From positions 1-49,119 of IMG/VR virus record IMGVR_UViG_3300005253_000048: a stretch of 49,119 nucleotides of DNA; one strand, 5' to 3'. The notes under the pieces are model-generated. The model saw nothing but the letters and a program-made list of their open reading frames with translations. It was not told the DNA's origin and made no database searches. The DNA is from a virus. Below, in pieces: positions 1 through 49,119 of this stretch; the stretch's first letter is position 1; the number at the start of each line of letters is the position of its first letter. The position numbers were made by a program, and so were the translations under genes.

Positions 1-105
1 ACCCGGATTGTCGCCGTTGTTCGTAGCGCAGAAAGGTTCAAGCCTTCCGGGTTCGCACGGGCCGCCCCAGCGCACGTCGCAGTGAATTTCAATCCAGATT
101 GCCAT
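1..105 (-). CDS. 5' part of the zinc-binding-like small protein that crosses the contig join (partial)
   Basis: This is the duplicated start of the 83-residue gene at 48852-49103; only the first 35 codons fit here before the contig end. The ATG (complement of 103-105) directly follows the TAG stop of the 39-codon gene at 106-225, so the two form one leftward transcript. See the full copy for the protein description. Confidence 0.85.
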   Translation of the reverse strand, partial: MAIWIEIHCDVRWGGPCEPGRLEPFCATNNGDNPG

Positions 106-121
106 CTACACCACATCCCTC
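1..121. repeat. Terminal direct repeat, left copy
   Basis: Bases 1-121 are identical to 48999-49119. An exact terminal overlap like this is what an assembler leaves when it closes a circle or assembles a circularly permuted phage genome. The non-redundant genome is therefore 48,998 bp. A real short terminal repeat in the virion DNA is possible but less likely, because a gene (48852-49103) reads straight through the right copy. Confidence 0.95.
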
Positions 122-225
122 ATTTCTTCCGCCTCCATGACTTGCGCCATCGTTCTGTGCTCCCGAAACGCCCATGACGCGCCAGGTGGCACGTCCCTCG
201 CAGGGCGCGGCTCGTCATCGGTCAT
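106..225 (-). CDS. Small 39-residue protein, unknown
   Basis: An ATG at 225 follows a strong AAGGAGG ribosome-binding site seven bases upstream, and the TAG stop abuts the ATG of the next gene. The product is short and acidic (it begins MTDDEPRP) with no recognisable domain. The strong Shine-Dalgarno and exact tiling between two neighbours are the only support. It belongs to the leftward early operon. Confidence 0.6.
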   Translation of the reverse strand: MTDDEPRPARDVPPGASWAFREHRTMAQVMEAEEMRDVV

Positions 226-237
226 GACGCGCCTCCT

Positions 238-756
238 TCAGCCATGCCCTGCCACAATATCTCTAACCTTCCGCGCCCGTTCCTCTGGCGCTCCCCAAGA
301 AGCTGCCGCTTCTTCCCGCTGCCGTTCCTCAGCCTGTCGCCGTTCATGTTCGGCAAGGTGCCGCTTGGCTATAGCACGGGCCATGAGCCGCTTTGTGGCT
401 ATTTGGTGGCAAGCCTTGTTCACGTCGGCCCTGGTCGGCAACTGGTAGCGTCCCCGCGTCAAGGCATCCACGGCCTCAGCCCCTATATCCGGGCCGTGCT
501 CAGCCAATATTGAAATCAGGCCGCGAGCGTAAACCTCTGGGTCCGTCGTCTCCGATTTCGGGTAGCTGGAAACGAGGATATCCGCGAGGCGGCTGGCCTG
601 ATCTTGGGTACACGATGCGCCGATAACCACACCGTCAAGTATTGCCATGCAGTCTGCTCTGGATACAAGCACACCATTCCTCGACACATCCAGCGAGTGC
701 AGTTCCGTTACCGAGATAAGGTTTTGTCGCTGCACAGCGGGAAGATTATGCGTCAT
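238..756 (-). CDS. Hypothetical protein next to the replication gene
   Basis: A 172-residue protein with an AAGGAG site ten bases before the ATG. The first half is unremarkable. Residues about 100-115 read LTRGRYQLPTRADVNKAC, a pattern seen in small phage replication proteins, and the C-terminal third is a charged Arg/Glu/Ala helix. The start overlaps the end of the DUF1376 gene by 11 bases, so it is probably translationally coupled to it. A role in replisome or helicase loading is a guess from position and this motif; no enzyme motif is visible. Confidence 0.7.
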   Translation of the reverse strand: MTHNLPAVQRQNLISVTELHSLDVSRNGVLVSRADCMAILDGVVIGASCTQDQASRLADILVSSYPKSETTDPEVYARGLISILAEHGPDIGAEAVDALTRGRYQLPTRADVNKACHQIATKRLMARAIAKRHLAEHERRQAEERQREEAAASWGAPEERARKVRDIVAGHG

Positions 757-1489
757 CGCGGAAACTCCTTATGGCTTCAAGGGTGGGGCTGGTCGGCGCT
801 GGGGGCGGCGGGTCGGGTTGGTCATCCCAGCGGCCTTGTGTTATCCATGTTGAAGGATAGACGATGTAGCCCTTAGAAACGGTGTCAGACGCGTTGTAAC
901 GCAACATACCAGCCATGAGCACGTCCGTGGTTGCCTCGCCACGTTTGATAACACCAATATATAGGCCCTTGGCCTTTTTCTTACCTGTCTTTCGGAGAAC
1001 CTGAAACCACCATTCTTCAAAGGCCGCTTCAATATCTTTCCCATTTTGGGGGGCTATGGGGGGAGATTCACCGTTAGGTGAATCTTCTAGGGAAGGGGAA
1101 GGGTAGGGGGCATTGCCCACGTCATGCCGCGCGGCATCGCCTGGGCATATACTTTTTTCCTTTCGCCACCGTGACTTAGCGCGACCGCTCTGAGATTTTG
1201 ATTGGCGGCGGCAATAATTCCACTCATCTTTTAATCTGCCCTGCGCGATCCAATTTCCGTCGTTTTTGCAGAACTCCGCGATCACAGGCCGGACGGTTTG
1301 GGCTACCTCCTCGACGGTCCTGCGGAAGTGCCTCGCCAGCCATTTATCGTCGTTAGGTACTCGGCATTCCGGGGTGCGCCACATCATCATTAAGAGTTGG
1401 AGATACACGCCATGTTCGGCGTCGGTAAGGTGTCCCGTGTCCGCCAAATAGGCGTCGGTCCAAAGCGGCAGGGAAGGGAATTGAGCCAT
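746..1489 (-). CDS. DUF1376 replication-associated protein
   Basis: A 247-residue protein whose first 70 residues match the DUF1376 pattern: PLWTDAYLADTGHLTDAEHG followed by a Leu-rich helix, an MMWR turn and the PNDDKWLAR segment. In this family the N-terminal domain is a winged-helix-like replication-initiator module, and phage members act in DNA replication. The middle is basic and low in complexity (about residues 90-150). The C-terminal third carries EAAFEEWW and a conserved-looking YPSTWITQGRW element, as in phage replication proteins. The ATG overlaps the preceding stop as TGATG. It is the best candidate initiator or helicase loader, since no DnaB or primase gene is evident. Confidence 0.8.
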   Translation of the reverse strand: MAQFPSLPLWTDAYLADTGHLTDAEHGVYLQLLMMMWRTPECRVPNDDKWLARHFRRTVEEVAQTVRPVIAEFCKNDGNWIAQGRLKDEWNYCRRQSKSQSGRAKSRWRKEKSICPGDAARHDVGNAPYPSPSLEDSPNGESPPIAPQNGKDIEAAFEEWWFQVLRKTGKKKAKGLYIGVIKRGEATTDVLMAGMLRYNASDTVSKGYIVYPSTWITQGRWDDQPDPPPPAPTSPTLEAIRSFRDDA

Positions 1490-1968
1490 CAGGCGGGCAC
1501 CTCATGGCTGGAAGCTAAGACAACATCTGGGCAATTTCGGACATCAAGAGAAACAAAATGTGTTCCATCGCTATTTGGAATCATCTTTAATTTGAGACGT
1601 TCTTTGCCACGAATTAACTTAGCCCTGAATTTGGTTAAGTCTACTAGAAACCATCGGCCTATGACTTCCCCTTCTACATGGCCATAGAAAAACCAGTCGC
1701 CCCAACCGTCTGTTATCTTCGATAGTTCTGTCTTCGCCCCACTATCGCGCTTGGCGCGAATAGTCACATCCCAAGGGTAACGACCAGCATAGCCTTCTCG
1801 GCGAAGGCGACAAGCAATGGTGACATTTTTTGCAGTAAAAACCACAAGATCAGCGGCTTGGGTTGTGTCTATCTCAAACGACGACACACATAGCAAATGT
1901 GGCCCAATTATGACCTTCGCTGCTTCTATATATTTATCGAACCAAAGACGGTCTTCGGCATAAGGCAT
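1489..1968 (-). CDS. Conserved-looking phage protein, unknown (possible nuclease fold)
   Basis: A 159-residue protein starting directly after the stop of the MT-A70 methyltransferase gene. It contains ADLVVFTAKNVTIACRLRR and a central TELSKITDGWGDWFFYGH segment with many acidic and aromatic residues. I recall similar proteins beside replication genes in phages but know no function. The order of Asp, then Thr/Arg residues, then Glu loosely recalls a PD-(D/E)XK core, but no ExK pair is clear. It overlaps the DUF1376 gene start by one base and so is part of the replication cluster. Confidence 0.75.
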   Translation of the reverse strand: MPYAEDRLWFDKYIEAAKVIIGPHLLCVSSFEIDTTQAADLVVFTAKNVTIACRLRREGYAGRYPWDVTIRAKRDSGAKTELSKITDGWGDWFFYGHVEGEVIGRWFLVDLTKFRAKLIRGKERLKLKMIPNSDGTHFVSLDVRNCPDVVLASSHEVPA

Positions 1969-2991
1969 TCATGGAGCCTCGGGGAATTTGTCCGTTTCGT
2001 TGCCGAACTGGTCGAACCCTGTGCGAGCTTCTCGGCTGAACATATCCAGGCGAGGGCTATCACACACCCGGCGCACCGTTTCATAGAAGGCATCGGGCTT
2101 TCGACTGTGTTCCCGCCGGGGTGCATTAAAGCAACAAAAGAAATCCTTGGTCTCGACAAACTCAGGTGCCCCTTTGCGGGCATACAAGGCAAATTCACAG
2201 TTGTATTGAGGAAGGCCCACGGGCTGGAAGCCGCCCGGCTTGTGCCAGACGAACGCGCAGACGTATTTAAATTTCCACTTGTCCAGGAGCCGCAACGCCA
2301 TCGGCAAAAATTTATGAGTCGTCCATAGGAAGAGGTGGCAGTCGTCAGCAGCCGGTATGTCCATTTTGACCAGTTCGGCCTCATCCATGGTCGGGTAGTC
2401 GAAGTCGGCTTGGTTCTGCCGTACATCCCGGTCGATCTTCTTCATCGGCCAAGGTGGATCAATGACGATGCAATGGTATTTGCGGTCTGGGACTGGCAGA
2501 GTTGGGTTGGTTTCTTCAAGCGCGGCGTTCGCATCTTTCTTTTTCTTGCTCACCGTGCTTCGCGTTGCCTTCGCCGCCAACTGTTCGGCCGTTGCGGCCT
2601 TTCCTTTTTCGTAGCCTTCTTCTATAGCGGCTTCCCGTTCCTCTTCGGGGACACTCGCTGCCCGCTGCCATTGGCTTGATTCCTTCTTTGATATCCCAAT
2701 ATCGGCCAAGGTAGGCCGGTCATCAACCTGGTCCTTTTTTGGTACCAGGTCAGTGCGCTTCCCTGGTGCTTTATCCATTTCGGCCAGCATAGCCCCAGCC
2801 CGGACTTCGGCGCGAAGCCTAATCTCTGCCGCCCACATTTCCATCTTGGGGTCTTTGGCTTGCTTCGCGTATGACTGCATTGCTACCGCCTTGTCGCGGA
2901 TATCTTTGACCTCATCCACGTCACGCGCAGCCTGAAGGGCCTGGCGAGCGGCCTCGTAGCGAACAAGTTGGGTTTTCGGATGGGAAGTCAT
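1969..2991 (-). CDS. MT-A70 family adenine-N6 DNA methyltransferase
   Basis: A 340-residue protein. The ATG at 2991 is chosen because AAAGGA lies just upstream; a longer reading to 3054 has no such site. The C-terminal half carries the MT-A70 signature: CIVIDPPWPMKK with the DPPW catalytic motif at residues 178-181, then a DCHLFLWTTHKFLP segment and a YNCEFALYARKG strand. The N-terminal 140 residues are helical and charged, as in phage MT-A70 proteins with an N-terminal DNA-binding-like part. It would methylate adenine in DNA, probably to protect phage DNA from host restriction. No cognate restriction enzyme is seen. Confidence 0.9.
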   Translation of the reverse strand: MTSHPKTQLVRYEAARQALQAARDVDEVKDIRDKAVAMQSYAKQAKDPKMEMWAAEIRLRAEVRAGAMLAEMDKAPGKRTDLVPKKDQVDDRPTLADIGISKKESSQWQRAASVPEEEREAAIEEGYEKGKAATAEQLAAKATRSTVSKKKKDANAALEETNPTLPVPDRKYHCIVIDPPWPMKKIDRDVRQNQADFDYPTMDEAELVKMDIPAADDCHLFLWTTHKFLPMALRLLDKWKFKYVCAFVWHKPGGFQPVGLPQYNCEFALYARKGAPEFVETKDFFCCFNAPRREHSRKPDAFYETVRRVCDSPRLDMFSREARTGFDQFGNETDKFPEAP

Positions 2992-3098
2992 CGCAATCCT
3001 TTCATGGTGGCGGCGGGGGAAGGGCGTGAAAGGATGCGAAAACACCCTGTCCACCCGACCGCTTCGACTGCCGAGGGATCAAACCCCAACCCATCCAT
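2988..3098 (-). CDS. Possible 36-residue leader protein
   Basis: The ATG at 3098 sits six bases after GGAGGG, and the TGA stop overlaps the ATG of the methyltransferase gene as ATGA. The peptide has no recognisable domain. Coupling to the next gene and the ribosome-binding site are its only support; the alternative is 137 bases of untranslated leader. Confidence 0.35.
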   Translation of the reverse strand: MDGLGFDPSAVEAVGWTGCFRILSRPSPAATMKGLR

Positions 3099-3128
3099 AT
3101 TCTACCCTCCCATCGCGTTCGTCAAGTC

Positions 3129-3563
3129 CTATCCTTGCCCAAGGCGGCGTGCTTCCTTCTCACCCTCAACGCCTGCGAGTAGCCGCTTATAGACCTCGGT
3201 TCTGATAATCGAATCCTCGCTTAACCGCCGAACCGGCAGTCCGCGACGTTCGGCGTATCGAATCTCGTTTGCCGTCGATGAACCAATATATGGCTTGTCG
3301 TCCACGTCGGCATCGATCACGAAGATTTCATCGGCGAGGTCGATCTTGCGGAGATGGAGTTCGTCCATCGCGTCGGCACACCCTTCGTGTTCCGCAAGGT
3401 GATCCGTGAGGGCGGGGTCATACCACCATGGGAGAAGGTTCAACCCCATCGTCACTGCCAGTTCATCGCGCTCGATGATCCACTCGCAGACGGCCATGAT
3501 GGCAGTGAAGCGAGATGATCCGCACATGACGACGACCTTGGGCTTTGCGGTCTTCTCGGTCAT
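3129..3563 (-). CDS. Nucleoside 2-deoxyribosyltransferase-like protein
   Basis: A 144-residue protein. It begins with a Rossmann-like strand, VVVMCGSSRF, has HLRKIDLADEIFVIDAD in the middle (the usual Asp-rich strand of this fold), and then IGSSTANEIRYAERRGLPVR, which matches the family's substrate-binding Glu helix. Such proteins exchange or hydrolyse bases on deoxynucleosides or nucleotides and often serve nucleotide salvage or DNA modification in phages. The stop of the DnaA-like gene overlaps its ATG by four bases. Function is inferred from fold signature only. Confidence 0.72.
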   Translation of the reverse strand: MTEKTAKPKVVVMCGSSRFTAIMAVCEWIIERDELAVTMGLNLLPWWYDPALTDHLAEHEGCADAMDELHLRKIDLADEIFVIDADVDDKPYIGSSTANEIRYAERRGLPVRRLSEDSIIRTEVYKRLLAGVEGEKEARRLGQG

Positions 3564-3892
3564 CGATCTTCCCTTTCCTTGTCCGGCGGTTCTGTCAACG
3601 GCTTTCGCATCAGGTTCCCGACCGCGTACATGATCGAGGTATGGTCCCGATTGAAGGCACGCCCCAGCTCGGGGAACGAAGCGCAGGTTTCAAGGAAACA
3701 CCGTCGGATGGCCTCGTGTCGGCAGCGGACAAGAGTAGTGTACCGCCTGCGCGAAAGGAGTTCCAAGCGGGTGAAGCCGTATTTGTAGCACGTTTCGTCC
3801 TGAATCCGGCGGATTTGCGATATATATTGCGGGGGCGGCTTCACCGTCCACCCGTGGGACAGGAGGAATTCTTCTGCTTCTCTGAGTTCCAT
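3560..3892 (-). CDS. Stand-alone DnaA domain IV (origin-binding) protein
   Basis: A 110-residue protein. Residues about 35-95 match the DnaA C-terminal domain: YGFTRLELLSRRR, then RCRHEAIRRC, and GRAFNRDHTSIMYAV, which carries the DHT(S/T) signature that reads DnaA boxes. The AAA+ ATPase and N-terminal domains of DnaA are absent. The protein should bind TTATCCACA-like sites without nucleotide control, either to help start phage replication or to compete with host DnaA. A perfect DnaA box lies at 46009-46017. Its start shares one base with the stop of the 58-residue gene upstream (TAATG). Confidence 0.85.
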   Translation of the reverse strand: MELREAEEFLLSHGWTVKPPPQYISQIRRIQDETCYKYGFTRLELLSRRRYTTLVRCRHEAIRRCFLETCASFPELGRAFNRDHTSIMYAVGNLMRKPLTEPPDKEREDR

Positions 3893-4068
3893 TATGGTTT
3901 ATCCACCGGGGCGTACACGCGAGCCATCACGGTTTTCTCAAGCCGAGCCTTGAAGTCTTCGGAATCTGCGAGCGCGTTCTTTTTGCGGTGGGGTCGCGTC
4001 GGTGGTAAATCGAGTTCCATGCGCTTCAGCATGTCGGCGCGGTCCTCGTCTGACATGCGGAGAATCAT
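3892..4068 (-). CDS. Small charged protein, unknown (58 residues)
   Basis: The ATG overlaps the TGA of the methyltransferase-like gene (ATGA), and the TAA overlaps the ATG of the DnaA-like gene (TAATG), so it tiles the operon exactly. The product begins MILRMSDEDRADMLKRMEL, is mostly helical and charged, and has a basic HRKK stretch in the middle. No family is recognised. A small partner of the neighbouring DnaA-like protein is possible but only by position. Confidence 0.65.
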   Translation of the reverse strand: MILRMSDEDRADMLKRMELDLPPTRPHRKKNALADSEDFKARLEKTVMARVYAPVDKP

Positions 4069-4670
4069 GCCTGAATCTCGGTTATTGTCATTTCGGGGCG
4101 GCGCTCAAAAATTGAAAATATTCGGGTCGCCCGTCGGAAACCCGTTACTACCGCCACGAGGCCAACGAGTTTCCATTCCTTCCGCCGAAACATGGGATAT
4201 GAAGTATGGAGCATCCCAAAGTGTCCCCCAGGGCGAAGAACGCGATGGGCCTCCTTCATGAATTTCCCGAGCGGGAACGGGGGGCAGCCGTAGATCTTGC
4301 TGTCGTCCTTGCTGTAGGGTGGATCTGAAAGCACCAAATCGAATGTGGCGTCGGCAAATGGTAGGGCCGCGCAATCCCCAAGGTGGTCGGGGACACGAAC
4401 ATCGTCCCTCACCATGTCAAGGGTGACGTGGCCAGGGGGTAGATCGGCGCTTTTTAGTGATCCACTTGGCGCGTGTAGGACAGTTTCCGCGTTGGGGAAT
4501 AGGGCGAGTGCGCGCTTGAGAAATGTCAGGGGATACTGACCATGCAAACGGACCTTATCCCAGCTCGTTCCGCAGTACCAGACGCCATAAACCCAGCCCT
4601 TGTCCTCCACCGTGACGGGGTATTTCGGGAAGGTCCGATTGTAGTTCGAAACTGAGATTGTACCATTCAT
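4065..4670 (-). CDS. SAM-dependent methyltransferase with DPPY motif
   Basis: A 201-residue protein. Residues 111-122 read DLVLSDPPYSKD, the catalytic motif of amino-methyltransferases acting on DNA adenine or cytosine, and HRVLRPGGHFGML is the usual class I strand-turn. A DCAALPFADATFD stretch gives the SAM-fold motif between them. It is short for a sequence-specific DNA methyltransferase and lacks an obvious target-recognition domain, so substrate is uncertain (DNA or small molecule). Its ATG overlaps a tiny ORF's stop, and its own stop overlaps the next gene. With the MT-A70 enzyme it gives the phage two candidate DNA-modifying methyltransferases. Confidence 0.78.
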   Translation of the reverse strand: MNGTISVSNYNRTFPKYPVTVEDKGWVYGVWYCGTSWDKVRLHGQYPLTFLKRALALFPNAETVLHAPSGSLKSADLPPGHVTLDMVRDDVRVPDHLGDCAALPFADATFDLVLSDPPYSKDDSKIYGCPPFPLGKFMKEAHRVLRPGGHFGMLHTSYPMFRRKEWKLVGLVAVVTGFRRATRIFSIFERRPEMTITEIQA

Positions 4671-4735
4671 GCCTTCGCCCCCAACAGCGCAACCTCGGCG
4701 TCGGGATTGTGGGGGAGGGTGCGGCCTTCCATCAT
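4667..4735 (-). CDS. 22-residue micro-ORF resembling the N-terminus of DnaB helicase
   Basis: The ATG overlaps the stop of the MmcB-like nuclease gene, and the TGA overlaps the ATG of the DPPY methyltransferase gene. The peptide contains RTLPHNPDAEVALLGA, very like the first residues of replicative DnaB helicases (LPHN...AE.AVLGA). It could be a remnant of a lost helicase gene or a coupling leader. It shares the end LLGAKA and about 17 bases with the micro-ORF at 5589-5639. Confidence 0.4.
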   Translation of the reverse strand: MMEGRTLPHNPDAEVALLGAKA

Positions 4736-5592
4736 GCCGTCACCTTGGGGAGCTGCCAGTAAGGCACTGGTGGGGGTCGCCGACCGGCGCTTTTCAAGCA
4801 ATCTAAAATTTGGTCGATCAGGACCGTCAGCCGCTTTATCTCGCAATCAGCGGACAAACTCGCCTCGCGCCCGGCGAAGTGTCGGTCAAGGTTGTCCGCA
4901 AGGTTGGATAGCGATATGCTTTCGGGCATTCCCAGCGCGGCGGCTATTTTTTGTCGTACCGTGTCCGTGTCTGCCGCCAACTGCCGAGCGATGTCATCTC
5001 GCGTTCGGCGGGCTTCGGCAATAATCTCGGCTGCTTCCGCCGCCACTTTTTCTGCGTAAACCCGTGCTTGTGCCAAGTTCACTGCCGCTGCCGCGACATC
5101 CTTTGCCAAGCCCCGTCGTTCCAACCGAGCGGCATCCCATATTCTGGCTTGACGCGGACCGATGGTATGCGTGAGTCGGTCGATCCCGTCGATCAGTAGT
5201 TTCAACAGCGCCGCCTCGGGAAGTTCGGTGGGCGTGTACGGCGCCCCCTTCGTGGTGCGCCATATCTTGTCCGAGCGGACGATGAGGCCACACGCCGCTG
5301 GAACCTCGTCCCGTTTGATGAGGCTCTTCGGAACGGCAAAAATGACTGTGCCAGCGAAATCAAGATATTTCTGCCACTTGCCCGCATTCACATCCGCAAG
5401 GAAATCGGCCCGCGATACCTTGATCTCATAGGCCGTGGGCAGGGGCCGGGACCATGACTTGAAAAGGGTGAACACATCCGGGCGTGGGCTGCCGCTCGGC
5501 CCCATTTGCATGTTCTCCCACACCAGCCGGGCCGTATTAACCCGTAGATGTTCGGCCAAGTCAGCGGCCAAGCCATCATGCGTCCAGATCAT
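4732..5592 (-). CDS. MmcB/PD-(D/E)XK-like nuclease with coiled-coil tail
   Basis: A 286-residue protein starting at the ATG at 5592 (GGGGGCGAAGGC upstream), not at 5745. Residues 25-112 carry a PD-(D/E)XK-like core as in the MmcB DNA-repair family: RPDVFTL (Asp39), AYEIKVSRADFLAD (Glu56, Lys58), KWQKYLDFA, a FAVP strand and CGLIV. Residues about 165-260 are a long Ala/Glu/Arg coiled coil. It probably cuts or processes DNA during replication or recombination, alongside RusA upstream. The start overlaps a 16-codon micro-ORF. Confidence 0.72.
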   Translation of the reverse strand: MIWTHDGLAADLAEHLRVNTARLVWENMQMGPSGSPRPDVFTLFKSWSRPLPTAYEIKVSRADFLADVNAGKWQKYLDFAGTVIFAVPKSLIKRDEVPAACGLIVRSDKIWRTTKGAPYTPTELPEAALLKLLIDGIDRLTHTIGPRQARIWDAARLERRGLAKDVAAAAVNLAQARVYAEKVAAEAAEIIAEARRTRDDIARQLAADTDTVRQKIAAALGMPESISLSNLADNLDRHFAGREASLSADCEIKRLTVLIDQILDCLKSAGRRPPPVPYWQLPKVTA

Positions 5593-5639
5593 GCCTTCGC
5601 CCCCAGGAGGTGCATCGCGTAGTCCAGGCAGGCGGTCAC
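5589..5639 (-). CDS. 16-residue micro-ORF coupled to the nuclease gene
   Basis: GTG at 5639 follows the TAA of the small membrane gene directly, and the TGA overlaps the nuclease ATG (ATGA). The peptide ends LLGAKA, exactly like the micro-ORF at 4667-4735. The shared 3' DNA contains the ribosome-binding site of the next gene, so either the peptide or only the site may be conserved. Confidence 0.3.
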   Translation of the reverse strand: MTACLDYAMHLLGAKA

Positions 5640-5786
5640 TTAGAACGAGCCCGTTAAGACAATTGCTGCGACCATCTGCATAAACGCCCCCACGGCCAGA
5701 GTAAGCGTTGCTCCATTCGATGGGCCCGCAAAAGCACCTGTCCACATCATGATACTGCCCAAGTAAAACATTTGCCCATTTTCCAT
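5640..5786 (-). CDS. Small membrane protein (48 residues)
   Basis: The ATG at 5786 follows GAGGA by nine bases and lies 13 bases after the RusA gene stop. The product is hydrophobic nearly throughout: MFYLGSIMMWTGAFAG and a second stretch from TLTLAVGAF to AAIVL give two short transmembrane segments. Function is unknown. Small membrane proteins are frequent in phage early operons and often act on the host envelope or exclude superinfection. Confidence 0.6.
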   Translation of the reverse strand: MENGQMFYLGSIMMWTGAFAGPSNGATLTLAVGAFMQMVAAIVLTGSF

Positions 5787-5799
5787 GTCGTTCTATCCT

Positions 5800-6150
5800 C
5801 TATCTCTCAGCCGCCGACACCCTCACCGTCGTTGTTTCACCCCACCGTGCAGTTACCTGTTGGACGTGCGAATCGTCCTCGATGATGCCGTATTTGGTCA
5901 GCAAATCCAGCACCGGCTTGATTCGGTTGTCGATGTCGCCGACGCCCTTTCGCTTGCGCTCCACCGTCAAGTCCACCACCACCTCGCCCTTGAAGCACGT
6001 CGGCTGGGTGGCCCGCTGTATCTTGAGCCGCCAGGCCGCCTCCGTGAGCCACTGGTTGTACGCCTTCGACCGCACCCGGCCCAGTCCCGGCACGTTGACG
6101 TAGGCGTTGTTCAGGGATGGCGGGATGGGGAGGAATAGCGTGACGGTCAT
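5800..6150 (-). CDS. rusA: RusA family Holliday junction resolvase
   Basis: A 116-residue protein, the usual RusA length. It begins with LFLPIPPSLNNAYVN, typical of the family, and carries GVGDIDNRIKPVLDLL (Asp72 and Asp74) followed by GIIEDDSHVQQV (Asp92/Asp93), the catalytic acidic residues of RusA. It cleaves four-way DNA junctions made in replication and recombination, and would resolve branched phage DNA before packaging. Its ATG overlaps the stop of the small regulator gene at 6147. Together with ERF on the other strand it forms the phage recombination set. Confidence 0.93.
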   Translation of the reverse strand: MTVTLFLPIPPSLNNAYVNVPGLGRVRSKAYNQWLTEAAWRLKIQRATQPTCFKGEVVVDLTVERKRKGVGDIDNRIKPVLDLLTKYGIIEDDSHVQQVTARWGETTTVRVSAAER

Positions 6151-6335
6151 TCGTGGCCTGCCATGAAGGCACGGACCTTATCTACCGTGGTGAGTGACGG
6201 AGAAAGCCCTCTGCGAAGATGCAGCACGAAGCCCGGGTTCTTGAGCGCCTGCCGCCCGAAGGCGGTTGGCCTCATCTTTGTCCTAACGAGAAATGCCTCG
6301 ACCTCCGCCAGAAATTGCTCTGATATTTTTTCCAT
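6147..6335 (-). CDS. Small putative DNA-binding regulator
   Basis: A 62-residue protein from the ATG at 6335 (AGGG eight to nine bases upstream); a GTG at 6344 is the alternative. The sequence (FLVRTKMRPTAFGRQALKNP, then HLRRGLSPSLTTVDKVRAFM) resembles compact helix-turn-helix proteins of proteobacterial phages and prophages in which ArgArgGly-Ser-Pro-Ser precedes the last helix. As the first gene leftward from the divergent control region it is well placed to regulate both promoters. No classical repressor with a self-cleavage domain is present. Confidence 0.6.
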   Translation of the reverse strand: MEKISEQFLAEVEAFLVRTKMRPTAFGRQALKNPGFVLHLRRGLSPSLTTVDKVRAFMAGHE

Positions 6336-6348
6336 GCTGGGCACCCTA

Positions 6349-6372
6349 CATGCTGGTTGCCACCCCTGTCAA
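6349..6372 (-). promoter_or_regulatory. Putative leftward early promoter
   Basis: On the minus strand TTGACA (6367-6372) is followed after an 18-base spacer by TAGGGT, a weak -10. Transcription would begin close to the GTG/ATG of the regulator gene, so the message would have a very short leader or none. The -35 match is perfect and the -10 match is poor. Confidence 0.4.
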
Positions 6373-6396
6373 CTTATCAATTATAAAATATTCCTA

Positions 6397-6426
6397 TTGA
6401 CACGCCCCCTCGCCATGGTCTACCGT
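6397..6426 (+). promoter_or_regulatory. Putative rightward early promoter
   Basis: TTGACA at 6397-6402 is followed after an 18-base spacer by TACCGT, a weak -10 at 6421-6426. It would drive the rightward operon beginning at 6461. The design mirrors the leftward promoter (perfect -35, same spacer, weak -10), which suggests activation or shared control. Confidence 0.4.
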
Positions 6427-6460
6427 CCCCCCATCAACATCTGGGAAAGGACAGCACGCC

Positions 6461-6718
6461 ATGGATACCATCAACGTCAACTTAAGAGGTGGCCAAGTCC
6501 TCAAGATTTGCGACGCACTGAACACCGAGGCGGGCCGCATCGAAAATCTCATCACATCTCGACGCAATACCCCGGATCAGGCGAAGCAAATTTGGCGCGA
6601 AAAGGCCAAGGTGCTGAGAGATTGGTCGAAGACCCTCATCGGAGCCAGTTCCAAAAACGACCACAATCCCCACGTTCCCGTGATCCTCCATGATCCCGGA
6701 GATGACAAAGACGAATAA
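6461..6718 (+). CDS. First rightward gene, unknown (85 residues)
   Basis: The first gene of the rightward operon; AAAGGA lies 11 bases before the ATG. The product is a charged, mostly helical protein (LKICDALNTEAGRIENLI, then WREKAKVLRDWSKTL) with a polar His/Pro/Asp-rich tail. No family is recognised. Its position next to the control region is where phages often place a short-lived regulator or host-takeover protein, but the sequence does not show which. Confidence 0.7.
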   Translation: MDTINVNLRGGQVLKICDALNTEAGRIENLITSRRNTPDQAKQIWREKAKVLRDWSKTLIGASSKNDHNPHVPVILHDPGDDKDE

Positions 6719-6816
6719 CCCCACCGCCGCTGGGCATCAGCCCCCATCCCCGGAGCCGGAAACGGTGGCCGGGGAGAGGGCGTAGAGACATCATCACAGG
6801 GACGAGGATCGCCGCG

Positions 6817-7125
6817 ATGAGCGTTAGCCTAGATGCAGCTTCGGAAAACCAGCGCGTAGTCGAGGAGTGCGTTGCCCACATGACCATGTTGGCAAGGGCG
6901 GCAAAATTGCTCGGCCAAATGTCTCTTGCCGGTGATCTTCGGGAAATGGCGCTTGAACTGGATGAAAGCGCGGCAGCCGTTAGTAAAGCCGTAATGGAGG
7001 ATCTGCACTCACAATTCCTTGAGGCCGAGCAATCATCAAAAAACATGCTGGCCGCGTCCCTGTTGTCCTGCGTAGGAGCCGATAGCAAGGACATCAAGGC
7101 CGCGATGGAGCGGACAGGCCCATGA
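6817..7125 (+). CDS. Helical protein, unknown (102 residues)
   Basis: GAGGA lies eight bases before the ATG. The protein is rich in Ala, Leu, Glu and Met, and predicted almost entirely helical (MTMLARAAKLLGQMSLAGDL; AVSKAVMEDLHSQFLEAEQ), with no Cys cluster, membrane segment or enzyme motif. Its stop overlaps the next ATG by four bases (ATGA). The 98-base gap upstream holds only a doubtful 27-codon reading. Confidence 0.65.
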   Translation: MSVSLDAASENQRVVEECVAHMTMLARAAKLLGQMSLAGDLREMALELDESAAAVSKAVMEDLHSQFLEAEQSSKNMLAASLLSCVGADSKDIKAAMERTGP

Positions 7126-7307
7126 ACACCACCGTCACGATCCACGCCGCAGCGACGATCGCCGTGTCCCCGAAAAGGGTTAAGCCCCGCAATGGCAAGC
7201 CGTTCTGGAACACCAAGATCACCATCCGTGGCGATGACGGCGGGCTCCACGAGATCAACGTATTCGGCCCCAAGGACGGCGGGCCGGTCAAATTCGAGAT
7301 CAAATGA
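7122..7307 (+). CDS. Small beta-rich protein, unknown (61 residues)
   Basis: The ATG overlaps the previous stop. The protein alternates polar and hydrophobic residues (TVTIHAAATIAVSPKR; WNTKITIRGDDGGLHEINVF), suggesting a small beta-barrel such as an OB-like fold. It is too short for a canonical single-strand binding protein and lacks its aromatic pattern, so no function is assigned. Confidence 0.65.
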   Translation: MNTTVTIHAAATIAVSPKRVKPRNGKPFWNTKITIRGDDGGLHEINVFGPKDGGPVKFEIK

Positions 7308-7393
7308 TGGAAAGGGTAATGGCCGGGCGCACTTTCCCAGATGACCACCCGGGCATTGCCGTTTGCATTTATGAAGGAGGCGACTATGCCTGA
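7304..7393 (+). CDS. Possible 29-residue coupled small protein
   Basis: The ATG overlaps the previous stop (ATGA), and its TGA overlaps the start of the next gene, whose AAGGAGG site lies inside this ORF. It tiles the gap exactly but has no recognisable feature. Confidence 0.35.
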   Translation: MMERVMAGRTFPDDHPGIAVCIYEGGDYA

Positions 7394-7988
7394 CGACAAG
7401 CACACACCGGGGCCGCTGACCGTTTGCAACAGGGGCGAATGTACTTGCCTGCAAATTTGGTGCCCCGACCATCCCGTAGCCGAAGTCACCCACGGCGATT
7501 GGGGCGATGACTATCCAGCCCTTCGCTTTGTTGGAAACAGTTCACTTGACCATAAGGTTGAAGCCTACATGGAGCAAATTACATACGGCAGCATTGGTCG
7601 AGAAACCGCGAAGGCCAACGCCATCCGCCTCGTTGCCTGCTGGAACGCCTGCGATTCCATCAGCACCGAGGCCCTGGAGGGCGGGGTTGTAGGGGAGATG
7701 CGGGAGGCGCTGGAACTTGCAACACATGAACTGAATGCCATCCGAGCCCGTGATGGTGCCCCACAACACATTGAATGGGACCGGGGCGACCCCGCGCAGG
7801 TATCAAGTTGCACCGATGAATGGTGGGATGAACTCACAGAAAAATGTCTCGCCGTTCTCGCCAAGGCCAAGCCAGCCACAGGCAGGAAACCGGGCGTGGT
7901 TGTCACTGACGGCAACACCATCCGCGACTACGCCAAGCCCACGGGAGGCGACTCGGTTAAATTCAAGGAGACAGATGATGGATCGTGA
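7386..7988 (+). CDS. KHTPG-family phage protein, copy 1
   Basis: A 200-residue protein from the ATG at 7386, behind a perfect AAGGAGG. It begins MPDDKHTPGPLTV and contains ANAIRLVACWNACDSI followed by STEALEGGVVGEMREAL. This layout (KHTPGP start, central RL-A-CWNAC element, helical C-terminus) is common in small early proteins of proteobacterial phages; their function is not known. A second copy lies at 8285-8704, and both genes end in near-identical DNA (CCAAGCCCACGGGAGGCGA), so this is a duplicated module. Two Cys pairs (CNRGECTCLQIWC) near the N-terminus could bind a metal. Confidence 0.8.
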   Translation: MPDDKHTPGPLTVCNRGECTCLQIWCPDHPVAEVTHGDWGDDYPALRFVGNSSLDHKVEAYMEQITYGSIGRETAKANAIRLVACWNACDSISTEALEGGVVGEMREALELATHELNAIRARDGAPQHIEWDRGDPAQVSSCTDEWWDELTEKCLAVLAKAKPATGRKPGVVVTDGNTIRDYAKPTGGDSVKFKETDDGS

Positions 7989-8292
7989 AGGCATCAAGAA
8001 GCACCGGGCCGTGTTCGACGCATGGCTGGACGGGGCGGAAGTCGAGACTAAATACAGCAGTCAGCATGCGTGGCACTACACCGGACAACCAGACTTCGTT
8101 AAGCACACGGAATACCGCGTGAAGCCCGTTCCAGAGACCCGCGAGGTGTGGGTGAACGTGTACCCGCATCGGCACAGTGATCAAGCATACGTGACCAGAA
8201 ATGGCGCTAACCTTGGTGCTCTTGAAGACCGCATTGCCTGCGTCCCGGTGACAATCACCTTCACACCCGGAGAGGGGCTGGACCATGGCTGA
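7978..8292 (+). CDS. Conserved-looking small phage protein, unknown (104 residues)
   Basis: Two ATGs (7975 and 7978) follow AAGGAG; 7978 gives the better spacing. The gene overlaps the previous one by 11 bases. It reads MDREGIKKHRAVFDAWLDGA, then a YTGQPDF segment and EYRVKP, a pattern I have seen in early phage proteins of unknown role, in which a short helix is followed by beta strands. It sits between the two KHTPG paralogues. Nothing suggests an enzyme. Confidence 0.75.
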   Translation: MDREGIKKHRAVFDAWLDGAEVETKYSSQHAWHYTGQPDFVKHTEYRVKPVPETREVWVNVYPHRHSDQAYVTRNGANLGALEDRIACVPVTITFTPGEGLDHG

Positions 8293-8704
8293 CAAGCACA
8301 CACCGGGACTGCTTCACCTCATGACGGTCGACGACATGGGATGGAACAACGAGACTTACTGGTATCTGGAATGTGCCGCCGAGGCTCGAGACGGAATGGA
8401 TTTCCCTGAAGCAACCACCATCGTCGATCCCGAGTCTGGCATCCTCACCGAAGCCGACGCCTGCCGCCTCGTTGCCTGCTGGAACGCCTGCGAGAGCCTC
8501 CCCACCGAGGCCCTGGAGGGCGGGGTTGTAGAGGAGATGCTGGAGGCGGCGCTCAAACTTGCCAACGAGGCATCCGGTTGGAATGAAGGCGATTTGGTCG
8601 GAATAGGTGGTTGGACAAACACCCGTTGTCTGCAAACTTGCGTTAGAAAAGTCAGCATCGTACTCGCCAAGTCCAAGCCCACGGGAGGCGAGGATGACCT
8701 GTAA
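8285..8704 (+). CDS. KHTPG-family phage protein, copy 2
   Basis: A 139-residue paralogue of the 7386-7988 product. It shares KHTPG at the start, RLVACWNACESLPTEALEGG in the middle and a C-terminal K-P-TGG end, but lacks the N-terminal Cys-rich segment and about 60 residues. The start overlaps the preceding gene by eight bases and follows a GGAGAGG site. The shared core is nearly identical at DNA level, which suggests recent tandem duplication followed by divergence of the flanks. Confidence 0.8.
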   Translation: MADKHTPGLLHLMTVDDMGWNNETYWYLECAAEARDGMDFPEATTIVDPESGILTEADACRLVACWNACESLPTEALEGGVVEEMLEAALKLANEASGWNEGDLVGIGGWTNTRCLQTCVRKVSIVLAKSKPTGGEDDL

Positions 8705-8915
8705 AACCTGTCAATGGGCGGAATGGGAACTGACGCCGACCAGGAGAATTTCGAAGTCCAAGCCTGGGAAATGCATAGTCAAGACAGCCGATCACCCGCC
8801 GCTACCGTCTTGTGTCCGCGATCTATTTTGGCCCCCCCTTCGTTTCGCCATTTGGCACAATGAAACATGGGAATGTGAAACCTATAGCCCCCAGGCCATG
8901 GGAGGCGACTCGTGA
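8694..8915 (+). CDS. Small Cys-rich, probably zinc-binding protein (73 residues)
   Basis: The ATG at 8694 follows GGAGGCGAGG. The product starts MTCKTCQWAEWEL and later has KPGKCIVK, PPLPSCVRD and WECETY, giving five Cys in the spacing of a small zinc ribbon or treble clef. The same kind of protein (CxxC...GKC...PSC...C-TY) recurs in proteobacterial phages with unknown role. It overlaps both neighbours by a few bases. Confidence 0.7.
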   Translation: MTCKTCQWAEWELTPTRRISKSKPGKCIVKTADHPPLPSCVRDLFWPPLRFAIWHNETWECETYSPQAMGGDS

Positions 8916-9175
8916 TCCGCTCCCTCGCCGTGCTGCTGCTCCTTGCGGGGTGCGCTGGATATGAGCCGTCGCACGGTGCATATTATATTCGTGTCGGTTC
9001 CCTTGATTACATTCAGGCTTTTCACAGACGTACTGGCGGGGGTGGCGAGGTCGGGGCCTTCACCATCCTGGGGACCGACCCATGCCGCATTTTCATAGCC
9101 GCCAAACATTTTAATTATTTGATTGAACACGAAATGCGACATTGCCCATGGGCCGAAGGAGATTTCCATGAATGA
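8912..9175 (+). CDS. Small lipoprotein with HExxH motif
   Basis: An 87-residue protein with a GTG start (GTGA overlap with the previous stop; GGGAGG upstream). The N-terminus is a lipoprotein signal, IRSLAVLLLLAGC with Cys14 as the lipidated residue. Near the C-terminus IEHEMRHC matches the HExxH zinc-metalloprotease signature, followed by a further acidic and His pair (EGDFHE). If zinc-bound it might be a minimal envelope metalloprotease; the region between signal and motif is short (about 60 residues), so catalysis is unproven. Lipoprotein export is well supported, proteolysis is not. Confidence 0.7.
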   Translation: MIRSLAVLLLLAGCAGYEPSHGAYYIRVGSLDYIQAFHRRTGGGGEVGAFTILGTDPCRIFIAAKHFNYLIEHEMRHCPWAEGDFHE

Positions 9176-9509
9176 CATGAACGCGAAAACCCTTGAGGCG
9201 CTGAAGGGCTCGATCCGCAAGTGGAACAGGATATTCTGCAAGGGCGCGGTGAATCTAGGACCGACCAATTGCCCACTGTGTAAGCTCTTTATTTTGAGCG
9301 ATTGCGAGGGATGCCCTGTTTCAGCCAAATCCGGCAAGTCAGGATGCCACGGAACGCCTTACTATGCGTTTGGCCGACACCATTTAGTCAGCCACTCCAT
9401 CTTCATCGACCACCGCGTCGTCGGCAAGTGCCGCTCTTGCAAGAAACACGCGAAGGCCGAACGCGACTTCCTGGCCAGCCTGCTACCGGATGGGGAGAAG
9501 TGGAGATGA
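9168..9509 (+). CDS. Cys-rich phage protein, unknown (113 residues)
   Basis: The ATG at 9168 follows AAGGAG by seven bases. The N-terminus AKTLEALKGSIRKWNRIF leads to a Cys cluster: NCPLCKLF, CEGCPV, SGCHGTPY, and later KCRSCKKHAKAERDFL. I recall this arrangement in many phage proteins of unknown function; the paired CxxC motifs should hold one or two zinc ions. A DNA- or protein-binding role is plausible. Its stop overlaps the following small membrane gene. Confidence 0.78.
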   Translation: MNDMNAKTLEALKGSIRKWNRIFCKGAVNLGPTNCPLCKLFILSDCEGCPVSAKSGKSGCHGTPYYAFGRHHLVSHSIFIDHRVVGKCRSCKKHAKAERDFLASLLPDGEKWR

Positions 9510-9619
9510 AAACCTTTACCTCATTCAGTTTAACCCCCGCTGCCGCTCTGTTCCTGGCCTTTGCCGCCGCCGTGGTGGTCGGGGCGGTGGTGCTGATCGT
9601 GACCATCGGAGGAGCATAA
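9506..9619 (+). CDS. Small membrane protein (37 residues)
   Basis: The ATG overlaps the previous stop (GGAG two bases upstream). After ten polar residues the product is one hydrophobic helix, AALFLAFAAAVVVGAVVLIV, ending TIGGA. It is a single-span membrane peptide of unknown role, part of a run of such small genes in this operon. Confidence 0.6.
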   Translation: MKTFTSFSLTPAAALFLAFAAAVVVGAVVLIVTIGGA

Positions 9620-9629
9620 GGAGGCGATC

Positions 9630-9806
9630 ATGGATGAAGAACATACCGAATTCGCAATCGAAGCCGGTGTCGAAGGCTATCATGCCCGACGTGATGATGT
9701 TCCACGCGGCGACAATCCCCATGCGGTGGGAACCTCTTTGCATCGGCATTGGAGATTCGGGTGGGATATGGAAGACAAATTGATCCAAAGGGCGGAGGGC
9801 CAGTGA
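9630..9806 (+). CDS. RMF/CrpP-like small protein
   Basis: A 58-residue protein with AAGGAGG six bases before the ATG. The pattern AIEAGVEGYHARRDDVP, then GDNPH, then HRHWRFGWDMED matches the ribosome modulation factor/CrpP fold: a Gly-x-x-A helix, an Asn-Pro turn and a closing W-x-x-GW helix. Cellular RMF dimerises 70S ribosomes into inactive 100S particles; CrpP-type relatives occur on mobile elements. Whether the phage copy acts on ribosomes is not known. The stop overlaps the next gene as TGATG. Confidence 0.6.
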   Translation: MDEEHTEFAIEAGVEGYHARRDDVPRGDNPHAVGTSLHRHWRFGWDMEDKLIQRAEGQ

Positions 9807-9958
9807 TGCTGCTCGGCGGTCGATGGTGGCACCGCCTATGCCGCTGGCTGGGTTTCCGGCGCCGCCGGTCCACGCCGCGGATGTTCGACAGCATTGAATG
9901 GGCGAAGTTGGTTCGCCAGAGATTGAGGAGGGATAGAGGCCATGGGCGACATAGCTGA
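9806..9958 (+). CDS. Small very basic protein (50 residues)
   Basis: The start overlaps the preceding stop (TGATG). The product has an aromatic start (GGRWWHRLCRWLGF), then RRRRS, and a second basic block (RQRLRRDRGHGRH). It could bind nucleic acid or membrane; nothing more specific can be said. Confidence 0.5.
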   Translation: MLLGGRWWHRLCRWLGFRRRRSTPRMFDSIEWAKLVRQRLRRDRGHGRHS

Positions 9959-10181
9959 CATGATGCTGGACGGGACGCTCTGCGAGGGGTGCGGCGAGTA
10001 CCTGGGGACCGACGCGGGCTATCCTCAATATTGCGCTGGCTGCGAACCCGACCAGATCGACGACCAGCGCGTAGACTGCTGGCCCAAAGCATCGAAGGTA
10101 AATTGCCCCGAATGTGGAAAGCGGGTAAAGGCGGCTGGTGTGGAAGATCATCGCCGCGATGTCCATGGGGTGAAGCCATGA
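9942..10181 (+). CDS. Zinc-finger protein with two Cys clusters (79 residues)
   Basis: AGAGG lies just before the ATG. The N-terminal half has CEGCGEYLGTD and YCAGCEPDQ, a four-Cys ribbon typical of small phage proteins. The C-terminal half has NCPECGKRV and DHRRDVHG, a C2H2-type finger. Two separate zinc modules in 79 residues suggest nucleic-acid binding. It lies just upstream of the ERF gene, with a 16-codon ORF between. Confidence 0.75.
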   Translation: MGDIADMMLDGTLCEGCGEYLGTDAGYPQYCAGCEPDQIDDQRVDCWPKASKVNCPECGKRVKAAGVEDHRRDVHGVKP

Positions 10182-10228
10182 CCGACTTCAGCATCCTCGG
10201 CGATATCCATGGAAGGAATGTTACATGA
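10178..10228 (+). CDS. 16-residue micro-ORF with a GDIHGR motif
   Basis: The ATG overlaps the previous stop and the TGA overlaps the ERF ATG, so it tiles exactly. The peptide MTDFSILGDIHGRNVT resembles the first strand of calcineurin-type phosphoesterases (GDIHG). It may be a remnant or only a coupling leader; GGAAGGAATG inside it is the ERF ribosome-binding site. Confidence 0.35.
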   Translation: MTDFSILGDIHGRNVT

Positions 10229-11154
10229 CCGGAAAAGACACAGTGAAATACCCCCCCTCAATTCTCAAGGCACTCCATGAAATCATGGGGGAGGTAGGGT
10301 ACGTCCAGAAGAAGGACCGCAACGACTTCCATAAATATAATTATGCCGGGGAGGGTGCGCTTCTGGATGTGTTGCGCCCGGCGATGGTCAAAGCTGGGCT
10401 GTTGCTCATCCCTAGCACTCGGGACCAATCCGAAATTGACCAATACGGCAATACTAGCGTTGTCGTCGAATACACCCTTGCCCACAAGGATGGTGATGTA
10501 TGGCCAGAGAAGATCGTCGCCATGGGCATGGGTAACGACAAGCACAAGACCGGCGGTGTTGGCGACAAGGGGCTCTACAAGGCGCTGACCGGGGCCAACA
10601 AGTACCTTCTGTTCAAGCTGTTTCAGATCGAAACTGGCGACGACCCGGAGAAGACCGAAAGCGACCCGCCGCCGCCCGTCGTTGAACCCCCGTGGGGTGG
10701 CCCTCTCACGAAGACAGACTTCAATAAGGCGCTCAAGGAACTCAACGGGGATTTGTGGGCTTGCACCGATGGTGATCAACTCACCGGCTTGTTGATGAGC
10801 GCGAAGCTGCTCTTGGAACAAATGCAACGCGATAGACCGGGGTTGTGGGACGGATCAACGCATCCCGAGAAGCGGGCCTTCAAGGACATCATCGCCGAAC
10901 GGACGGTGGAACTGAGCGGCGAGCAATCGCAGGAACACGCCCCCACCCTGTCGCTAGTCTACCCGGATGGCGAGGTTGTCCGGTTCCAGGACGACAAGAT
11001 GTTCTTTGTGTCGCTGGAAGCGGCGGTCAAGACATCCCCGGAGATCGCCTTCATCGCTGAGAACGCCAAGACGCTAGACGGCATCGCGTCCAAGTCCGAC
11101 GCCGGGGCCGCGAAGGTCAAGACCGTGCGCGACATGGCTTCGGCGGCAGCATGA
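10225..11154 (+). CDS. erf: ERF family single-strand annealing recombinase
   Basis: A 309-residue protein. Residues about 10-145 match the ERF family: HEIMGEVGYVQKKDRNDFHKY, the YAGEGALLDVLRPAMVKAGL helix, and KGLYKALTGANKYLLFKLF. ERF proteins anneal complementary single strands, as P22 Erf does to circularise or recombine phage DNA. The C-terminal half (after a Pro-rich linker PPPPVVEPPWGG) is not conserved and may be a regulatory or partner-binding part. The start overlaps a micro-ORF; the end overlaps the DUF1367 gene. No partner exonuclease is obvious. Confidence 0.9.
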   Translation: MTGKDTVKYPPSILKALHEIMGEVGYVQKKDRNDFHKYNYAGEGALLDVLRPAMVKAGLLLIPSTRDQSEIDQYGNTSVVVEYTLAHKDGDVWPEKIVAMGMGNDKHKTGGVGDKGLYKALTGANKYLLFKLFQIETGDDPEKTESDPPPPVVEPPWGGPLTKTDFNKALKELNGDLWACTDGDQLTGLLMSAKLLLEQMQRDRPGLWDGSTHPEKRAFKDIIAERTVELSGEQSQEHAPTLSLVYPDGEVVRFQDDKMFFVSLEAAVKTSPEIAFIAENAKTLDGIASKSDAGAAKVKTVRDMASAAA

Positions 11155-11627
11155 CAAAGGCCGTCTTCCAGAAAACGCTCGGCGGTCTTCGGCCGACAGA
11201 CGACGACGGCGAGGCCATCATGGCGGGTATCAAGATCGGCGCCCTGGTGATGGTCGAGGTCATCAAGGCCCGAAACCTCCAGCACCACCGGCTGTTCATG
11301 GCGTTGGTTCAAAAGGTCTTCGAAAACCAAGAACGCTACGAGATTAAGGAACACATGCTCACCGCCCTCAAGGTCGCCCTCGGCCATTGTGACACCATCA
11401 TCGCGAAGGACGGAAATCCCGCGTATATCCCGAAGTCCATCAGCTTCGCCAAGATGGATCAGACGGCTTTCAATGCCTTCTACAACAGGGCCGTGGACAT
11501 CGTGATCCGGCATTGGCTCCCCGGAGTGACCAGCGAGGAGTTGAAGAACGAGGTATGGGATATGGTCGGGGGAAGTATCGCCGCCCCGCCCAGCGCCGAC
11601 AAGGCTGATGAGGAAACCACCGGATGA
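11151..11627 (+). CDS. DUF1367 protein
   Basis: A 158-residue protein matching DUF1367: FQKTLGGLRPTDDDG, KIGALVMVEVIKARN, HHRLFMALVQKVFENQ and IPKSISFAKMDQTAF. This family is found in lambdoid and other phages beside recombination genes and is often grouped with the nin region, but its biochemical role is not established. Its start and stop overlap the ERF and HNH-like genes by four bases, placing it inside the recombination cassette. Confidence 0.88.
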   Translation: MTKAVFQKTLGGLRPTDDDGEAIMAGIKIGALVMVEVIKARNLQHHRLFMALVQKVFENQERYEIKEHMLTALKVALGHCDTIIAKDGNPAYIPKSISFAKMDQTAFNAFYNRAVDIVIRHWLPGVTSEELKNEVWDMVGGSIAAPPSADKADEETTG

Positions 11628-11935
11628 ACGTAGTCCCCAAACCTAAGACCGTCGATGATTCCGACTATCTCAAGTCTCTTCTGGACGAACGATGCGTCAT
11701 CACAGATTTACCGGCGACAGCGAACATATCGGTTATTGCCCATCATGCGGGGCATGATAAAAAACGTGATGACCACGCTCTGCCGATGGGCCAGATTGAA
11801 CATACCCGGCTTCACCATATGGGTGAGGCGTCGTATCTGCGGAAGTACGCTCCAGATCATCTATTGATTGCCATGTGGCGGGCGCTTGGTGAGAAGATGT
11901 ATAGGGAATCGTCCCCGGAGCGCGATAATGATTGA
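11624..11935 (+). CDS. HNH-like nuclease (Ref/YbcO-type)
   Basis: A 103-residue protein with RCVITDLPATANISVIAHHAGHD, a short basic loop, and LPMGQIEHTRLHHMGEASYL. The His-His pairs and the following P-hydrophobic-x-x-H-x-x-L-H segment recall the beta-beta-alpha metal site of Ref/YbcO or DUF968 nucleases encoded next to phage recombination genes. Only one Cys is left of the usual zinc-binding set, so the structural metal may be lost. It probably nicks or trims DNA during recombination; confidence is moderate. Confidence 0.6.
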   Translation: MNVVPKPKTVDDSDYLKSLLDERCVITDLPATANISVIAHHAGHDKKRDDHALPMGQIEHTRLHHMGEASYLRKYAPDHLLIAMWRALGEKMYRESSPERDND

Positions 11936-11961
11936 CGCCCGTTTCATTGTTGCGTTATACT
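11932..11961 (+). promoter_or_regulatory. Sigma70-type promoter before the serine recombinase
   Basis: TTGACG (11932-11937) and TATACT (11956-11961) are separated by 18 bases, five of six matches at each box. Transcription would start near 11968, about 34 bases before the recombinase ATG. It gives the recombinase, and the small genes after it, expression separate from the upstream operon. Confidence 0.7.
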
Positions 11962-12001
11962 GTGCCACTTTGTCTCACCAACCAATGGCGTTCGCAAAAT
12001 C

Positions 12002-12601
12002 ATGTTCTTAGGATATGCCAGAGTTTCGACCGACGATCAGGTGATGGACCTCCAGAGGGACGCGCTGGTAAAGGCTGGCGTCGATCCGGGGCAGGTCTAC
12101 GAGGAACAGGTATCGGGGGTCAAGACCAAGCGCCCCCAGCTTGATGCTTGCCTAAAGTCGCTGCGGAAAGGCGACACTTTGATCGTATGGCGCTTGGACC
12201 GGCTGGGACGGTCTGTCCCCGAGCTTATCGCCATTCTGGAAGACCTCGACGTTCGCGGTGTTGGCTTCCGCAGTCTAACGGAATCAATCGATACCACCAC
12301 GGCAGCGGGCAAGATGATCTTCCATATGCTGGCCGCGTTCGCCGAGTTCGAGCGCAACCTGATTTCGGAGCGCACCAAGGCGGGATTGAAGGCGGCTAGA
12401 GCGCGGGGCCACAGGGGCGGCAGGAGGTCCAAGGTGAGGCCCAGGATGCTCACGGCCATCAAGACCATGTTGGAAGACCCGACATGCACCATGGCCGAAG
12501 TGGCGGACAATTTCAAAGTCAGCCGAGCCTCGATCTACCGGGCGCTACAGCGTGACGCCGAGGAACAGAAGGCCAAGGAATTGGCCAAATTCAAGACGTA
12601 A
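12002..12601 (+). CDS. Small serine recombinase (resolvase/invertase family)
   Basis: A 199-residue protein, the normal length of small resolvases and DNA invertases. The N-terminal domain reads MFLGYARVSTDDQ with nucleophile Ser9, WRLDRLGRS at 63-71 with catalytic Arg residues, and a FHMLAAFAEFERNLISERT helix-E segment. The C-terminus (residues about 150-185, TMAEVADNFKVSRASIYRAL) is the helix-turn-helix. It could resolve multimers, invert a segment, or integrate at short sites; no large-serine-integrase domain is present. It has its own promoter. No matching invertible segment is seen near the tail-fibre genes. Confidence 0.92.
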   Translation: MFLGYARVSTDDQVMDLQRDALVKAGVDPGQVYEEQVSGVKTKRPQLDACLKSLRKGDTLIVWRLDRLGRSVPELIAILEDLDVRGVGFRSLTESIDTTTAAGKMIFHMLAAFAEFERNLISERTKAGLKAARARGHRGGRRSKVRPRMLTAIKTMLEDPTCTMAEVADNFKVSRASIYRALQRDAEEQKAKELAKFKT

Positions 12602-12613
12602 AGGAGGCTGAAG

Positions 12614-12727
12614 ATGACAGAGAGAAGAAGGGAGTGGCTGTTGATTGTTGGCGTCGTCGGCGCATCGATTGCAGCGGGGATGCTCGCCAGCTTTTTTGGG
12701 ATTGATCTAATACCAACGGGTCGATAA
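12614..12727 (+). CDS. Small membrane protein (37 residues)
   Basis: AAAGGAGG lies eight bases before the ATG. A basic start (MTERRREW) leads into one hydrophobic helix, LLIVGVVGASIAAGMLASFF, so the product is a single-span protein with the N-terminus inside. Function is unknown; it lies 12 bases after the recombinase stop. Confidence 0.6.
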   Translation: MTERRREWLLIVGVVGASIAAGMLASFFGIDLIPTGR

Positions 12728-12740
12728 GGAGGAATATACG

Positions 12741-12914
12741 ATGTCATTCTATGTAATCAAGCGAACCGACGATGAGATCAATCGAGTGGTGAACTGGGCA
12801 CGGGATAGCCAAGACCAGGGCACTCGCTACCCCGGCTTGAGCTATGAGGAAGGACTAACCGCCATGGCCGATTGGCTGACTGGGTTTGAAGATATTGCCC
12901 CGGACGCCGACTGA
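12741..12914 (+). CDS. Small acidic protein, unknown (57 residues)
   Basis: AAGGAGG lies nine bases before the ATG. The product is acidic and probably helical (TDDEINRVVNWARDSQDQGT; EEGLTAMADWLTGFEDIA) with no recognised family. Its leader AAGGAGGAATATACG is almost repeated before the gene at 13605. Confidence 0.6.
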   Translation: MSFYVIKRTDDEINRVVNWARDSQDQGTRYPGLSYEEGLTAMADWLTGFEDIAPDAD

Positions 12915-12925
12915 CCGCAAAGGAG
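12911..12925 (+). repeat. Recurring stop/ribosome-binding cassette, copy 1
   Basis: CTGACCGCAAAGGAG: it contains the TGA stop of the previous gene and an AAAGGAG site. The same 15 bases recur at 14174-14188, with one change at 14510-14524, and as shortened forms at 13191-13202 and near 41394-41407. Confidence 0.7.
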
Positions 12926-12949
12926 CCCTATGGGCGAAAGGAGAAAACG

Positions 12950-13192
12950 ATGTTGGTTACCAAAACGCACCAATACGAAGAGATGAAAGAGGAAATGCGG
13001 CCCCAAGACGAGACCATGGATGGGTCTGGCCTGACGTTCGAGACTCTAGAACATGGGGGCGAATTTCCAGACACGATGCCTCAAGCGATCAAAGCCCAGG
13101 ACGCCGAGGGCCGGTGGTGCCTCTATTTGCCAGCCATGGAAAACGGGAAGGTCGTTCGGTCCCTCAGCTACCAGTTCCGGTTCGGGGCGTAA
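12950..13192 (+). CDS. Acidic protein, unknown (80 residues)
   Basis: AAAGGAG lies seven bases before the ATG. The first half is acidic and polar (EEMKEEMRPQDETMDG); the second half (GRWCLYLPAMENGKVVRSL) looks like a small beta unit. No family is recognised. An 18-codon reading from 12930, also behind an AAAGGAG, overlaps its start and might act as a leader. Confidence 0.6.
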   Translation: MLVTKTHQYEEMKEEMRPQDETMDGSGLTFETLEHGGEFPDTMPQAIKAQDAEGRWCLYLPAMENGKVVRSLSYQFRFGA

Positions 13193-13209
13193 CGCAAAGG
13201 AGGGCTGAA

Positions 13210-13380
13210 ATGAGCAAGAAAGGGTTGAAGGGCGTTGCTATCGGATGGCTTGGGATAGCCGTTATTGGGGGATTAATCTGGGCGGTTCCCGCTCACGCCA
13301 TGGTGATTTCATATGGCATTATAGGGGCCGGACTACTGACCTGTTTGTTTTATAAGTTTGGGAAAACCTATGAACGGTAA
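13210..13380 (+). CDS. Small membrane protein (56 residues)
   Basis: AAAGGAGG precedes the ATG at 13210. The product has a basic start, a first span from VAIGWLGIAVIGGLIW, an Ala-His-Ala turn, and a second span IGAGLLTCLFYKF. The first span plus AVPAHA could instead act as a signal peptide with cleavage after the second Ala. It is followed without gap by another two-span protein. Confidence 0.62.
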   Translation: MSKKGLKGVAIGWLGIAVIGGLIWAVPAHAMVISYGIIGAGLLTCLFYKFGKTYER

Positions 13381-13390
13381 GGAGGCCGTA

Positions 13391-13591
13391 ATGACAGGGA
13401 ATATGATTTTCCGACATGGCTGTTGTGTCGTCCTCGGCGGCAGCCTCGGGTTTGCCACGGTCCTTGCTGTAGGGGGCAATTATCCGGCCGCGTCGTTGTA
13501 TTGCGGAATTGCCGCATTAGCTTTTTTCTTGCGGGGTGCGGGGGTGCTCTGGTCGAAAGGAGTGAAACCTCCTTGCTGGCCGTTTCAATAA
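13391..13591 (+). CDS. Small membrane protein (66 residues)
   Basis: TAAGGAGG overlaps the previous stop. Two hydrophobic stretches (CCVVLGGSLGFATVLAVGG and LYCGIAALAFFLRGAGVLW) make a two-span protein with short polar ends. Together with 12614 and 13210 it forms a cluster of three small membrane genes downstream of the recombinase; a role in exclusion or envelope alteration is speculation. Confidence 0.62.
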   Translation: MTGNMIFRHGCCVVLGGSLGFATVLAVGGNYPAASLYCGIAALAFFLRGAGVLWSKGVKPPCWPFQ

Positions 13592-13604
13592 GGAGCAATA
13601 TACG

Positions 13605-14177
13605 ATGACGACAAACTTGGAAAAATTCAAGGCAGCGGAAGCCGTTTTAGACGCCGCCGCCCGCCGCTGCGTGATTGACGCAATTGGCAATGAGCTAAAA
13701 TCGCTCTGGCGCATCGGAGGCAAGGGGAAAAATTTCGAGCTGGAAGAATGGGCCGTCGAAAAGATCGGCTACAACGAAGTGAAGGCGGCTGATATTAGCC
13801 TTTATTTTGTCAAGCGCCCGTCCAATGAGCAGGTCATGGCTATCCAAGGGTTATCGTGCCAACCGATAGAATTTGATCGGGTGCTCATATATGTCCGCAG
13901 TGAAAATTTCTCTGCTGCCGCTTATCTCAATGACGTGCTGAATGGTAAAACTTGGTCGACATCAAAAGCCGCTATGGAATCGCGAGCCAAAGAATTATGC
14001 ACCATCTATATCGCCGGCGAAGGACAATTTTGCTGCCAGTACTGTGGGAAAGCGACGGACGACGCCAACCGTGTTACTGCGACGATCATCGCCCGCCAAT
14101 ATCCTGGCATGAGAAAGGCTTTCGATTATTGTTCAAATAGATGCGCCGGGCATGACCAAATGGCTCATGAAGGCTGA
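13605..14177 (+). CDS. Protein with C-terminal zinc site, unknown (190 residues)
   Basis: AAGGAG lies nine bases before the ATG. The first 140 residues show no known domain but alternate helices and strands in an ordered way (LDAAARRCVIDAIGNELKSL; ISLYFVKRPS; FDRVLIYVRS). The last 50 hold a zinc-type site: CCQYCGKATDD and FDYCSNRCAGHDQ, four Cys in two CxxC/CxxxC pairs, as in proteins that bind nucleic acid. It is the largest gene in this stretch and looks more AT-rich than its neighbours, which may mark separate acquisition. Confidence 0.68.
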   Translation: MTTNLEKFKAAEAVLDAAARRCVIDAIGNELKSLWRIGGKGKNFELEEWAVEKIGYNEVKAADISLYFVKRPSNEQVMAIQGLSCQPIEFDRVLIYVRSENFSAAAYLNDVLNGKTWSTSKAAMESRAKELCTIYIAGEGQFCCQYCGKATDDANRVTATIIARQYPGMRKAFDYCSNRCAGHDQMAHEG

Positions 14178-14188
14178 CCGCAAAGGAG
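14174..14188 (+). repeat. Recurring stop/ribosome-binding cassette, copy 2
   Basis: CTGACCGCAAAGGAG, identical to 12911-12925. The TGA ends the 190-residue gene and AAAGGAG serves the 54-residue gene. Confidence 0.7.
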
Positions 14189-14197
14189 GATTTGACG

Positions 14198-14362
14198 ATG
14201 CACAAAGACGTTCTGAAATATGACGGACGCAGACCGGAACCGCCATACGAAGACCCCGAACCTGTATGCTGCCAATGCGGCGCGGCCTTGGACGAAGCAG
14301 CCCCGCCGCTTTGTGAAGACTGTCAGGACCGGGAGCGGCTGACGCCGCCCGATGAACTATAG
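14198..14362 (+). CDS. Small zinc-ribbon protein (54 residues)
   Basis: Starts nine bases after AAAGGAG. The product is acidic and Pro-rich with one zinc ribbon: PVCCQCGAALDEA and PLCEDCQDRERL. Function unknown; such one-ribbon peptides are frequent in phage early operons. Confidence 0.62.
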   Translation: MHKDVLKYDGRRPEPPYEDPEPVCCQCGAALDEAAPPLCEDCQDRERLTPPDEL

Positions 14363-14372
14363 GGAGGCCGAT

Positions 14373-14513
14373 ATGGATGACGACGAAGACGAACCCTACG
14401 CGGGCCTGGACATCGACGCGCCCGAGGACAACCCGAACCCGACTGCGGCTTATCCCGTTGACATTGAATGTTGGTCGGGCTGTGACGATCCCGACTGTCC
14501 ATATACTCACTGA
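14373..14513 (+). CDS. Small acidic protein with Cys triplet (46 residues)
   Basis: GGGAGG precedes the ATG. The product begins MDDDEDEPYAG and ends with CWSGCDDPDC, three Cys that could bind a metal. Strongly acidic small proteins may mimic DNA, but nothing here proves that. Confidence 0.55.
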   Translation: MDDDEDEPYAGLDIDAPEDNPNPTAAYPVDIECWSGCDDPDCPYTH

Positions 14514-14524
14514 CTGCAAAGGAG
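14510..14524 (+). repeat. Recurring stop/ribosome-binding cassette, copy 3
   Basis: CTGACTGCAAAGGAG, one base different from copies 1 and 2, again joining a TGA stop to the ribosome-binding site of the next gene. Confidence 0.7.
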
Positions 14525-14531
14525 CGCTATC

Positions 14532-14825
14532 ATGGACAATTTCAACACCACTCTAGACGCGATGGAGTTGGCTGGGGAGAAGCTATACAAGGCTCAGTGC
14601 GCCTATCTCCAGGCAGCTCAAGCCTTGCTCAAGCTATACCAAGCGGGCGAAGGAACCGACAAAGAACGGGAGAGCGCCGCCGACCATCTGGAGGATGCGA
14701 AGCTGATCCCCTGGCGTGAACGCGCCATAGATGGCCGTATCATCAACACCACACCGTGCGCCGGTATCGAGGGGGCGGAGGTGCCGCATATGCAGACAGA
14801 AAGACTATCGGAGAAAATATCTTAG
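14532..14825 (+). CDS. Last rightward gene, helical protein, unknown (97 residues)
   Basis: CAAAGGAG lies eight bases before the ATG. The first 70 residues are helical (AMELAGEKLYKAQCAYLQAA; ERESAADHLEDAKLI), the end is loose. It closes the rightward operon. Its last four bases overlap the last four of the leftward late operon, so there is no room for a terminator between the converging transcripts. Confidence 0.68.
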   Translation: MDNFNTTLDAMELAGEKLYKAQCAYLQAAQALLKLYQAGEGTDKERESAADHLEDAKLIPWRERAIDGRIINTTPCAGIEGAEVPHMQTERLSEKIS

Positions 14826-15121
14826 GCGGAAGGAACGCCAGGCCCTTTCCAATTGAAGTATTTTATGCCTACCGTGGAAACGGCGAGGAACGCTGGCAGG
14901 GATATGAGCTTCCATGATCCCGGCTTTTTCAGCAATCCCCAAGCCATTCGGGCGTCGGCCTTGATCTTATCCCATAAGCTGCCGCCGAAATGATAGTCGT
15001 GATCATGGCGCACAAACACGTCATGGGCGCTCCCGCTGAGGATCAGCTTATCGGGGATCGCTGTCCCGCCGTCTGACATCGAGTTGTCCCACGGACCTGG
15101 GTTTGGATTTTGGGCGGCCAT
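14822..15121 (-). CDS. Lysis-cassette membrane protein with phospholipase-like HD motif
   Basis: A 99-residue protein seven bases after GAGG. The centre reads PDKLILSGSAHDVFVRHDHDYHF, then KIKADARMAWGLL, a pattern (HD-x-x-Y ... AD) I recall in small phage proteins that resemble phospholipase A2 active sites. The C-terminal LISLPAFLAVSTVGIKYF is one membrane span. As the gene after the endolysin, and last in the late operon, it may attack or disturb the membrane at lysis. Enzyme activity is inferred only from the motif. Confidence 0.6.
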   Translation of the reverse strand: MAAQNPNPGPWDNSMSDGGTAIPDKLILSGSAHDVFVRHDHDYHFGGSLWDKIKADARMAWGLLKKPGSWKLISLPAFLAVSTVGIKYFNWKGPGVPSA

Positions 15122-15133
15122 AGAGGAACCTCG

Positions 15134-15655
15134 TTATAAGATTTTTAGGCGGTTATAGGTTGCGCGCTGGACCTCGAACAGCCGGCGGAACCAGCCGCGG
15201 CCGTAGCGTTGGAAGTTGGCCGTCTCGGCGTACCGCTTTGCTCGACGGGCCAGGAAGTCGGTCAGCACCGCCGGCGGCTCGCAATCGTGGACCGCGGCGA
15301 GGGTGACTGGGCCGAAATATCCGTCAGCCGTTACCCCCAGGGCGCGTTGAAGCAGCTTGCGGGCGGTTCGTGGACCTTGGTTTACGGCGCAATCAAAGAC
15401 CGCAAAGCCGAGTACTGCGGGCAATGACTGGCATTTACAGGTTTCCCAGAAATGTTCCCAATAAAGCTCGATGGCCGTCTCGCGGCTCAAGTCCTGAACG
15501 GTAACGGGGGTGGCGTAGGGCACGACGCCCTTGAGGAAGCGTAGCGAAATCCCATGATTGGTGATGCCGCCGGGGTCCTTGGGGTCGTCGACCAAGCCGC
15601 CTTCCCGTTCAAGCACGAAAGCGACGGCGATTTGGAACCGATCAATCTCAACCAT
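15134..15655 (-). CDS. Endolysin, glycoside hydrolase family 108 muramidase
   Basis: A 173-residue protein. The start FVLEREGGLVDDPKDPGG is the GH108 signature with catalytic Glu18, followed by TNHGISLRFL. The second half (FDCAVNQGPRTARKLLQRAL; GYFGPVTLAAV) is the peptidoglycan-binding domain usual in these enzymes. It cuts the glycan strands of peptidoglycan to release progeny. There is no signal sequence, so it needs the holin. Its ATG overlaps the end of the broken lipoprotein gene by eight bases. Confidence 0.93.
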   Translation of the reverse strand: MVEIDRFQIAVAFVLEREGGLVDDPKDPGGITNHGISLRFLKGVVPYATPVTVQDLSRETAIELYWEHFWETCKCQSLPAVLGFAVFDCAVNQGPRTARKLLQRALGVTADGYFGPVTLAAVHDCEPPAVLTDFLARRAKRYAETANFQRYGRGWFRRLFEVQRATYNRLKIL

Positions 15656-16385
15656 CGGCCTTCTCCAGCATCTTATCGACGTGCGAATTGTCGAGCGCCG
15701 TTGACATTACCACGCATGGGTCAGCCACCAGGACCAGGAGCCGCGTCCGAGCATTTGGGGAAGAATAGATCGCTATGAATGTCGTGGTCTTGCGCCAGCC
15801 TGGGACGACGTATTGATCATAACGCATAGACGCTGGCACTGCCGTGAACTGTTCAAGAAACCGTTCCGCCAAGGCCCCCCCGGATGACGCGCATGGTGGC
15901 GCTGGGGAATGATGCTGACATGGCGCGGGTAAACGCACCGAACAAGCCATAAGCGCAGGAAGTGGGATGGAATTCTAGTTGGGCGGAAATATTCAGTGCA
16001 GACGATTCAAGCGCCGGCCCGTTTATTGGGAGAAACCGCCTCATGGAGTATACGGATGTCGATGCCACTGCTGTAACACATTCTTTCGTGACGAACGCTA
16101 TCACGACCTTACTGTATCCAGGCTTCTTGAAGATGAAGATTCGGTCAGGGTTCTCGTCCGAGATCGGTGGCGAACTATTGTACCAGCTAAGGAAGGGGAT
16201 GAACATTTCCCCCTTTAGCTCCATTACAGAGATACGGGGGTCCATCGCCAGCGTCTTAGCGCTGTACGCTTCCCATGAAACCTTACAAGCAGGCTCTTCC
16301 GGGGGGGGGCTGGCTCTAGGAACAGGATTGGCACACGCCGCCAATGCTATCAGAGCCGCGACTAAAAAGGGGCAGTGTACCTCAT
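15648..16385 (-). pseudogene. Lipoprotein gene with two compensating frameshifts
   Basis: The ATG at 16385 follows GAGAGG, 13 bases after the holin stop, but reading stops after seven codons in a T5 run. Adding one T gives MRYTAPFLVAALIALAAC, a clear lipoprotein signal, continuing in the long frame 16344-15853. That frame ends after a G7 run (complement of 15875-15881); dropping one G joins the frame ending at 15648 inside the endolysin start. The restored protein would be 245 residues and the net length stays a multiple of three. The middle (FIPFLSWYNSSP; IFIFKKPGYSKVVIAFV) has no known domain. Either homopolymer sequencing errors or real decay explain it. Confidence 0.65.
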
Positions 16386-16397
16386 CGGATTATCCTC

Positions 16398-16616
16398 TCA
16401 GTCGTGGTGCTCGGCTTTCTCTTTGGTGCGCTTGTACTCGTATCGCATGATGATAAGCCGGAAAATGGCGATGGCACAACCCAAAAGGACGAGAATGATC
16501 GTGCCCGTGCTTTCGAGGGACTGCATCCATAGGGGGGAGGAGACAAGGCCAGCGCCCAACGCGCTGTCAACCGTGGCCTTCTGTGCCGCCGTTCCTGTCA
16601 CGCCTAGTCCTAGCAT
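16398..16616 (-). CDS. Putative holin
   Basis: A 72-residue protein seven bases after TAGGAG. It has a polar N-terminal part, one strong membrane span (TIILVLLGCAIAIFRLIIM) and a charged C-terminal tail (RYEYKRTKEKAEHHD). Size, single span, basic tail and position just ahead of the lipoprotein and endolysin genes fit a holin. There is no family signature, so the call rests on topology and position. Confidence 0.6.
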   Translation of the reverse strand: MLGLGVTGTAAQKATVDSALGAGLVSSPLWMQSLESTGTIILVLLGCAIAIFRLIIMRYEYKRTKEKAEHHD

Positions 16617-16626
16617 CGGTCGTCTC

Positions 16627-17982
16627 CTACAGTTCAGATACCGCTCGCCAGTGGAAGCCCTTCAACTCATCAATGGCACCGCTGGTAGCAAAGTCACAAT
16701 GGCAACCGTTGAAGCCAATATCCTCCAGGGTGATGTTGTGATCCGCGCCAGTCGTCAGATCGCGATATTTGCCTGACGCTCCGGTGGTGGAATATCCGGT
16801 CATTGTCGGGGCGGCCCGCTTCGTGACTTTGAAATGGATGGAGAGAGACCCGGCCGCCACGGGATCGGAAAACCGGACGGCCCCGTTCTCCGTGCTGGTC
16901 CCCACCGCCGTTCCGATGTCGTATGAGTGCTCGTAAAACCGCTGGCATTTTGCCAATTCGGCCCCGTAGGTTTCCTTCTCGATTGTGGTGGCGACCGAAC
17001 CCAATTCCAGTTGCACGTCGGTGATGTAGAACACGTCAGAGGCCACAAGATCGGTGTCGTCTACATGGATGAACACGGCGACGTTGGCGGCGGAAGCGGT
17101 GTCAATGGAAATGCCCTCGATCTTGAAGGTCTGGTAGGTGTTGGTCAGCGCAAGATTCGCAGCGGTGTTCTCGGCCGTCCAGTTGGCGACGAACGTCGGG
17201 TTGGTGCCCTCGGCGCTCCATGCGTTCACCACGTCGGAGGTCACGCTGTCCGCCGTGCTATCCCAGGACAGGACGTGCGCCCGCAGGTTCTCGGCTTGGC
17301 CCGATGTCGTCCGGGCCTTGAATGACAGACTCGCCGTGCCACCGATGAACTTGGCCGCATCCTTGGCTTCAAGAACCTGGAGGATGCCCATCTTCTGCGA
17401 TGTCGCGCTGACCGTCTCGACATCGAACTTGATGGCGGAATAGGTCCCGGTCGGAACCACCGATGTTTCCTGCGAAATGTCCGCCCTGTCGTTGCCGTCC
17501 GAAAGCAATATCCAGCGGTCGAACAGGAACGTGTCATCGCTGTTGGCCGGCGTGGTGGCGCTGGTGTACGTGCCCCCTCGCTGGTTGATCCTGAAATCGG
17601 CGTTGATGATGCCGCTCTTCCCAACCTCGACGTTCGCCCACTGGGGATCAGAGGTCGCACCCGTGGTCTGGAGGAACTGGCCCGACGTGCCAGAACTGAC
17701 ATCCTGCGCGTCACCATGTACCGGATCAGCAGTGAAGATTGTGGAAGCATCGGAATCCGTCAGGACCACCTTGTAATCCTGCGGTTTGAGGAAGATTTCC
17801 CCGAACCGCCCCGCCGAGTCCGCCACTACCGGGTTGGCGTTCGCGGAAGACAGCGCGTTGTCCGAATAGGTGTCCAGGCGAGTCGTGGTGCCCGTCACGT
17901 AGAAATTAAGCAGGCCGCCGCTGTAGATGTCGCCGTTGGAGTCCACGGGCTGTTCCCGGGGCGGTGTGAAGCGTGTTGCCAT
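16627..17982 (-). CDS. Tail fibre/spike protein
   Basis: A 451-residue protein. Residues 1-90 (TRFTPPREQPVDSNGD; FYVTGTTTRLDTYSD; VVADSAGRFGEIFLKPQDYK) match the virion-binding head domain of P22-type tailspikes and related fibres. The middle is beta-rich with a carbohydrate-binding look (GTYSAIKFDVETVSATSQKM). The C-terminal part has DVQLELGSVATTIEKETYG, then ELAKCQRFYEHSY, a segment common at the end of phage tail proteins. It probably binds host surface sugar. It is the last structural gene before lysis. Confidence 0.82.
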   Translation of the reverse strand: MATRFTPPREQPVDSNGDIYSGGLLNFYVTGTTTRLDTYSDNALSSANANPVVADSAGRFGEIFLKPQDYKVVLTDSDASTIFTADPVHGDAQDVSSGTSGQFLQTTGATSDPQWANVEVGKSGIINADFRINQRGGTYTSATTPANSDDTFLFDRWILLSDGNDRADISQETSVVPTGTYSAIKFDVETVSATSQKMGILQVLEAKDAAKFIGGTASLSFKARTTSGQAENLRAHVLSWDSTADSVTSDVVNAWSAEGTNPTFVANWTAENTAANLALTNTYQTFKIEGISIDTASAANVAVFIHVDDTDLVASDVFYITDVQLELGSVATTIEKETYGAELAKCQRFYEHSYDIGTAVGTSTENGAVRFSDPVAAGSLSIHFKVTKRAAPTMTGYSTTGASGKYRDLTTGADHNITLEDIGFNGCHCDFATSGAIDELKGFHWRAVSEL

Positions 17983-19322
17983 TATCGGGGTCTCCTCATT
18001 CTTTCTAGCTGATTCTCGACACGTCCCGCCTCGGCCCCAACTCCAAGTCCCAGAGCCCCCCGCTGAACACCCTGAGTTCCATACGGGACGGTCTTAATCC
18101 TCGGACGCACCCCGGCTGCCAAGGCGCGGGCTTTCTCCGCTGCTAGGCGTGTCCCGCGTTCTCCTAGCTTTTGAGCACCGTGAGCCAACACCGGAACACC
18201 TATAGCGCCGGCAGCAGCACCTATCGGGCCAAAGGCGCTACCAACGGCAGCACCACCTCCAGAACCCAAGCCAAAGCCCAACATGTTCGTTTGTTGACCC
18301 GTCCCCGGTCCCAGTTTTCCCAAGCGTTTCAAGACATTCCTCGTAAAATTTCCGGCCACCACTTCCCGCATGGCCTTGACTTCATCTTTTGTGAAACCCT
18401 TAATGCGCCTTTTGTCTTTCAAGAGTGCCCGAAATCCAATACGGAGGCCGTTTTCAAAACCGCTGGCTTGGTTTCTGGCGTATTCAAAAATATCGTCAAT
18501 TTCTTCCGACTTGCTCATCTTTGCCCAGAGACGCCTTGCTTTTTTAAGTGTCTCCCCTGCTTTTTCAGCCGAACCTGAGACAAGATCATCAGCAGTCAAG
18601 CCATTCACATAATCGTCAATGTGGGCGACCATCTTTGATCCTATGCGGGCTTCATCCCTATTTAGACTGTTGGCGGCGTTCTTAATCTGCCGCCGAACAA
18701 TCATCAAGTCTTGCATATCGAGTTCGCTGCCAAGACGTTTTGAAATAGCCTTGAGCGCTGATGCGGCGATTGGGTGCAAGGCGGAGTCAAACCCTGACTT
18801 GAATATGGAAGTCTCTAATTTGGCGAGCGCGTTCTGGTAACTATCCAGTGAAATAACGGCATCACTGCCCCTTACTTTCTGGAATAGTGCCGCACCTTCT
18901 TCCTTGAGTTGCCCAGTCGTCGGGGCTCCCTTGACCTGTTTCCGGGTGATTCGCTGGGGGACTCGTTTTAATGCCGTCCCGCCTATGCCCCGAAGCGCGG
19001 GCATCCCAATGACGAGCGCCGCTCGCGTTACATCGATCTCGGTTATTGGATCTCCCCTTAACGCTTTGCCGGGGAGACTGATAGCATGAAGAATCTCAAC
19101 TGCGATCTCCGGCAACGCCCACTCTGTTTCCCCAGATTTTGTTCTCCCGAAAGGAAGAAAAGTGCCCCGTTCAACAATTTCTGGATCGAGTAATGGTTCT
19201 CCTGTTTTTTGTGGAACGTCCTGCCCGAGTGTCTTCTCGCCAAGCACACGATTAGCGTACTTAGGCGATGTTTTTTCCGCTTCGGAACCATCAAGAACCG
19301 CAGTTGCGTATTTACCGGCCAT
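17982..19322 (-). CDS. Internal virion (ejection) protein
   Basis: A 446-residue protein from the ATG at 19322 behind GGAACGGGG; the longer reading to 19424 lacks a site. It begins AGKYATAVLDGSEAEKTSPK, typical of phage ejection proteins, has long helices (residues 150-330) and a Gly/Ala-rich hydrophobic stretch near 365-395 (GFGLGSGGGAAVGSAFG; IGAAAGAIGVPVLA) that could enter the host membrane. In P22 the three proteins gp7, gp16 and gp20 are ejected to make a channel for DNA; this gene lies in the equivalent place. Role by position and composition. Confidence 0.7.
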   Translation of the reverse strand: MAGKYATAVLDGSEAEKTSPKYANRVLGEKTLGQDVPQKTGEPLLDPEIVERGTFLPFGRTKSGETEWALPEIAVEILHAISLPGKALRGDPITEIDVTRAALVIGMPALRGIGGTALKRVPQRITRKQVKGAPTTGQLKEEGAALFQKVRGSDAVISLDSYQNALAKLETSIFKSGFDSALHPIAASALKAISKRLGSELDMQDLMIVRRQIKNAANSLNRDEARIGSKMVAHIDDYVNGLTADDLVSGSAEKAGETLKKARRLWAKMSKSEEIDDIFEYARNQASGFENGLRIGFRALLKDKRRIKGFTKDEVKAMREVVAGNFTRNVLKRLGKLGPGTGQQTNMLGFGLGSGGGAAVGSAFGPIGAAAGAIGVPVLAHGAQKLGERGTRLAAEKARALAAGVRPRIKTVPYGTQGVQRGALGLGVGAEAGRVENQLERMRRPR

Positions 19323-19323
19323 G

Positions 19324-20940
19324 TTATTGCCCCGTTCCAAATTCCACATTGAGCGTTTGCATGACGAATCCCTCGACTGCCGTATCTGACAAATCCGGAC
19401 GACGGGCACGAAGTTGTCTTTCAAGCGCCGCCCCGCGTTCCTCGATCATATCTTCGACACTATCAAGCGGGAGTGCCTTTTCAAGATTGTCGGGGTTCAT
19501 GTCCCAGCCGTTTTTCAGGGCGTATTGATAACGGGCGGCAGCGGCGCGAAGCTGACGGGCTTGGGATTTCAATTTTGAATCAAACTCGGTTGGAGAATCC
19601 CCGCTATACCAAGAATCGCCTGGATCAGGAACGCCTCTTCGCAGACGGGTTGCTTCGGCCTCGCTCATCTGTGCGCCGGTTATCTCTTTGATATATCGGT
19701 TGATGTTTTCGATGGCGTTTCTTTTATATGCCGCATAGTCAGCGACTAGCGCCTTGTCCTCGGAATCAAGATCGAAGCCCAGGAATTCTTTGCCCGCCGC
19801 CCATGCTGCTTGAAACCGCGTCCCAATTTGTTGAAATTCTGGCCGGTACGAATCTTCAATAGTCTGGATGCGAGCTAATCCTTCACGGGCGTTGAATAGC
19901 TTTTCCTCAATTGTCCCCCGCCCCTTCTTCCCCCATTCAGCGCCTTTGCCGCCTTGAGTGATTCTCAGAAGTTTTCCATTTTCATCGAATTGAATATCAA
20001 GTCCGGTTTGACGGAGCATATATTTTGAAAGAGCCGCCATGGGGTCTTTCGCTAATTTGATTCCAGCCTGTACTTCATCTGGTAAGGCAAAGAACATTTC
20101 ACGGATACTGGGTGATTCTGATTGTGTTTCATCGCCAGTGATAATATCGCCCGCCGCTTGCCCCACAATATCCCCGCCAGCGCCACCGAGAATGTCCGCG
20201 CCAGTGCCACCGCTAGGCTGATCCGGTCCCTCCAATATTTGAAGGAATTTCTCTTGCGGGGTTAGTTTTACGCCACCAACCGGCTTTATCTTCCAAGTGC
20301 CATCTTTCTGTTTGATGAAATAGCCTTGCCTCTGCTGGCCCTGTTCGTCGGTGTATGTTTGAAGCGTGGGGGCCTTCTCGTCTGTTTTCTTTCTCGCCGC
20401 ATCGTATTGTTTTTGGGTGATGAGACCCCTTTTGAGATCATCAGCCAATTTCCCAGCGGGTGACAGCGGTGCCTTGGCCTTCTGCATCTCGCCAGTCATG
20501 GCAAGCGTTCTGCTGACCCATGCGGCATCAAAGGCATCGGGCATACGTGAAGTGCTGTTGGGCTCAACCCTTTCAAGCGCCTTCCTTACGTTCGCATACC
20601 GATCATCGGGCGTTCCGATTGTCCCTTCGAGAACGTATTGCAGCCCACGGTTCAACTGTGCGATTCGTTCGTCGTCGGCCTCTTGTTCCGCCGTGGACTG
20701 CTTCGCCCGCATGTTCCCGTACTTTATGGCAAAGTCGGGATCAACGGCCGCGACGGATTCAACCGACGGCATTCCGCCACGCTCGAAAAGGGCGCCAAGC
20801 TGATTGCCCCGTTCGATGCCCTGACGCGCCTCCCCCAACTGCATCTTTCCCAGTTCGTTCTGCATCTTTGCCTGACGCCCGGCTTCGACGTTGCGGATGT
20901 CAAACTGTTGAATGTTCGCGGGGTCATAGAACATGGCCAT
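19324..20940 (-). CDS. Internal virion (ejection) protein
   Basis: A 538-residue protein from the ATG at 20940 (GGGAGGGG upstream). It begins MAMFYDPANIQQFDIRNVE, then long Gln/Glu/Arg-rich helices. Residues about 210-270 are Gly/Asp-rich, and the C-terminal half carries helices with FQAAWAAGKEFLGFDLD and YIKEITGAQMSEAEATRLRR, often seen in podophage ejection proteins. It starts at the exact base where the next upstream gene ends, and stops one base before the following start. No lytic transglycosylase motif is seen. Confidence 0.7.
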   Translation of the reverse strand: MAMFYDPANIQQFDIRNVEAGRQAKMQNELGKMQLGEARQGIERGNQLGALFERGGMPSVESVAAVDPDFAIKYGNMRAKQSTAEQEADDERIAQLNRGLQYVLEGTIGTPDDRYANVRKALERVEPNSTSRMPDAFDAAWVSRTLAMTGEMQKAKAPLSPAGKLADDLKRGLITQKQYDAARKKTDEKAPTLQTYTDEQGQQRQGYFIKQKDGTWKIKPVGGVKLTPQEKFLQILEGPDQPSGGTGADILGGAGGDIVGQAAGDIITGDETQSESPSIREMFFALPDEVQAGIKLAKDPMAALSKYMLRQTGLDIQFDENGKLLRITQGGKGAEWGKKGRGTIEEKLFNAREGLARIQTIEDSYRPEFQQIGTRFQAAWAAGKEFLGFDLDSEDKALVADYAAYKRNAIENINRYIKEITGAQMSEAEATRLRRGVPDPGDSWYSGDSPTEFDSKLKSQARQLRAAAARYQYALKNGWDMNPDNLEKALPLDSVEDMIEERGAALERQLRARRPDLSDTAVEGFVMQTLNVEFGTGQ

Positions 20941-21569
20941 CAGGCACCCCTCCCGTACAGATAGGCTAGTTGGTTGCCGGCGTTGGACCATGCGTTCGCC
21001 TGGGCACCGTACCCGCTGGCGCGGGCCGCCCCGGCGTACATTTGGGCACCGCCGATCTGACCAGCAGCGGCGGAACCGGCAGCAGCTCCCTGCGCGGCGG
21101 ATGTTTGGCCAAGTCCGGCCATCGACGCCAGCCGGTTATAATATTGACCGTATTCCTGCGAGGCAACGCCCTGGCCGTACTCCTGAGCGCCCTTGATGGT
21201 GGCCCCGGACATCAACCTCCCGCGTGAGGCAGCCGAGCGGTCCAGCGCCTTCAGCCCCTCGGACAGACGGAACTCATACCCAGGGGATGTCTTGAACCTG
21301 GACATTGCGGTGCCGTAGCGTTCGCCCATCGTCCCTGGAGCGCCTTCGTATTCGGTGCCCTGTAGGGCGGCCATTTGGTAGAGCGCATTGGCTCCCACGT
21401 CCCGCCACGGCCCTATGTCTTCGCGGCCCTGTTCGTACATGGCCTGCGATGTACCCGCCGCCTGTCCGGCCGCCTGTGCCTGGACATCCGCAGCTTTCCC
21501 GGCCGCGCTGGACGTAATCCAGGCCCCGCCAAGAGACGCCAAAGCGCCCCAAAGATCATCCCAAGCCAT
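20940..21569 (-). CDS. DNA-ejection protein of the P22 p32/gp7-like type
   Basis: A 209-residue protein. After an Ala-rich start it reads IGPWRDVGANALYQMAALQG, then FKTSPGYEFRLSEGLKALDR and SRGRLMSGATIKGAQEYGQG, the signature of small phage proteins often annotated as DNA transfer or tail-assembly proteins. The remainder is Gly/Ala/Gln-rich low complexity. It is the first of three ejection-type genes and overlaps the next by one base. Confidence 0.78.
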   Translation of the reverse strand: MAWDDLWGALASLGGAWITSSAAGKAADVQAQAAGQAAGTSQAMYEQGREDIGPWRDVGANALYQMAALQGTEYEGAPGTMGERYGTAMSRFKTSPGYEFRLSEGLKALDRSAASRGRLMSGATIKGAQEYGQGVASQEYGQYYNRLASMAGLGQTSAAQGAAAGSAAAGQIGGAQMYAGAARASGYGAQANAWSNAGNQLAYLYGRGA

Positions 21570-21579
21570 GTTTTGCTCC

Positions 21580-22116
21580 TTACGTGCTCAGTTGTCCAGC
21601 GGTCCGCATGACCGCCAGCAGAGCATCAATTTTGTCGCTGATATCTTGAACTTCCCCCTGTGTCGGCGGGGCAGTGATCGTCTGATTGAGGTCGGCAATC
21701 GCCGTTGCTTCCTTGACCGCGCCCTTATTTGCGGTCGTAGCCGTAAAGTGTTTCGCCGATGTCAGAGTGCCAGTCGAACTTGTGAAAGCCGTTATCGGCA
21801 CGGGATCGGCAACCCCGTCGCCAACGACAATCGCGCCATCGCCCAATACCGCCATGGCGGTTATCGCGCCTGTGCCGGAGCCAAGGAGAGGCCCGCCGTC
21901 GGTGAACGATGTCGCCCCCGTGCCGCCCTTCGACACGCTGTAATCTCCCGCCGCGGCCAGCACCGCACCGGACCGCCCGAAGACCGACGTTACCACGTTG
22001 GGGAGGGTGCTAAGGTAGACCCTCAAATCCTCATAATATCTGGCCCACTCGCGGCTTGTCGCCCCGGTGCGCGGATCAATGGGCGCGGTGCGCGGAATCT
22101 GGGGAATGGTCACCAT
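21580..22116 (-). CDS. Tail-fibre-associated protein sharing a module with the S74 fibre
   Basis: A 178-residue protein: a polar N-terminus (DPRTGATSREWARYYEDLR), then GGTGATSFTDGG and AVLGDGAIVVGDGVADPV, a stretch almost repeated in the large fibre at 25153-27660, and a C-terminal helix (QDISDKIDALLAVMRTAG). It is probably a small trimeric fibre or adaptor. Its start overlaps the gp10-like gene by one base. Confidence 0.7.
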   Translation of the reverse strand: MVTIPQIPRTAPIDPRTGATSREWARYYEDLRVYLSTLPNVVTSVFGRSGAVLAAAGDYSVSKGGTGATSFTDGGPLLGSGTGAITAMAVLGDGAIVVGDGVADPVPITAFTSSTGTLTSAKHFTATTANKGAVKEATAIADLNQTITAPPTQGEVQDISDKIDALLAVMRTAGQLST

Positions 22117-23528
22117 TATGACGTGCTCACGTCAGCATTCGCGGCGATGATGACTCGCTTTATCGGGTCGGTGATCGTCAATCTGAAGGACCGTTCCCAT
22201 GACCACCCCAGGCGCCGCCAGATAAGCCGCCAGCGGTTCTTGCCGATCTTGCCCATCGTCGCCCAGTGTTCGTTGGAATACGTGCGCCCACCATCGTCCG
22301 TCCAGTCCAGCATCGCTTGAGGATCGGAACCCTGCCCAGAAGTCAACCCAACACCGCTCTCGATCTCGACTTGCAGCCGATTGAAAAACATCCGCTTGGT
22401 GTCCGCATGGATCGGCGGTGATGTCACTCGGGCCTGGATTGGTTGGCTGTCGTCCTGGTAGGTGTCAAGGTCGAGTTCGTAGATTTTCCCACTCTCAAAA
22501 TCTCCAACGAGGTTCTTGCCGTAGGCATCAATCCCGTTATCGGCCCGCCAACGATTCAGGAAGAGCTTGTTGATGGCGTCGTAGCCGGTGCGGTTGTGCC
22601 ACAGAGGGCCTTCGGTGCCACTGGCGATGTCGTAAACCCAAGTCGCCTCATCGAAGCTCAGGCAGTAGAACTTGTGGCCTTCCTGAGTATACGAGAACGC
22701 AGTGGCATCCTCGGGGTTCGCATACCCCCCGATGGCGTTCTCGACGGCGTGAGTGGACACCCGCTGGGGAACGTACCCTGCCGCCCGGTAAATTATCTTG
22801 TCGTCGCCCAGCCAGAACAGGCTGTTATCTTCTTTGACGATTGAATCTCGGGCGATGCAGCCGCGCTCTATGTAGCCGATGGAAATCCGCTCGAAGGGAA
22901 ACGTCGAATCTCCAGAGTTGTACCAGACTTCGGTGGTGTTCTTGCCAAACAGCCACAGTTCCCGGTGATCGTTGACGCACCCCACCAGGTCATCGGGATC
23001 GCCCTCCGCGGTCGCTATATCGAGGGCGTCATAATCCGTGGCATCATTCAGGCCCGACAGAAAGAACTGGTCGGTATTCGGCTTGGTGAAGATCAGGTAG
23101 CCGTCCATGAACGTGACATCGGAAGCGCCCGGGAAGTCGCTATCGCTGATCGCCGTCAGGGAACCATCCCAAACGAAGGTTTCTCCGAGTGTCGGCCCGG
23201 CAACAATGGCGAGTTCTTCCCCGTTGTCGGCCATCGGCACCGGCCCGTTTCCCCCGACCGTGCCCCGATTGGTCGCCGTACCGGAACTATCGACGGTAAA
23301 GAAATCGGCTCCGGAAACCACGCAGAGGGTGTCCTTGAAGACGTGCATCCCGCGAATCGGCCCAGTCCCGACACTGGACGCGAACGCCTTGAGCCCCGGA
23401 GTGCCGTAGAGGACTACCGGCATCTTGGCATCCAGAGGGGCCTTCTCGGGGTACAGGTTCACCAGTTGTTGCGCTGATAATGGCAGGCTCCGGCCCCGAT
23501 AGGACTGGACGGCGAAAGGTATTCTCAT
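22116..23528 (-). CDS. P22 gp10-like DNA stabilisation/tail hub protein
   Basis: A 470-residue protein. It starts MRIPFAVQSYRGRSLPLSAQ, QLVNLYPEKAP and YGTPGLKAFAS, the hallmark of the P22 gp10 (phage stabilisation) family. The body repeats beta strands ending in short Asp/Gly turns (DGYLIFTKPNTDQFFLSGL), consistent with a beta-propeller-like hub. In P22, gp10 plugs the connector after gp4 to keep DNA in the head. Its presence argues for a P22-type short tail. Confidence 0.88.
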   Translation of the reverse strand: MRIPFAVQSYRGRSLPLSAQQLVNLYPEKAPLDAKMPVVLYGTPGLKAFASSVGTGPIRGMHVFKDTLCVVSGADFFTVDSSGTATNRGTVGGNGPVPMADNGEELAIVAGPTLGETFVWDGSLTAISDSDFPGASDVTFMDGYLIFTKPNTDQFFLSGLNDATDYDALDIATAEGDPDDLVGCVNDHRELWLFGKNTTEVWYNSGDSTFPFERISIGYIERGCIARDSIVKEDNSLFWLGDDKIIYRAAGYVPQRVSTHAVENAIGGYANPEDATAFSYTQEGHKFYCLSFDEATWVYDIASGTEGPLWHNRTGYDAINKLFLNRWRADNGIDAYGKNLVGDFESGKIYELDLDTYQDDSQPIQARVTSPPIHADTKRMFFNRLQVEIESGVGLTSGQGSDPQAMLDWTDDGGRTYSNEHWATMGKIGKNRWRLIWRRLGWSWERSFRLTITDPIKRVIIAANADVSTS

Positions 23529-24214
23529 TACCAGGGGTTGCCGCCGCCGCCGGGAGCGCCAGGACCACCAGCTTCACCACCAGGGCCACCCATGCCTGCG
23601 CCAGGACTGCCGCCTTGACCGCCGCTTGGATCATGGCCAGGAGCAGAAAATCCGCCCATCATTCCGGGAGGAGCGGGGCCTCCAAGACCTCTGCTGGGGT
23701 CGCGGCCTCTCGGGTCGGTGCCCGGCGGGTTCACGGCGTTGAATGCGTCCTGTTCTGCTTGGGCCTGTTGAGATTGCCGCGCTATGACCGCCTGTGGCGA
23801 CATGTAATCCTGGAGAGGACTAAGCGGCTGAGTGGGTTGAAAAGCATCAAATGCCATCGTGGCGAGCGCGGTGACGGCGGGAGCGGCAATCGAGGGAAGA
23901 CCGAAAGCCCTTGCCGCCAAGCTGGCGAGAGTACCAACAACACTTTCAGCGTCAATATCGGGAAATCCCGTATCCTGCAACCCGCCAGGGTGAGCACCCA
24001 TGGCCTGCGCTGTCCCGCCGCCTGGAGGCGACATGCTCCCGACCGAAGGCCCTCTACCGGGCTCCCCTCTGCCCCCCTGCATCCCCCTGAGATAATTGGG
24101 GGCGGCGGGGGCCTGTGGCGCGGTAGACCGGCCGGTCAGTTGGGCAAGCGTCTGTAACTGGTTGGCACCCGGCCTCAGCGACCAGTCAGCCACGCCGGGG
24201 GCATATTCAGGCAT
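23528..24214 (-). CDS. Gly/Pro-rich structural protein, unknown
   Basis: A 228-residue protein from the ATG at 24214 (GGAG seven bases upstream). Most of it is Gly, Pro, Ala and Gln, ending in a near-continuous Gly/Pro tract (residues 175-228). Only residues about 90-125 (SLAARAFGLPSIAAPAVTA) look folded. It lies between the gp4-like and gp10-like genes where P22 has no such gene; it may be a flexible virion component. Low complexity limits any call. Confidence 0.6.
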   Translation of the reverse strand: MPEYAPGVADWSLRPGANQLQTLAQLTGRSTAPQAPAAPNYLRGMQGGRGEPGRGPSVGSMSPPGGGTAQAMGAHPGGLQDTGFPDIDAESVVGTLASLAARAFGLPSIAAPAVTALATMAFDAFQPTQPLSPLQDYMSPQAVIARQSQQAQAEQDAFNAVNPPGTDPRGRDPSRGLGGPAPPGMMGGFSAPGHDPSGGQGGSPGAGMGGPGGEAGGPGAPGGGGNPW

Positions 24215-25151
24215 GGTCAATCTCCGGTTGGAAATATATACTCTCAGGTTCGTGGTCGAAGGCCAGCGCCGTTTGTTTCTTTTCGTCCGCCATTCCCCTC
24301 AGCCACGCCCGCTTGTCCATGGGAACCCCGTACTCGGGCGCGATCTCGACCGCCAGGTTCCATTTCAGGGCGTTTTCCCATTCCTGCGGGAAGTCGGGGT
24401 TGTTGGCGGCGGCGTCGAAGTCCTCAATCGGCCGCATGAAGGTGAACAGCACTACGTCGTTGATATCGTCCGCCGCGTTCCAGATATGAAACTCCCCGTT
24501 CGTCAACTGCGGATCGTAATATGCCTGGACAGGCTTCCCCTGATTGGTCTTGTTCGGAAGGTCAAAATATTCATCGCGGGTGAGCATATCAACGAACGGA
24601 ATTTCGTTGCCATTATTGACCTTCAATCGGGCATCGAGAATTCGGATGGGGCGCATGATCAGGGAGGTGAAGGTGAATATCCGGTTGCCGCTGGCCGCCG
24701 CGCTGGTCATCCCCGTGGTCAGGGTAACGGTGAGACTGGACGGGGTTCCGCTCACGGTGTCCCAGTGGAACGTGCCGTCATCCTGGACGATTCCGATATT
24801 GTCGGAAGCCGAAATGCCCGTGATCGAGGTCAGGGCCAAGGACGTACCGCTGGCCGCGATATCAGCCGTTGTGGTGGTGGTCACGTAGGCGGTGCTGGCC
24901 TCATCGCCCGAAGGCCCAAGGGAATATTTGGCGGTGCCTTTTTCAAGGAACAACACCCCCTCGTCCTGCGCCCACAGGTGGATACCGTCCGCCTGCCACG
25001 CTTTCGCCATCAGGTTAAGCGCCTCGGAGGCTTCGACCGTTTCCTCGCTGGACGGCGTTTCGCCCGCCGCGATGGCTTCACACAGCCGCAACGCGCCCCT
25101 GATGATCTGGTCGCGGGTGCGGGTGAAATCAACGCTGCCGGAAGTAGCCAT
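24207..25151 (-). CDS. P22 gp4-like head-tail connector protein
   Basis: A 314-residue protein. The N-terminus TRDQIIRGALRLCEAIAAGE, then EASEALNLMAKAWQADGIHLW, is typical of the helical tail-accessory (gp4-like) connector of podoviruses with P22-type tails. The middle holds a beta domain (residues 80-160), and the C-terminus has FMRPIEDFDAA and WENALKWNLAVEIAPEYG, also usual in the family. It would sit under the portal. It is followed by the Gly/Pro-rich and gp10-like genes, as expected for assembly order. Confidence 0.8.
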   Translation of the reverse strand: MATSGSVDFTRTRDQIIRGALRLCEAIAAGETPSSEETVEASEALNLMAKAWQADGIHLWAQDEGVLFLEKGTAKYSLGPSGDEASTAYVTTTTTADIAASGTSLALTSITGISASDNIGIVQDDGTFHWDTVSGTPSSLTVTLTTGMTSAAASGNRIFTFTSLIMRPIRILDARLKVNNGNEIPFVDMLTRDEYFDLPNKTNQGKPVQAYYDPQLTNGEFHIWNAADDINDVVLFTFMRPIEDFDAAANNPDFPQEWENALKWNLAVEIAPEYGVPMDKRAWLRGMADEKKQTALAFDHEPESIYFQPEIDHA

Positions 25152-25152
25152 A

Positions 25153-27660
25153 TCATAGGCCTCCCGCCGTCAGACGGGCTTCAAGGGCATCGTTCTTGGC
25201 GCTTAATTCTTGGACTGCTTTAATTAAGGGAAACAGAATAGCACTCGGGATATATTCCAACCTTTCCGGGTTGGTGCTATTGACGATATCGTCGAATTGC
25301 CCGTTGCCATGAATTGCCGCCGCCACCATAACATCCTGCGCGGTAAGGCCCGGCCTGACAATGGAAGTTATTTTAGAGCCGTCGCGAGGCTTGGGGTGCC
25401 GGATGATTTTTTCTTTATCAGGTTCGCGTTCCTCCGGTATGATTTTGCCGTCCCCGTTAACACCTTCAGGAGTTATCATCTTCCCCGGGGTAACAATAGC
25501 TTCCTCATCGTAATACCAAGTCCTGTCATCAAGTTTGAATGTAACCGGGGTTAGGGCATTGATGAAGGCGAGGCTCTCGTCACTGATTGGAACGATGTCG
25601 GTCTTATCGCGTTCGTCGGAAAGGATCGTCCAGTCTACTTGAACGCGGGTTGTGGACACGGTGGTGTCGCCAATTGTAACTTCATTAGACACCGTAGCGC
25701 CAGACGGCTCCGCATTTTGGCCGATGATGGTATTATTATTTCCAGTGGTCAAAGATGTCGCCGCCAAGGCTCCGACAATCGTATTATCTAATGCCGAAGT
25801 CATAGCTATGCCAGCACCTTGACCAATAGCTATGTTGTTATCTCCATCAAGAACGCCTGTCCCCATAGCATCTTGACCGATGGCGATGTTGTTATTAAGT
25901 ATCCCGCTGGTAGTAGCGGCATCAAGAGCACCTTCCCCGATGGCGATGTTGTAATCGCCACCCGTAATATTCACCCCGGCCAAAGACCCGATCAAGACGT
26001 TGTAAGTACCAGTAGTCAAATTATTGCCAGCGGAGCGTCCTATTGCGAGATTGTCAGTTCCGATAGTAATTCCAGTGCCTATTGTCTGTCGCCCGATAGC
26101 TATCGTATTGTTCGCTTGCGTAATGTTCGCGCCCGCAGCTTGGCCAACAAGAACGCTATATATCCCGGAAGTGAGATCGTTGCCCGCCGTATTGCCAACC
26201 GCTATATTTCCAACGCCTGACACATTTCCATTGCCCATAGCACTGAGACCGATTGCAACCGCATTAACCGGCGCAGTAGCCCCGTCAAGGGCATCCCTGC
26301 CGATAATGACGTTGCCGGTTCCCGATGTTAGACTTCCTGCCGCGCCCTCACCAATGGCTACGTTACTGATACCCGTGACCGAAGTTGGCCCGCCAGCGCC
26401 TAAGTGCGTGAAGAAAGGAGTATTACTTTCGGTCTTTCCAAATACCCCGCCCTCAATATTGTAATCAGCAGAAATACTAGCACCATCGCCCGTGTTCGTG
26501 CCGGAAAGGTTGCTGCCTGTGACTGCTCCTGTTGCCGTGACCGCGCCAGTGAATGTGTGTTCGGAGTCGGTAGCGTCGAAATCATACTTCTCCGTCGTGT
26601 CGTCTAGGAAGGCATAATCCCCGGCCCTTGACGCGTGGGTATCCCCATAGAATTTGACCATCCCACCTAGAACATCGGTGTTGGACGAAATCGTGAGAAC
26701 GCCATTCGTATCGCTGCCGATGATGTCAGGATTAGCTCCGCCCAACGTCAAATCACTGCCCGAGAGAGTGCCGGTTGCAGTTACGTTCCCAGTAAATCCC
26801 CAATCAGTGTTGCTGTGGTCGTACAGCATCTTTGTCGCGCTAGCGGCGACGAACTCTATGTCGTCCGCGTTCGCGTGACCGTCAGGATAAAGATTAAGCA
26901 CTGCACCGTCAGCAGCAGTTGTCCCTCCGTAGATAGATAGGGCTGTTGTATTTTCGTCGGTCTTTATAACGTTGGTGGTAACAACAAAGGTGCCCCCTGT
27001 AATTGTCCCGCCAAATTTGTGCTCGTTATCAGAGGCGTCGTAGTCATAGACTACGCCAGCATCATCCCGGAACTCATAGTCACCGGCGCGGCTCGCATGC
27101 GTGTCCCCATACAAAGCCAGGATCGCGCCAAGCGCATCAGTGTTTGCCGATATTACGGTTACGCCGTTCGTGTCCCCGCCGCGGATTTCGGGGTTCGCAC
27201 CGGAAAAGGTTAGTCCACCGCTTAGAGTCAGCGATGTGAACTGGGGGCTGTTGCCCGTCCCCACGCCTAGACTGGAGCGTGCCGTAGCGCCGGATTCCAA
27301 TCCCATTGTACCGGCGCCCGTACCGACGACGAAATCGGCATTGGCAACTGCGGAAGCATCGAACTCAAGACCACCGCTTTCATGCTTCAGCGTCCCGGTC
27401 GAGGACGTGAATGCTGCCAGCGATACCGGGTCGGTTACCCCGTCGCCAACCAAAACCACCCCATCCCCGAGAACCGCCGTGGACTTGATCTCCGTGCTGC
27501 TGGACGCCAGAACAAGCCCGCCCTCCGTCATGGACAGGTCTTTGAACTCTCCCCCCTGCACGGCGGTAATCTCGTCCGCAGCGGAGGTGAAATTAGAGCG
27601 CACGGAAGCCGTGGTAGGAACCGATACTACCGGCTTGGTCTTGTCAATTGCTGATACCAT
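25153..27660 (-). CDS. Large tail fibre with repeats and C-terminal S74 chaperone
   Basis: An 835-residue fibre. Residues 46-91 repeat the module of the 178-residue protein. Residues 146-380 hold three related shaft units, two nearly alike (GDTNGV...YGDTHASRAGDY). Residues 432-665 are many short N-x-A/V-I-G-x-x-A repeats like those of trimeric YadA heads. Residues 680-835 are a peptidase S74 intramolecular chaperone: LSDERDKTDIVP gives the catalytic pair Ser681 and Lys686, then FINALTPVTFKL. The chaperone should trim itself off at Ser681 after the trimer folds. The product likely contacts the host receptor. Confidence 0.88.
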   Translation of the reverse strand: MVSAIDKTKPVVSVPTTASVRSNFTSAADEITAVQGGEFKDLSMTEGGLVLASSSTEIKSTAVLGDGVVLVGDGVTDPVSLAAFTSSTGTLKHESGGLEFDASAVANADFVVGTGAGTMGLESGATARSSLGVGTGNSPQFTSLTLSGGLTFSGANPEIRGGDTNGVTVISANTDALGAILALYGDTHASRAGDYEFRDDAGVVYDYDASDNEHKFGGTITGGTFVVTTNVIKTDENTTALSIYGGTTAADGAVLNLYPDGHANADDIEFVAASATKMLYDHSNTDWGFTGNVTATGTLSGSDLTLGGANPDIIGSDTNGVLTISSNTDVLGGMVKFYGDTHASRAGDYAFLDDTTEKYDFDATDSEHTFTGAVTATGAVTGSNLSGTNTGDGASISADYNIEGGVFGKTESNTPFFTHLGAGGPTSVTGISNVAIGEGAAGSLTSGTGNVIIGRDALDGATAPVNAVAIGLSAMGNGNVSGVGNIAVGNTAGNDLTSGIYSVLVGQAAGANITQANNTIAIGRQTIGTGITIGTDNLAIGRSAGNNLTTGTYNVLIGSLAGVNITGGDYNIAIGEGALDAATTSGILNNNIAIGQDAMGTGVLDGDNNIAIGQGAGIAMTSALDNTIVGALAATSLTTGNNNTIIGQNAEPSGATVSNEVTIGDTTVSTTRVQVDWTILSDERDKTDIVPISDESLAFINALTPVTFKLDDRTWYYDEEAIVTPGKMITPEGVNGDGKIIPEEREPDKEKIIRHPKPRDGSKITSIVRPGLTAQDVMVAAAIHGNGQFDDIVNSTNPERLEYIPSAILFPLIKAVQELSAKNDALEARLTAGGL

Positions 27661-27663
27661 GTC

Positions 27664-28005
27664 CTAATCCCATAGTGACGGGCCACCGCTGACAGCAGCG
27701 TCCCATATTGCCAAACCCCCGTCCCAAGCGGCGTGACTATCGGTCGTGTCCGTCTTGCCGGTGGTGGTGAAATCCGTACTCGTCACCTGATTCGGGTCGA
27801 GGAACAAGTCTATCCCCTCGGGGCGCGGATCGTAGACGGCCTGGTGGTCAGGTCGCCCACGGATGAACTCCTGGGGATGACGCGGCTCCCAGTGCGTCTT
27901 GCATATCCGGAGCCCGTTCCATTCCTTGCGCGTCTCGGATGCCTTGACCTTGAATCCGCACCTATCGCAAATTACAGAGTGGTCGCCGGACTTGTAGTAG
28001 GTCAC
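27664..28005 (-). CDS. Zinc-ribbon virion-associated protein
   Basis: A 113-residue protein. Its start holds one zinc ribbon: VICDRCGFKVKASETRKEW, then LRICKTHWEPRHPQEF (Cys, Cys, Cys, His). This N-terminal motif followed by a short Pro-rich segment recurs in proteins encoded beside tail-fibre genes in phages. The rest is polar and repetitive (TTTGKTDTTDSHAAWDGG). It overlaps the next upstream gene by four bases. Role in the virion is likely but unspecified. Confidence 0.75.
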   Translation of the reverse strand: MTYYKSGDHSVICDRCGFKVKASETRKEWNGLRICKTHWEPRHPQEFIRGRPDHQAVYDPRPEGIDLFLDPNQVTSTDFTTTGKTDTTDSHAAWDGGLAIWDAAVSGGPSLWD

Positions 28006-29288
28006 GCCGTCAGCCCTATCAACACGCCGTCCGGCAGCCGCGTGTTGTAATACTCGATGAGGGCGATGGTGCCGTTGATGGGAGACGAATTATCCCACCG
28101 ATGCCCGATATCAAAATCACTGATGCCTATCGGAATTGTGATGGATGTATCGGTCCTAACAGTTTCGCCGTTCAGAGTATGCGCACCGTCGTTAGCGGCC
28201 CAAGCCATGACGTGGGAGAACTCTGTGTCGTTAGAAACAGTCCCGACACTTCGATCGTTCATTTGAAAGCCGCCCCTATAAATGCTCGCTGTTATCTTAT
28301 CCGATGTATCCTCAATATGCGCCCATACCTGATCGCTAGTGCTACCGTCCGATAAGTTCCAAAGTGCCTTGTGGGTTGAGGCATCCGCAAGGGTAGAGGT
28401 TCTCCCTCTGAACAATACTGTCCCGGCGTTCACATTAAAATCAAACGCGCTTACCAGCATCGTCGCCACATCGGCGGTGGCGGTGACGGCCGCAACAGTG
28501 GTGCGGATGTAGGGGCTTGCCCCGGTGCCAATTTCAGCCTGAAGCCCCCACCAGAACACGCTGTTGGTCGCCTCGGCAGTATCAACGCCGTCAGCGGTGG
28601 TGTTGATTATCTCAAACCGGGCGTCCGTTTGTCCTGTAACGATTTGGCCTGTAGCAGAAATTCGATACCATCCACTCCCAACATCCGTGATTGTGGCGGA
28701 ACTAGCCGTATATGATCCCGTGCCGGTTGCTTGGGCCGTCCCGACGGCCCCGGTGGAGATATTGAACCATGCCTCAAAGCCGTTGTCCCCAGCACTTTGA
28801 TCTATCCATGACATTTTCACGAAGTCATGAGATCCGGTGGAACCTTGCTTGACGAAGGCCGAAATCGTGTAGACGGTGTTGTCCGTCGCCGTAATGGTTT
28901 GCTGAACCGTTTCAGCCGCGTCATCGTGCTTCACGTCCTCGGCAGTAGTGGCCCCATCGGGTGCCACGCCCGCGTTGTCCGTAATCGTCGTGTTCGCCCC
29001 TGGTATCGTCCATGTCGTTCCCAAAGCCTCGCTCTGCAAGGCAACGTTGATCCGCTGTTCCCAGTCCGATATCCCCAAGGGAGTACCAGAGCCGTCGTGG
29101 TCAAAGCGGATGGCATTGGTGCTGCTGTCTTGCAACACGCCAGAAGCGTCGAAGTACGTCCGGTTTGCCCCCCCGGAATAGGAAATCCTGCTGTCCAGAA
29201 TCCCACTGTCGGCGAACCGTAGGGACAGAGCTGGCCGCAGCGCATTGACCGCAGCCAGGCGGCCCGGGCGAGGTAGTATCAGCGGCAT
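28002..29288 (-). CDS. Tail-fibre protein with lectin-like folds
   Basis: A 428-residue protein from the ATG at 29288 (AGGA upstream; the 29342 start has no site). After an N-terminal adaptor (LAAVNALRPALSLRFADSG) it has two beta-sandwich-like parts. The first, residues about 80-250, holds TVYTISAFVKQGSTGSHDF and GWYRISATGQIV, typical of carbohydrate-binding modules in fibres. The second, about 270-420, holds VLFRGRTSTLADASTHKAL and LIEYYNTRLPD, as in LamG/concanavalin-like domains. It probably binds a cell-surface glycan. Confidence 0.75.
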   Translation of the reverse strand: MPLILPRPGRLAAVNALRPALSLRFADSGILDSRISYSGGANRTYFDASGVLQDSSTNAIRFDHDGSGTPLGISDWEQRINVALQSEALGTTWTIPGANTTITDNAGVAPDGATTAEDVKHDDAAETVQQTITATDNTVYTISAFVKQGSTGSHDFVKMSWIDQSAGDNGFEAWFNISTGAVGTAQATGTGSYTASSATITDVGSGWYRISATGQIVTGQTDARFEIINTTADGVDTAEATNSVFWWGLQAEIGTGASPYIRTTVAAVTATADVATMLVSAFDFNVNAGTVLFRGRTSTLADASTHKALWNLSDGSTSDQVWAHIEDTSDKITASIYRGGFQMNDRSVGTVSNDTEFSHVMAWAANDGAHTLNGETVRTDTSITIPIGISDFDIGHRWDNSSPINGTIALIEYYNTRLPDGVLIGLTA

Positions 29289-29292
29289 GGGG

Positions 29293-29769
29293 TCAATCCT
29301 GAAGGATGCCGACGCGCAGGGTGATGTCGCTGGTCGCGCCAAGATTGATCGTCCCGCGGGAGACCATCACCGCCCATAGCGTTGTTCCAGTCCCCAGATC
29401 GAAAGGGATACCGAGATTCAATGCTTGGCCCATCGAGTTGTCGTTGAACGCCTTCCAGTCAGAAACCAACGCAACCCCGACTAGATTCAGGATATCGGTG
29501 TCGTCGACGTCGAAAGCGCCGTTTTCCGTAAACGTGGTATTCGTTGGCTCGGTATCAAAGAGCAACACGTCGATGTTGATGGACTGCTTGGCCAAATCGG
29601 TAATGACGACCGACTGAACCACCCCGGAATGATGGCCCGATCCCCTCACCGCGTTGGCAAAGATGATCTTACCGCCGAGCAGATCACCCGCCGAGTAATC
29701 GGGGGTCGCCTCGACAGCCGGTGTGGCCTCGACGATCTTGGTATAACCGCCTACCCGTTCGTGACTCAT
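29293..29769 (-). CDS. Virion structural protein, unknown (158 residues)
   Basis: A beta-rich protein: GGYTKIVEATPAVEATPDYS, DLLGGKIIFANAVRG, VVQSVVITDLAKQSINIDVL, ending SDITLRVGILQD. I recall the same string of motifs in many tailed-phage proteins encoded between head and tail genes; they are virion proteins of unsettled place. It overlaps the following gene by four bases. Confidence 0.75.
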   Translation of the reverse strand: MSHERVGGYTKIVEATPAVEATPDYSAGDLLGGKIIFANAVRGSGHHSGVVQSVVITDLAKQSINIDVLLFDTEPTNTTFTENGAFDVDDTDILNLVGVALVSDWKAFNDNSMGQALNLGIPFDLGTGTTLWAVMVSRGTINLGATSDITLRVGILQD

Positions 29770-30161
29770 GATCCGCCCCTCTTCTTCATTTCAAGGACGA
29801 TCGTTCCCTCGTCCCCACTGTTGAGGCTCAGAGTGGTCAATAGGATGTCCCCGGTCTTGCCGTTGCCGGCGTCGTTGATCAGGCCCCCAAATGCCTTGTA
29901 GCAAATTGGCGTCGGGTCGCCGTCCAGAAGGTCCATTGCCTTGACGTTAGTATCCGCATCCCATGAAAGCGTTGCCGAGAACCCGTTGAGGGTCGGCAAG
30001 ACCCGCAGGATACTGACTTCGGTAAACGACCCGGCGAATTCAGAGACATTGACCAGGATGGTGTCGGACTCATCGCCCGACCCATCCCCAGTGATTTTGA
30101 CCTTGACGATGAGGTTTCGTTCCCCGTCGTTGATGGTCTGTGACGTGATTGTGTTGGGCAT
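29766..30161 (-). CDS. Virion structural protein, unknown (131 residues)
   Basis: A beta-rich small protein (GERNLIVKVKITGDGSGDES; NGFSATLSWDADTNVKAMDL; TGDILLTTLSLNSGDEGTIV). It regularly accompanies the 158-residue type in phages. The end LEMKKRGGS is basic. Its start lies nine bases after the next upstream gene's stop. Probably a minor capsid or neck protein. Confidence 0.75.
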   Translation of the reverse strand: MPNTITSQTINDGERNLIVKVKITGDGSGDESDTILVNVSEFAGSFTEVSILRVLPTLNGFSATLSWDADTNVKAMDLLDGDPTPICYKAFGGLINDAGNGKTGDILLTTLSLNSGDEGTIVLEMKKRGGS

Positions 30162-30170
30162 GATCGATTC

Positions 30171-30914
30171 CTAGCGGCGAGCGGCGATCAGGAAATAGTC
30201 CACGCTGAGAACCTGGGCTTTTCCCTCGCCGTCCTTGACGAAGAACGAAGGCCCCATGACCGAAGTCGCCACATTCGAGGTCAATGTCGCCTTGAGATCG
30301 TCATTAACCCAGAACTTCGTGGAACTTGACCCGTCGTAATACCAGGTGAAGACGGTCCAAGTGTCGTCGACCAGCGTGAAGGCGTCAACTTCGGTCGAGA
30401 ACGTGTTGGCCTCGCCCTGCATACAGTCCATCGTCGCCTTGCCGTCGTATTTGATGAAGCCGATTGCGTCGTCCATCTCGCGGGCGGTGCCGCCGGCGTT
30501 CATGAAGTTGGTTCCGGTTTCGTTTGACGACAGGCCGATGAACATCTCGCTCTGGGCAATGTCCCCGCCCGATGCCTTGTCGAGCTTCGCCCGGCATTCG
30601 TACAGCATCGGTTTCGAGTTGGTTTGCCATGGCTGATTATCGGCTTGCAGCAGCCCGGAATCGTTGTCCGTGCCGCCGTTGGTCAGAGTCATGACGCCGG
30701 TCGGGCCAACGATGGCGTCCGCACAGGCATTTTCGAGGGTGAACGTCCATTCCGAATCGACCTGGCTGACATCGTAGTTGGTAAGGAAATCCTCGAAACG
30801 AATCGCCCAATCGGTGGGGTCGAGATAAGGCATTGCTGCGAGAGGGTTGTCCGCTCTGACCGTGGAGATGCCCTTGTCAAAGCGATGCAACACGTTATGG
30901 AGAACATCAGACAT
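30171..30914 (-). CDS. Virion protein with lectin-like fold
   Basis: A 247-residue protein behind AAGGAG at the ATG at 30914. An N-terminal segment (LHRFDKGISTVRADNPLAAM) precedes a beta-sandwich-like body (WTFTLENACADAIVGPTG; KPMLYECRAKLDKASGGD; FTWYYDGSSSTKFWVNDDL) that resembles LamG-type or phage decoration domains. It lies between coat and tail genes, so it may decorate the head or neck. No catalytic site is seen. Confidence 0.7.
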   Translation of the reverse strand: MSDVLHNVLHRFDKGISTVRADNPLAAMPYLDPTDWAIRFEDFLTNYDVSQVDSEWTFTLENACADAIVGPTGVMTLTNGGTDNDSGLLQADNQPWQTNSKPMLYECRAKLDKASGGDIAQSEMFIGLSSNETGTNFMNAGGTAREMDDAIGFIKYDGKATMDCMQGEANTFSTEVDAFTLVDDTWTVFTWYYDGSSSTKFWVNDDLKATLTSNVATSVMGPSFFVKDGEGKAQVLSVDYFLIAARR

Positions 30915-30916
30915 CG

Positions 30917-31873
30917 TTACGCTCCTTGTGTGTTGCCGCTGGATTGCGGCTGGGTTTGGCCGGCGGATGCCGACCACTTTTCGTCTTCCGTGGTTTCTAT
31001 CGCTGGGTTGTAAGTGCTTCGGAGAACCAACCCCTTAAGGCTGAGTTCCGGCAAAATATCCTTCTCGCCGTCGCCCATGATCGTCTCGGGAGGTAAATCC
31101 TTCGACCACGAGAATTTATGGTCGATCCTGAGAACTTGGGCAACGGCGTTACCCCTGATCCAATCAATGGCTTCGATGGCATGTTGGTTGACATACCCGT
31201 AAAGGCCCGGTTCCCATGGGTCGGGTCCGCAAAGATAGGAATCTTCGGATATCATCAACCGAATTCCCCTGCCGATCGCCATGCCGAGCCAAAAGTCCTG
31301 ACACGACTTCTGTCCCAGATATTCCATCGAATGAGGGTTGACCTGCATCCGATGAATGACAATGGTATCGAATTCCTCATAGATCGCCTGGGCGACCATG
31401 TAGGCGATGGAACTGGTGAAATACACTCGGGCCTTTGTTAGTATCTCGTTCAACGTCAACTTGCCGAGTCCCGGCGGCAGCAACCTGAATTTCTCCAGAA
31501 CTTCCTGGAGAGGAAAGGCGACCGATTTGGGAATTTCGGGATAGTGCATCTTGGTGATTACCGGAATATCCAAATCGGCGGCGTGTTTGGCGAATTCAGG
31601 ATGGCTTGCGCCGGAGATTTGCTCGACATCATCGAAGAAGAACAGTCGGTCCAACTTCTGCCTATTTTCGTTGCCCCGTATTAGCCCGGCATCCTTGGCC
31701 GCCCAAATGTCAGGGTCGGTGGTCTGCCAGAGATATGAACGATTGCATCCCCATACTTCGGCTCCCGGGACTATCTCATCCAGAGGGGCCAGCATTGCGA
31801 TGATGATTACGGTCTTCGGGCGGGCCAGCCCAAATCGGACCAGCCCGCGCCGTATTCCTTGCCGTAGCGTCAT
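30917..31873 (-). CDS. Rossmann-fold (MptE/DUF115-like) protein in the structural operon
   Basis: A 318-residue protein that looks enzymatic rather than structural. It has KTVIIIAMLAPLDEI and VWGCNRSY at the start, FFFDDVEQI, then YFTSSIAYMVAQAIYEEFDT, and SMEYLGQKSCQDFWLGMAIG, a string known from phage homologues of MptE/DUF115 proteins related to sugar or nucleotide transferases. It may modify a virion or cell surface. The C-terminal 40 residues are polar. It starts eight bases after the beta-helix gene ends and lies two bases before the next gene. Substrate unknown. Confidence 0.55.
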   Translation of the reverse strand: MTLRQGIRRGLVRFGLARPKTVIIIAMLAPLDEIVPGAEVWGCNRSYLWQTTDPDIWAAKDAGLIRGNENRQKLDRLFFFDDVEQISGASHPEFAKHAADLDIPVITKMHYPEIPKSVAFPLQEVLEKFRLLPPGLGKLTLNEILTKARVYFTSSIAYMVAQAIYEEFDTIVIHRMQVNPHSMEYLGQKSCQDFWLGMAIGRGIRLMISEDSYLCGPDPWEPGLYGYVNQHAIEAIDWIRGNAVAQVLRIDHKFSWSKDLPPETIMGDGEKDILPELSLKGLVLRSTYNPAIETTEDEKWSASAGQTQPQSSGNTQGA

Positions 31874-31881
31874 TCGATTTC

Positions 31882-32940
31882 CTACGAGGTGGAAGTGTCG
31901 GCGGCAACCACCGGGTAAACGACGGCCCTGAGGTTGATAATGTCAACTGCGTAATTCTCAATGCTCATGCAGCTTCCAGGGTCCAACGCAAGCCCCATGC
32001 CGATTGCGCCATCTCCCGTGATGCCCAACGAGTTGTTGGCAATCAGGCCGTTGGCGACAGTGCCGATGTCGATATCAGCACCGAAGCCCGTCACCATGCT
32101 TGTCTCGGTCGAGTGGTTCAGCAAGTAGTTTTCGGCGATCAGGATGTTCGAACTGAGGCCGGTAGTGCCGGGAGACCTCGTCGCACCCGGGGTCACGCGG
32201 AATTGACCATTGGCATCGGTAATGGTTTCCGTCTGCGTGGTTCCCAGAATCGCCGATGCGTTGCCGACTTCGGCTTCGGTCTGAGAAATCCAGTAGCCGC
32301 TGAAGTGGTTGCCCCGGATAACCATGTTGTCCGCCTTGGCAAACCGCAAGCCGGTTTGCGGCATGCCGGAAGTGCTGGACGGATTCCACTGGCCGGGTTC
32401 CATGAAGCAGTTTTCAAGGGTGAAGAAATCGGAGTTGATGACATCGAGGGCGGTGTTGAAAGTATCCCCGGCGTCTTCCCAACTCCATTTGCAGCCCATC
32501 AGCGTCACATAGTCGGCGTCAGCCGCGACACCGTAGGTCACTTTCTCGATGGATGTCCGAAAGTTGACGTTCTCGACGTAGGTATTGTCCGCCGTGATGC
32601 GGAAAATACTCGTTATCGCCGAGAAGGTAAACGTCGTCATGTCGGTCCCGCCGCCGAGCCCGATCAGGGACACGCCCGCAACGTCCATGACTTGCGTGAG
32701 CGCCGTGGACACAGTTTCGCTGTGCCCCGCCTTGGCGAAGATGATGTCGCCGTTGTTGGCCGTGCACAAATCCATGGCCGCGTTCAGGGTGGCAACGGGG
32801 CGGTCGAACGTGCCCTTGTTGTTGCTCCTGCCCGACCCGGAATCGAGCCAGTAGACATCGCCGCTGTGGGGAACTTCGACGGGTGTACCGCGAATGGTGA
32901 TCCCGTTCTTGAACCCGTTAGGGTAGTTTGATCTTGGCAT
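31882..32940 (-). CDS. Right-handed beta-helix virion protein
   Basis: A 352-residue protein from the ATG at 32940 (GGGAG upstream). Residues 20-60 (YWLDSGSGRSNNKGTFDRPV, then AAMDLCTANNGDIIFAKAGH) are the start of a pectate-lyase-like beta-helix. The rungs follow as VSLIGLGGG, TYVENVNFRT, YVTLMGCKWS, FFTLENCFME and NMVIRGNHFS. Such proteins are trimeric spikes, depolymerases or head decorations. No clear catalytic Asp/Glu cluster is seen. It comes immediately after the coat gene and terminator. Confidence 0.75.
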   Translation of the reverse strand: MPRSNYPNGFKNGITIRGTPVEVPHSGDVYWLDSGSGRSNNKGTFDRPVATLNAAMDLCTANNGDIIFAKAGHSETVSTALTQVMDVAGVSLIGLGGGTDMTTFTFSAITSIFRITADNTYVENVNFRTSIEKVTYGVAADADYVTLMGCKWSWEDAGDTFNTALDVINSDFFTLENCFMEPGQWNPSSTSGMPQTGLRFAKADNMVIRGNHFSGYWISQTEAEVGNASAILGTTQTETITDANGQFRVTPGATRSPGTTGLSSNILIAENYLLNHSTETSMVTGFGADIDIGTVANGLIANNSLGITGDGAIGMGLALDPGSCMSIENYAVDIINLRAVVYPVVAADTSTS

Positions 32941-32952
32941 TAGTTTCACTCC

Positions 32953-32984
32953 CAAAAGAACGGGGGAGCCGAAGGCTCCCCCGT
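32953..32984 (-). terminator. Terminator after the coat gene
   Basis: On the minus strand ACGGGGGAGC, a CTTCGG turn, and CTCCCCCGT form a perfect stem closed by a UUCG tetraloop, followed by TTCTTTT. It lies in the 83-base gap between the coat gene and the beta-helix gene, so it probably ends most coat transcripts and reduces expression downstream. Confidence 0.85.
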
Positions 32985-33023
32985 CAAGTCGCCGGACGTT
33001 GCCGGCACTTCAGGTTTCAGTTA

Positions 33024-33932
33024 TTAACCACCCTGAGATCCGACAACGCCACGAAAGTCGGTCGAACCGACCGAAAACCGCATGTAGCACTTCGACTTGT
33101 CGTTCTTGGTGTCGAAGTCGTTGTCCTGTTCGAAGGTGGTTGCTTCACGACGGAAGAATATCTGCCCGTTGGGGCAGTTGGTCCGAACGAACCAAGCGTC
33201 GGTGTCGGTCAGGTAGTGGTTGACCTTGATCCCATCCGGAAGCGCATTGGTAGCCCGCAGGACGTTGACCGCGTTGTTGGCCGTATCGTTCTGGAGGACC
33301 GACTTCAGGATGCGGTTGGCTTCAAACCAATCGTTCGGGTGGACGCCCAGGCACCGCGGCATGAGGTTGATCTGAAGACCGCGATTGTTCTTCATCTTCA
33401 TGATCAGGATGATCACGTCCTCAAGCGAGGCTTCACTGAGGTCCGCCGCCGGATTCAGCGCGTTGGACTGATTGCCCGAAAGCGTCGAGTGGTCAGTGAC
33501 ACATAGCGCCGATCCGTCGCCAAAGGTGTAGTTGGAGCTGAAGGCCCGGTTGTAGATGTTCGCTGAGACATTTTCCTCTGTTTGCCTCATCGAAAATCCG
33601 AGAGCCTTGGAACGCCGCTTCGAGACCACCTCGTAGAGATTGTCCCGAAGTTCCTCATACGTGACGATATACCCGAGAGAGTAGGCGACGTGCGTGTAGC
33701 GCGACACCGGCCCCTGGGTTTCCGAATCGTATGTGGTCGCCGAACCTTCGCCCTTTACCGGGGCCAAGCCGAAACCAGTGATTTCCACGTCTTCCTCGTA
33801 GGCTTGCTTCGAGGTTTCCATGGTGAACCAATCCGGATACTCCGGCGGATGTTCGTTGTAGGATCTCCCCCACCAAGCGTGTATGCCAGGCCAGAGGGCT
33901 TTAGGTGTTGAACCCGTTGTAATGGTTGCCAT
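33024..33932 (-). CDS. Major capsid protein
   Basis: A 302-residue protein. It begins TPKALWPGIHAWWGRSYNEH, has SRYTHVAYSLGYIVTYEELR (a usual E-loop/P-domain segment of HK97-fold coats), KKRRSK-type basic helix and MPRCLGVHPNDWFEANRILK, and ends FSVGSTDFRGVVGSQGG. Size, place after scaffold and decoration genes, and a strong terminator behind it support the main coat protein. It belongs to the group of coats found with P22-type tails in proteobacterial phages. Confidence 0.8.
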   Translation of the reverse strand: MATITTGSTPKALWPGIHAWWGRSYNEHPPEYPDWFTMETSKQAYEEDVEITGFGLAPVKGEGSATTYDSETQGPVSRYTHVAYSLGYIVTYEELRDNLYEVVSKRRSKALGFSMRQTEENVSANIYNRAFSSNYTFGDGSALCVTDHSTLSGNQSNALNPAADLSEASLEDVIILIMKMKNNRGLQINLMPRCLGVHPNDWFEANRILKSVLQNDTANNAVNVLRATNALPDGIKVNHYLTDTDAWFVRTNCPNGQIFFRREATTFEQDNDFDTKNDKSKCYMRFSVGSTDFRGVVGSQGG

Positions 33933-33945
33933 TTTTCATGCCCCC

Positions 33946-34590
33946 CTATATACCAGTTTTGCCGACGGTGCCGCCGACTTCCTGGTGCCTGTTGATTTTG
34001 ACCTCGACGATGGGAAAAGCATCGGTGAGAAGATTATCCACCGCCGGGCGCGAGCGCCTGATCGACAACTGCAAGCCAGCAGTATTGGCGATAGCGTTGG
34101 TGGTGCCGACATCAAGCTCGGCCCCCGATAACCCCGTTACGGTGGAACCGCCCTGGGTGAAGATCAGGGATGCATTGAGCCCGATATCCGCAGCCGCCAT
34201 CGCCGCGTCACACTGGATTTCGAAGATCAAGTCCGGATCGTCAGCCACGAAGGCAACGCCCTCGGTGCTGGCAATGTGGGACGTGTTTTCGAGTCCAGTG
34301 GGATCGGCGGCAAAGCCGATAATGACGCCCGTGATGGACGCCGTGTTTACGGACGCCTTGTTGATCACCGGGAGGGTGCCGATATCGTAACCCTCGGCCC
34401 CGGGGCCAACGTTGACGGCGGCCGTATTCGACCCGTCAGTGGTCTTGATGACGGGATCGCCGACGAACAGGGCAATCGCATAATCGGAGCGGAGGTAGTA
34501 CGCGTTCGCCGCTCCGTTGTACGGCGCCCCGCCGCTGCCCTTGATGGGCCTGAGCCCAAAAGGTGCATCGACAGATGATAGACTGGCCAT
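33946..34590 (-). CDS. Capsid-associated (probable decoration) protein
   Basis: A 214-residue protein with a strong AAAGGAGG before the ATG, as expected for an abundant virion part. It begins VDAPFGLRPIKGSGGAPYNG, then NAYYLRSDYAIALFVGDPVI, a motif that often accompanies coat genes in tailed phages; the body is beta-rich. It ends 13 bases before the coat gene start. Decoration or cement function is inferred. Confidence 0.72.
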   Translation of the reverse strand: MASLSSVDAPFGLRPIKGSGGAPYNGAANAYYLRSDYAIALFVGDPVIKTTDGSNTAAVNVGPGAEGYDIGTLPVINKASVNTASITGVIIGFAADPTGLENTSHIASTEGVAFVADDPDLIFEIQCDAAMAAADIGLNASLIFTQGGSTVTGLSGAELDVGTTNAIANTAGLQLSIRRSRPAVDNLLTDAFPIVEVKINRHQEVGGTVGKTGI

Positions 34591-34644
34591 TATGGCCTCC
34601 TTTAGTCAGATTTTTGATGATGCCGGTGCACCTCCCGGGGAAGG

Positions 34645-35061
34645 CTATCTCTTGATCGAGATACCCTCGTCCGGGATGTAGCTGTGCTCCAGCGATTCAT
34701 GCCCTGGTGTCTGGCCGCTCTTCATGGCGGCCTCCATTTCATCGATATCGACTTGTTTTGCAGCCTGATCTTCGTCATAGAGCTTCTGGGGGAGCTCCAT
34801 CAAATAGGCATAGAGCGGTTGCCCGCTTTCCTGTGTGCCTACGACCATGCACTTCCTTGTCCCCACCTCGTCGCCCTGAGTTTCGTCCAGCGTCTCTTTG
34901 TCATTGACGAAGGTGTACCCAGCGGCTTTGCAGTCTGCGAGGCGGTTGCCGATATCGTTGAACCAGTGACGGTGGTATCCCAGTCGTTCGGGGGCGGCCA
35001 TCTTCTGCCTGCGCCCGCCTAGAGGGATACGCTCTTTCCTGTTAGCTGCGTTACGTGGCAT
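34645..35061 (-). CDS. Head-module protein, unknown (138 residues)
   Basis: A polar protein between scaffold and decoration genes. The start is basic (NRKERIPLGGRRQKMAAPER), then GYHRHWFNDIGNRLADCKAA and GYTFVNDKETL, ending with an acidic helix. Similar proteins occur at this place in other phages, but the role is not known. It starts four bases after the scaffold gene ends. Confidence 0.72.
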   Translation of the reverse strand: MPRNAANRKERIPLGGRRQKMAAPERLGYHRHWFNDIGNRLADCKAAGYTFVNDKETLDETQGDEVGTRKCMVVGTQESGQPLYAYLMELPQKLYDEDQAAKQVDIDEMEAAMKSGQTPGHESLEHSYIPDEGISIKR

Positions 35062-35065
35062 TTTC

Positions 35066-35920
35066 CTACTCCCACTTATACTGCTTAAGATATTCTGCCT
35101 TGGTCATCAGCTTTTCTGCGATGAAACTATCGCAAGCTGCTTTGGCGTCTGCGGGCAGGTCGCCGTAACTTCTGCCCCCTTTCGCCGGTGGTTTGGTGCC
35201 GCTGGTTCCTTCGACCGAAGCCGCGTCTCCCCGCTTGGGGTTGGCGAACTTCTCCGGGAACCGCCGCTTAACCTCGGAGGTGACTTCTTCCAGGTTTTCC
35301 TCGATGGTCAAACCCGGCTTTTCGACCAGCAGTTCCCCATGGTGGGCGATGGCAAAGTTTGTCATGCCCGTATTGCCCCCTGGCCGGTCGGGTGTCTTGA
35401 ACCATGGGGTTGAATTCGCCCAGTCGGTAATTTCCGGCGGTGGGGATTCGCCCGCCATCGGACCACCCTTCGGGGCTGTCTTTTCGAGTTCGACTTCCTG
35501 CTTCGCTAGGTCGTCATACTTCTCCATGTCTTCGGCGTTCGCCGCATCGCGCTTCTCACGGCGGATGTCCGTCAAGGCCTTCTCATAGGCCCGGGCCTCG
35601 ACTCCGGCATGGAACTCGCCGAATTCCTTGATCACCTTGTCCTGCTTGGCCACCCGTTTGTCGAGTCGGCGCAAACGCTCTCGCGTGATCGGCAATTCGG
35701 TCTCGGACTTCTCGATGAACGTCTTGGCGTCAACGAATCTGTCCTCTGGGCCGTTGTAATCCTCCTTGCCGTGCCAGCCCATGCGCTTCGCACGGGCCTC
35801 TAGCTCGGCGTCGGGTGTCTCACCCCCCTCTTGGGCTTCTTCGCCCTCTGACGACCCATCTGGGGCCTTCTCGGGGTCTTCCTCGCCCGGTATCGGAGTG
35901 CCTTTGTTTTCTTCGGCCAT
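35066..35920 (-). CDS. Probable scaffolding protein
   Basis: A 284-residue, strongly acidic start (EEDPEKAPDGSSEGEEAQEG) followed by helical coiled coils (ITRERLRRLDKRVAKQDKVI; KALTDIRREKRDAANAED) and a more basic C-terminal helix (ADAKAACDSFIAEKLMTKAE). Charge pattern, length and place upstream of the coat gene are those of scaffolding proteins, in which the basic end binds coat. AAAGGAG lies close before the ATG. Confidence 0.75.
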   Translation of the reverse strand: MAEENKGTPIPGEEDPEKAPDGSSEGEEAQEGGETPDAELEARAKRMGWHGKEDYNGPEDRFVDAKTFIEKSETELPITRERLRRLDKRVAKQDKVIKEFGEFHAGVEARAYEKALTDIRREKRDAANAEDMEKYDDLAKQEVELEKTAPKGGPMAGESPPPEITDWANSTPWFKTPDRPGGNTGMTNFAIAHHGELLVEKPGLTIEENLEEVTSEVKRRFPEKFANPKRGDAASVEGTSGTKPPAKGGRSYGDLPADAKAACDSFIAEKLMTKAEYLKQYKWE

Positions 35921-35940
35921 TTCCTTGGCTCCTTTCCTTA

Positions 35941-36033
35941 TTATAGCAAGTGATATCCGATTCGATCACCGATATACCCCGCAAGGGCAACCAAACCGCA
36001 AATCAAAGCGATGACGGCAATTGCGGCGGTCAT
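35941..36033 (-). CDS. Small membrane protein (30 residues)
   Basis: The ATG overlaps the previous stop (ATGA) and the TAA lies 20 bases before the scaffold start. One membrane span, AIAVIALICGLVALAGYIG, makes up most of it. A membrane peptide inside the head module is unexpected. Function unknown. Confidence 0.55.
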   Translation of the reverse strand: MTAAIAVIALICGLVALAGYIGDRIGYHLL

Positions 36034-36260
36034 TTCACCACCCCCATCGCCTCGTCTAACAAATCCATTGCCTCGCAAGTCCGCTCGATTTCATCGAGAT
36101 AGCGTTTCACGAGCCTGTCAGAATCTTCTCGCCTCCGCATGGTGAAGGCCATACCTGCCGCGCTTGGGTAGCACGGGACGTTGAAATCCATGTTCTCATC
36201 CATGCCAACTCCGCACTGTTCGCAAAAGTAAACCGACGGGTCAAACCGATGGCCGTTCAT
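36030..36260 (-). CDS. Small zinc-site protein (76 residues)
   Basis: The ATG at 36260 overlaps the stop of the GroES-like gene. FDPSVYFCEQCGVGMDE has one CxxC pair and a third Cys follows (NVPCYPS). The C-terminal half is a charged helix (DSDRLVKRYLDEIERTCEAM). No family recognised. Confidence 0.6.
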   Translation of the reverse strand: MNGHRFDPSVYFCEQCGVGMDENMDFNVPCYPSAAGMAFTMRRREDSDRLVKRYLDEIERTCEAMDLLDEAMGVVK

Positions 36261-36589
36261 CGCACCACCGCAACCACGTCCGTGTCGTTGCAAATACGAA
36301 GTAGGTTTTCGATGTCGTCCGCACCCGGAGGCATCCCATCATATTTGCCCACAATGATCTTATCGCCCGGCTTCGGTGCATCGGGCCACTTCTCACCATC
36401 GCCTTGAGGATCTTGGAAAGCCAGCGCCCCGCAAGCAATCAATGTCGCTACGGGTTGGGCCATCTGCTTCCGCGTGAGATGATCGTCGGGCAGAAAAATG
36501 CTCCCGGTTTTCCCGTCGATGGGGTCCAGCCGGATCAGCACCTTGTATTCGACCGGGTAGATGCCCGTGTCGTTCTTGAATTCCTTCAT
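36257..36589 (-). CDS. GroES-like co-chaperonin fold protein
   Basis: A 110-residue protein. It reads PVEYKVLIRLDPIDGKTGSI, LPDDHLTRKQMAQPVATLIA, CGALAFQ, KPGDKIIVGKYDG and LLRICNDTDVVAVV, the order of elements in Cpn10/GroES (P-hydrophobic start, variable mobile-loop region, PGD turn, closing I/L-x-D-I/V-x-A strand). Phage GroES homologues such as T4 gp31 help host GroEL fold coat protein. Its place among head genes fits that. The presumed mobile loop (GSIFLPDDHLTRKQ) would choose GroEL; binding is inferred. Confidence 0.75.
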   Translation of the reverse strand: MKEFKNDTGIYPVEYKVLIRLDPIDGKTGSIFLPDDHLTRKQMAQPVATLIACGALAFQDPQGDGEKWPDAPKPGDKIIVGKYDGMPPGADDIENLLRICNDTDVVAVVR

Positions 36590-36765
36590 CCCTTCATCCT
36601 TTCCTGATAGGCGAACTTGCGGTAAGCGGTGATTATCTCCGTCTCCACACGCTTCGCCTGTTTCTTGAACGCGGGTTTCAGCTTGACCATGAACAACCCC
36701 GGCCCGGTTTCGAGCACATAGGCTGGCGTGTCATGGACTTGATGATCCTTCTTCGTTTTCTTCAT
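36586..36765 (-). CDS. Small basic protein, unknown (59 residues)
   Basis: The ATG at 36765 (GAAGGA upstream) overlaps the end of the preceding gene by 35 bases, and the TGA overlaps the GroES-like ATG (ATGA). Lys/Arg-rich throughout (MKKTKKDHQVHD; MVKLKPAFKKQAKRVE). Coupled expression with the co-chaperonin-like gene is likely; function unknown. Confidence 0.58.
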   Translation of the reverse strand: MKKTKKDHQVHDTPAYVLETGPGLFMVKLKPAFKKQAKRVETEIITAYRKFAYQERMKG

Positions 36766-36991
36766 CGGTTTCCTTCTCCGGTTCTTCGTACAGCCGCGTC
36801 ACGTCCTCCCACGTCAGGTCAGCAAGGTCGCCGAGCGCCTGGGCCATCTTCTGTTCGTATGCCCCAACATCAACGCCCTCCGCCCACTGTTCCTTGAGGT
36901 TGTCCCGCCAGTCCCGCAGGAATCGCTCATAGGCCCGTGACCGACTGCGCCACGCCTTGAACTGTTCCTCGTCCCGAAATGGGTTCCCCAT
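36731..36991 (-). CDS. Helical head-module protein, unknown (86 residues)
   Basis: Begins MGNPFRDEEQFKAWRSRSRA, with helices rich in Arg, Glu and Trp (FLRDWRDNLKEQWAEG), then an acidic Ser/Glu tail. The ATG starts two bases before the stop region of the 34-residue basic gene. It might be a small assembly factor; no motif is visible. Confidence 0.62.
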   Translation of the reverse strand: MGNPFRDEEQFKAWRSRSRAYERFLRDWRDNLKEQWAEGVDVGAYEQKMAQALGDLADLTWEDVTRLYEEPEKETDEENEEGSSSP

Positions 36992-36992
36992 A

Positions 36993-37097
36993 TCAGTATT
37001 TCTTGCCCTTCATGGGCTTGGGGCGTGGCTTGGCTTTGGTCTGGGCCTTGGCGGTCTTTATCCGCCGGACGCCCGATGATTTCGTTGCTTGCGGCAT
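36993..37097 (-). CDS. Very basic 34-residue peptide
   Basis: AAAGGAA lies seven bases before the ATG at 37097. It contains 13 Lys/Arg in 34 residues (VRRIKTAKAQTKAKPRPKPM) and no acid residue. It could bind DNA or RNA. Tight spacing to both neighbours supports it as a gene. Confidence 0.55.
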   Translation of the reverse strand: MPQATKSSGVRRIKTAKAQTKAKPRPKPMKGKKY

Positions 37098-37109
37098 GTC
37101 AGGTTCCTT

Positions 37110-37532
37110 TCAGGTCAACGCCATCAAGATCATGGCGATTGCTTCCTCCTCGTCAATGATGCGGGCTGCCTTCAGTTTGGCTAGCGCCCGCTCGATTTCT
37201 TCATCCTCCGCGGTAACACCAGCGGCCTTGATGCGGCGTATGATCTTCTTGCTGAAACTCCGGCGCCGCGTCACTCCTTCTTGCCGGGTCAGAAACTCCT
37301 CGATCAGCCTGTCAAGCCGATCCTCGTTCGCCTGCGCTCGCGCTTCAAGGCCGTCAACATCGGCCCCCGTCACTATGTCCTGATAGATGCGCGGTATCTC
37401 GACTATCGGCGGTTCGCACGGTGCCTCGTTGAACTTCTCGGGTTCCTCAGTGGCGCACTCGTCCATGATGTACGTCACCAAGCGCCGGTAGCCGGAACTC
37501 GCCGGGGGGATCAGAAGCAGGGCGGCGAGCAT
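37110..37532 (-). CDS. Head-module protein, unknown (140 residues)
   Basis: The ATG lies one base after the stop of the repeat-containing protein, with no clear ribosome-binding site; a start at the Met of MDECATEEPEK is possible. The C-terminal part is helical (DGLEARAQANEDRLDRLIEE) with a basic patch RRRSFSKKIIRRIK. No recognised family. Confidence 0.6.
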   Translation of the reverse strand: MLAALLLIPPASSGYRRLVTYIMDECATEEPEKFNEAPCEPPIVEIPRIYQDIVTGADVDGLEARAQANEDRLDRLIEEFLTRQEGVTRRRSFSKKIIRRIKAAGVTAEDEEIERALAKLKAARIIDEEEAIAMILMALT

Positions 37533-37533
37533 G

Positions 37534-38760
37534 TCAGTTGTTCTGCAACCAGCCCTGCCAACGAGCCGTTACGTCAATAGTGCCCGTCGTCCACCCGCTT
37601 ACCTTAATCGTCGCCAGCGAGGGGCAGATAAACTGGAGTGGGATGGGGCCACTGCAAAAATCTTTTAATCGCACTGCATCGTGGAATTGATACACGCCCG
37701 CGTTTAACACGCCATTATGCGCCGATGAGCGAATGCGGAGATTAACAATCTTGGTAGTCGTCGCCGTCGAGCAACAATGGAAGCTTTTAACAATCAACGT
37801 CTTTCCTGCCGGGACTTGTTTCATGGTACTCATGGATTGATTGCCTGCCGCCGTGATGCGACTTACCACAGTTCCTCCGGAAGTGTTTGTGCAGTCAATA
37901 TTCCCATCCGACACAATGCCACCACCCGCACCAAAACCAGTAACATGATGTTGTTGCACGAACATACAATCGGTAACTCCAGTGTCCACTGGAGCCGTGC
38001 CGTTCATGCTGATTTCAACCTCTTGCTCAGCGCCCGCCGTGTCGAGATAATGGACAGCAACCGTGTGAGCCCCAGTCCCTGGCACTGCTCCCCCTTTATC
38101 CGTATCATCCTCAACGCTATCTGACTCGACGAATAACGCATACCCCGCAACAACGGGTTCAGGCTGCTGAGGGGTCGGCCCGCCCCAGACATCATTATTG
38201 TTCACCGCTCCGCTGAACGAATGCTCACCGAACCCAAAGAACACATTTGCCGTGGGAGGAAGATCGGTGACATGTAGCGAGAACAGGTCTTGTCCAGCCA
38301 CTACGGTGGCTTCGTTCCCCGGCGTCGTCGGATCGGCAAGGATTGTCCGAATCGCATTGACAGTGTCGTTTGTCACCTCGCCACCGTCAGGCGTAACAAT
38401 TTTCACCTTCGCCGCGTTCGCAGTAGAATCGGTCAGTGCCACACCTGCCGCGTCCACCAGTAGGCCCTTCAGGGCATTCGCCGTCGTGTTGGTAATCGGC
38501 ACTCCGGCGGCATCTACAAGCAACCCCTTGGCCGCGTTCGCCGTGCTGTCGGATATGATGACGCCCGCAGCATCGTAGACCACCACACGGGCCGCTGCCG
38601 GGGTTGCGTCAACCTCCTGCAAGGCGGCGGCGGTGTTAGGACTGCCCTTGACAATCACCTCACGATGAGCATCGCCTTCCGACGTGGTAACAATGACGGA
38701 ATCGAGTAGTGCCTGTATCCTCGCCGCGAAGGCTACGCCAAGGCTTCCTACCGTGGCCAT
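37534..38760 (-). CDS. Virion protein with four 20-residue repeats
   Basis: A 408-residue protein located directly after the portal. Residues 59-138 are four tandem 20-residue repeats built on DAAGV..T-[DN]-[ST]-TANA-[AL]-K. The rest is beta-rich with several Cys (DCMFVQQHHVTGFGAGGG; FHCCSTATTTKIVN; DFCSGPIPLQFIC). The position suggests a neck or head-fibre protein. It ends close to the next ORF, and its ATG lies one base past the stop of the portal extension. Confidence 0.7.
   Translation of the reverse strand: MATVGSLGVAFAARIQALLDSVIVTTSEGDAHREVIVKGSPNTAAALQEVDATPAAARVVVYDAAGVIISDSTANAAKGLLVDAAGVPITNTTANALKGLLVDAAGVALTDSTANAAKVKIVTPDGGEVTNDTVNAIRTILADPTTPGNEATVVAGQDLFSLHVTDLPPTANVFFGFGEHSFSGAVNNNDVWGGPTPQQPEPVVAGYALFVESDSVEDDTDKGGAVPGTGAHTVAVHYLDTAGAEQEVEISMNGTAPVDTGVTDCMFVQQHHVTGFGAGGGIVSDGNIDCTNTSGGTVVSRITAAGNQSMSTMKQVPAGKTLIVKSFHCCSTATTTKIVNLRIRSSAHNGVLNAGVYQFHDAVRLKDFCSGPIPLQFICPSLATIKVSGWTTGTIDVTARWQGWLQNN
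38347..38586 (-). repeat. Four tandem 60-base coding repeats
   Basis: Four 60-base units encode residues 59-138 of the 408-residue protein. Units 1-3 are close to each other (DAAGVIISDSTANAAK, DAAGVPITNTTANALK, DAAGVALTDSTANAAK); the fourth (TPDGGEVTNDTVNAIR) has drifted. Unequal crossing-over could change the copy number. Confidence 0.75.
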
Positions 38761-38761
38761 G

Positions 38762-38938
38762 CTACTCGCTCACCTCTGCGCCTGTGATCTGATTGTCAGC
38801 ACCACGGGTGAATGTCAGGCTTTTCTTCTTCGCCCCCTCCATGTGAAGGTTGACCGTGATCGGCTCCTTGTCCTCGGTTTCCCCGCCTTCGCCACCGTCA
38901 AGGTTTTCGGTCTCCTCCAATATCTTCGCCGTCTCGGC
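38762..38938 (-). other. In-frame 58-codon extension after the portal TGA
   Basis: The portal frame continues past its TGA (38939-38941) for 58 codons to a TAG. The sequence AETAKILEETENLDGGEGGE continues the portal's coiled coil without a break in heptads, followed by EPITVNLHMEGAKKKSLTF and NQITGAEVSE, a kind of C-terminal end known in related portals. No ATG with a good site starts a separate gene here. Readthrough, a nonsense mutation or a one-base error (CGA to TGA) would each explain it. Confidence 0.6.
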
Positions 38939-41026
38939 TCACAGCTTGTCGATCTCGGCTTCGTTCTTGGCCGTGGCGAGTACCATCTTGTCAGCTTCGA
39001 TGAGGGAATCCGTTTCGCCTTTCGCCTCTTCCGCCTCTTGTTTGGCGGCGGCGATCCGAACCTTGATGTCCTCCAATTCCAGCTTCGCCTGGTCGATGGA
39101 TACCTTCGCCTGCTCTATCTCCTGCTTGGCCGATTCGAGAACCACCTGCGGGTTCTCCGGTGGCTGATCGCGCAACACCTTGTCTACTTCCTCGATGTCC
39201 GCGGCCTCCAGCACCCGGCGCCTGATCTCCCGCCCATCAAACCACGGATCGTCAGCAAACGATGTCAAGAACTGCGCCCGCGCCATCTGCTGCATGTCGG
39301 TGACGACCTTCGGGTCCGACACCGGGATGACATCCATGCTCTCGTCTTCGTAGTCTTCCTGAGCAATGGCCTCGGGTTCGTCGAGCAGCGTAAAGTACAC
39401 CTCCGGTGAGAGGTACAGGCGGTTGAGCCGATAGATCAGCTTGAGTTCGTGTTTCAGCGACCGATGGATCCGCTTGTAGATCGACGTGAAGACCTTCATC
39501 CCTTGCTCGACCATCGCCAAGACAACCGTCGGTGACGTGTTGGCCGGATCCTCGCCGCCCGTCAGGATGTCCTTGATCGACGCTATCTCGCGCCCCGCCT
39601 CGATCAGCAAGCCCAGCAGTTGGAACAGCACGGGCGACGGCCCAGGGTGCTGCAACGGGACAACATTCTGGGCCACCGTCCCGCCGGTCGCGTCGACCAT
39701 CTTGTATTCGCCCGGCTTGATGCGAACCACGCCGCCCTTTATGCGAAGCCCCGAGCCGATGAACCCGCCACCGGCATTCTGCAACGAACCAGCGTCGATC
39801 ATTTGATTGATCGAAGTGTTCACCGCCGCGTTGATCGGATTGAGCAGCAGCCCGAAACCAACGTCGTAGAACCCGCCATCGGGCGACGGAATAAAGCCGT
39901 ACTTTGTGAAATACTCGACCGGCTTGATCTTCGCCACTTCGCCAGCTTGGTTGATCAGAACGCCGTCAGCGTCAAATCTGGCAACGATGCGGAGAACCTT
40001 GGATGTCTCCTTGTGGACCGTAACGATGTAGGGCTCTGGGTAGTCGTCTTCGTCCAGGTCAAGCGTCCGGTGCTGTTCGAGGAAGTCATGCGGTGCGTCA
40101 TCGTCATCCCCGCCGTCCGCCGGCAGCCCCAAGTCCTCGTCCAGCCAGATGCCCATCCGCTGGTTTTCGGTGATCTGCGTCGGGTACTTCTCGAACTCCT
40201 GCGTGATTCTCGGCGCGGTTTCCAGTGACTTCGCCGCGTAGTTCACAACGAGGTCTTTCGGCAGGATCATCTCCGAGGCGTTCCTGTCCCTGTCGGGGTC
40301 GTACCACGTCTTGCGAAATAGAGTGCCAACGATGGGAAGGACGTGCAGCAGCCTGTCGGTGTCTTCCTCCCACTCCTCCATTTCCTCGGTCAGTTGCCAC
40401 GACATATGCCGCCCGATGCGGCCGGCGCGGTCCCGCTTCTCGCCCTCGCGGGTCTGGGGCTGCTGTGGCGCCATTCCCGGACCTTGCGGTGCCATGCCCG
40501 GGCTCCAGCCCTGCATCCCCGGTTCGCCTACTTGTGGACCCGGGGGCTGTCCAGGAGAAGCTGACGGACCACCAGGCGCCGCCTGCGGCTCCATTCCTGG
40601 CTGCTGTGGTAAGGCCCCCCCCCGCGGTTCCGGACCCGGGGGAGGCGGGATAGGCGAATCGGAGCCGATCACCTTGCCCTTGACGATGTTGGAGCCCGGG
40701 ACAATCGCCGGATAAGCCCGCGCCGCAAACTGTATCGCCGCCGAGGTCATCAGCGGGAACTTAACGTTGGAGGCATTCGGCCAGGGCGTGTTCTTGGCCT
40801 CGACAACCTGCAACGCAAGGTCCATCGCCTTGTCGATCTGATCCAGCCAAGCCTTGCGGCTGTTGTCGTCTATCTCGTATTCGCGCTTGACCTTTTCGCC
40901 GATGGCCGTCAACTGCTCATCGGTCAAGTCCGCAGCGATGTTGTCCGACTCGATGAAGCCCATGAGCACGGCATGGGAGCCCTGGCCGCCGGATGTCGTG
41001 TTGTCTGTTGCGCCGTACTCAGCCAT
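38939..41026 (-). CDS. Portal protein
   Basis: A 695-residue protein. Residues 40-110 (RKAWLDQIDKAMDLALQVVE; WPNASNVKFPLMTSAAIQF; AARAYPAIVPG) are typical of portals of this phage group. Residues about 125-193 are a Pro/Gly/Gln-rich insertion. Then come the wing and crown elements (RLLHVLPIVGTLFRKTWYDP; LVVNYAAKSLETAPRITQEF; GGFIGSGLRIKGGVVRIKPG), the stem region (ILTGGEDPANTSPTVVLAMV) and a C-terminal coiled coil. It forms the 12-subunit DNA gate at one vertex and docks TerL. A weak site (GAGTG) precedes the ATG. The apparent TGA end may not be the true end. Confidence 0.88.
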   Translation of the reverse strand: MAEYGATDNTTSGGQGSHAVLMGFIESDNIAADLTDEQLTAIGEKVKREYEIDDNSRKAWLDQIDKAMDLALQVVEAKNTPWPNASNVKFPLMTSAAIQFAARAYPAIVPGSNIVKGKVIGSDSPIPPPPGPEPRGGALPQQPGMEPQAAPGGPSASPGQPPGPQVGEPGMQGWSPGMAPQGPGMAPQQPQTREGEKRDRAGRIGRHMSWQLTEEMEEWEEDTDRLLHVLPIVGTLFRKTWYDPDRDRNASEMILPKDLVVNYAAKSLETAPRITQEFEKYPTQITENQRMGIWLDEDLGLPADGGDDDDAPHDFLEQHRTLDLDEDDYPEPYIVTVHKETSKVLRIVARFDADGVLINQAGEVAKIKPVEYFTKYGFIPSPDGGFYDVGFGLLLNPINAAVNTSINQMIDAGSLQNAGGGFIGSGLRIKGGVVRIKPGEYKMVDATGGTVAQNVVPLQHPGPSPVLFQLLGLLIEAGREIASIKDILTGGEDPANTSPTVVLAMVEQGMKVFTSIYKRIHRSLKHELKLIYRLNRLYLSPEVYFTLLDEPEAIAQEDYEDESMDVIPVSDPKVVTDMQQMARAQFLTSFADDPWFDGREIRRRVLEAADIEEVDKVLRDQPPENPQVVLESAKQEIEQAKVSIDQAKLELEDIKVRIAAAKQEAEEAKGETDSLIEADKMVLATAKNEAEIDKL

Positions 41027-41036
41027 TTGCTACACT
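41022..41036 (+). promoter_or_regulatory. Possible extended -10 promoter for the Tat-signal genes
   Basis: Plus-strand TTTGCTACACT at 41026-41036 has an extended -10 (TG-n-TACACT). TTGCGC at 41008-41013 gives a 17-base spacer but a poor -35. It overlaps the start of the portal gene and would start transcription about 27 bases before the 41070 ATG. Confidence 0.4.
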
Positions 41037-41069
41037 CATATCCTTGTTGGAATCGAAGGAACCATTCCG

Positions 41070-41417
41070 ATGATGAACCGACGTACTTTCCTAATCAGCG
41101 CAACGGCAGCTCTTGCCGTACCTCTTGTCCCGGTTCCGTCTTGGGCAGAGGGACCGAATGTGCATCCAGAGTGCATGTTGTCCTTGTATGATGTCGTGAT
41201 TGTCGGGAACGATGGACTTATCCGCCACTGCAAGGCATACGAGCCCATATGGGGTGTGGTTCACGGCTTCCACAAGGGAAGGCCCCTTATCCTCACGAGC
41301 CTAGACCCCCCGCTTTGTTTTCCCCTTCATTCCGCTTCGGAAACTGAGAGACTCCTTCCCTTCAATCTAGGCAAACGTGGCAGCGGATGCTGGCGACCCG
41401 CAAAGGACTCGAATTGA
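41070..41417 (+). CDS. Tat-exported protein, moron copy 1
   Basis: A 115-residue protein on the strand opposite to its neighbours. The ATG pair at 41070/41073 follows GAAGGAA. It begins MMNRRTFLISATAALAVPLV, PVPSWA-EG, a twin-arginine signal (RRTFL, hydrophobic stretch, likely cut after Ala). The mature part has HPECMLSLYDVVIV and RHCKAYEPIWGVVHGF. Two Cys may pair in the periplasm. A shorter paralogue follows immediately. An insertion with its own orientation between TerL and portal is typical of a moron, a gene serving the lysogen or infected cell. Function unknown. Confidence 0.75.
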   Translation: MMNRRTFLISATAALAVPLVPVPSWAEGPNVHPECMLSLYDVVIVGNDGLIRHCKAYEPIWGVVHGFHKGRPLILTSLDPPLCFPLHSASETERLLPFNLGKRGSGCWRPAKDSN

Positions 41418-41632
41418 TGATGAACCGACGCGAATTCCTACGTACCCTCGCCGCGACGACGGCATTGATGGCCGTGCCGGTGGTGGCTGTCGCTACAGGA
41501 TGGCGACATAATCCAGCGTGGATGCTATTTACCGACAAGGACTATCAAAATGGCACTATTCGTCGCAGCTCATGGAGAGAACTACGACCCGGCTTGTGGC
41601 GGGCCACCGAAACCTACAATCTGATCAGCTAG
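41417..41632 (+). CDS. Tat-exported protein, moron copy 2
   Basis: A 71-residue protein (70 if the second ATG at 41420 is used); it overlaps the previous stop (TGATG), with CGCAAAGGA just upstream. It begins MMNRREFLRTLAATTALMAV, again a twin-arginine signal. The mature part NPAWMLFTDKDYQNGTIRRS, then PGLWRATETY, aligns with copy 1 (HPECMLSL...RHC...PIWGVVHGF). Its TAG overlaps the TerL stop by three bases on the other strand. The pair arose by tandem duplication. Function unknown. Confidence 0.75.
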   Translation: MMNRREFLRTLAATTALMAVPVVAVATGWRHNPAWMLFTDKDYQNGTIRRSSWRELRPGLWRATETYNLIS

Positions 41633-44088
41633 TACCCCGTGACATCACTCCGCCCCGCGTCATTCCATTCGGACTCGTCAACGTAATCCTCCTCGTCTCG
41701 CCGTTCGCCCATCACCACCGTCTGTCCCTCGCCGGCACCGAGCATCATGTACTGGGCGCTTTCACATGGATGTGAGTAGCGGTTCTTCTCGGGCACGTCG
41801 CGGAACTTCTCAGCCCCCGATACCTGGATTCGCCGGTAGTGATAGCCGCCGGCCATACCCTTGCGCGTCACCCGGCAGGTCGGCGAGACCAGCAACCCCG
41901 GCTCGCCGTCTATCAGCCGGCGCAGAGGTATCGCCACCGCTTCCTGGCGAATCACCAGGTCGTTCGACGGCGCCGGATAGGCATCAATGCCACGCGCCCT
42001 GAGAATCTGGAACGGCGTCGTCTCGTCTGTTTGCGCCCGCTGATCGCCCGACGGGTCGCCCCAGAACTCGAACTTGTGGCCGGCGTACTTGTGCCGCACC
42101 ATGGGGTTCAGCACTTCAGCGAATCGCGCCGCGCCCATGTCGTCGGTGACAAGTTCGTCGATCCATCGCCACTGGCCCGTCACCGTCCGCTGGCCAAACA
42201 CCGCGGCCGGTGTCAGCCCGAAGTCGATCCCGACGAATATCGGTATCCCCGGGATCGCTTCCAGGGGCTCCTTCGCGGTGTGTATGTGGTCGATGAACTC
42301 CGGATAGACCGGCTTGCCATCCTGAACGAAACCATACTGGTTGCAGTAGTACACCAGCACGTATTCGCGGGACTTGCCGGCGGCCCGGGTGGTGTAGTAG
42401 CCATCCTCGATGTTGGACAGGTTCTCCGCATCCGGGTTTGTCTGCCACACCCCATTGACCTCGATCAGCCCCGGCGGCTGGGTCCAGAACTTCCAACCCT
42501 CGGGCCGCTCGTCTTCGGCCAGCCGATACCACCAGTGATCGTCGTCCGGCGCGTTGGTGTCCATGATCAGGCCGCGCCAGGTGCAGCCCCCTTCCGACCG
42601 GGCGGGGAAGCGGCCTGTGCGATCCACAAGGGCATCAACGATGCTCTTTGGAACTTCTCGGGCTTCATTAATCCAGGCCCCCGTCAACTCAAGCGACAAC
42701 ACCTTCTTGGCGTCGTCAGGCCGGTCCAAGGCGCGAAACATGACCTCCATGTCGGTCTTGGTGCCGTCGCCGTTGTCGAGCTTGATGTGATGCGTGTAGT
42801 TGCCGCGGGAGAACGGCCCAACCCACTCCTCGCGGAACCAATCCAGCCACGTCTTGAGGGTAGTGTCCCTCAGTTCGCCGTAGGTCTGTGACGACCAGTG
42901 AGCCCGACCGTTGCGGCGCACAAAAACCCTGTGTGCCGGGACTTCCACGCAGTAAACCCTACCGCTGTATTGCTCCTTATACCAGCCGCGATATCGCCCG
43001 TGCGCCAGAAGGGCCGGTGAAACTTTCCGAGTCAGCGTGACGCTGTAATGATCGGCGTTGGTCGTGCCGGACACTCCGTTGATCGTGTACGGATGACCAG
43101 CCGGTTCAAGTAGATGAACATTCGCCGCAAGACCCGCCCGCAACGCCAATTCTTGAATATCGTCCGCAAGGCGTTTCGACGAGGTGCATAACTCCCTAAC
43201 TCCGTGGGCTGAGTGCTTCCCGTCTCCCGCCTCATAGCCTTCAAGAAAGGCCGTGATGTGTGCCGGTGGCGCATCCTTAACCCACTGGGGAACGATCTTC
43301 GTCGTGGCCCTCCCGTAGCTGGCCAGCAGGATGATTAGCGGCTTTGTCTTCGGCGTAACCGAAAGACGGAAATTCACCCCAGCATCGCTTCTCCGGTTTT
43401 CCGTGAAGACGAGGCCCGCTCGGGTAAACAGCGACCGCACATCATCCAGTCCGTTCTTCTGAGTGATTATGCAGGCATGACGCCCGTTGTATATCCCAGC
43501 CGAGCCGTCCGCGAACCAAAACCCAAGCCAGCGGAAAAACGCAACGGACCGCGTAGCCGCGCCTTGCCACACCGCATCGCGCTTGACCCGCATATTCTGC
43601 TTGCCGTAACACTCCTCGGCTTTGCGGAACCGATAGTCCGACCACTTGCCCCGCCGTGCGTTCCGAAGCGACACGTTCAACCGATGATCCGGCGTTACAA
43701 GGAAGTCCACGCCTTCATTCTCAAAGCCAATCATCTCGCCTACATGGTCGGCTACGTAATGCGAGAGCGGAACCACGAACTCAAGTTCGCCGTCGTCAGT
43801 TAGCTGGGCGACACGTTCTCCCGTGCCAAGGTCTGGGAACTTTCTCCAGCCGGTCTCCGTCAATATCTCGGTATCCGCCGAGAAACAGTTCCGCACCACC
43901 GCCCAGCGCGTTTGCCTTACCCCGTCCTTGTTTGGGGCCTGGCGGTTGGCCCTCAGCCAGATCTCCCAACAGCACGCCGTGGACTTGCCGCTGGCGTAGG
44001 GACCGCGCAAGCCCCGGATAAAGGCGTCCGATTCGTGGAACGCGGTCGGCGTCGGGCTGGCGTGGTACTCACGTCCCCGGCGGGTCAT
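41629..44088 (-). CDS. terL: Terminase large subunit interrupted by an intein
   Basis: 819 residues as translated. Extein part 1 has the Walker A GPYASGKST (29-37) and ends RWAVVRN. The intein is residues 68-401. Extein part 2 resumes TYGELRDTTLKTWLDWFREE, giving the usual RNTYGELRDTT junction once the intein is removed, then the Walker B/catalytic Glu segment VLSLELTGAWINEA (about 463-476), GLIMDTNAP, and the nuclease motifs FVGIDFGLTPAAV (Asp622) and GDPSGDQRAQTDE (Asp678). Spliced length is about 485 residues, normal for TerL. It pumps DNA through the portal and cuts it. Splicing is needed for activity because the insert lies inside the ATPase domain. Confidence 0.95.
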   Translation of the reverse strand: MTRRGREYHASPTPTAFHESDAFIRGLRGPYASGKSTACCWEIWLRANRQAPNKDGVRQTRWAVVRNCFSADTEILTETGWRKFPDLGTGERVAQLTDDGELEFVVPLSHYVADHVGEMIGFENEGVDFLVTPDHRLNVSLRNARRGKWSDYRFRKAEECYGKQNMRVKRDAVWQGAATRSVAFFRWLGFWFADGSAGIYNGRHACIITQKNGLDDVRSLFTRAGLVFTENRRSDAGVNFRLSVTPKTKPLIILLASYGRATTKIVPQWVKDAPPAHITAFLEGYEAGDGKHSAHGVRELCTSSKRLADDIQELALRAGLAANVHLLEPAGHPYTINGVSGTTNADHYSVTLTRKVSPALLAHGRYRGWYKEQYSGRVYCVEVPAHRVFVRRNGRAHWSSQTYGELRDTTLKTWLDWFREEWVGPFSRGNYTHHIKLDNGDGTKTDMEVMFRALDRPDDAKKVLSLELTGAWINEAREVPKSIVDALVDRTGRFPARSEGGCTWRGLIMDTNAPDDDHWWYRLAEDERPEGWKFWTQPPGLIEVNGVWQTNPDAENLSNIEDGYYTTRAAGKSREYVLVYYCNQYGFVQDGKPVYPEFIDHIHTAKEPLEAIPGIPIFVGIDFGLTPAAVFGQRTVTGQWRWIDELVTDDMGAARFAEVLNPMVRHKYAGHKFEFWGDPSGDQRAQTDETTPFQILRARGIDAYPAPSNDLVIRQEAVAIPLRRLIDGEPGLLVSPTCRVTRKGMAGGYHYRRIQVSGAEKFRDVPEKNRYSHPCESAQYMMLGAGEGQTVVMGERRDEEDYVDESEWNDAGRSDVTGY
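42886..43887 (-). mobile_element. LAGLIDADG-containing intein in TerL
   Basis: 334 codons. Block A is CFSADTEILTETGWRKF with Cys68 as nucleophile; block B is FLVTPDHRLNVS with the TxxH pair; block F is GRVYCVEVPAHRVFVRRNG. The end is AHWSSQ, followed by Thr402. The homing endonuclease core has two LAGLIDADG helices: WLGFWFADGSAG (187-198) and FLEGYEAGDG (281-290). The last residue is Gln instead of Asn and the penultimate is Ser instead of His; the next extein residue is Thr. Gln-ending inteins exist and use the same cyclisation chemistry. The element copies itself into intein-less terL genes. Confidence 0.93.
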
Positions 44089-44242
44089 GGTGTGTCGTGA
44101 TTATCCAGGGACCAACATTGCAAATGAAGCCTCGCTCACGTGGTTTGAGTGACCTCTGCCACAGGTATTCTCCGGCCAACCCGCCGACACAAAAGACGAG
44201 TATCACTAGGCCGAATAGAATTCCGCCCGTTGGTTCTGGCAT
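44069..44242 (-). CDS. Small membrane protein overlapping terL (57 residues)
   Basis: The ATG at 44242 follows AAGGGA/AAGGA. It begins PEPTGGILFGLVILVFCVGG, one membrane span, then a polar tail. The gene overlaps the TerL start by 20 bases, so its translation could feed TerL initiation, which has no strong site of its own. Function unknown. Confidence 0.58.
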   Translation of the reverse strand: MPEPTGGILFGLVILVFCVGGLAGEYLWQRSLKPRERGFICNVGPWIITTHHDPPGT

Positions 44243-44247
44243 TTCCC

Positions 44248-44424
44248 TTATTCCTTCTTCGGTCGCCCAAGGTCGCAGCCCGTAACTTCATCCAGACCCC
44301 ATATCCAACGCTCTTCCAGAAGAGTGTCCAAGCCAGCCGGCAACTTGATTTCGCACCGCCCCTCGCCCTGCAGGCCCTTGGTCACGGCGGCTTCGAAAAA
44401 CACACATCCTTCCTTGCACTTCAT
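44248..44424 (-). CDS. Small Cys-rich protein (58 residues)
   Basis: GGAGTAGGAA overlaps the GNAT stop and precedes the ATG. The product begins MKCKEGCVFFEAAVTK, has GEGRCEIKLP and VTGCDLGRPKKE: four Cys for a possible zinc site. It ends five bases before the next start. No known family. Confidence 0.6.
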   Translation of the reverse strand: MKCKEGCVFFEAAVTKGLQGEGRCEIKLPAGLDTLLEERWIWGLDEVTGCDLGRPKKE

Positions 44425-44427
44425 TTC

Positions 44428-45243
44428 CTACTCCCGGTCGCGTTGTCCTTGATGTTCCACTACGCCTCGGACAGCGTCGCAAAGTCTGAGGGCACCTATC
44501 ACTTCGCTAAGTGTCCCCGGGGTGGACCCTGGCGGCCCTATCTCAAGAACCCCGACCACTACCAAGAGTGCCGCCCTTAACCGCTCAATCTCATCGGCCA
44601 TCTCTCGCGCCTTGTCGCGCCCCACGATAACGGCCGTGGTGTTGGGGTTCCTCGCCTTCTCAATGAAGTCGTCAGCATAGGTCAGCATTTCCTTGGTCGA
44701 AACGCCGCAATGGTGGTTTCCAAGTCCGACATTCCCTTGTTCCTTTACGTATGTGTTCTGAATATGCCTGAACCCCAGCCCCTCGAACATGTTCACCGAC
44801 CGCTCGTTCGCCGGGTTAATGTTGGCCAGGTATCGGTCGCGGGGGTGCGCCTCCATCAGCTTGAGCACGGCACGAGAGCCGTAGTTGTTGCCCTGGTATG
44901 CCTTGAAGATGAACACCCCGATCTCGTCCGCCTTGGTGAGATAGACCGCCCCGACGATGGTGGGCGTCCGGGGGCACATGCGGTCCTCGGGTATACAGCG
45001 CACCCAGGCTTCGACCAGATACCACGCCGCATAGGGCCATGAGGTCACGAAGGCTTGGTGTTCTTCCCATGTAGGCATCGTCCGGTGGCTTATGCTCTGC
45101 TCAGCCGTGCGCTCCTCCAGAAGGCGGTAGGTGATGCTGTACCCGTCGGCGCCCAGTGTGCCGTACAGGTCAACCAGCTGCATGGTGTCCTCGGAAAGCG
45201 CCGCCTCGATGTTGGCCGCGCACGTCGGGATGTCAGGGGTCAT
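44428..45243 (-). CDS. GNAT-type N-acetyltransferase
   Basis: A 271-residue protein. Residues about 30-170 form a GNAT domain: the acceptor-side helix (THRTMPTWEEHQAFV-like), IVGAVYLTKADEIGVFIFKA, the acetyl-CoA loop YQGNNYGSRAVLKLM (115-130) and NINPANERSVNMFEGLGFRH. The C-terminal 100 residues are helical (YADDFIEKARNP; ADEIERLRAALLVVVGVLEI) and not part of the fold. It would acetylate a protein or small molecule. Lying between TerS and TerL suggests late expression; substrate unknown. AGGA lies nine bases before the ATG. Confidence 0.82.
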   Translation of the reverse strand: MTPDIPTCAANIEAALSEDTMQLVDLYGTLGADGYSITYRLLEERTAEQSISHRTMPTWEEHQAFVTSWPYAAWYLVEAWVRCIPEDRMCPRTPTIVGAVYLTKADEIGVFIFKAYQGNNYGSRAVLKLMEAHPRDRYLANINPANERSVNMFEGLGFRHIQNTYVKEQGNVGLGNHHCGVSTKEMLTYADDFIEKARNPNTTAVIVGRDKAREMADEIERLRAALLVVVGVLEIGPPGSTPGTLSEVIGALRLCDAVRGVVEHQGQRDRE

Positions 45244-45261
45244 GTCGTCATTCCTGTTGAA

Positions 45262-45357
45262 TTAACCAAGGGCCGGGCTTGATACCGGCTCCGTCTCTCT
45301 ATTTCGCCCGCTGCTTGATTGGCGACCAGATGGCAGTTGCGGTCCTCCTTCCTCCAT
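45262..45357 (-). CDS. Possible 31-residue peptide
   Basis: AAGGAA lies eight bases before an ATG at 45357. The product is polar (Ser, Gly, Pro, Arg), ends in TAA 19 bases before the GNAT start, and has no recognisable feature. Weakly supported. Confidence 0.25.
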   Translation of the reverse strand: MEEGGPQLPSGRQSSSGRNRETEPVSSPALG

Positions 45358-45399
45358 CTGTGCGTTTCCTTCAACGCCGCCTTGGTCAAACTGTAATAC

Positions 45400-45438
45400 C
45401 GGAGGGCTGTTGTTCCCGTGCAGCCGGGCAGCCCTCCG
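45400..45438. other. Long imperfect hairpin near the terminase genes
   Basis: CGGAGGGCTG (45400-45409) pairs exactly with CAGCCCTCCG (45429-45438). Inside, CCCG and CGGG make a second stem closed by a 6-base loop, with a 5-base bulge TTGTT on one side. No T-run follows on either strand, so it is not a simple terminator. It could be an RNA element or a packaging recognition structure. Confidence 0.6.
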
Positions 45439-45619
45439 TGGGTAGTAATTGAATTGGCGCTGACCGGCGTTCCGCCATCCGGCAATATAGGCCGGTCAGA
45501 CCGAGACGCTAGGCGACCCGGTGGATGTGCCTTGCAAGTTGCCACCCCTATGACGAGGAAGCACACATCGCTTCGCCAAACTGGTGTCGTTACTCCCGCT
45601 GGTGCCGTGTTGAAACTGA

Positions 45620-45964
45620 TCAATGAACCGTGTCCTGCGCGTCCGCCTCCTCCTTCGCGCCGTGCATGTAAGCCACAAATGATACGGGCAGGAACCCCGT
45701 CAGCCCCTCTGGCAGCGGAGGCGGCAGCACCTTGCCCAGCAGGGTCATGAACGCAGTGGGGTTCTTAACGGCCTGGTCCTTGAGGTACGCAGCAATGCCC
45801 TCTTTCTTCTTGCCCTTCTCTGCTAGGCTATCTCCCGCAGCCTGCGCGGCCATAATGATTGCTTCCCGCAACATCGCAGTCGTTTTGTTGAGAGATCCTT
45901 TTGGACGACCACCTGTGTTGATGTGACCATCGAGATTGCTCTTCTTATGTTCTTTACCTACCAT
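45620..45964 (-). CDS. terS: Probable terminase small subunit
   Basis: A 114-residue protein. It reads NTGGRPKGSLNKTTAMLREA, then IAAYLKDQAVKNPTAFMTLL and GKVLP, a pattern seen in proteins encoded just upstream of TerL in proteobacterial phages and often taken as TerS. The GRPKGSLNK stretch is a basic DNA-contact segment. TerS recognises the phage packaging site and loads TerL. Two to three genes separate it from TerL. It is the first gene after the late promoter at 46070-46099. AAGGA is close to the ATG. Confidence 0.68.
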   Translation of the reverse strand: MVGKEHKKSNLDGHINTGGRPKGSLNKTTAMLREAIIMAAQAAGDSLAEKGKKKEGIAAYLKDQAVKNPTAFMTLLGKVLPPPLPEGLTGFLPVSFVAYMHGAKEEADAQDTVH

Positions 45965-46008
45965 GTTCCTTCACCGCCGGTGGGGATTTTCCTTTCTACC
46001 TCAACACT

Positions 46009-46017
46009 TTATCCACA
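46009..46017 (+). promoter_or_regulatory. Perfect DnaA box
   Basis: TTATCCACA, the consensus DnaA box, in the non-coding 131-base leader of TerS, followed by a run of A. It lies between the late promoter and the TerS ATG. It can be bound by host DnaA or by the phage DnaA domain IV protein (3560-3892). One-base variants at 3898-3906 and 34029 lie inside genes. Confidence 0.6.
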
Positions 46018-46069
46018 AAAAAGCCGCTCGCAGGTCCCCCGGAGCGTACCGTCCCTATTCTGACCGGAA

Positions 46070-46099
46070 ATCTTACTTTTTGAGGGTGCATTGTGTCAA
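46070..46099 (-). promoter_or_regulatory. Leftward promoter of the packaging/late operon
   Basis: On the minus strand TTGACA (46094-46099) and TAAGAT (46070-46075) are separated by 18 bases. The -35 overlaps the stop codon of the DUF6362 gene. Transcription would start near 46063 and give a leader of about 100 bases holding a DnaA box. Confidence 0.65.
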
Positions 46100-46482
46100 C
46101 CTTTTTTCCGGAGATTTTTGATGATCTTGCCCATGGCACCCTTCATGATGCGGTGAACGGTGTATCTTCCCCTCGCTATCTTGCGGCCGATCTCCTTGAC
46201 AGGCTTTCTCTCTGCCATGCCCCATATTACGGTGGTTTCCAAGCGGGTCAGCCATTTATTCCAGCTCAGCACTTCATCCATGCGGTCAATTTCCGCCGCT
46301 GTCGCTTGGTATTTAGTACTCCGCGCCAAGGCATCCTGGGCCGCCAGCCAATTGTAACTCTCGCTGTGCTCACGGATGGGCAGGGGCATGACGCTGCCAT
46401 ATTCTCGGGGGCGATCACTTGGGAGTGTACGGAGAACACGCACTGCCTCTCTATATCGAACCCTGAGTTCTGGAGGGGTCAT
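46096..46482 (-). CDS. DUF6362-like protein
   Basis: A 128-residue protein from the ATG at 46482 (GAGG six bases upstream). The start REAVRVLRTLPSDRPREYGS, central AEIDRMDEVLSWNKWLTRLE, and WGMAERKPVKEIGRKIARGR with a final HRIMKGAMGKIIKNL fit DUF6362, found near terminase genes in alphaproteobacterial phages and prophages. The last 60 residues look like a helix-turn-helix, so it may bind DNA (TerS-like or late regulator). Extending upstream to 46620 would read through a terminator and is not favoured. Confidence 0.72.
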   Translation of the reverse strand: MTPPELRVRYREAVRVLRTLPSDRPREYGSVMPLPIREHSESYNWLAAQDALARSTKYQATAAEIDRMDEVLSWNKWLTRLETTVIWGMAERKPVKEIGRKIARGRYTVHRIMKGAMGKIIKNLRKKG

Positions 46483-46490
46483 GCTGGCCT

Positions 46491-46520
46491 CAAAAAATGA
46501 CCCCGACCGAAGCCGGGGCC
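46491..46520 (-). terminator. Rho-independent terminator before the DUF6362 gene
   Basis: On the minus strand GGCCCCGGC, TTCG loop, GTCGGGGTC (two G-U pairs), then ATTTTTT. It ends the leftward early operon before the DUF6362 gene. Confidence 0.85.
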
Positions 46521-46608
46521 AGTTCAACAGGGAGGCTTCACGTCTGGGAGACGCTACTGCCTTGCATCCTGCCCCGCCTTTGTCTCCCATGTCAACCATC
46601 ATAACGAA

Positions 46609-46636
46609 ACGGCCCCCCATGTTTCAGGGAGGCCGT
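46609..46636 (-). terminator. Hairpin terminator after the secreted small protein
   Basis: On the minus strand ACGGCCTCCC and GGGGGGCCGT pair with one mismatch around an 8-base loop, then TTTCGTT. A weaker partner of the terminator at 46491-46520, forming a tandem stop for the early operon. Confidence 0.6.
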
Positions 46637-46666
46637 CCATTCTTGCCGATCTTGCCGGCGATGTAT

Positions 46667-46876
46667 TTAATTGATGTTGGTCAGGGACGTGCTGCCGGCG
46701 CCGAGGCGCCCACCCGCTTCCGTGCCGATGCCCGGAAGCGGGATGCCGCCGATGCCGTTGGTAAGACCGTTGCTGATTTGGATATCCAAGGTGCCTGCGA
46801 AGGCGAGAGCCGGGGGTGCCATGGCTAGAAATGCCATGAAGAGCACCGCAAGCCCGAAAGCCAGTAGATTTTTCAA
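46667..46876 (-). CDS. Small secreted protein
   Basis: A 69-residue protein from a TTG at 46876, eight bases after AAAGGAGG; no ATG with a site fits. KNLLAFGLAVLFMAFLAMAP, then PALA-FA, is a signal peptide with cleavage after ALA. The mature 44 residues are Gly-rich (TLDIQISNGLTNGIGGIPLP; GTEAGGRLGAGSTSLTNIN). It is the last gene of the early operon before two terminators. Periplasmic role unknown. Confidence 0.65.
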   Translation of the reverse strand: MKNLLAFGLAVLFMAFLAMAPPALAFAGTLDIQISNGLTNGIGGIPLPGIGTEAGGRLGAGSTSLTNIN

Positions 46877-46942
46877 CGCGCATCCTCCTTTGCAAAAATT
46901 GATGATCATCACCACTAACAAGCGCCTGTCCTGCCGGGGTTG

Positions 46943-47269
46943 TCAAGATGTTTCCTCCACCAGCGTGTCCATGATGACCCCTATCGCGCTGGCTGGCCTC
47001 CCGTCCCGTACACGGCCCAAGGAGACGTTTAGTGCCTCCGGAGGTATCCCGTGCTGCAAGGCTATCGAGATGATGGTTGAGGCATCCGCCAGTAGCCTCT
47101 GAAGGGTGCTATTAGATTCTTGGGCATCCGTGAACACCTCCCCAATCCGCCCGTCCGGGTATCTGCCAATATCCACCAACAATTCGACATGAACGCCCTC
47201 TGTCTCTCCAGCTTGGTACTGAACGCGAATGATTTCATGGAACCGGCGATTGGGAAGACGCTCCCTCAT
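46943..47269 (-). CDS. TSCPD-domain protein
   Basis: A 108-residue protein: MRERLPNRRFHEIIRVQYQA, VDIGRYPDGRIGEVFTDAQE, then TIISIALQHGIPPEALNVSL and RDGRPASAIGVIMDTL. This matches stand-alone phage and bacterial TSCPD proteins, named after the C-terminal domain of some class II ribonucleotide reductases. In those enzymes the domain may help with reductant or substrate handling; the function of free copies is not known. GAGG lies seven bases before the ATG. It may link to nucleotide supply. Confidence 0.8.
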   Translation of the reverse strand: MRERLPNRRFHEIIRVQYQAGETEGVHVELLVDIGRYPDGRIGEVFTDAQESNSTLQRLLADASTIISIALQHGIPPEALNVSLGRVRDGRPASAIGVIMDTLVEETS

Positions 47270-47291
47270 CTCCCTGCCTCGTATGCCTTGA

Positions 47292-47588
47292 TCATGGCTT
47301 CAACTCCCTGATCCTAGCTGCGCCTTGGCGCTTCGCCGTACCGAAGCCTCCTACGAAATCGTTGCCTTCCTTCTTGACTTGTTCATCAATTGTGCATCCC
47401 ATTTTTTCCAAGCCTGCCGCCGCTTCCTCCTGCATGGATTGGCGACCGGCGGTGTATCCTTCATGGCGGGCTTCGTCTATGAACTTGTTCCAATGTACTT
47501 CATCGCAATCAGGACAACAGCAGTTGATGTGATGCCCCTCCACAAGAGGCGTCCCGTCGTCCTTGCGGGAGATGTCTGTCTCGGTCAT
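47292..47588 (-). CDS. Early protein with Cys cluster, unknown (98 residues)
   Basis: AAAGGAGG lies five bases before the ATG. The sequence has HHINCCCPDCDEVHWNKFID (His-His and four Cys, a possible zinc site), then a helical half (GYTAGRQSMQEEAAAGLEKM) and GFGTAKRQGAARIREL. No family is recognised. Confidence 0.68.
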   Translation of the reverse strand: MTETDISRKDDGTPLVEGHHINCCCPDCDEVHWNKFIDEARHEGYTAGRQSMQEEAAAGLEKMGCTIDEQVKKEGNDFVGGFGTAKRQGAARIRELKP

Positions 47589-47681
47589 CTAATCCTCCTT
47601 TGTGTCCCAAGGTGTAAGCATGGCGTAGAACACGAGGCAGATTATAACCAACGCCACTAAACTTGTGATGATGTCAGCCAT
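47589..47681 (-). CDS. Small membrane protein (30 residues)
   Basis: The ATG at 47681 lies inside the end of the previous gene; its TAG abuts the next ATG, and AAAGGAGG for that gene lies within this ORF. One span, ITSLVALVIICLVFYAML. Function unknown. Confidence 0.55.
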   Translation of the reverse strand: MADIITSLVALVIICLVFYAMLTPWDTKED

Positions 47682-47859
47682 GGGGCTTGTCCTCCAACAG
47701 GCTTTTCCCTTTATCTGTTAATACGCAACTCTTAACCCACTCTGCGTAACCATCTCTAACCGCTCGCTGCAATAGAGAGTCCCTAACATCCATGCGGTAG
47801 TCGATAGCTCTAACTATCGTTTTCATGTCCACAGATGGTTTGTCGGGTTCACTTGTCAT
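47674..47859 (-). CDS. Small early protein, unknown (61 residues)
   Basis: AGGA lies upstream of the ATG at 47859, which is inside the end of the preceding gene. It reads VDMKTIVRAIDYRMDVRDSL, then RAVRDGYAEWVKSCVLTDKG, KSLLEDKP, which looks like a winged-helix-type DNA-binding unit (a helix pair followed by a L-T-x-x-G-K wing). It may be a small regulator; no closer family known. Confidence 0.6.
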   Translation of the reverse strand: MTSEPDKPSVDMKTIVRAIDYRMDVRDSLLQRAVRDGYAEWVKSCVLTDKGKSLLEDKPHG

Positions 47860-48136
47860 GGGGCTTGTCCTTCGTGTTCGCCCGCCACCGTTCGACTAGT
47901 TCCGGGTCTTCATTTTCCATACTGGAAATCATCCGAAGCAGCCACTCGTTCTCCTGCAGCGCCCGTTCGAGGGAACGTAATGCTTTCAATTCAGACGCCG
48001 CGCTGGCGGAGTCGTCGGCCCCTAACACGGAGCGGGCGATGTTTTCTGCTCTTTTGCGGCTATCATAAGTAAGCCCGGCAAGATGAAAATGAGCTGCCTC
48101 TGTCGCCCGCTCCACGCGCTCGTCAATGGTGGTCAT
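47849..48136 (-). CDS. Helical early protein, unknown (95 residues)
   Basis: GAGGAGCC precedes the ATG. Mostly charged helix (ERATEAAHFHLAGLTYDSRK; ELKALRSLERALQENEWLLR). The L-RSLERAL element is also found in the next two genes upstream (RLERALKVA; CLERALEVA). It is part of a set of small coiled-coil proteins. Confidence 0.65.
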   Translation of the reverse strand: MTTIDERVERATEAAHFHLAGLTYDSRKRAENIARSVLGADDSASAASELKALRSLERALQENEWLLRMISSMENEDPELVERWRANTKDKPHDK

Positions 48137-48399
48137 GGCTTCGGCTCCTCCTTCATGATCTCTTTGATTTCCCAGCGGCCAGACTCTACCACACCAAGAT
48201 AATACTCGGGGTCAGCATGTCCTCTGGGGGCAGCCATTAAGATTGTGCCAAATGTGCTATCTGCCACCTTTAGCGCCCGTTCGAGGCGGCCGATCTTGGC
48301 CCCAAGTGCAACAAGTTCCTTTTCTGTAATCCAAGCAGCACCGGACTCAAGAATATCTTTCAAGGACCGCGCCCTGATCCCGTCCAGCCTGTTAGTCAT
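48133..48399 (-). CDS. Small coiled-coil protein, paralogue A (88 residues)
   Basis: AAGGAG lies eight bases before the ATG. It begins RLDGIRARSLKDILESGAAW, has ALGAKIGRLERALKVADSTF, and ends EIKEIMKEEP. The product at 48392-48631 shares RLDKIRARLL at the start, CLERALEVAET in the middle and EISKIMKEP at the end, so the two are tandem duplicates. Function unknown. Confidence 0.7.
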   Translation of the reverse strand: MTNRLDGIRARSLKDILESGAAWITEKELVALGAKIGRLERALKVADSTFGTILMAAPRGHADPEYYLGVVESGRWEIKEIMKEEPKP

Positions 48400-48631
48400 T
48401 GGCAGGCTCCTTCATGATCTTGCTGATCTCGATAAGTGCTTCCTTGAGGTCACGTCCTGGGATATAGGTTTCTGCCACCTCCAGCGCTCGTTCGAGGCAG
48501 CCAAGCCAGTCAGCGGCGTCACGTTGTAGGTCAAGGATGGCGTTGAGGTGCCCAACCTCTCCTGAAATTTCAAGGTTCCCATTCAAAAGCCGCGCCCTGA
48601 TCTTGTCCAGCCGCTTTGATGTGTCTGTCAT
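48392..48631 (-). CDS. Small coiled-coil protein, paralogue B (79 residues)
   Basis: The third ATG of an ATG run (48631) is chosen since GGAG lies six bases before it. It begins TDTSKRLDKIRARLLNGNLE and ends EALIEISKIMKEPAND. It matches paralogue A along its length and overlaps it by eight bases. Function unknown. Confidence 0.7.
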   Translation of the reverse strand: MTDTSKRLDKIRARLLNGNLEISGEVGHLNAILDLQRDAADWLGCLERALEVAETYIPGRDLKEALIEISKIMKEPAND

Positions 48632-48633
48632 CA

Positions 48634-48852
48634 TCATCTCCATTGTTTGTCCAAGTTCACGTCCCAATGAACAGGATTACAGCGATCAGCCCGGATTACC
48701 ATCCCAGATAACTCGTAGAAATGCGCCACTCGGATTAGGGCGACGACGCACTCTCGATCCGTGGCGAATATCGACTGCGAGTGAACCGGCACCGGAAACC
48801 GGCACGGGTCGCCGCCAATCGACATGCAGAGCGTGAAGGCGTAGAACCACAT
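48634..48852 (-). CDS. Small Cys-containing early protein (72 residues)
   Basis: GGAGGCGGAAAGG precedes the ATG at 48852, which shares a base with the previous stop (TAATG). It begins MWFYAFTLCMSIGGDPCRFP and ends VIRADRCNPVHWDV. Three to four Cys and aromatic residues suggest a small disulfide or zinc unit, perhaps exported through a weak signal. No known family. Confidence 0.65.
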   Translation of the reverse strand: MWFYAFTLCMSIGGDPCRFPVPVHSQSIFATDRECVVALIRVAHFYELSGMVIRADRCNPVHWDVNLDKQWR

Positions 48853-49103
48853 TACCTTTCCGCCTCCATCGGAGGTTTCTTTTGACATCCGGGGCAAACC
48901 CAGCCTTCCTTGGTCTTCTTCCATCCCCGCTCTATGGCGTCAGCCTTTATGTTCGTCAAGGCGCGATGGACACGCGCCAAGGGGTTAGAACTGAGAGCAC
49001 CCGGATTGTCGCCGTTGTTCGTAGCGCAGAAAGGTTCAAGCCTTCCGGGTTCGCACGGGCCGCCCCAGCGCACGTCGCAGTGAATTTCAATCCAGATTGC
49101 CAT
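48852..49103 (-). CDS. Zinc-ribbon-like small protein crossing the contig join (83 residues)
   Basis: Full copy of the gene also begun at 1-105. It reads AIWIEIHCDVRWGGPCEPGR, then FCATNNGDNPG, a helical middle (LARVHRALTNIKADAIERGW), and GWVCPGCQKKP. The spread Cys and the closing CPGC make a small zinc fold; similar phage proteins exist with unknown role. The ATG follows directly after the stop of the 39-codon gene (106-225), which shows that the circle is joined correctly. Confidence 0.75.
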   Translation of the reverse strand: MAIWIEIHCDVRWGGPCEPGRLEPFCATNNGDNPGALSSNPLARVHRALTNIKADAIERGWKKTKEGWVCPGCQKKPPMEAER

Positions 49104-49119
49104 CTACACCACATCCCTC
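48999..49119. repeat. Terminal direct repeat, right copy
   Basis: Identical to bases 1-121; see the left copy. The gene 48852-49103 runs into this repeat and continues naturally into the genes at 106-6335, so the repeat is the overlap of a circular map. Confidence 0.95.

Follow-up and report, generated by a model that had tools for sequence, protein, structure and literature searches.

A class 1 intein ending in Ser-Gln at a shared homing site in viral terminase large subunits, and its Arg-ending sister clade

Introduction

In the window, a stretch of 49,119 nucleotides that makes up the viral record IMGVR_UViG_3300005253_000048, the reading frame for the terminase large subunit (TerL) is interrupted by an insert that looks like an intein and ends in Ser-Gln. 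The locus raises two questions: whether the insert is an intein that splices, and whether its ending is an accident of one copy or a rule of the lineage to which it belongs. Relatives at the same site, some of which end in Arg, bear on both.

Results

Anatomy of the insert

The features of the locus are collected in Table 1. The insert begins with Cys, carries the TxxH of block B and is followed by Thr at +1, as in class 1 inteins, and it closes with the codons TCA CAG for Ser400-Gln401, directly before Thr402. Gln401 is one of the cyclising terminal residues named in a review (Asn, Gln, Asp, and Glu; PMC4031507). The penultimate His, which is typical of class 1 but not defining for it, is replaced by Ser400; this does not bar class 1 membership, because known phage inteins of this class can do without that His and have Gly, Lys, or Ser in its place, according to the available text of Kelley et al. 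2016 (PMC5050341). The motif set is completed by two LAGLIDADG motifs that carry acidic residues (GFWFADG and EGYEAGDG) and a block F with both Cys and His (VYCVEVPAH). Profile searches with the insert matched LAGLIDADG_3 (E = 6.5e-7) and, weakly and below its cut-off, intein_Nterm (E = 0.0077). Assignment to class 3 was rejected: position 1 is Cys, G:5 is Ser or Cys rather than Thr, and the WCT triplet is incomplete, the block-F Cys by itself being insufficient.

Table 1. Positions of features in the window and, in the last six lines, of Arg-ending inteins in the loci named (arrow, splice point)
Feature	Position	Strand	Remarks
TerL gene (terminase large subunit)	41629..44088	(-)	819-aa precursor; 485 aa after virtual splicing
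N-extein, residues 1-67	43888..44088	(-)	sequence
Walker A GPYASGKST in N-extein	43978-44004	(-)	sequence
Intein, residues 68-401, class 1 with LAGLIDADG homing endonuclease	42886..43887	(-)	334 aa
Cys68, intein residue 1, first nucleophile	43885..43887	(-)	invariant among aligned relatives
Block B TPDH (Thr B:7, His B:10)	43684..43695	(-)	Thr and His conserved
LAGLIDADG motif 1, RWLGFWFADG region	43504..43539	(-)	sequence and fold
LAGLIDADG motif 2, ITAFLEGYEAGDG region	43219..43257	(-)	Pfam LAGLIDADG_3
Block F VYCVEVPAHRVFV, includes His386	42919..42957	(-)	His invariant in Gln-ending same-site relatives
Block G HWSSQ, penultimate Ser400, terminal Gln401	42886..42900	(-)	sequence
C-extein, first residues Thr402-Tyr, with Walker B and nuclease domain	41629..42885	(-)	
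L001/L091 Arg-ending intein, FWCLR↓T	L001 3093-4115		
L089 Arg-ending intein, FWCLR↓S	444-1484		identical copy L088 from another sample
L090 Arg-ending intein, FWCIR↓S	3001-4044		
L097 Arg-ending intein, IWCYR↓T	94-1155		
L107 Arg-ending intein, FWCYR↓T	15-788		partial
L110 Arg-ending intein, FWCYR↓S	3001-4050		

Deletion of residues 68-401 in silico gave a TerL of 485 residues with the junction VVRN-TYGELRDTT. The same joined sequence was found in two intein-free metagenomic TerLs, L004 (RTRWAVVRNTYREL; best segment 75% identical) and L009 (RTRWAVVRNTYGEL), so empty sites exist among TerLs. The TerL profile from PHROG (E 7e-17) spans residues 398-783, and the TerLs of named phages, e.g. Cronobacter phage Ss1 and Vibrio phage VA-RY-3, matched the exteins only, at no more than 48% identity. 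GC content is 64% in the exteins and 58% in the intein. An earlier note, made from the DNA letters, had placed a Gln-ending intein here, with Ser before the Gln and Thr after it, in the TerL ATPase domain. Its coordinates are exact and its motifs were all found; the insert sits between Walker A and Walker B, the codons are as given above, and the restored junction that it had described is the one seen in L004 and L009. Its view that TerL depends on splicing also holds in a conditional form, in that a TerL with an insert within its ATPase domain should need splicing.

The contig also encodes portal, major head, tail-spike, endolysin, and Erf-type annealing genes. A DNA-invertase-type serine recombinase lies at 12002-12601 (+) (PHROG 125, E 1.6e-71), and the gene directly upstream of TerL, at 44428-45243 (-), has an acetyltransferase match (PHROG 1249).

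Predicted fold

A search of the PDB with the intein sequence returned weak endonuclease and mini-intein matches only, and a fold search was therefore employed. AlphaFold2, run with 40 relatives, was used to model the intein flanked at either end by ten extein residues (pLDDT 93.4, pTM 0.91). Foldseek against the PDB placed the TliVMA intein first (1e-17), together with PI-SceI, PI-PfuI, and 2cw7 (intein homing endonuclease II), followed by the LAGLIDADG enzyme I-DmoI. The HINT fold is present in the predicted structure; taken with the sequence motifs, it identifies the insert as an intein with an embedded, predicted homing endonuclease.

A lineage at one TerL residue

Relatives were gathered from viral contigs by searching with the intein and its alignments, which yielded about 130 distinct related inteins; one scan of genome contigs added a single relative. 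Thirty inteins, the window's included, occupy the same TerL residue, after RN (rarely RD, RH, or RS) and before [T/S][Y/M/H]. With 29 other loci at that residue, most of them with the same ending, the presence of an intein at this spot is far beyond chance. In a tree computed without the last three intein residues, the 30 grouped together in a single supported clade (SH-aLRT 99), in which Gln is the main state. The nearest relatives of the window intein are L082 (53-54% identical, ending CSQ) and L133 (ending CSN). The clade lies within a wider supported group that also takes in inteins at AP↓[T/S] of other TerLs; judging from sequence, that motif apparently corresponds in structure to the RN site. 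These near-outgroup inteins at [T]AP↓[T/S] (L102-L106, L109, L111-L115, and L118) share the VRRNG..[W] tail with the window intein, but where the latter ends in Ser-Gln and has the block-F His, they end in Gly-Asn and mostly have PSG.

Several TerL frames hold more than one intein. L126 and L098 apparently carry three each: one in the P-loop, a Gln-ending one at the RN site, and one in the nuclease domain. The L126 contig, JAHEYD010000005.1, is labelled as a Nitrosotalea MAG, an archaeal label that may reflect a binned virus contig. Inside its P-loop, L008 (from 108), which is related to the window TerL, has a different intein that ends in Gly-Asn (GPVG↓C...TGN↓SGKST).

In pairs of Gln-type inteins, synonymous sites were saturated and amino-acid change was low, the pattern of purifying selection on both splicing halves; no dN/dS ratio is given because of the saturation. 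These pairs bear on whether the insert might instead belong to TerL permanently, as a domain, or be a dead, non-splicing intein. The Arg-ending sisters described below lend that reading something, as they show that an intact TerL frame can hold a terminal residue expected to block standard splicing. However, all class 1 catalytic residues are retained in the window insert, which splits the ATPase domain between its two Walker motifs; related TerLs do without it, and both splicing halves are under purifying selection in related pairs. A permanent domain or dead intein is thus scarcely credible as an account of the insert.

The terminal residue and the block-F His

The last residue was then compared between sites. 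At the RN site, where L098, L099, and L138 were counted by hand assignment, it is Gln in 22 of 30 inteins, Arg in six, and Asn in two. Elsewhere, at about 101 sites spread over many proteins, Asn stands last in 99 and Gln in two, the ending being almost always Gly-Asn. Ser precedes the Gln in 18 of the 22 RN-site inteins that end in it, and Gly or Met in the others. The earlier note had taken Ser-Gln for a peculiarity; at the RN site it is the norm.

A block-F His (PTH, PSH, PAH, etc.) is present in all 22 Gln enders at the RN site and in both of those elsewhere, but only in about half of the inteins that end in Asn at other sites. L156 and L171 (CGQ↓T at the site KNNH↓C), the two that end in Gln away from the RN site, apparently represent an independent origin of Gln. 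Two RN-site inteins, L133 and L231, end in Ser-Asn, probably by reversion from Gln. Since Gln predates the divergence of the RN-site inteins to 40-50% identity, it is a stable state rather than a lesion, and the ending is therefore an old, maintained trait of the lineage. The invariant block-F His suggests, from the alignment, a well-adapted site.

The earlier note had also suggested that a slow Gln-dependent step could time packaging; in a fuller form, this reading makes the step an evolved timer that holds packaging back until late infection. Published Gln-ending inteins go both ways and leave the proposal unsupported: the Pab and Mma Pol II inteins are slow, Gln making Pab slower than Asn does, whereas for the CIV RNR intein Gln is the better of the two residues (PMC4031507). 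In favour of a timer, besides the slow Pab splicing, a comparable role for TerL inteins in governing packaging had already been put forward for cyanophage Mic1, as an untried suggestion (PMC7156551). Against a timer, Gln is found across inteins that are only about 40-50% identical and sit in very different TerLs, which makes it a trait of the lineage and not one tuned to this phage, and the RN-site members L133 and L231 end in Asn. A timing function is very unlikely.

An Arg-ending sister clade

Six distinct RN-site inteins end in Arg, with the pattern [L/I/Y]R↓[S/T] (Table 1). A pattern search for the N-junction and an independent search for the C-junction (six hits, all Arg-type) recovered members of the same group, which forms one clade (support 91) beside L100, an intein ending in Ser-Gln. 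They share the window intein's TerL site and family at about 40-45% identity. The Arg and Gln groups differ most at the C-terminal splice region: the block-F His is replaced by Ile or Val followed by Pro in all six, with further changes of Val to Leu/Met, Asn to Lys (in most), Ser to Leu/Ile/Tyr at the penultimate position, and Gln to Arg at the last, where the window intein has His, Ser, and Gln. The modelled Arg-type structure was also confident (pLDDT 90) and matched the same solved inteins. No close relative of the Arg type was found in phage and plasmid collections.

Two other explanations were rejected. The first was a shifted C-terminal boundary: there is no conserved Asn, Gln, or Asp near the junction, and only a cut at Arg↓[S/T] restores RN[S/T]Y. 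The second was recoding of a single codon: the terminal Arg is encoded by three different codons (CGG, AGG, and CGA).

The Arg-type TerLs look intact. Between Arg-type pairs, both splicing halves, like the exteins, show little amino-acid change alongside saturated synonymous change. L089 (Arg) and L126 (Gln) share 76% identity in their C-exteins but only 39% in their inteins; thus, the two types occupy nearly the same host protein. L090 carries, besides its Arg-ending RN-site intein, a second intein ending in Gly-Asn in the nuclease domain. The Arg-ending sisters lack the cyclisable C-terminal residue that belongs to class 1, and they either use an unreported C-terminal cleavage, stall at an intermediate that TerL tolerates, or are dead.

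One tentative reading is that the Arg enders, derived from a Gln ancestor, excise by a cleavage that uses none of Asn, Gln, Asp, and Glu; for example, the Arg side chain might close into a six-membered lactam. Attack of the arginine side chain on its own carbonyl to give such a lactam is a side reaction that activated arginine undergoes during peptide synthesis, and cyclisation of Gln likewise gives a six-membered ring. The guanidinium group is, however, a poor nucleophile at neutral pH, and Arg is chemically poor as a cyclising residue. Conservation argues against plain decay and the chemistry argues against cyclisation, so we hold a new reaction to be possible at well under an even chance.

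The Arg enders might equally be recently broken inteins in defective phages, or assembly errors, a reading that we likewise regard as possible but doubtful. Besides the chemistry, it draws on a further Arg-type contig, IMGVR 3300002231_000776 (L223/L282), with apparent frameshifts at the C-terminal end. The intein there reads like FWC-IR-TNPEL across frames, from sequencing error or decay. No second TerL was seen on the Arg-type contig fragments examined; being fragments, they leave room for one elsewhere. Yet six different sequences with three Arg codons form one clade, identical copies come from two samples, two independent junction patterns find the group, and saturated synonymous change goes with conserved protein and intact TerL exteins. 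Searches of the open literature found no precedent for a C-terminal Arg, an arginine lactam, or a glutarimide in inteins; subscription papers and intein databases lay outside this search, and the missing Arg precedent is not proof of absence.

Discussion

The window insert is very probably a mobile class 1 intein at an old TerL homing site, VVRN↓[T/S]Y, past the P-loop helix and ahead of Walker B, with cyclisation of Gln401 assisted by His386. In this model, Cys68 would form the N-terminal thioester, Thr402 would receive the N-extein, and Gln401 would cyclise to a glutarimide to release the intein. His386 in block F would supply the help given elsewhere by a penultimate His, and the putative endonuclease, whose two acidic LAGLIDADG motifs go with the I-DmoI fold matches, would copy the intein into empty TerL genes. 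From the sequence comparisons, it is most likely that His386 aids Gln401. In Gln-ending Pyrococcus Pol II inteins, a block-F His lies beside the terminal Gln and is thought to activate cyclisation (PMC8229266, PMC8175363). By analogy, the simplest reading of Ser400 is that it is tolerated since His386 does the work, in line with the discussion of phage inteins without a penultimate His in the available text of PMC5050341. The model draws on sequence and modelled structure, and the window copy, from one metagenomic record, may be splicing-defective.

The nearest described systems differ from the window intein in different respects. Like it, the mycobacteriophage TerL inteins lie in the TerL ATPase domain; the available text of Kelley et al. 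2016 reports that several were shown to splice and that some have active LAGLIDADG endonucleases, where that of the window is predicted (PMC5050341). The sites listed there (P-loop, a poorly conserved helix, Walker B, and the C-motif) are not that of the window, and the same text does not mention a C-terminal Gln. The Pab/Pho Pol II, Mma Pol II, and CIV RNR inteins share the Gln-for-Asn ending (PMC4031507, PMC8229266, PMC8175363), but Pho and Pab Pol II have a penultimate His and Cys at +1, whereas the window intein has Ser and Thr and sits in a different host gene.

The window intein is thus a class 1 TerL intein of a known kind, with the near-fixed Ser-Gln ending as its variant feature. For an intein lineage, ending in Gln can be a stable rule and need not be an accident, and strict co-conservation in 22 sequences ties this ending to the block-F His. 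Gly-Asn, Ser-Gln, and Arg endings form a natural series around one homing site in related host proteins, with the Ser-Asn enders L133 and L231 as useful natural controls, and with this series it can be tested directly which residues are able to end an intein. If the Arg ending proves active, it would represent a new peptide-cleavage reaction for protein engineering.
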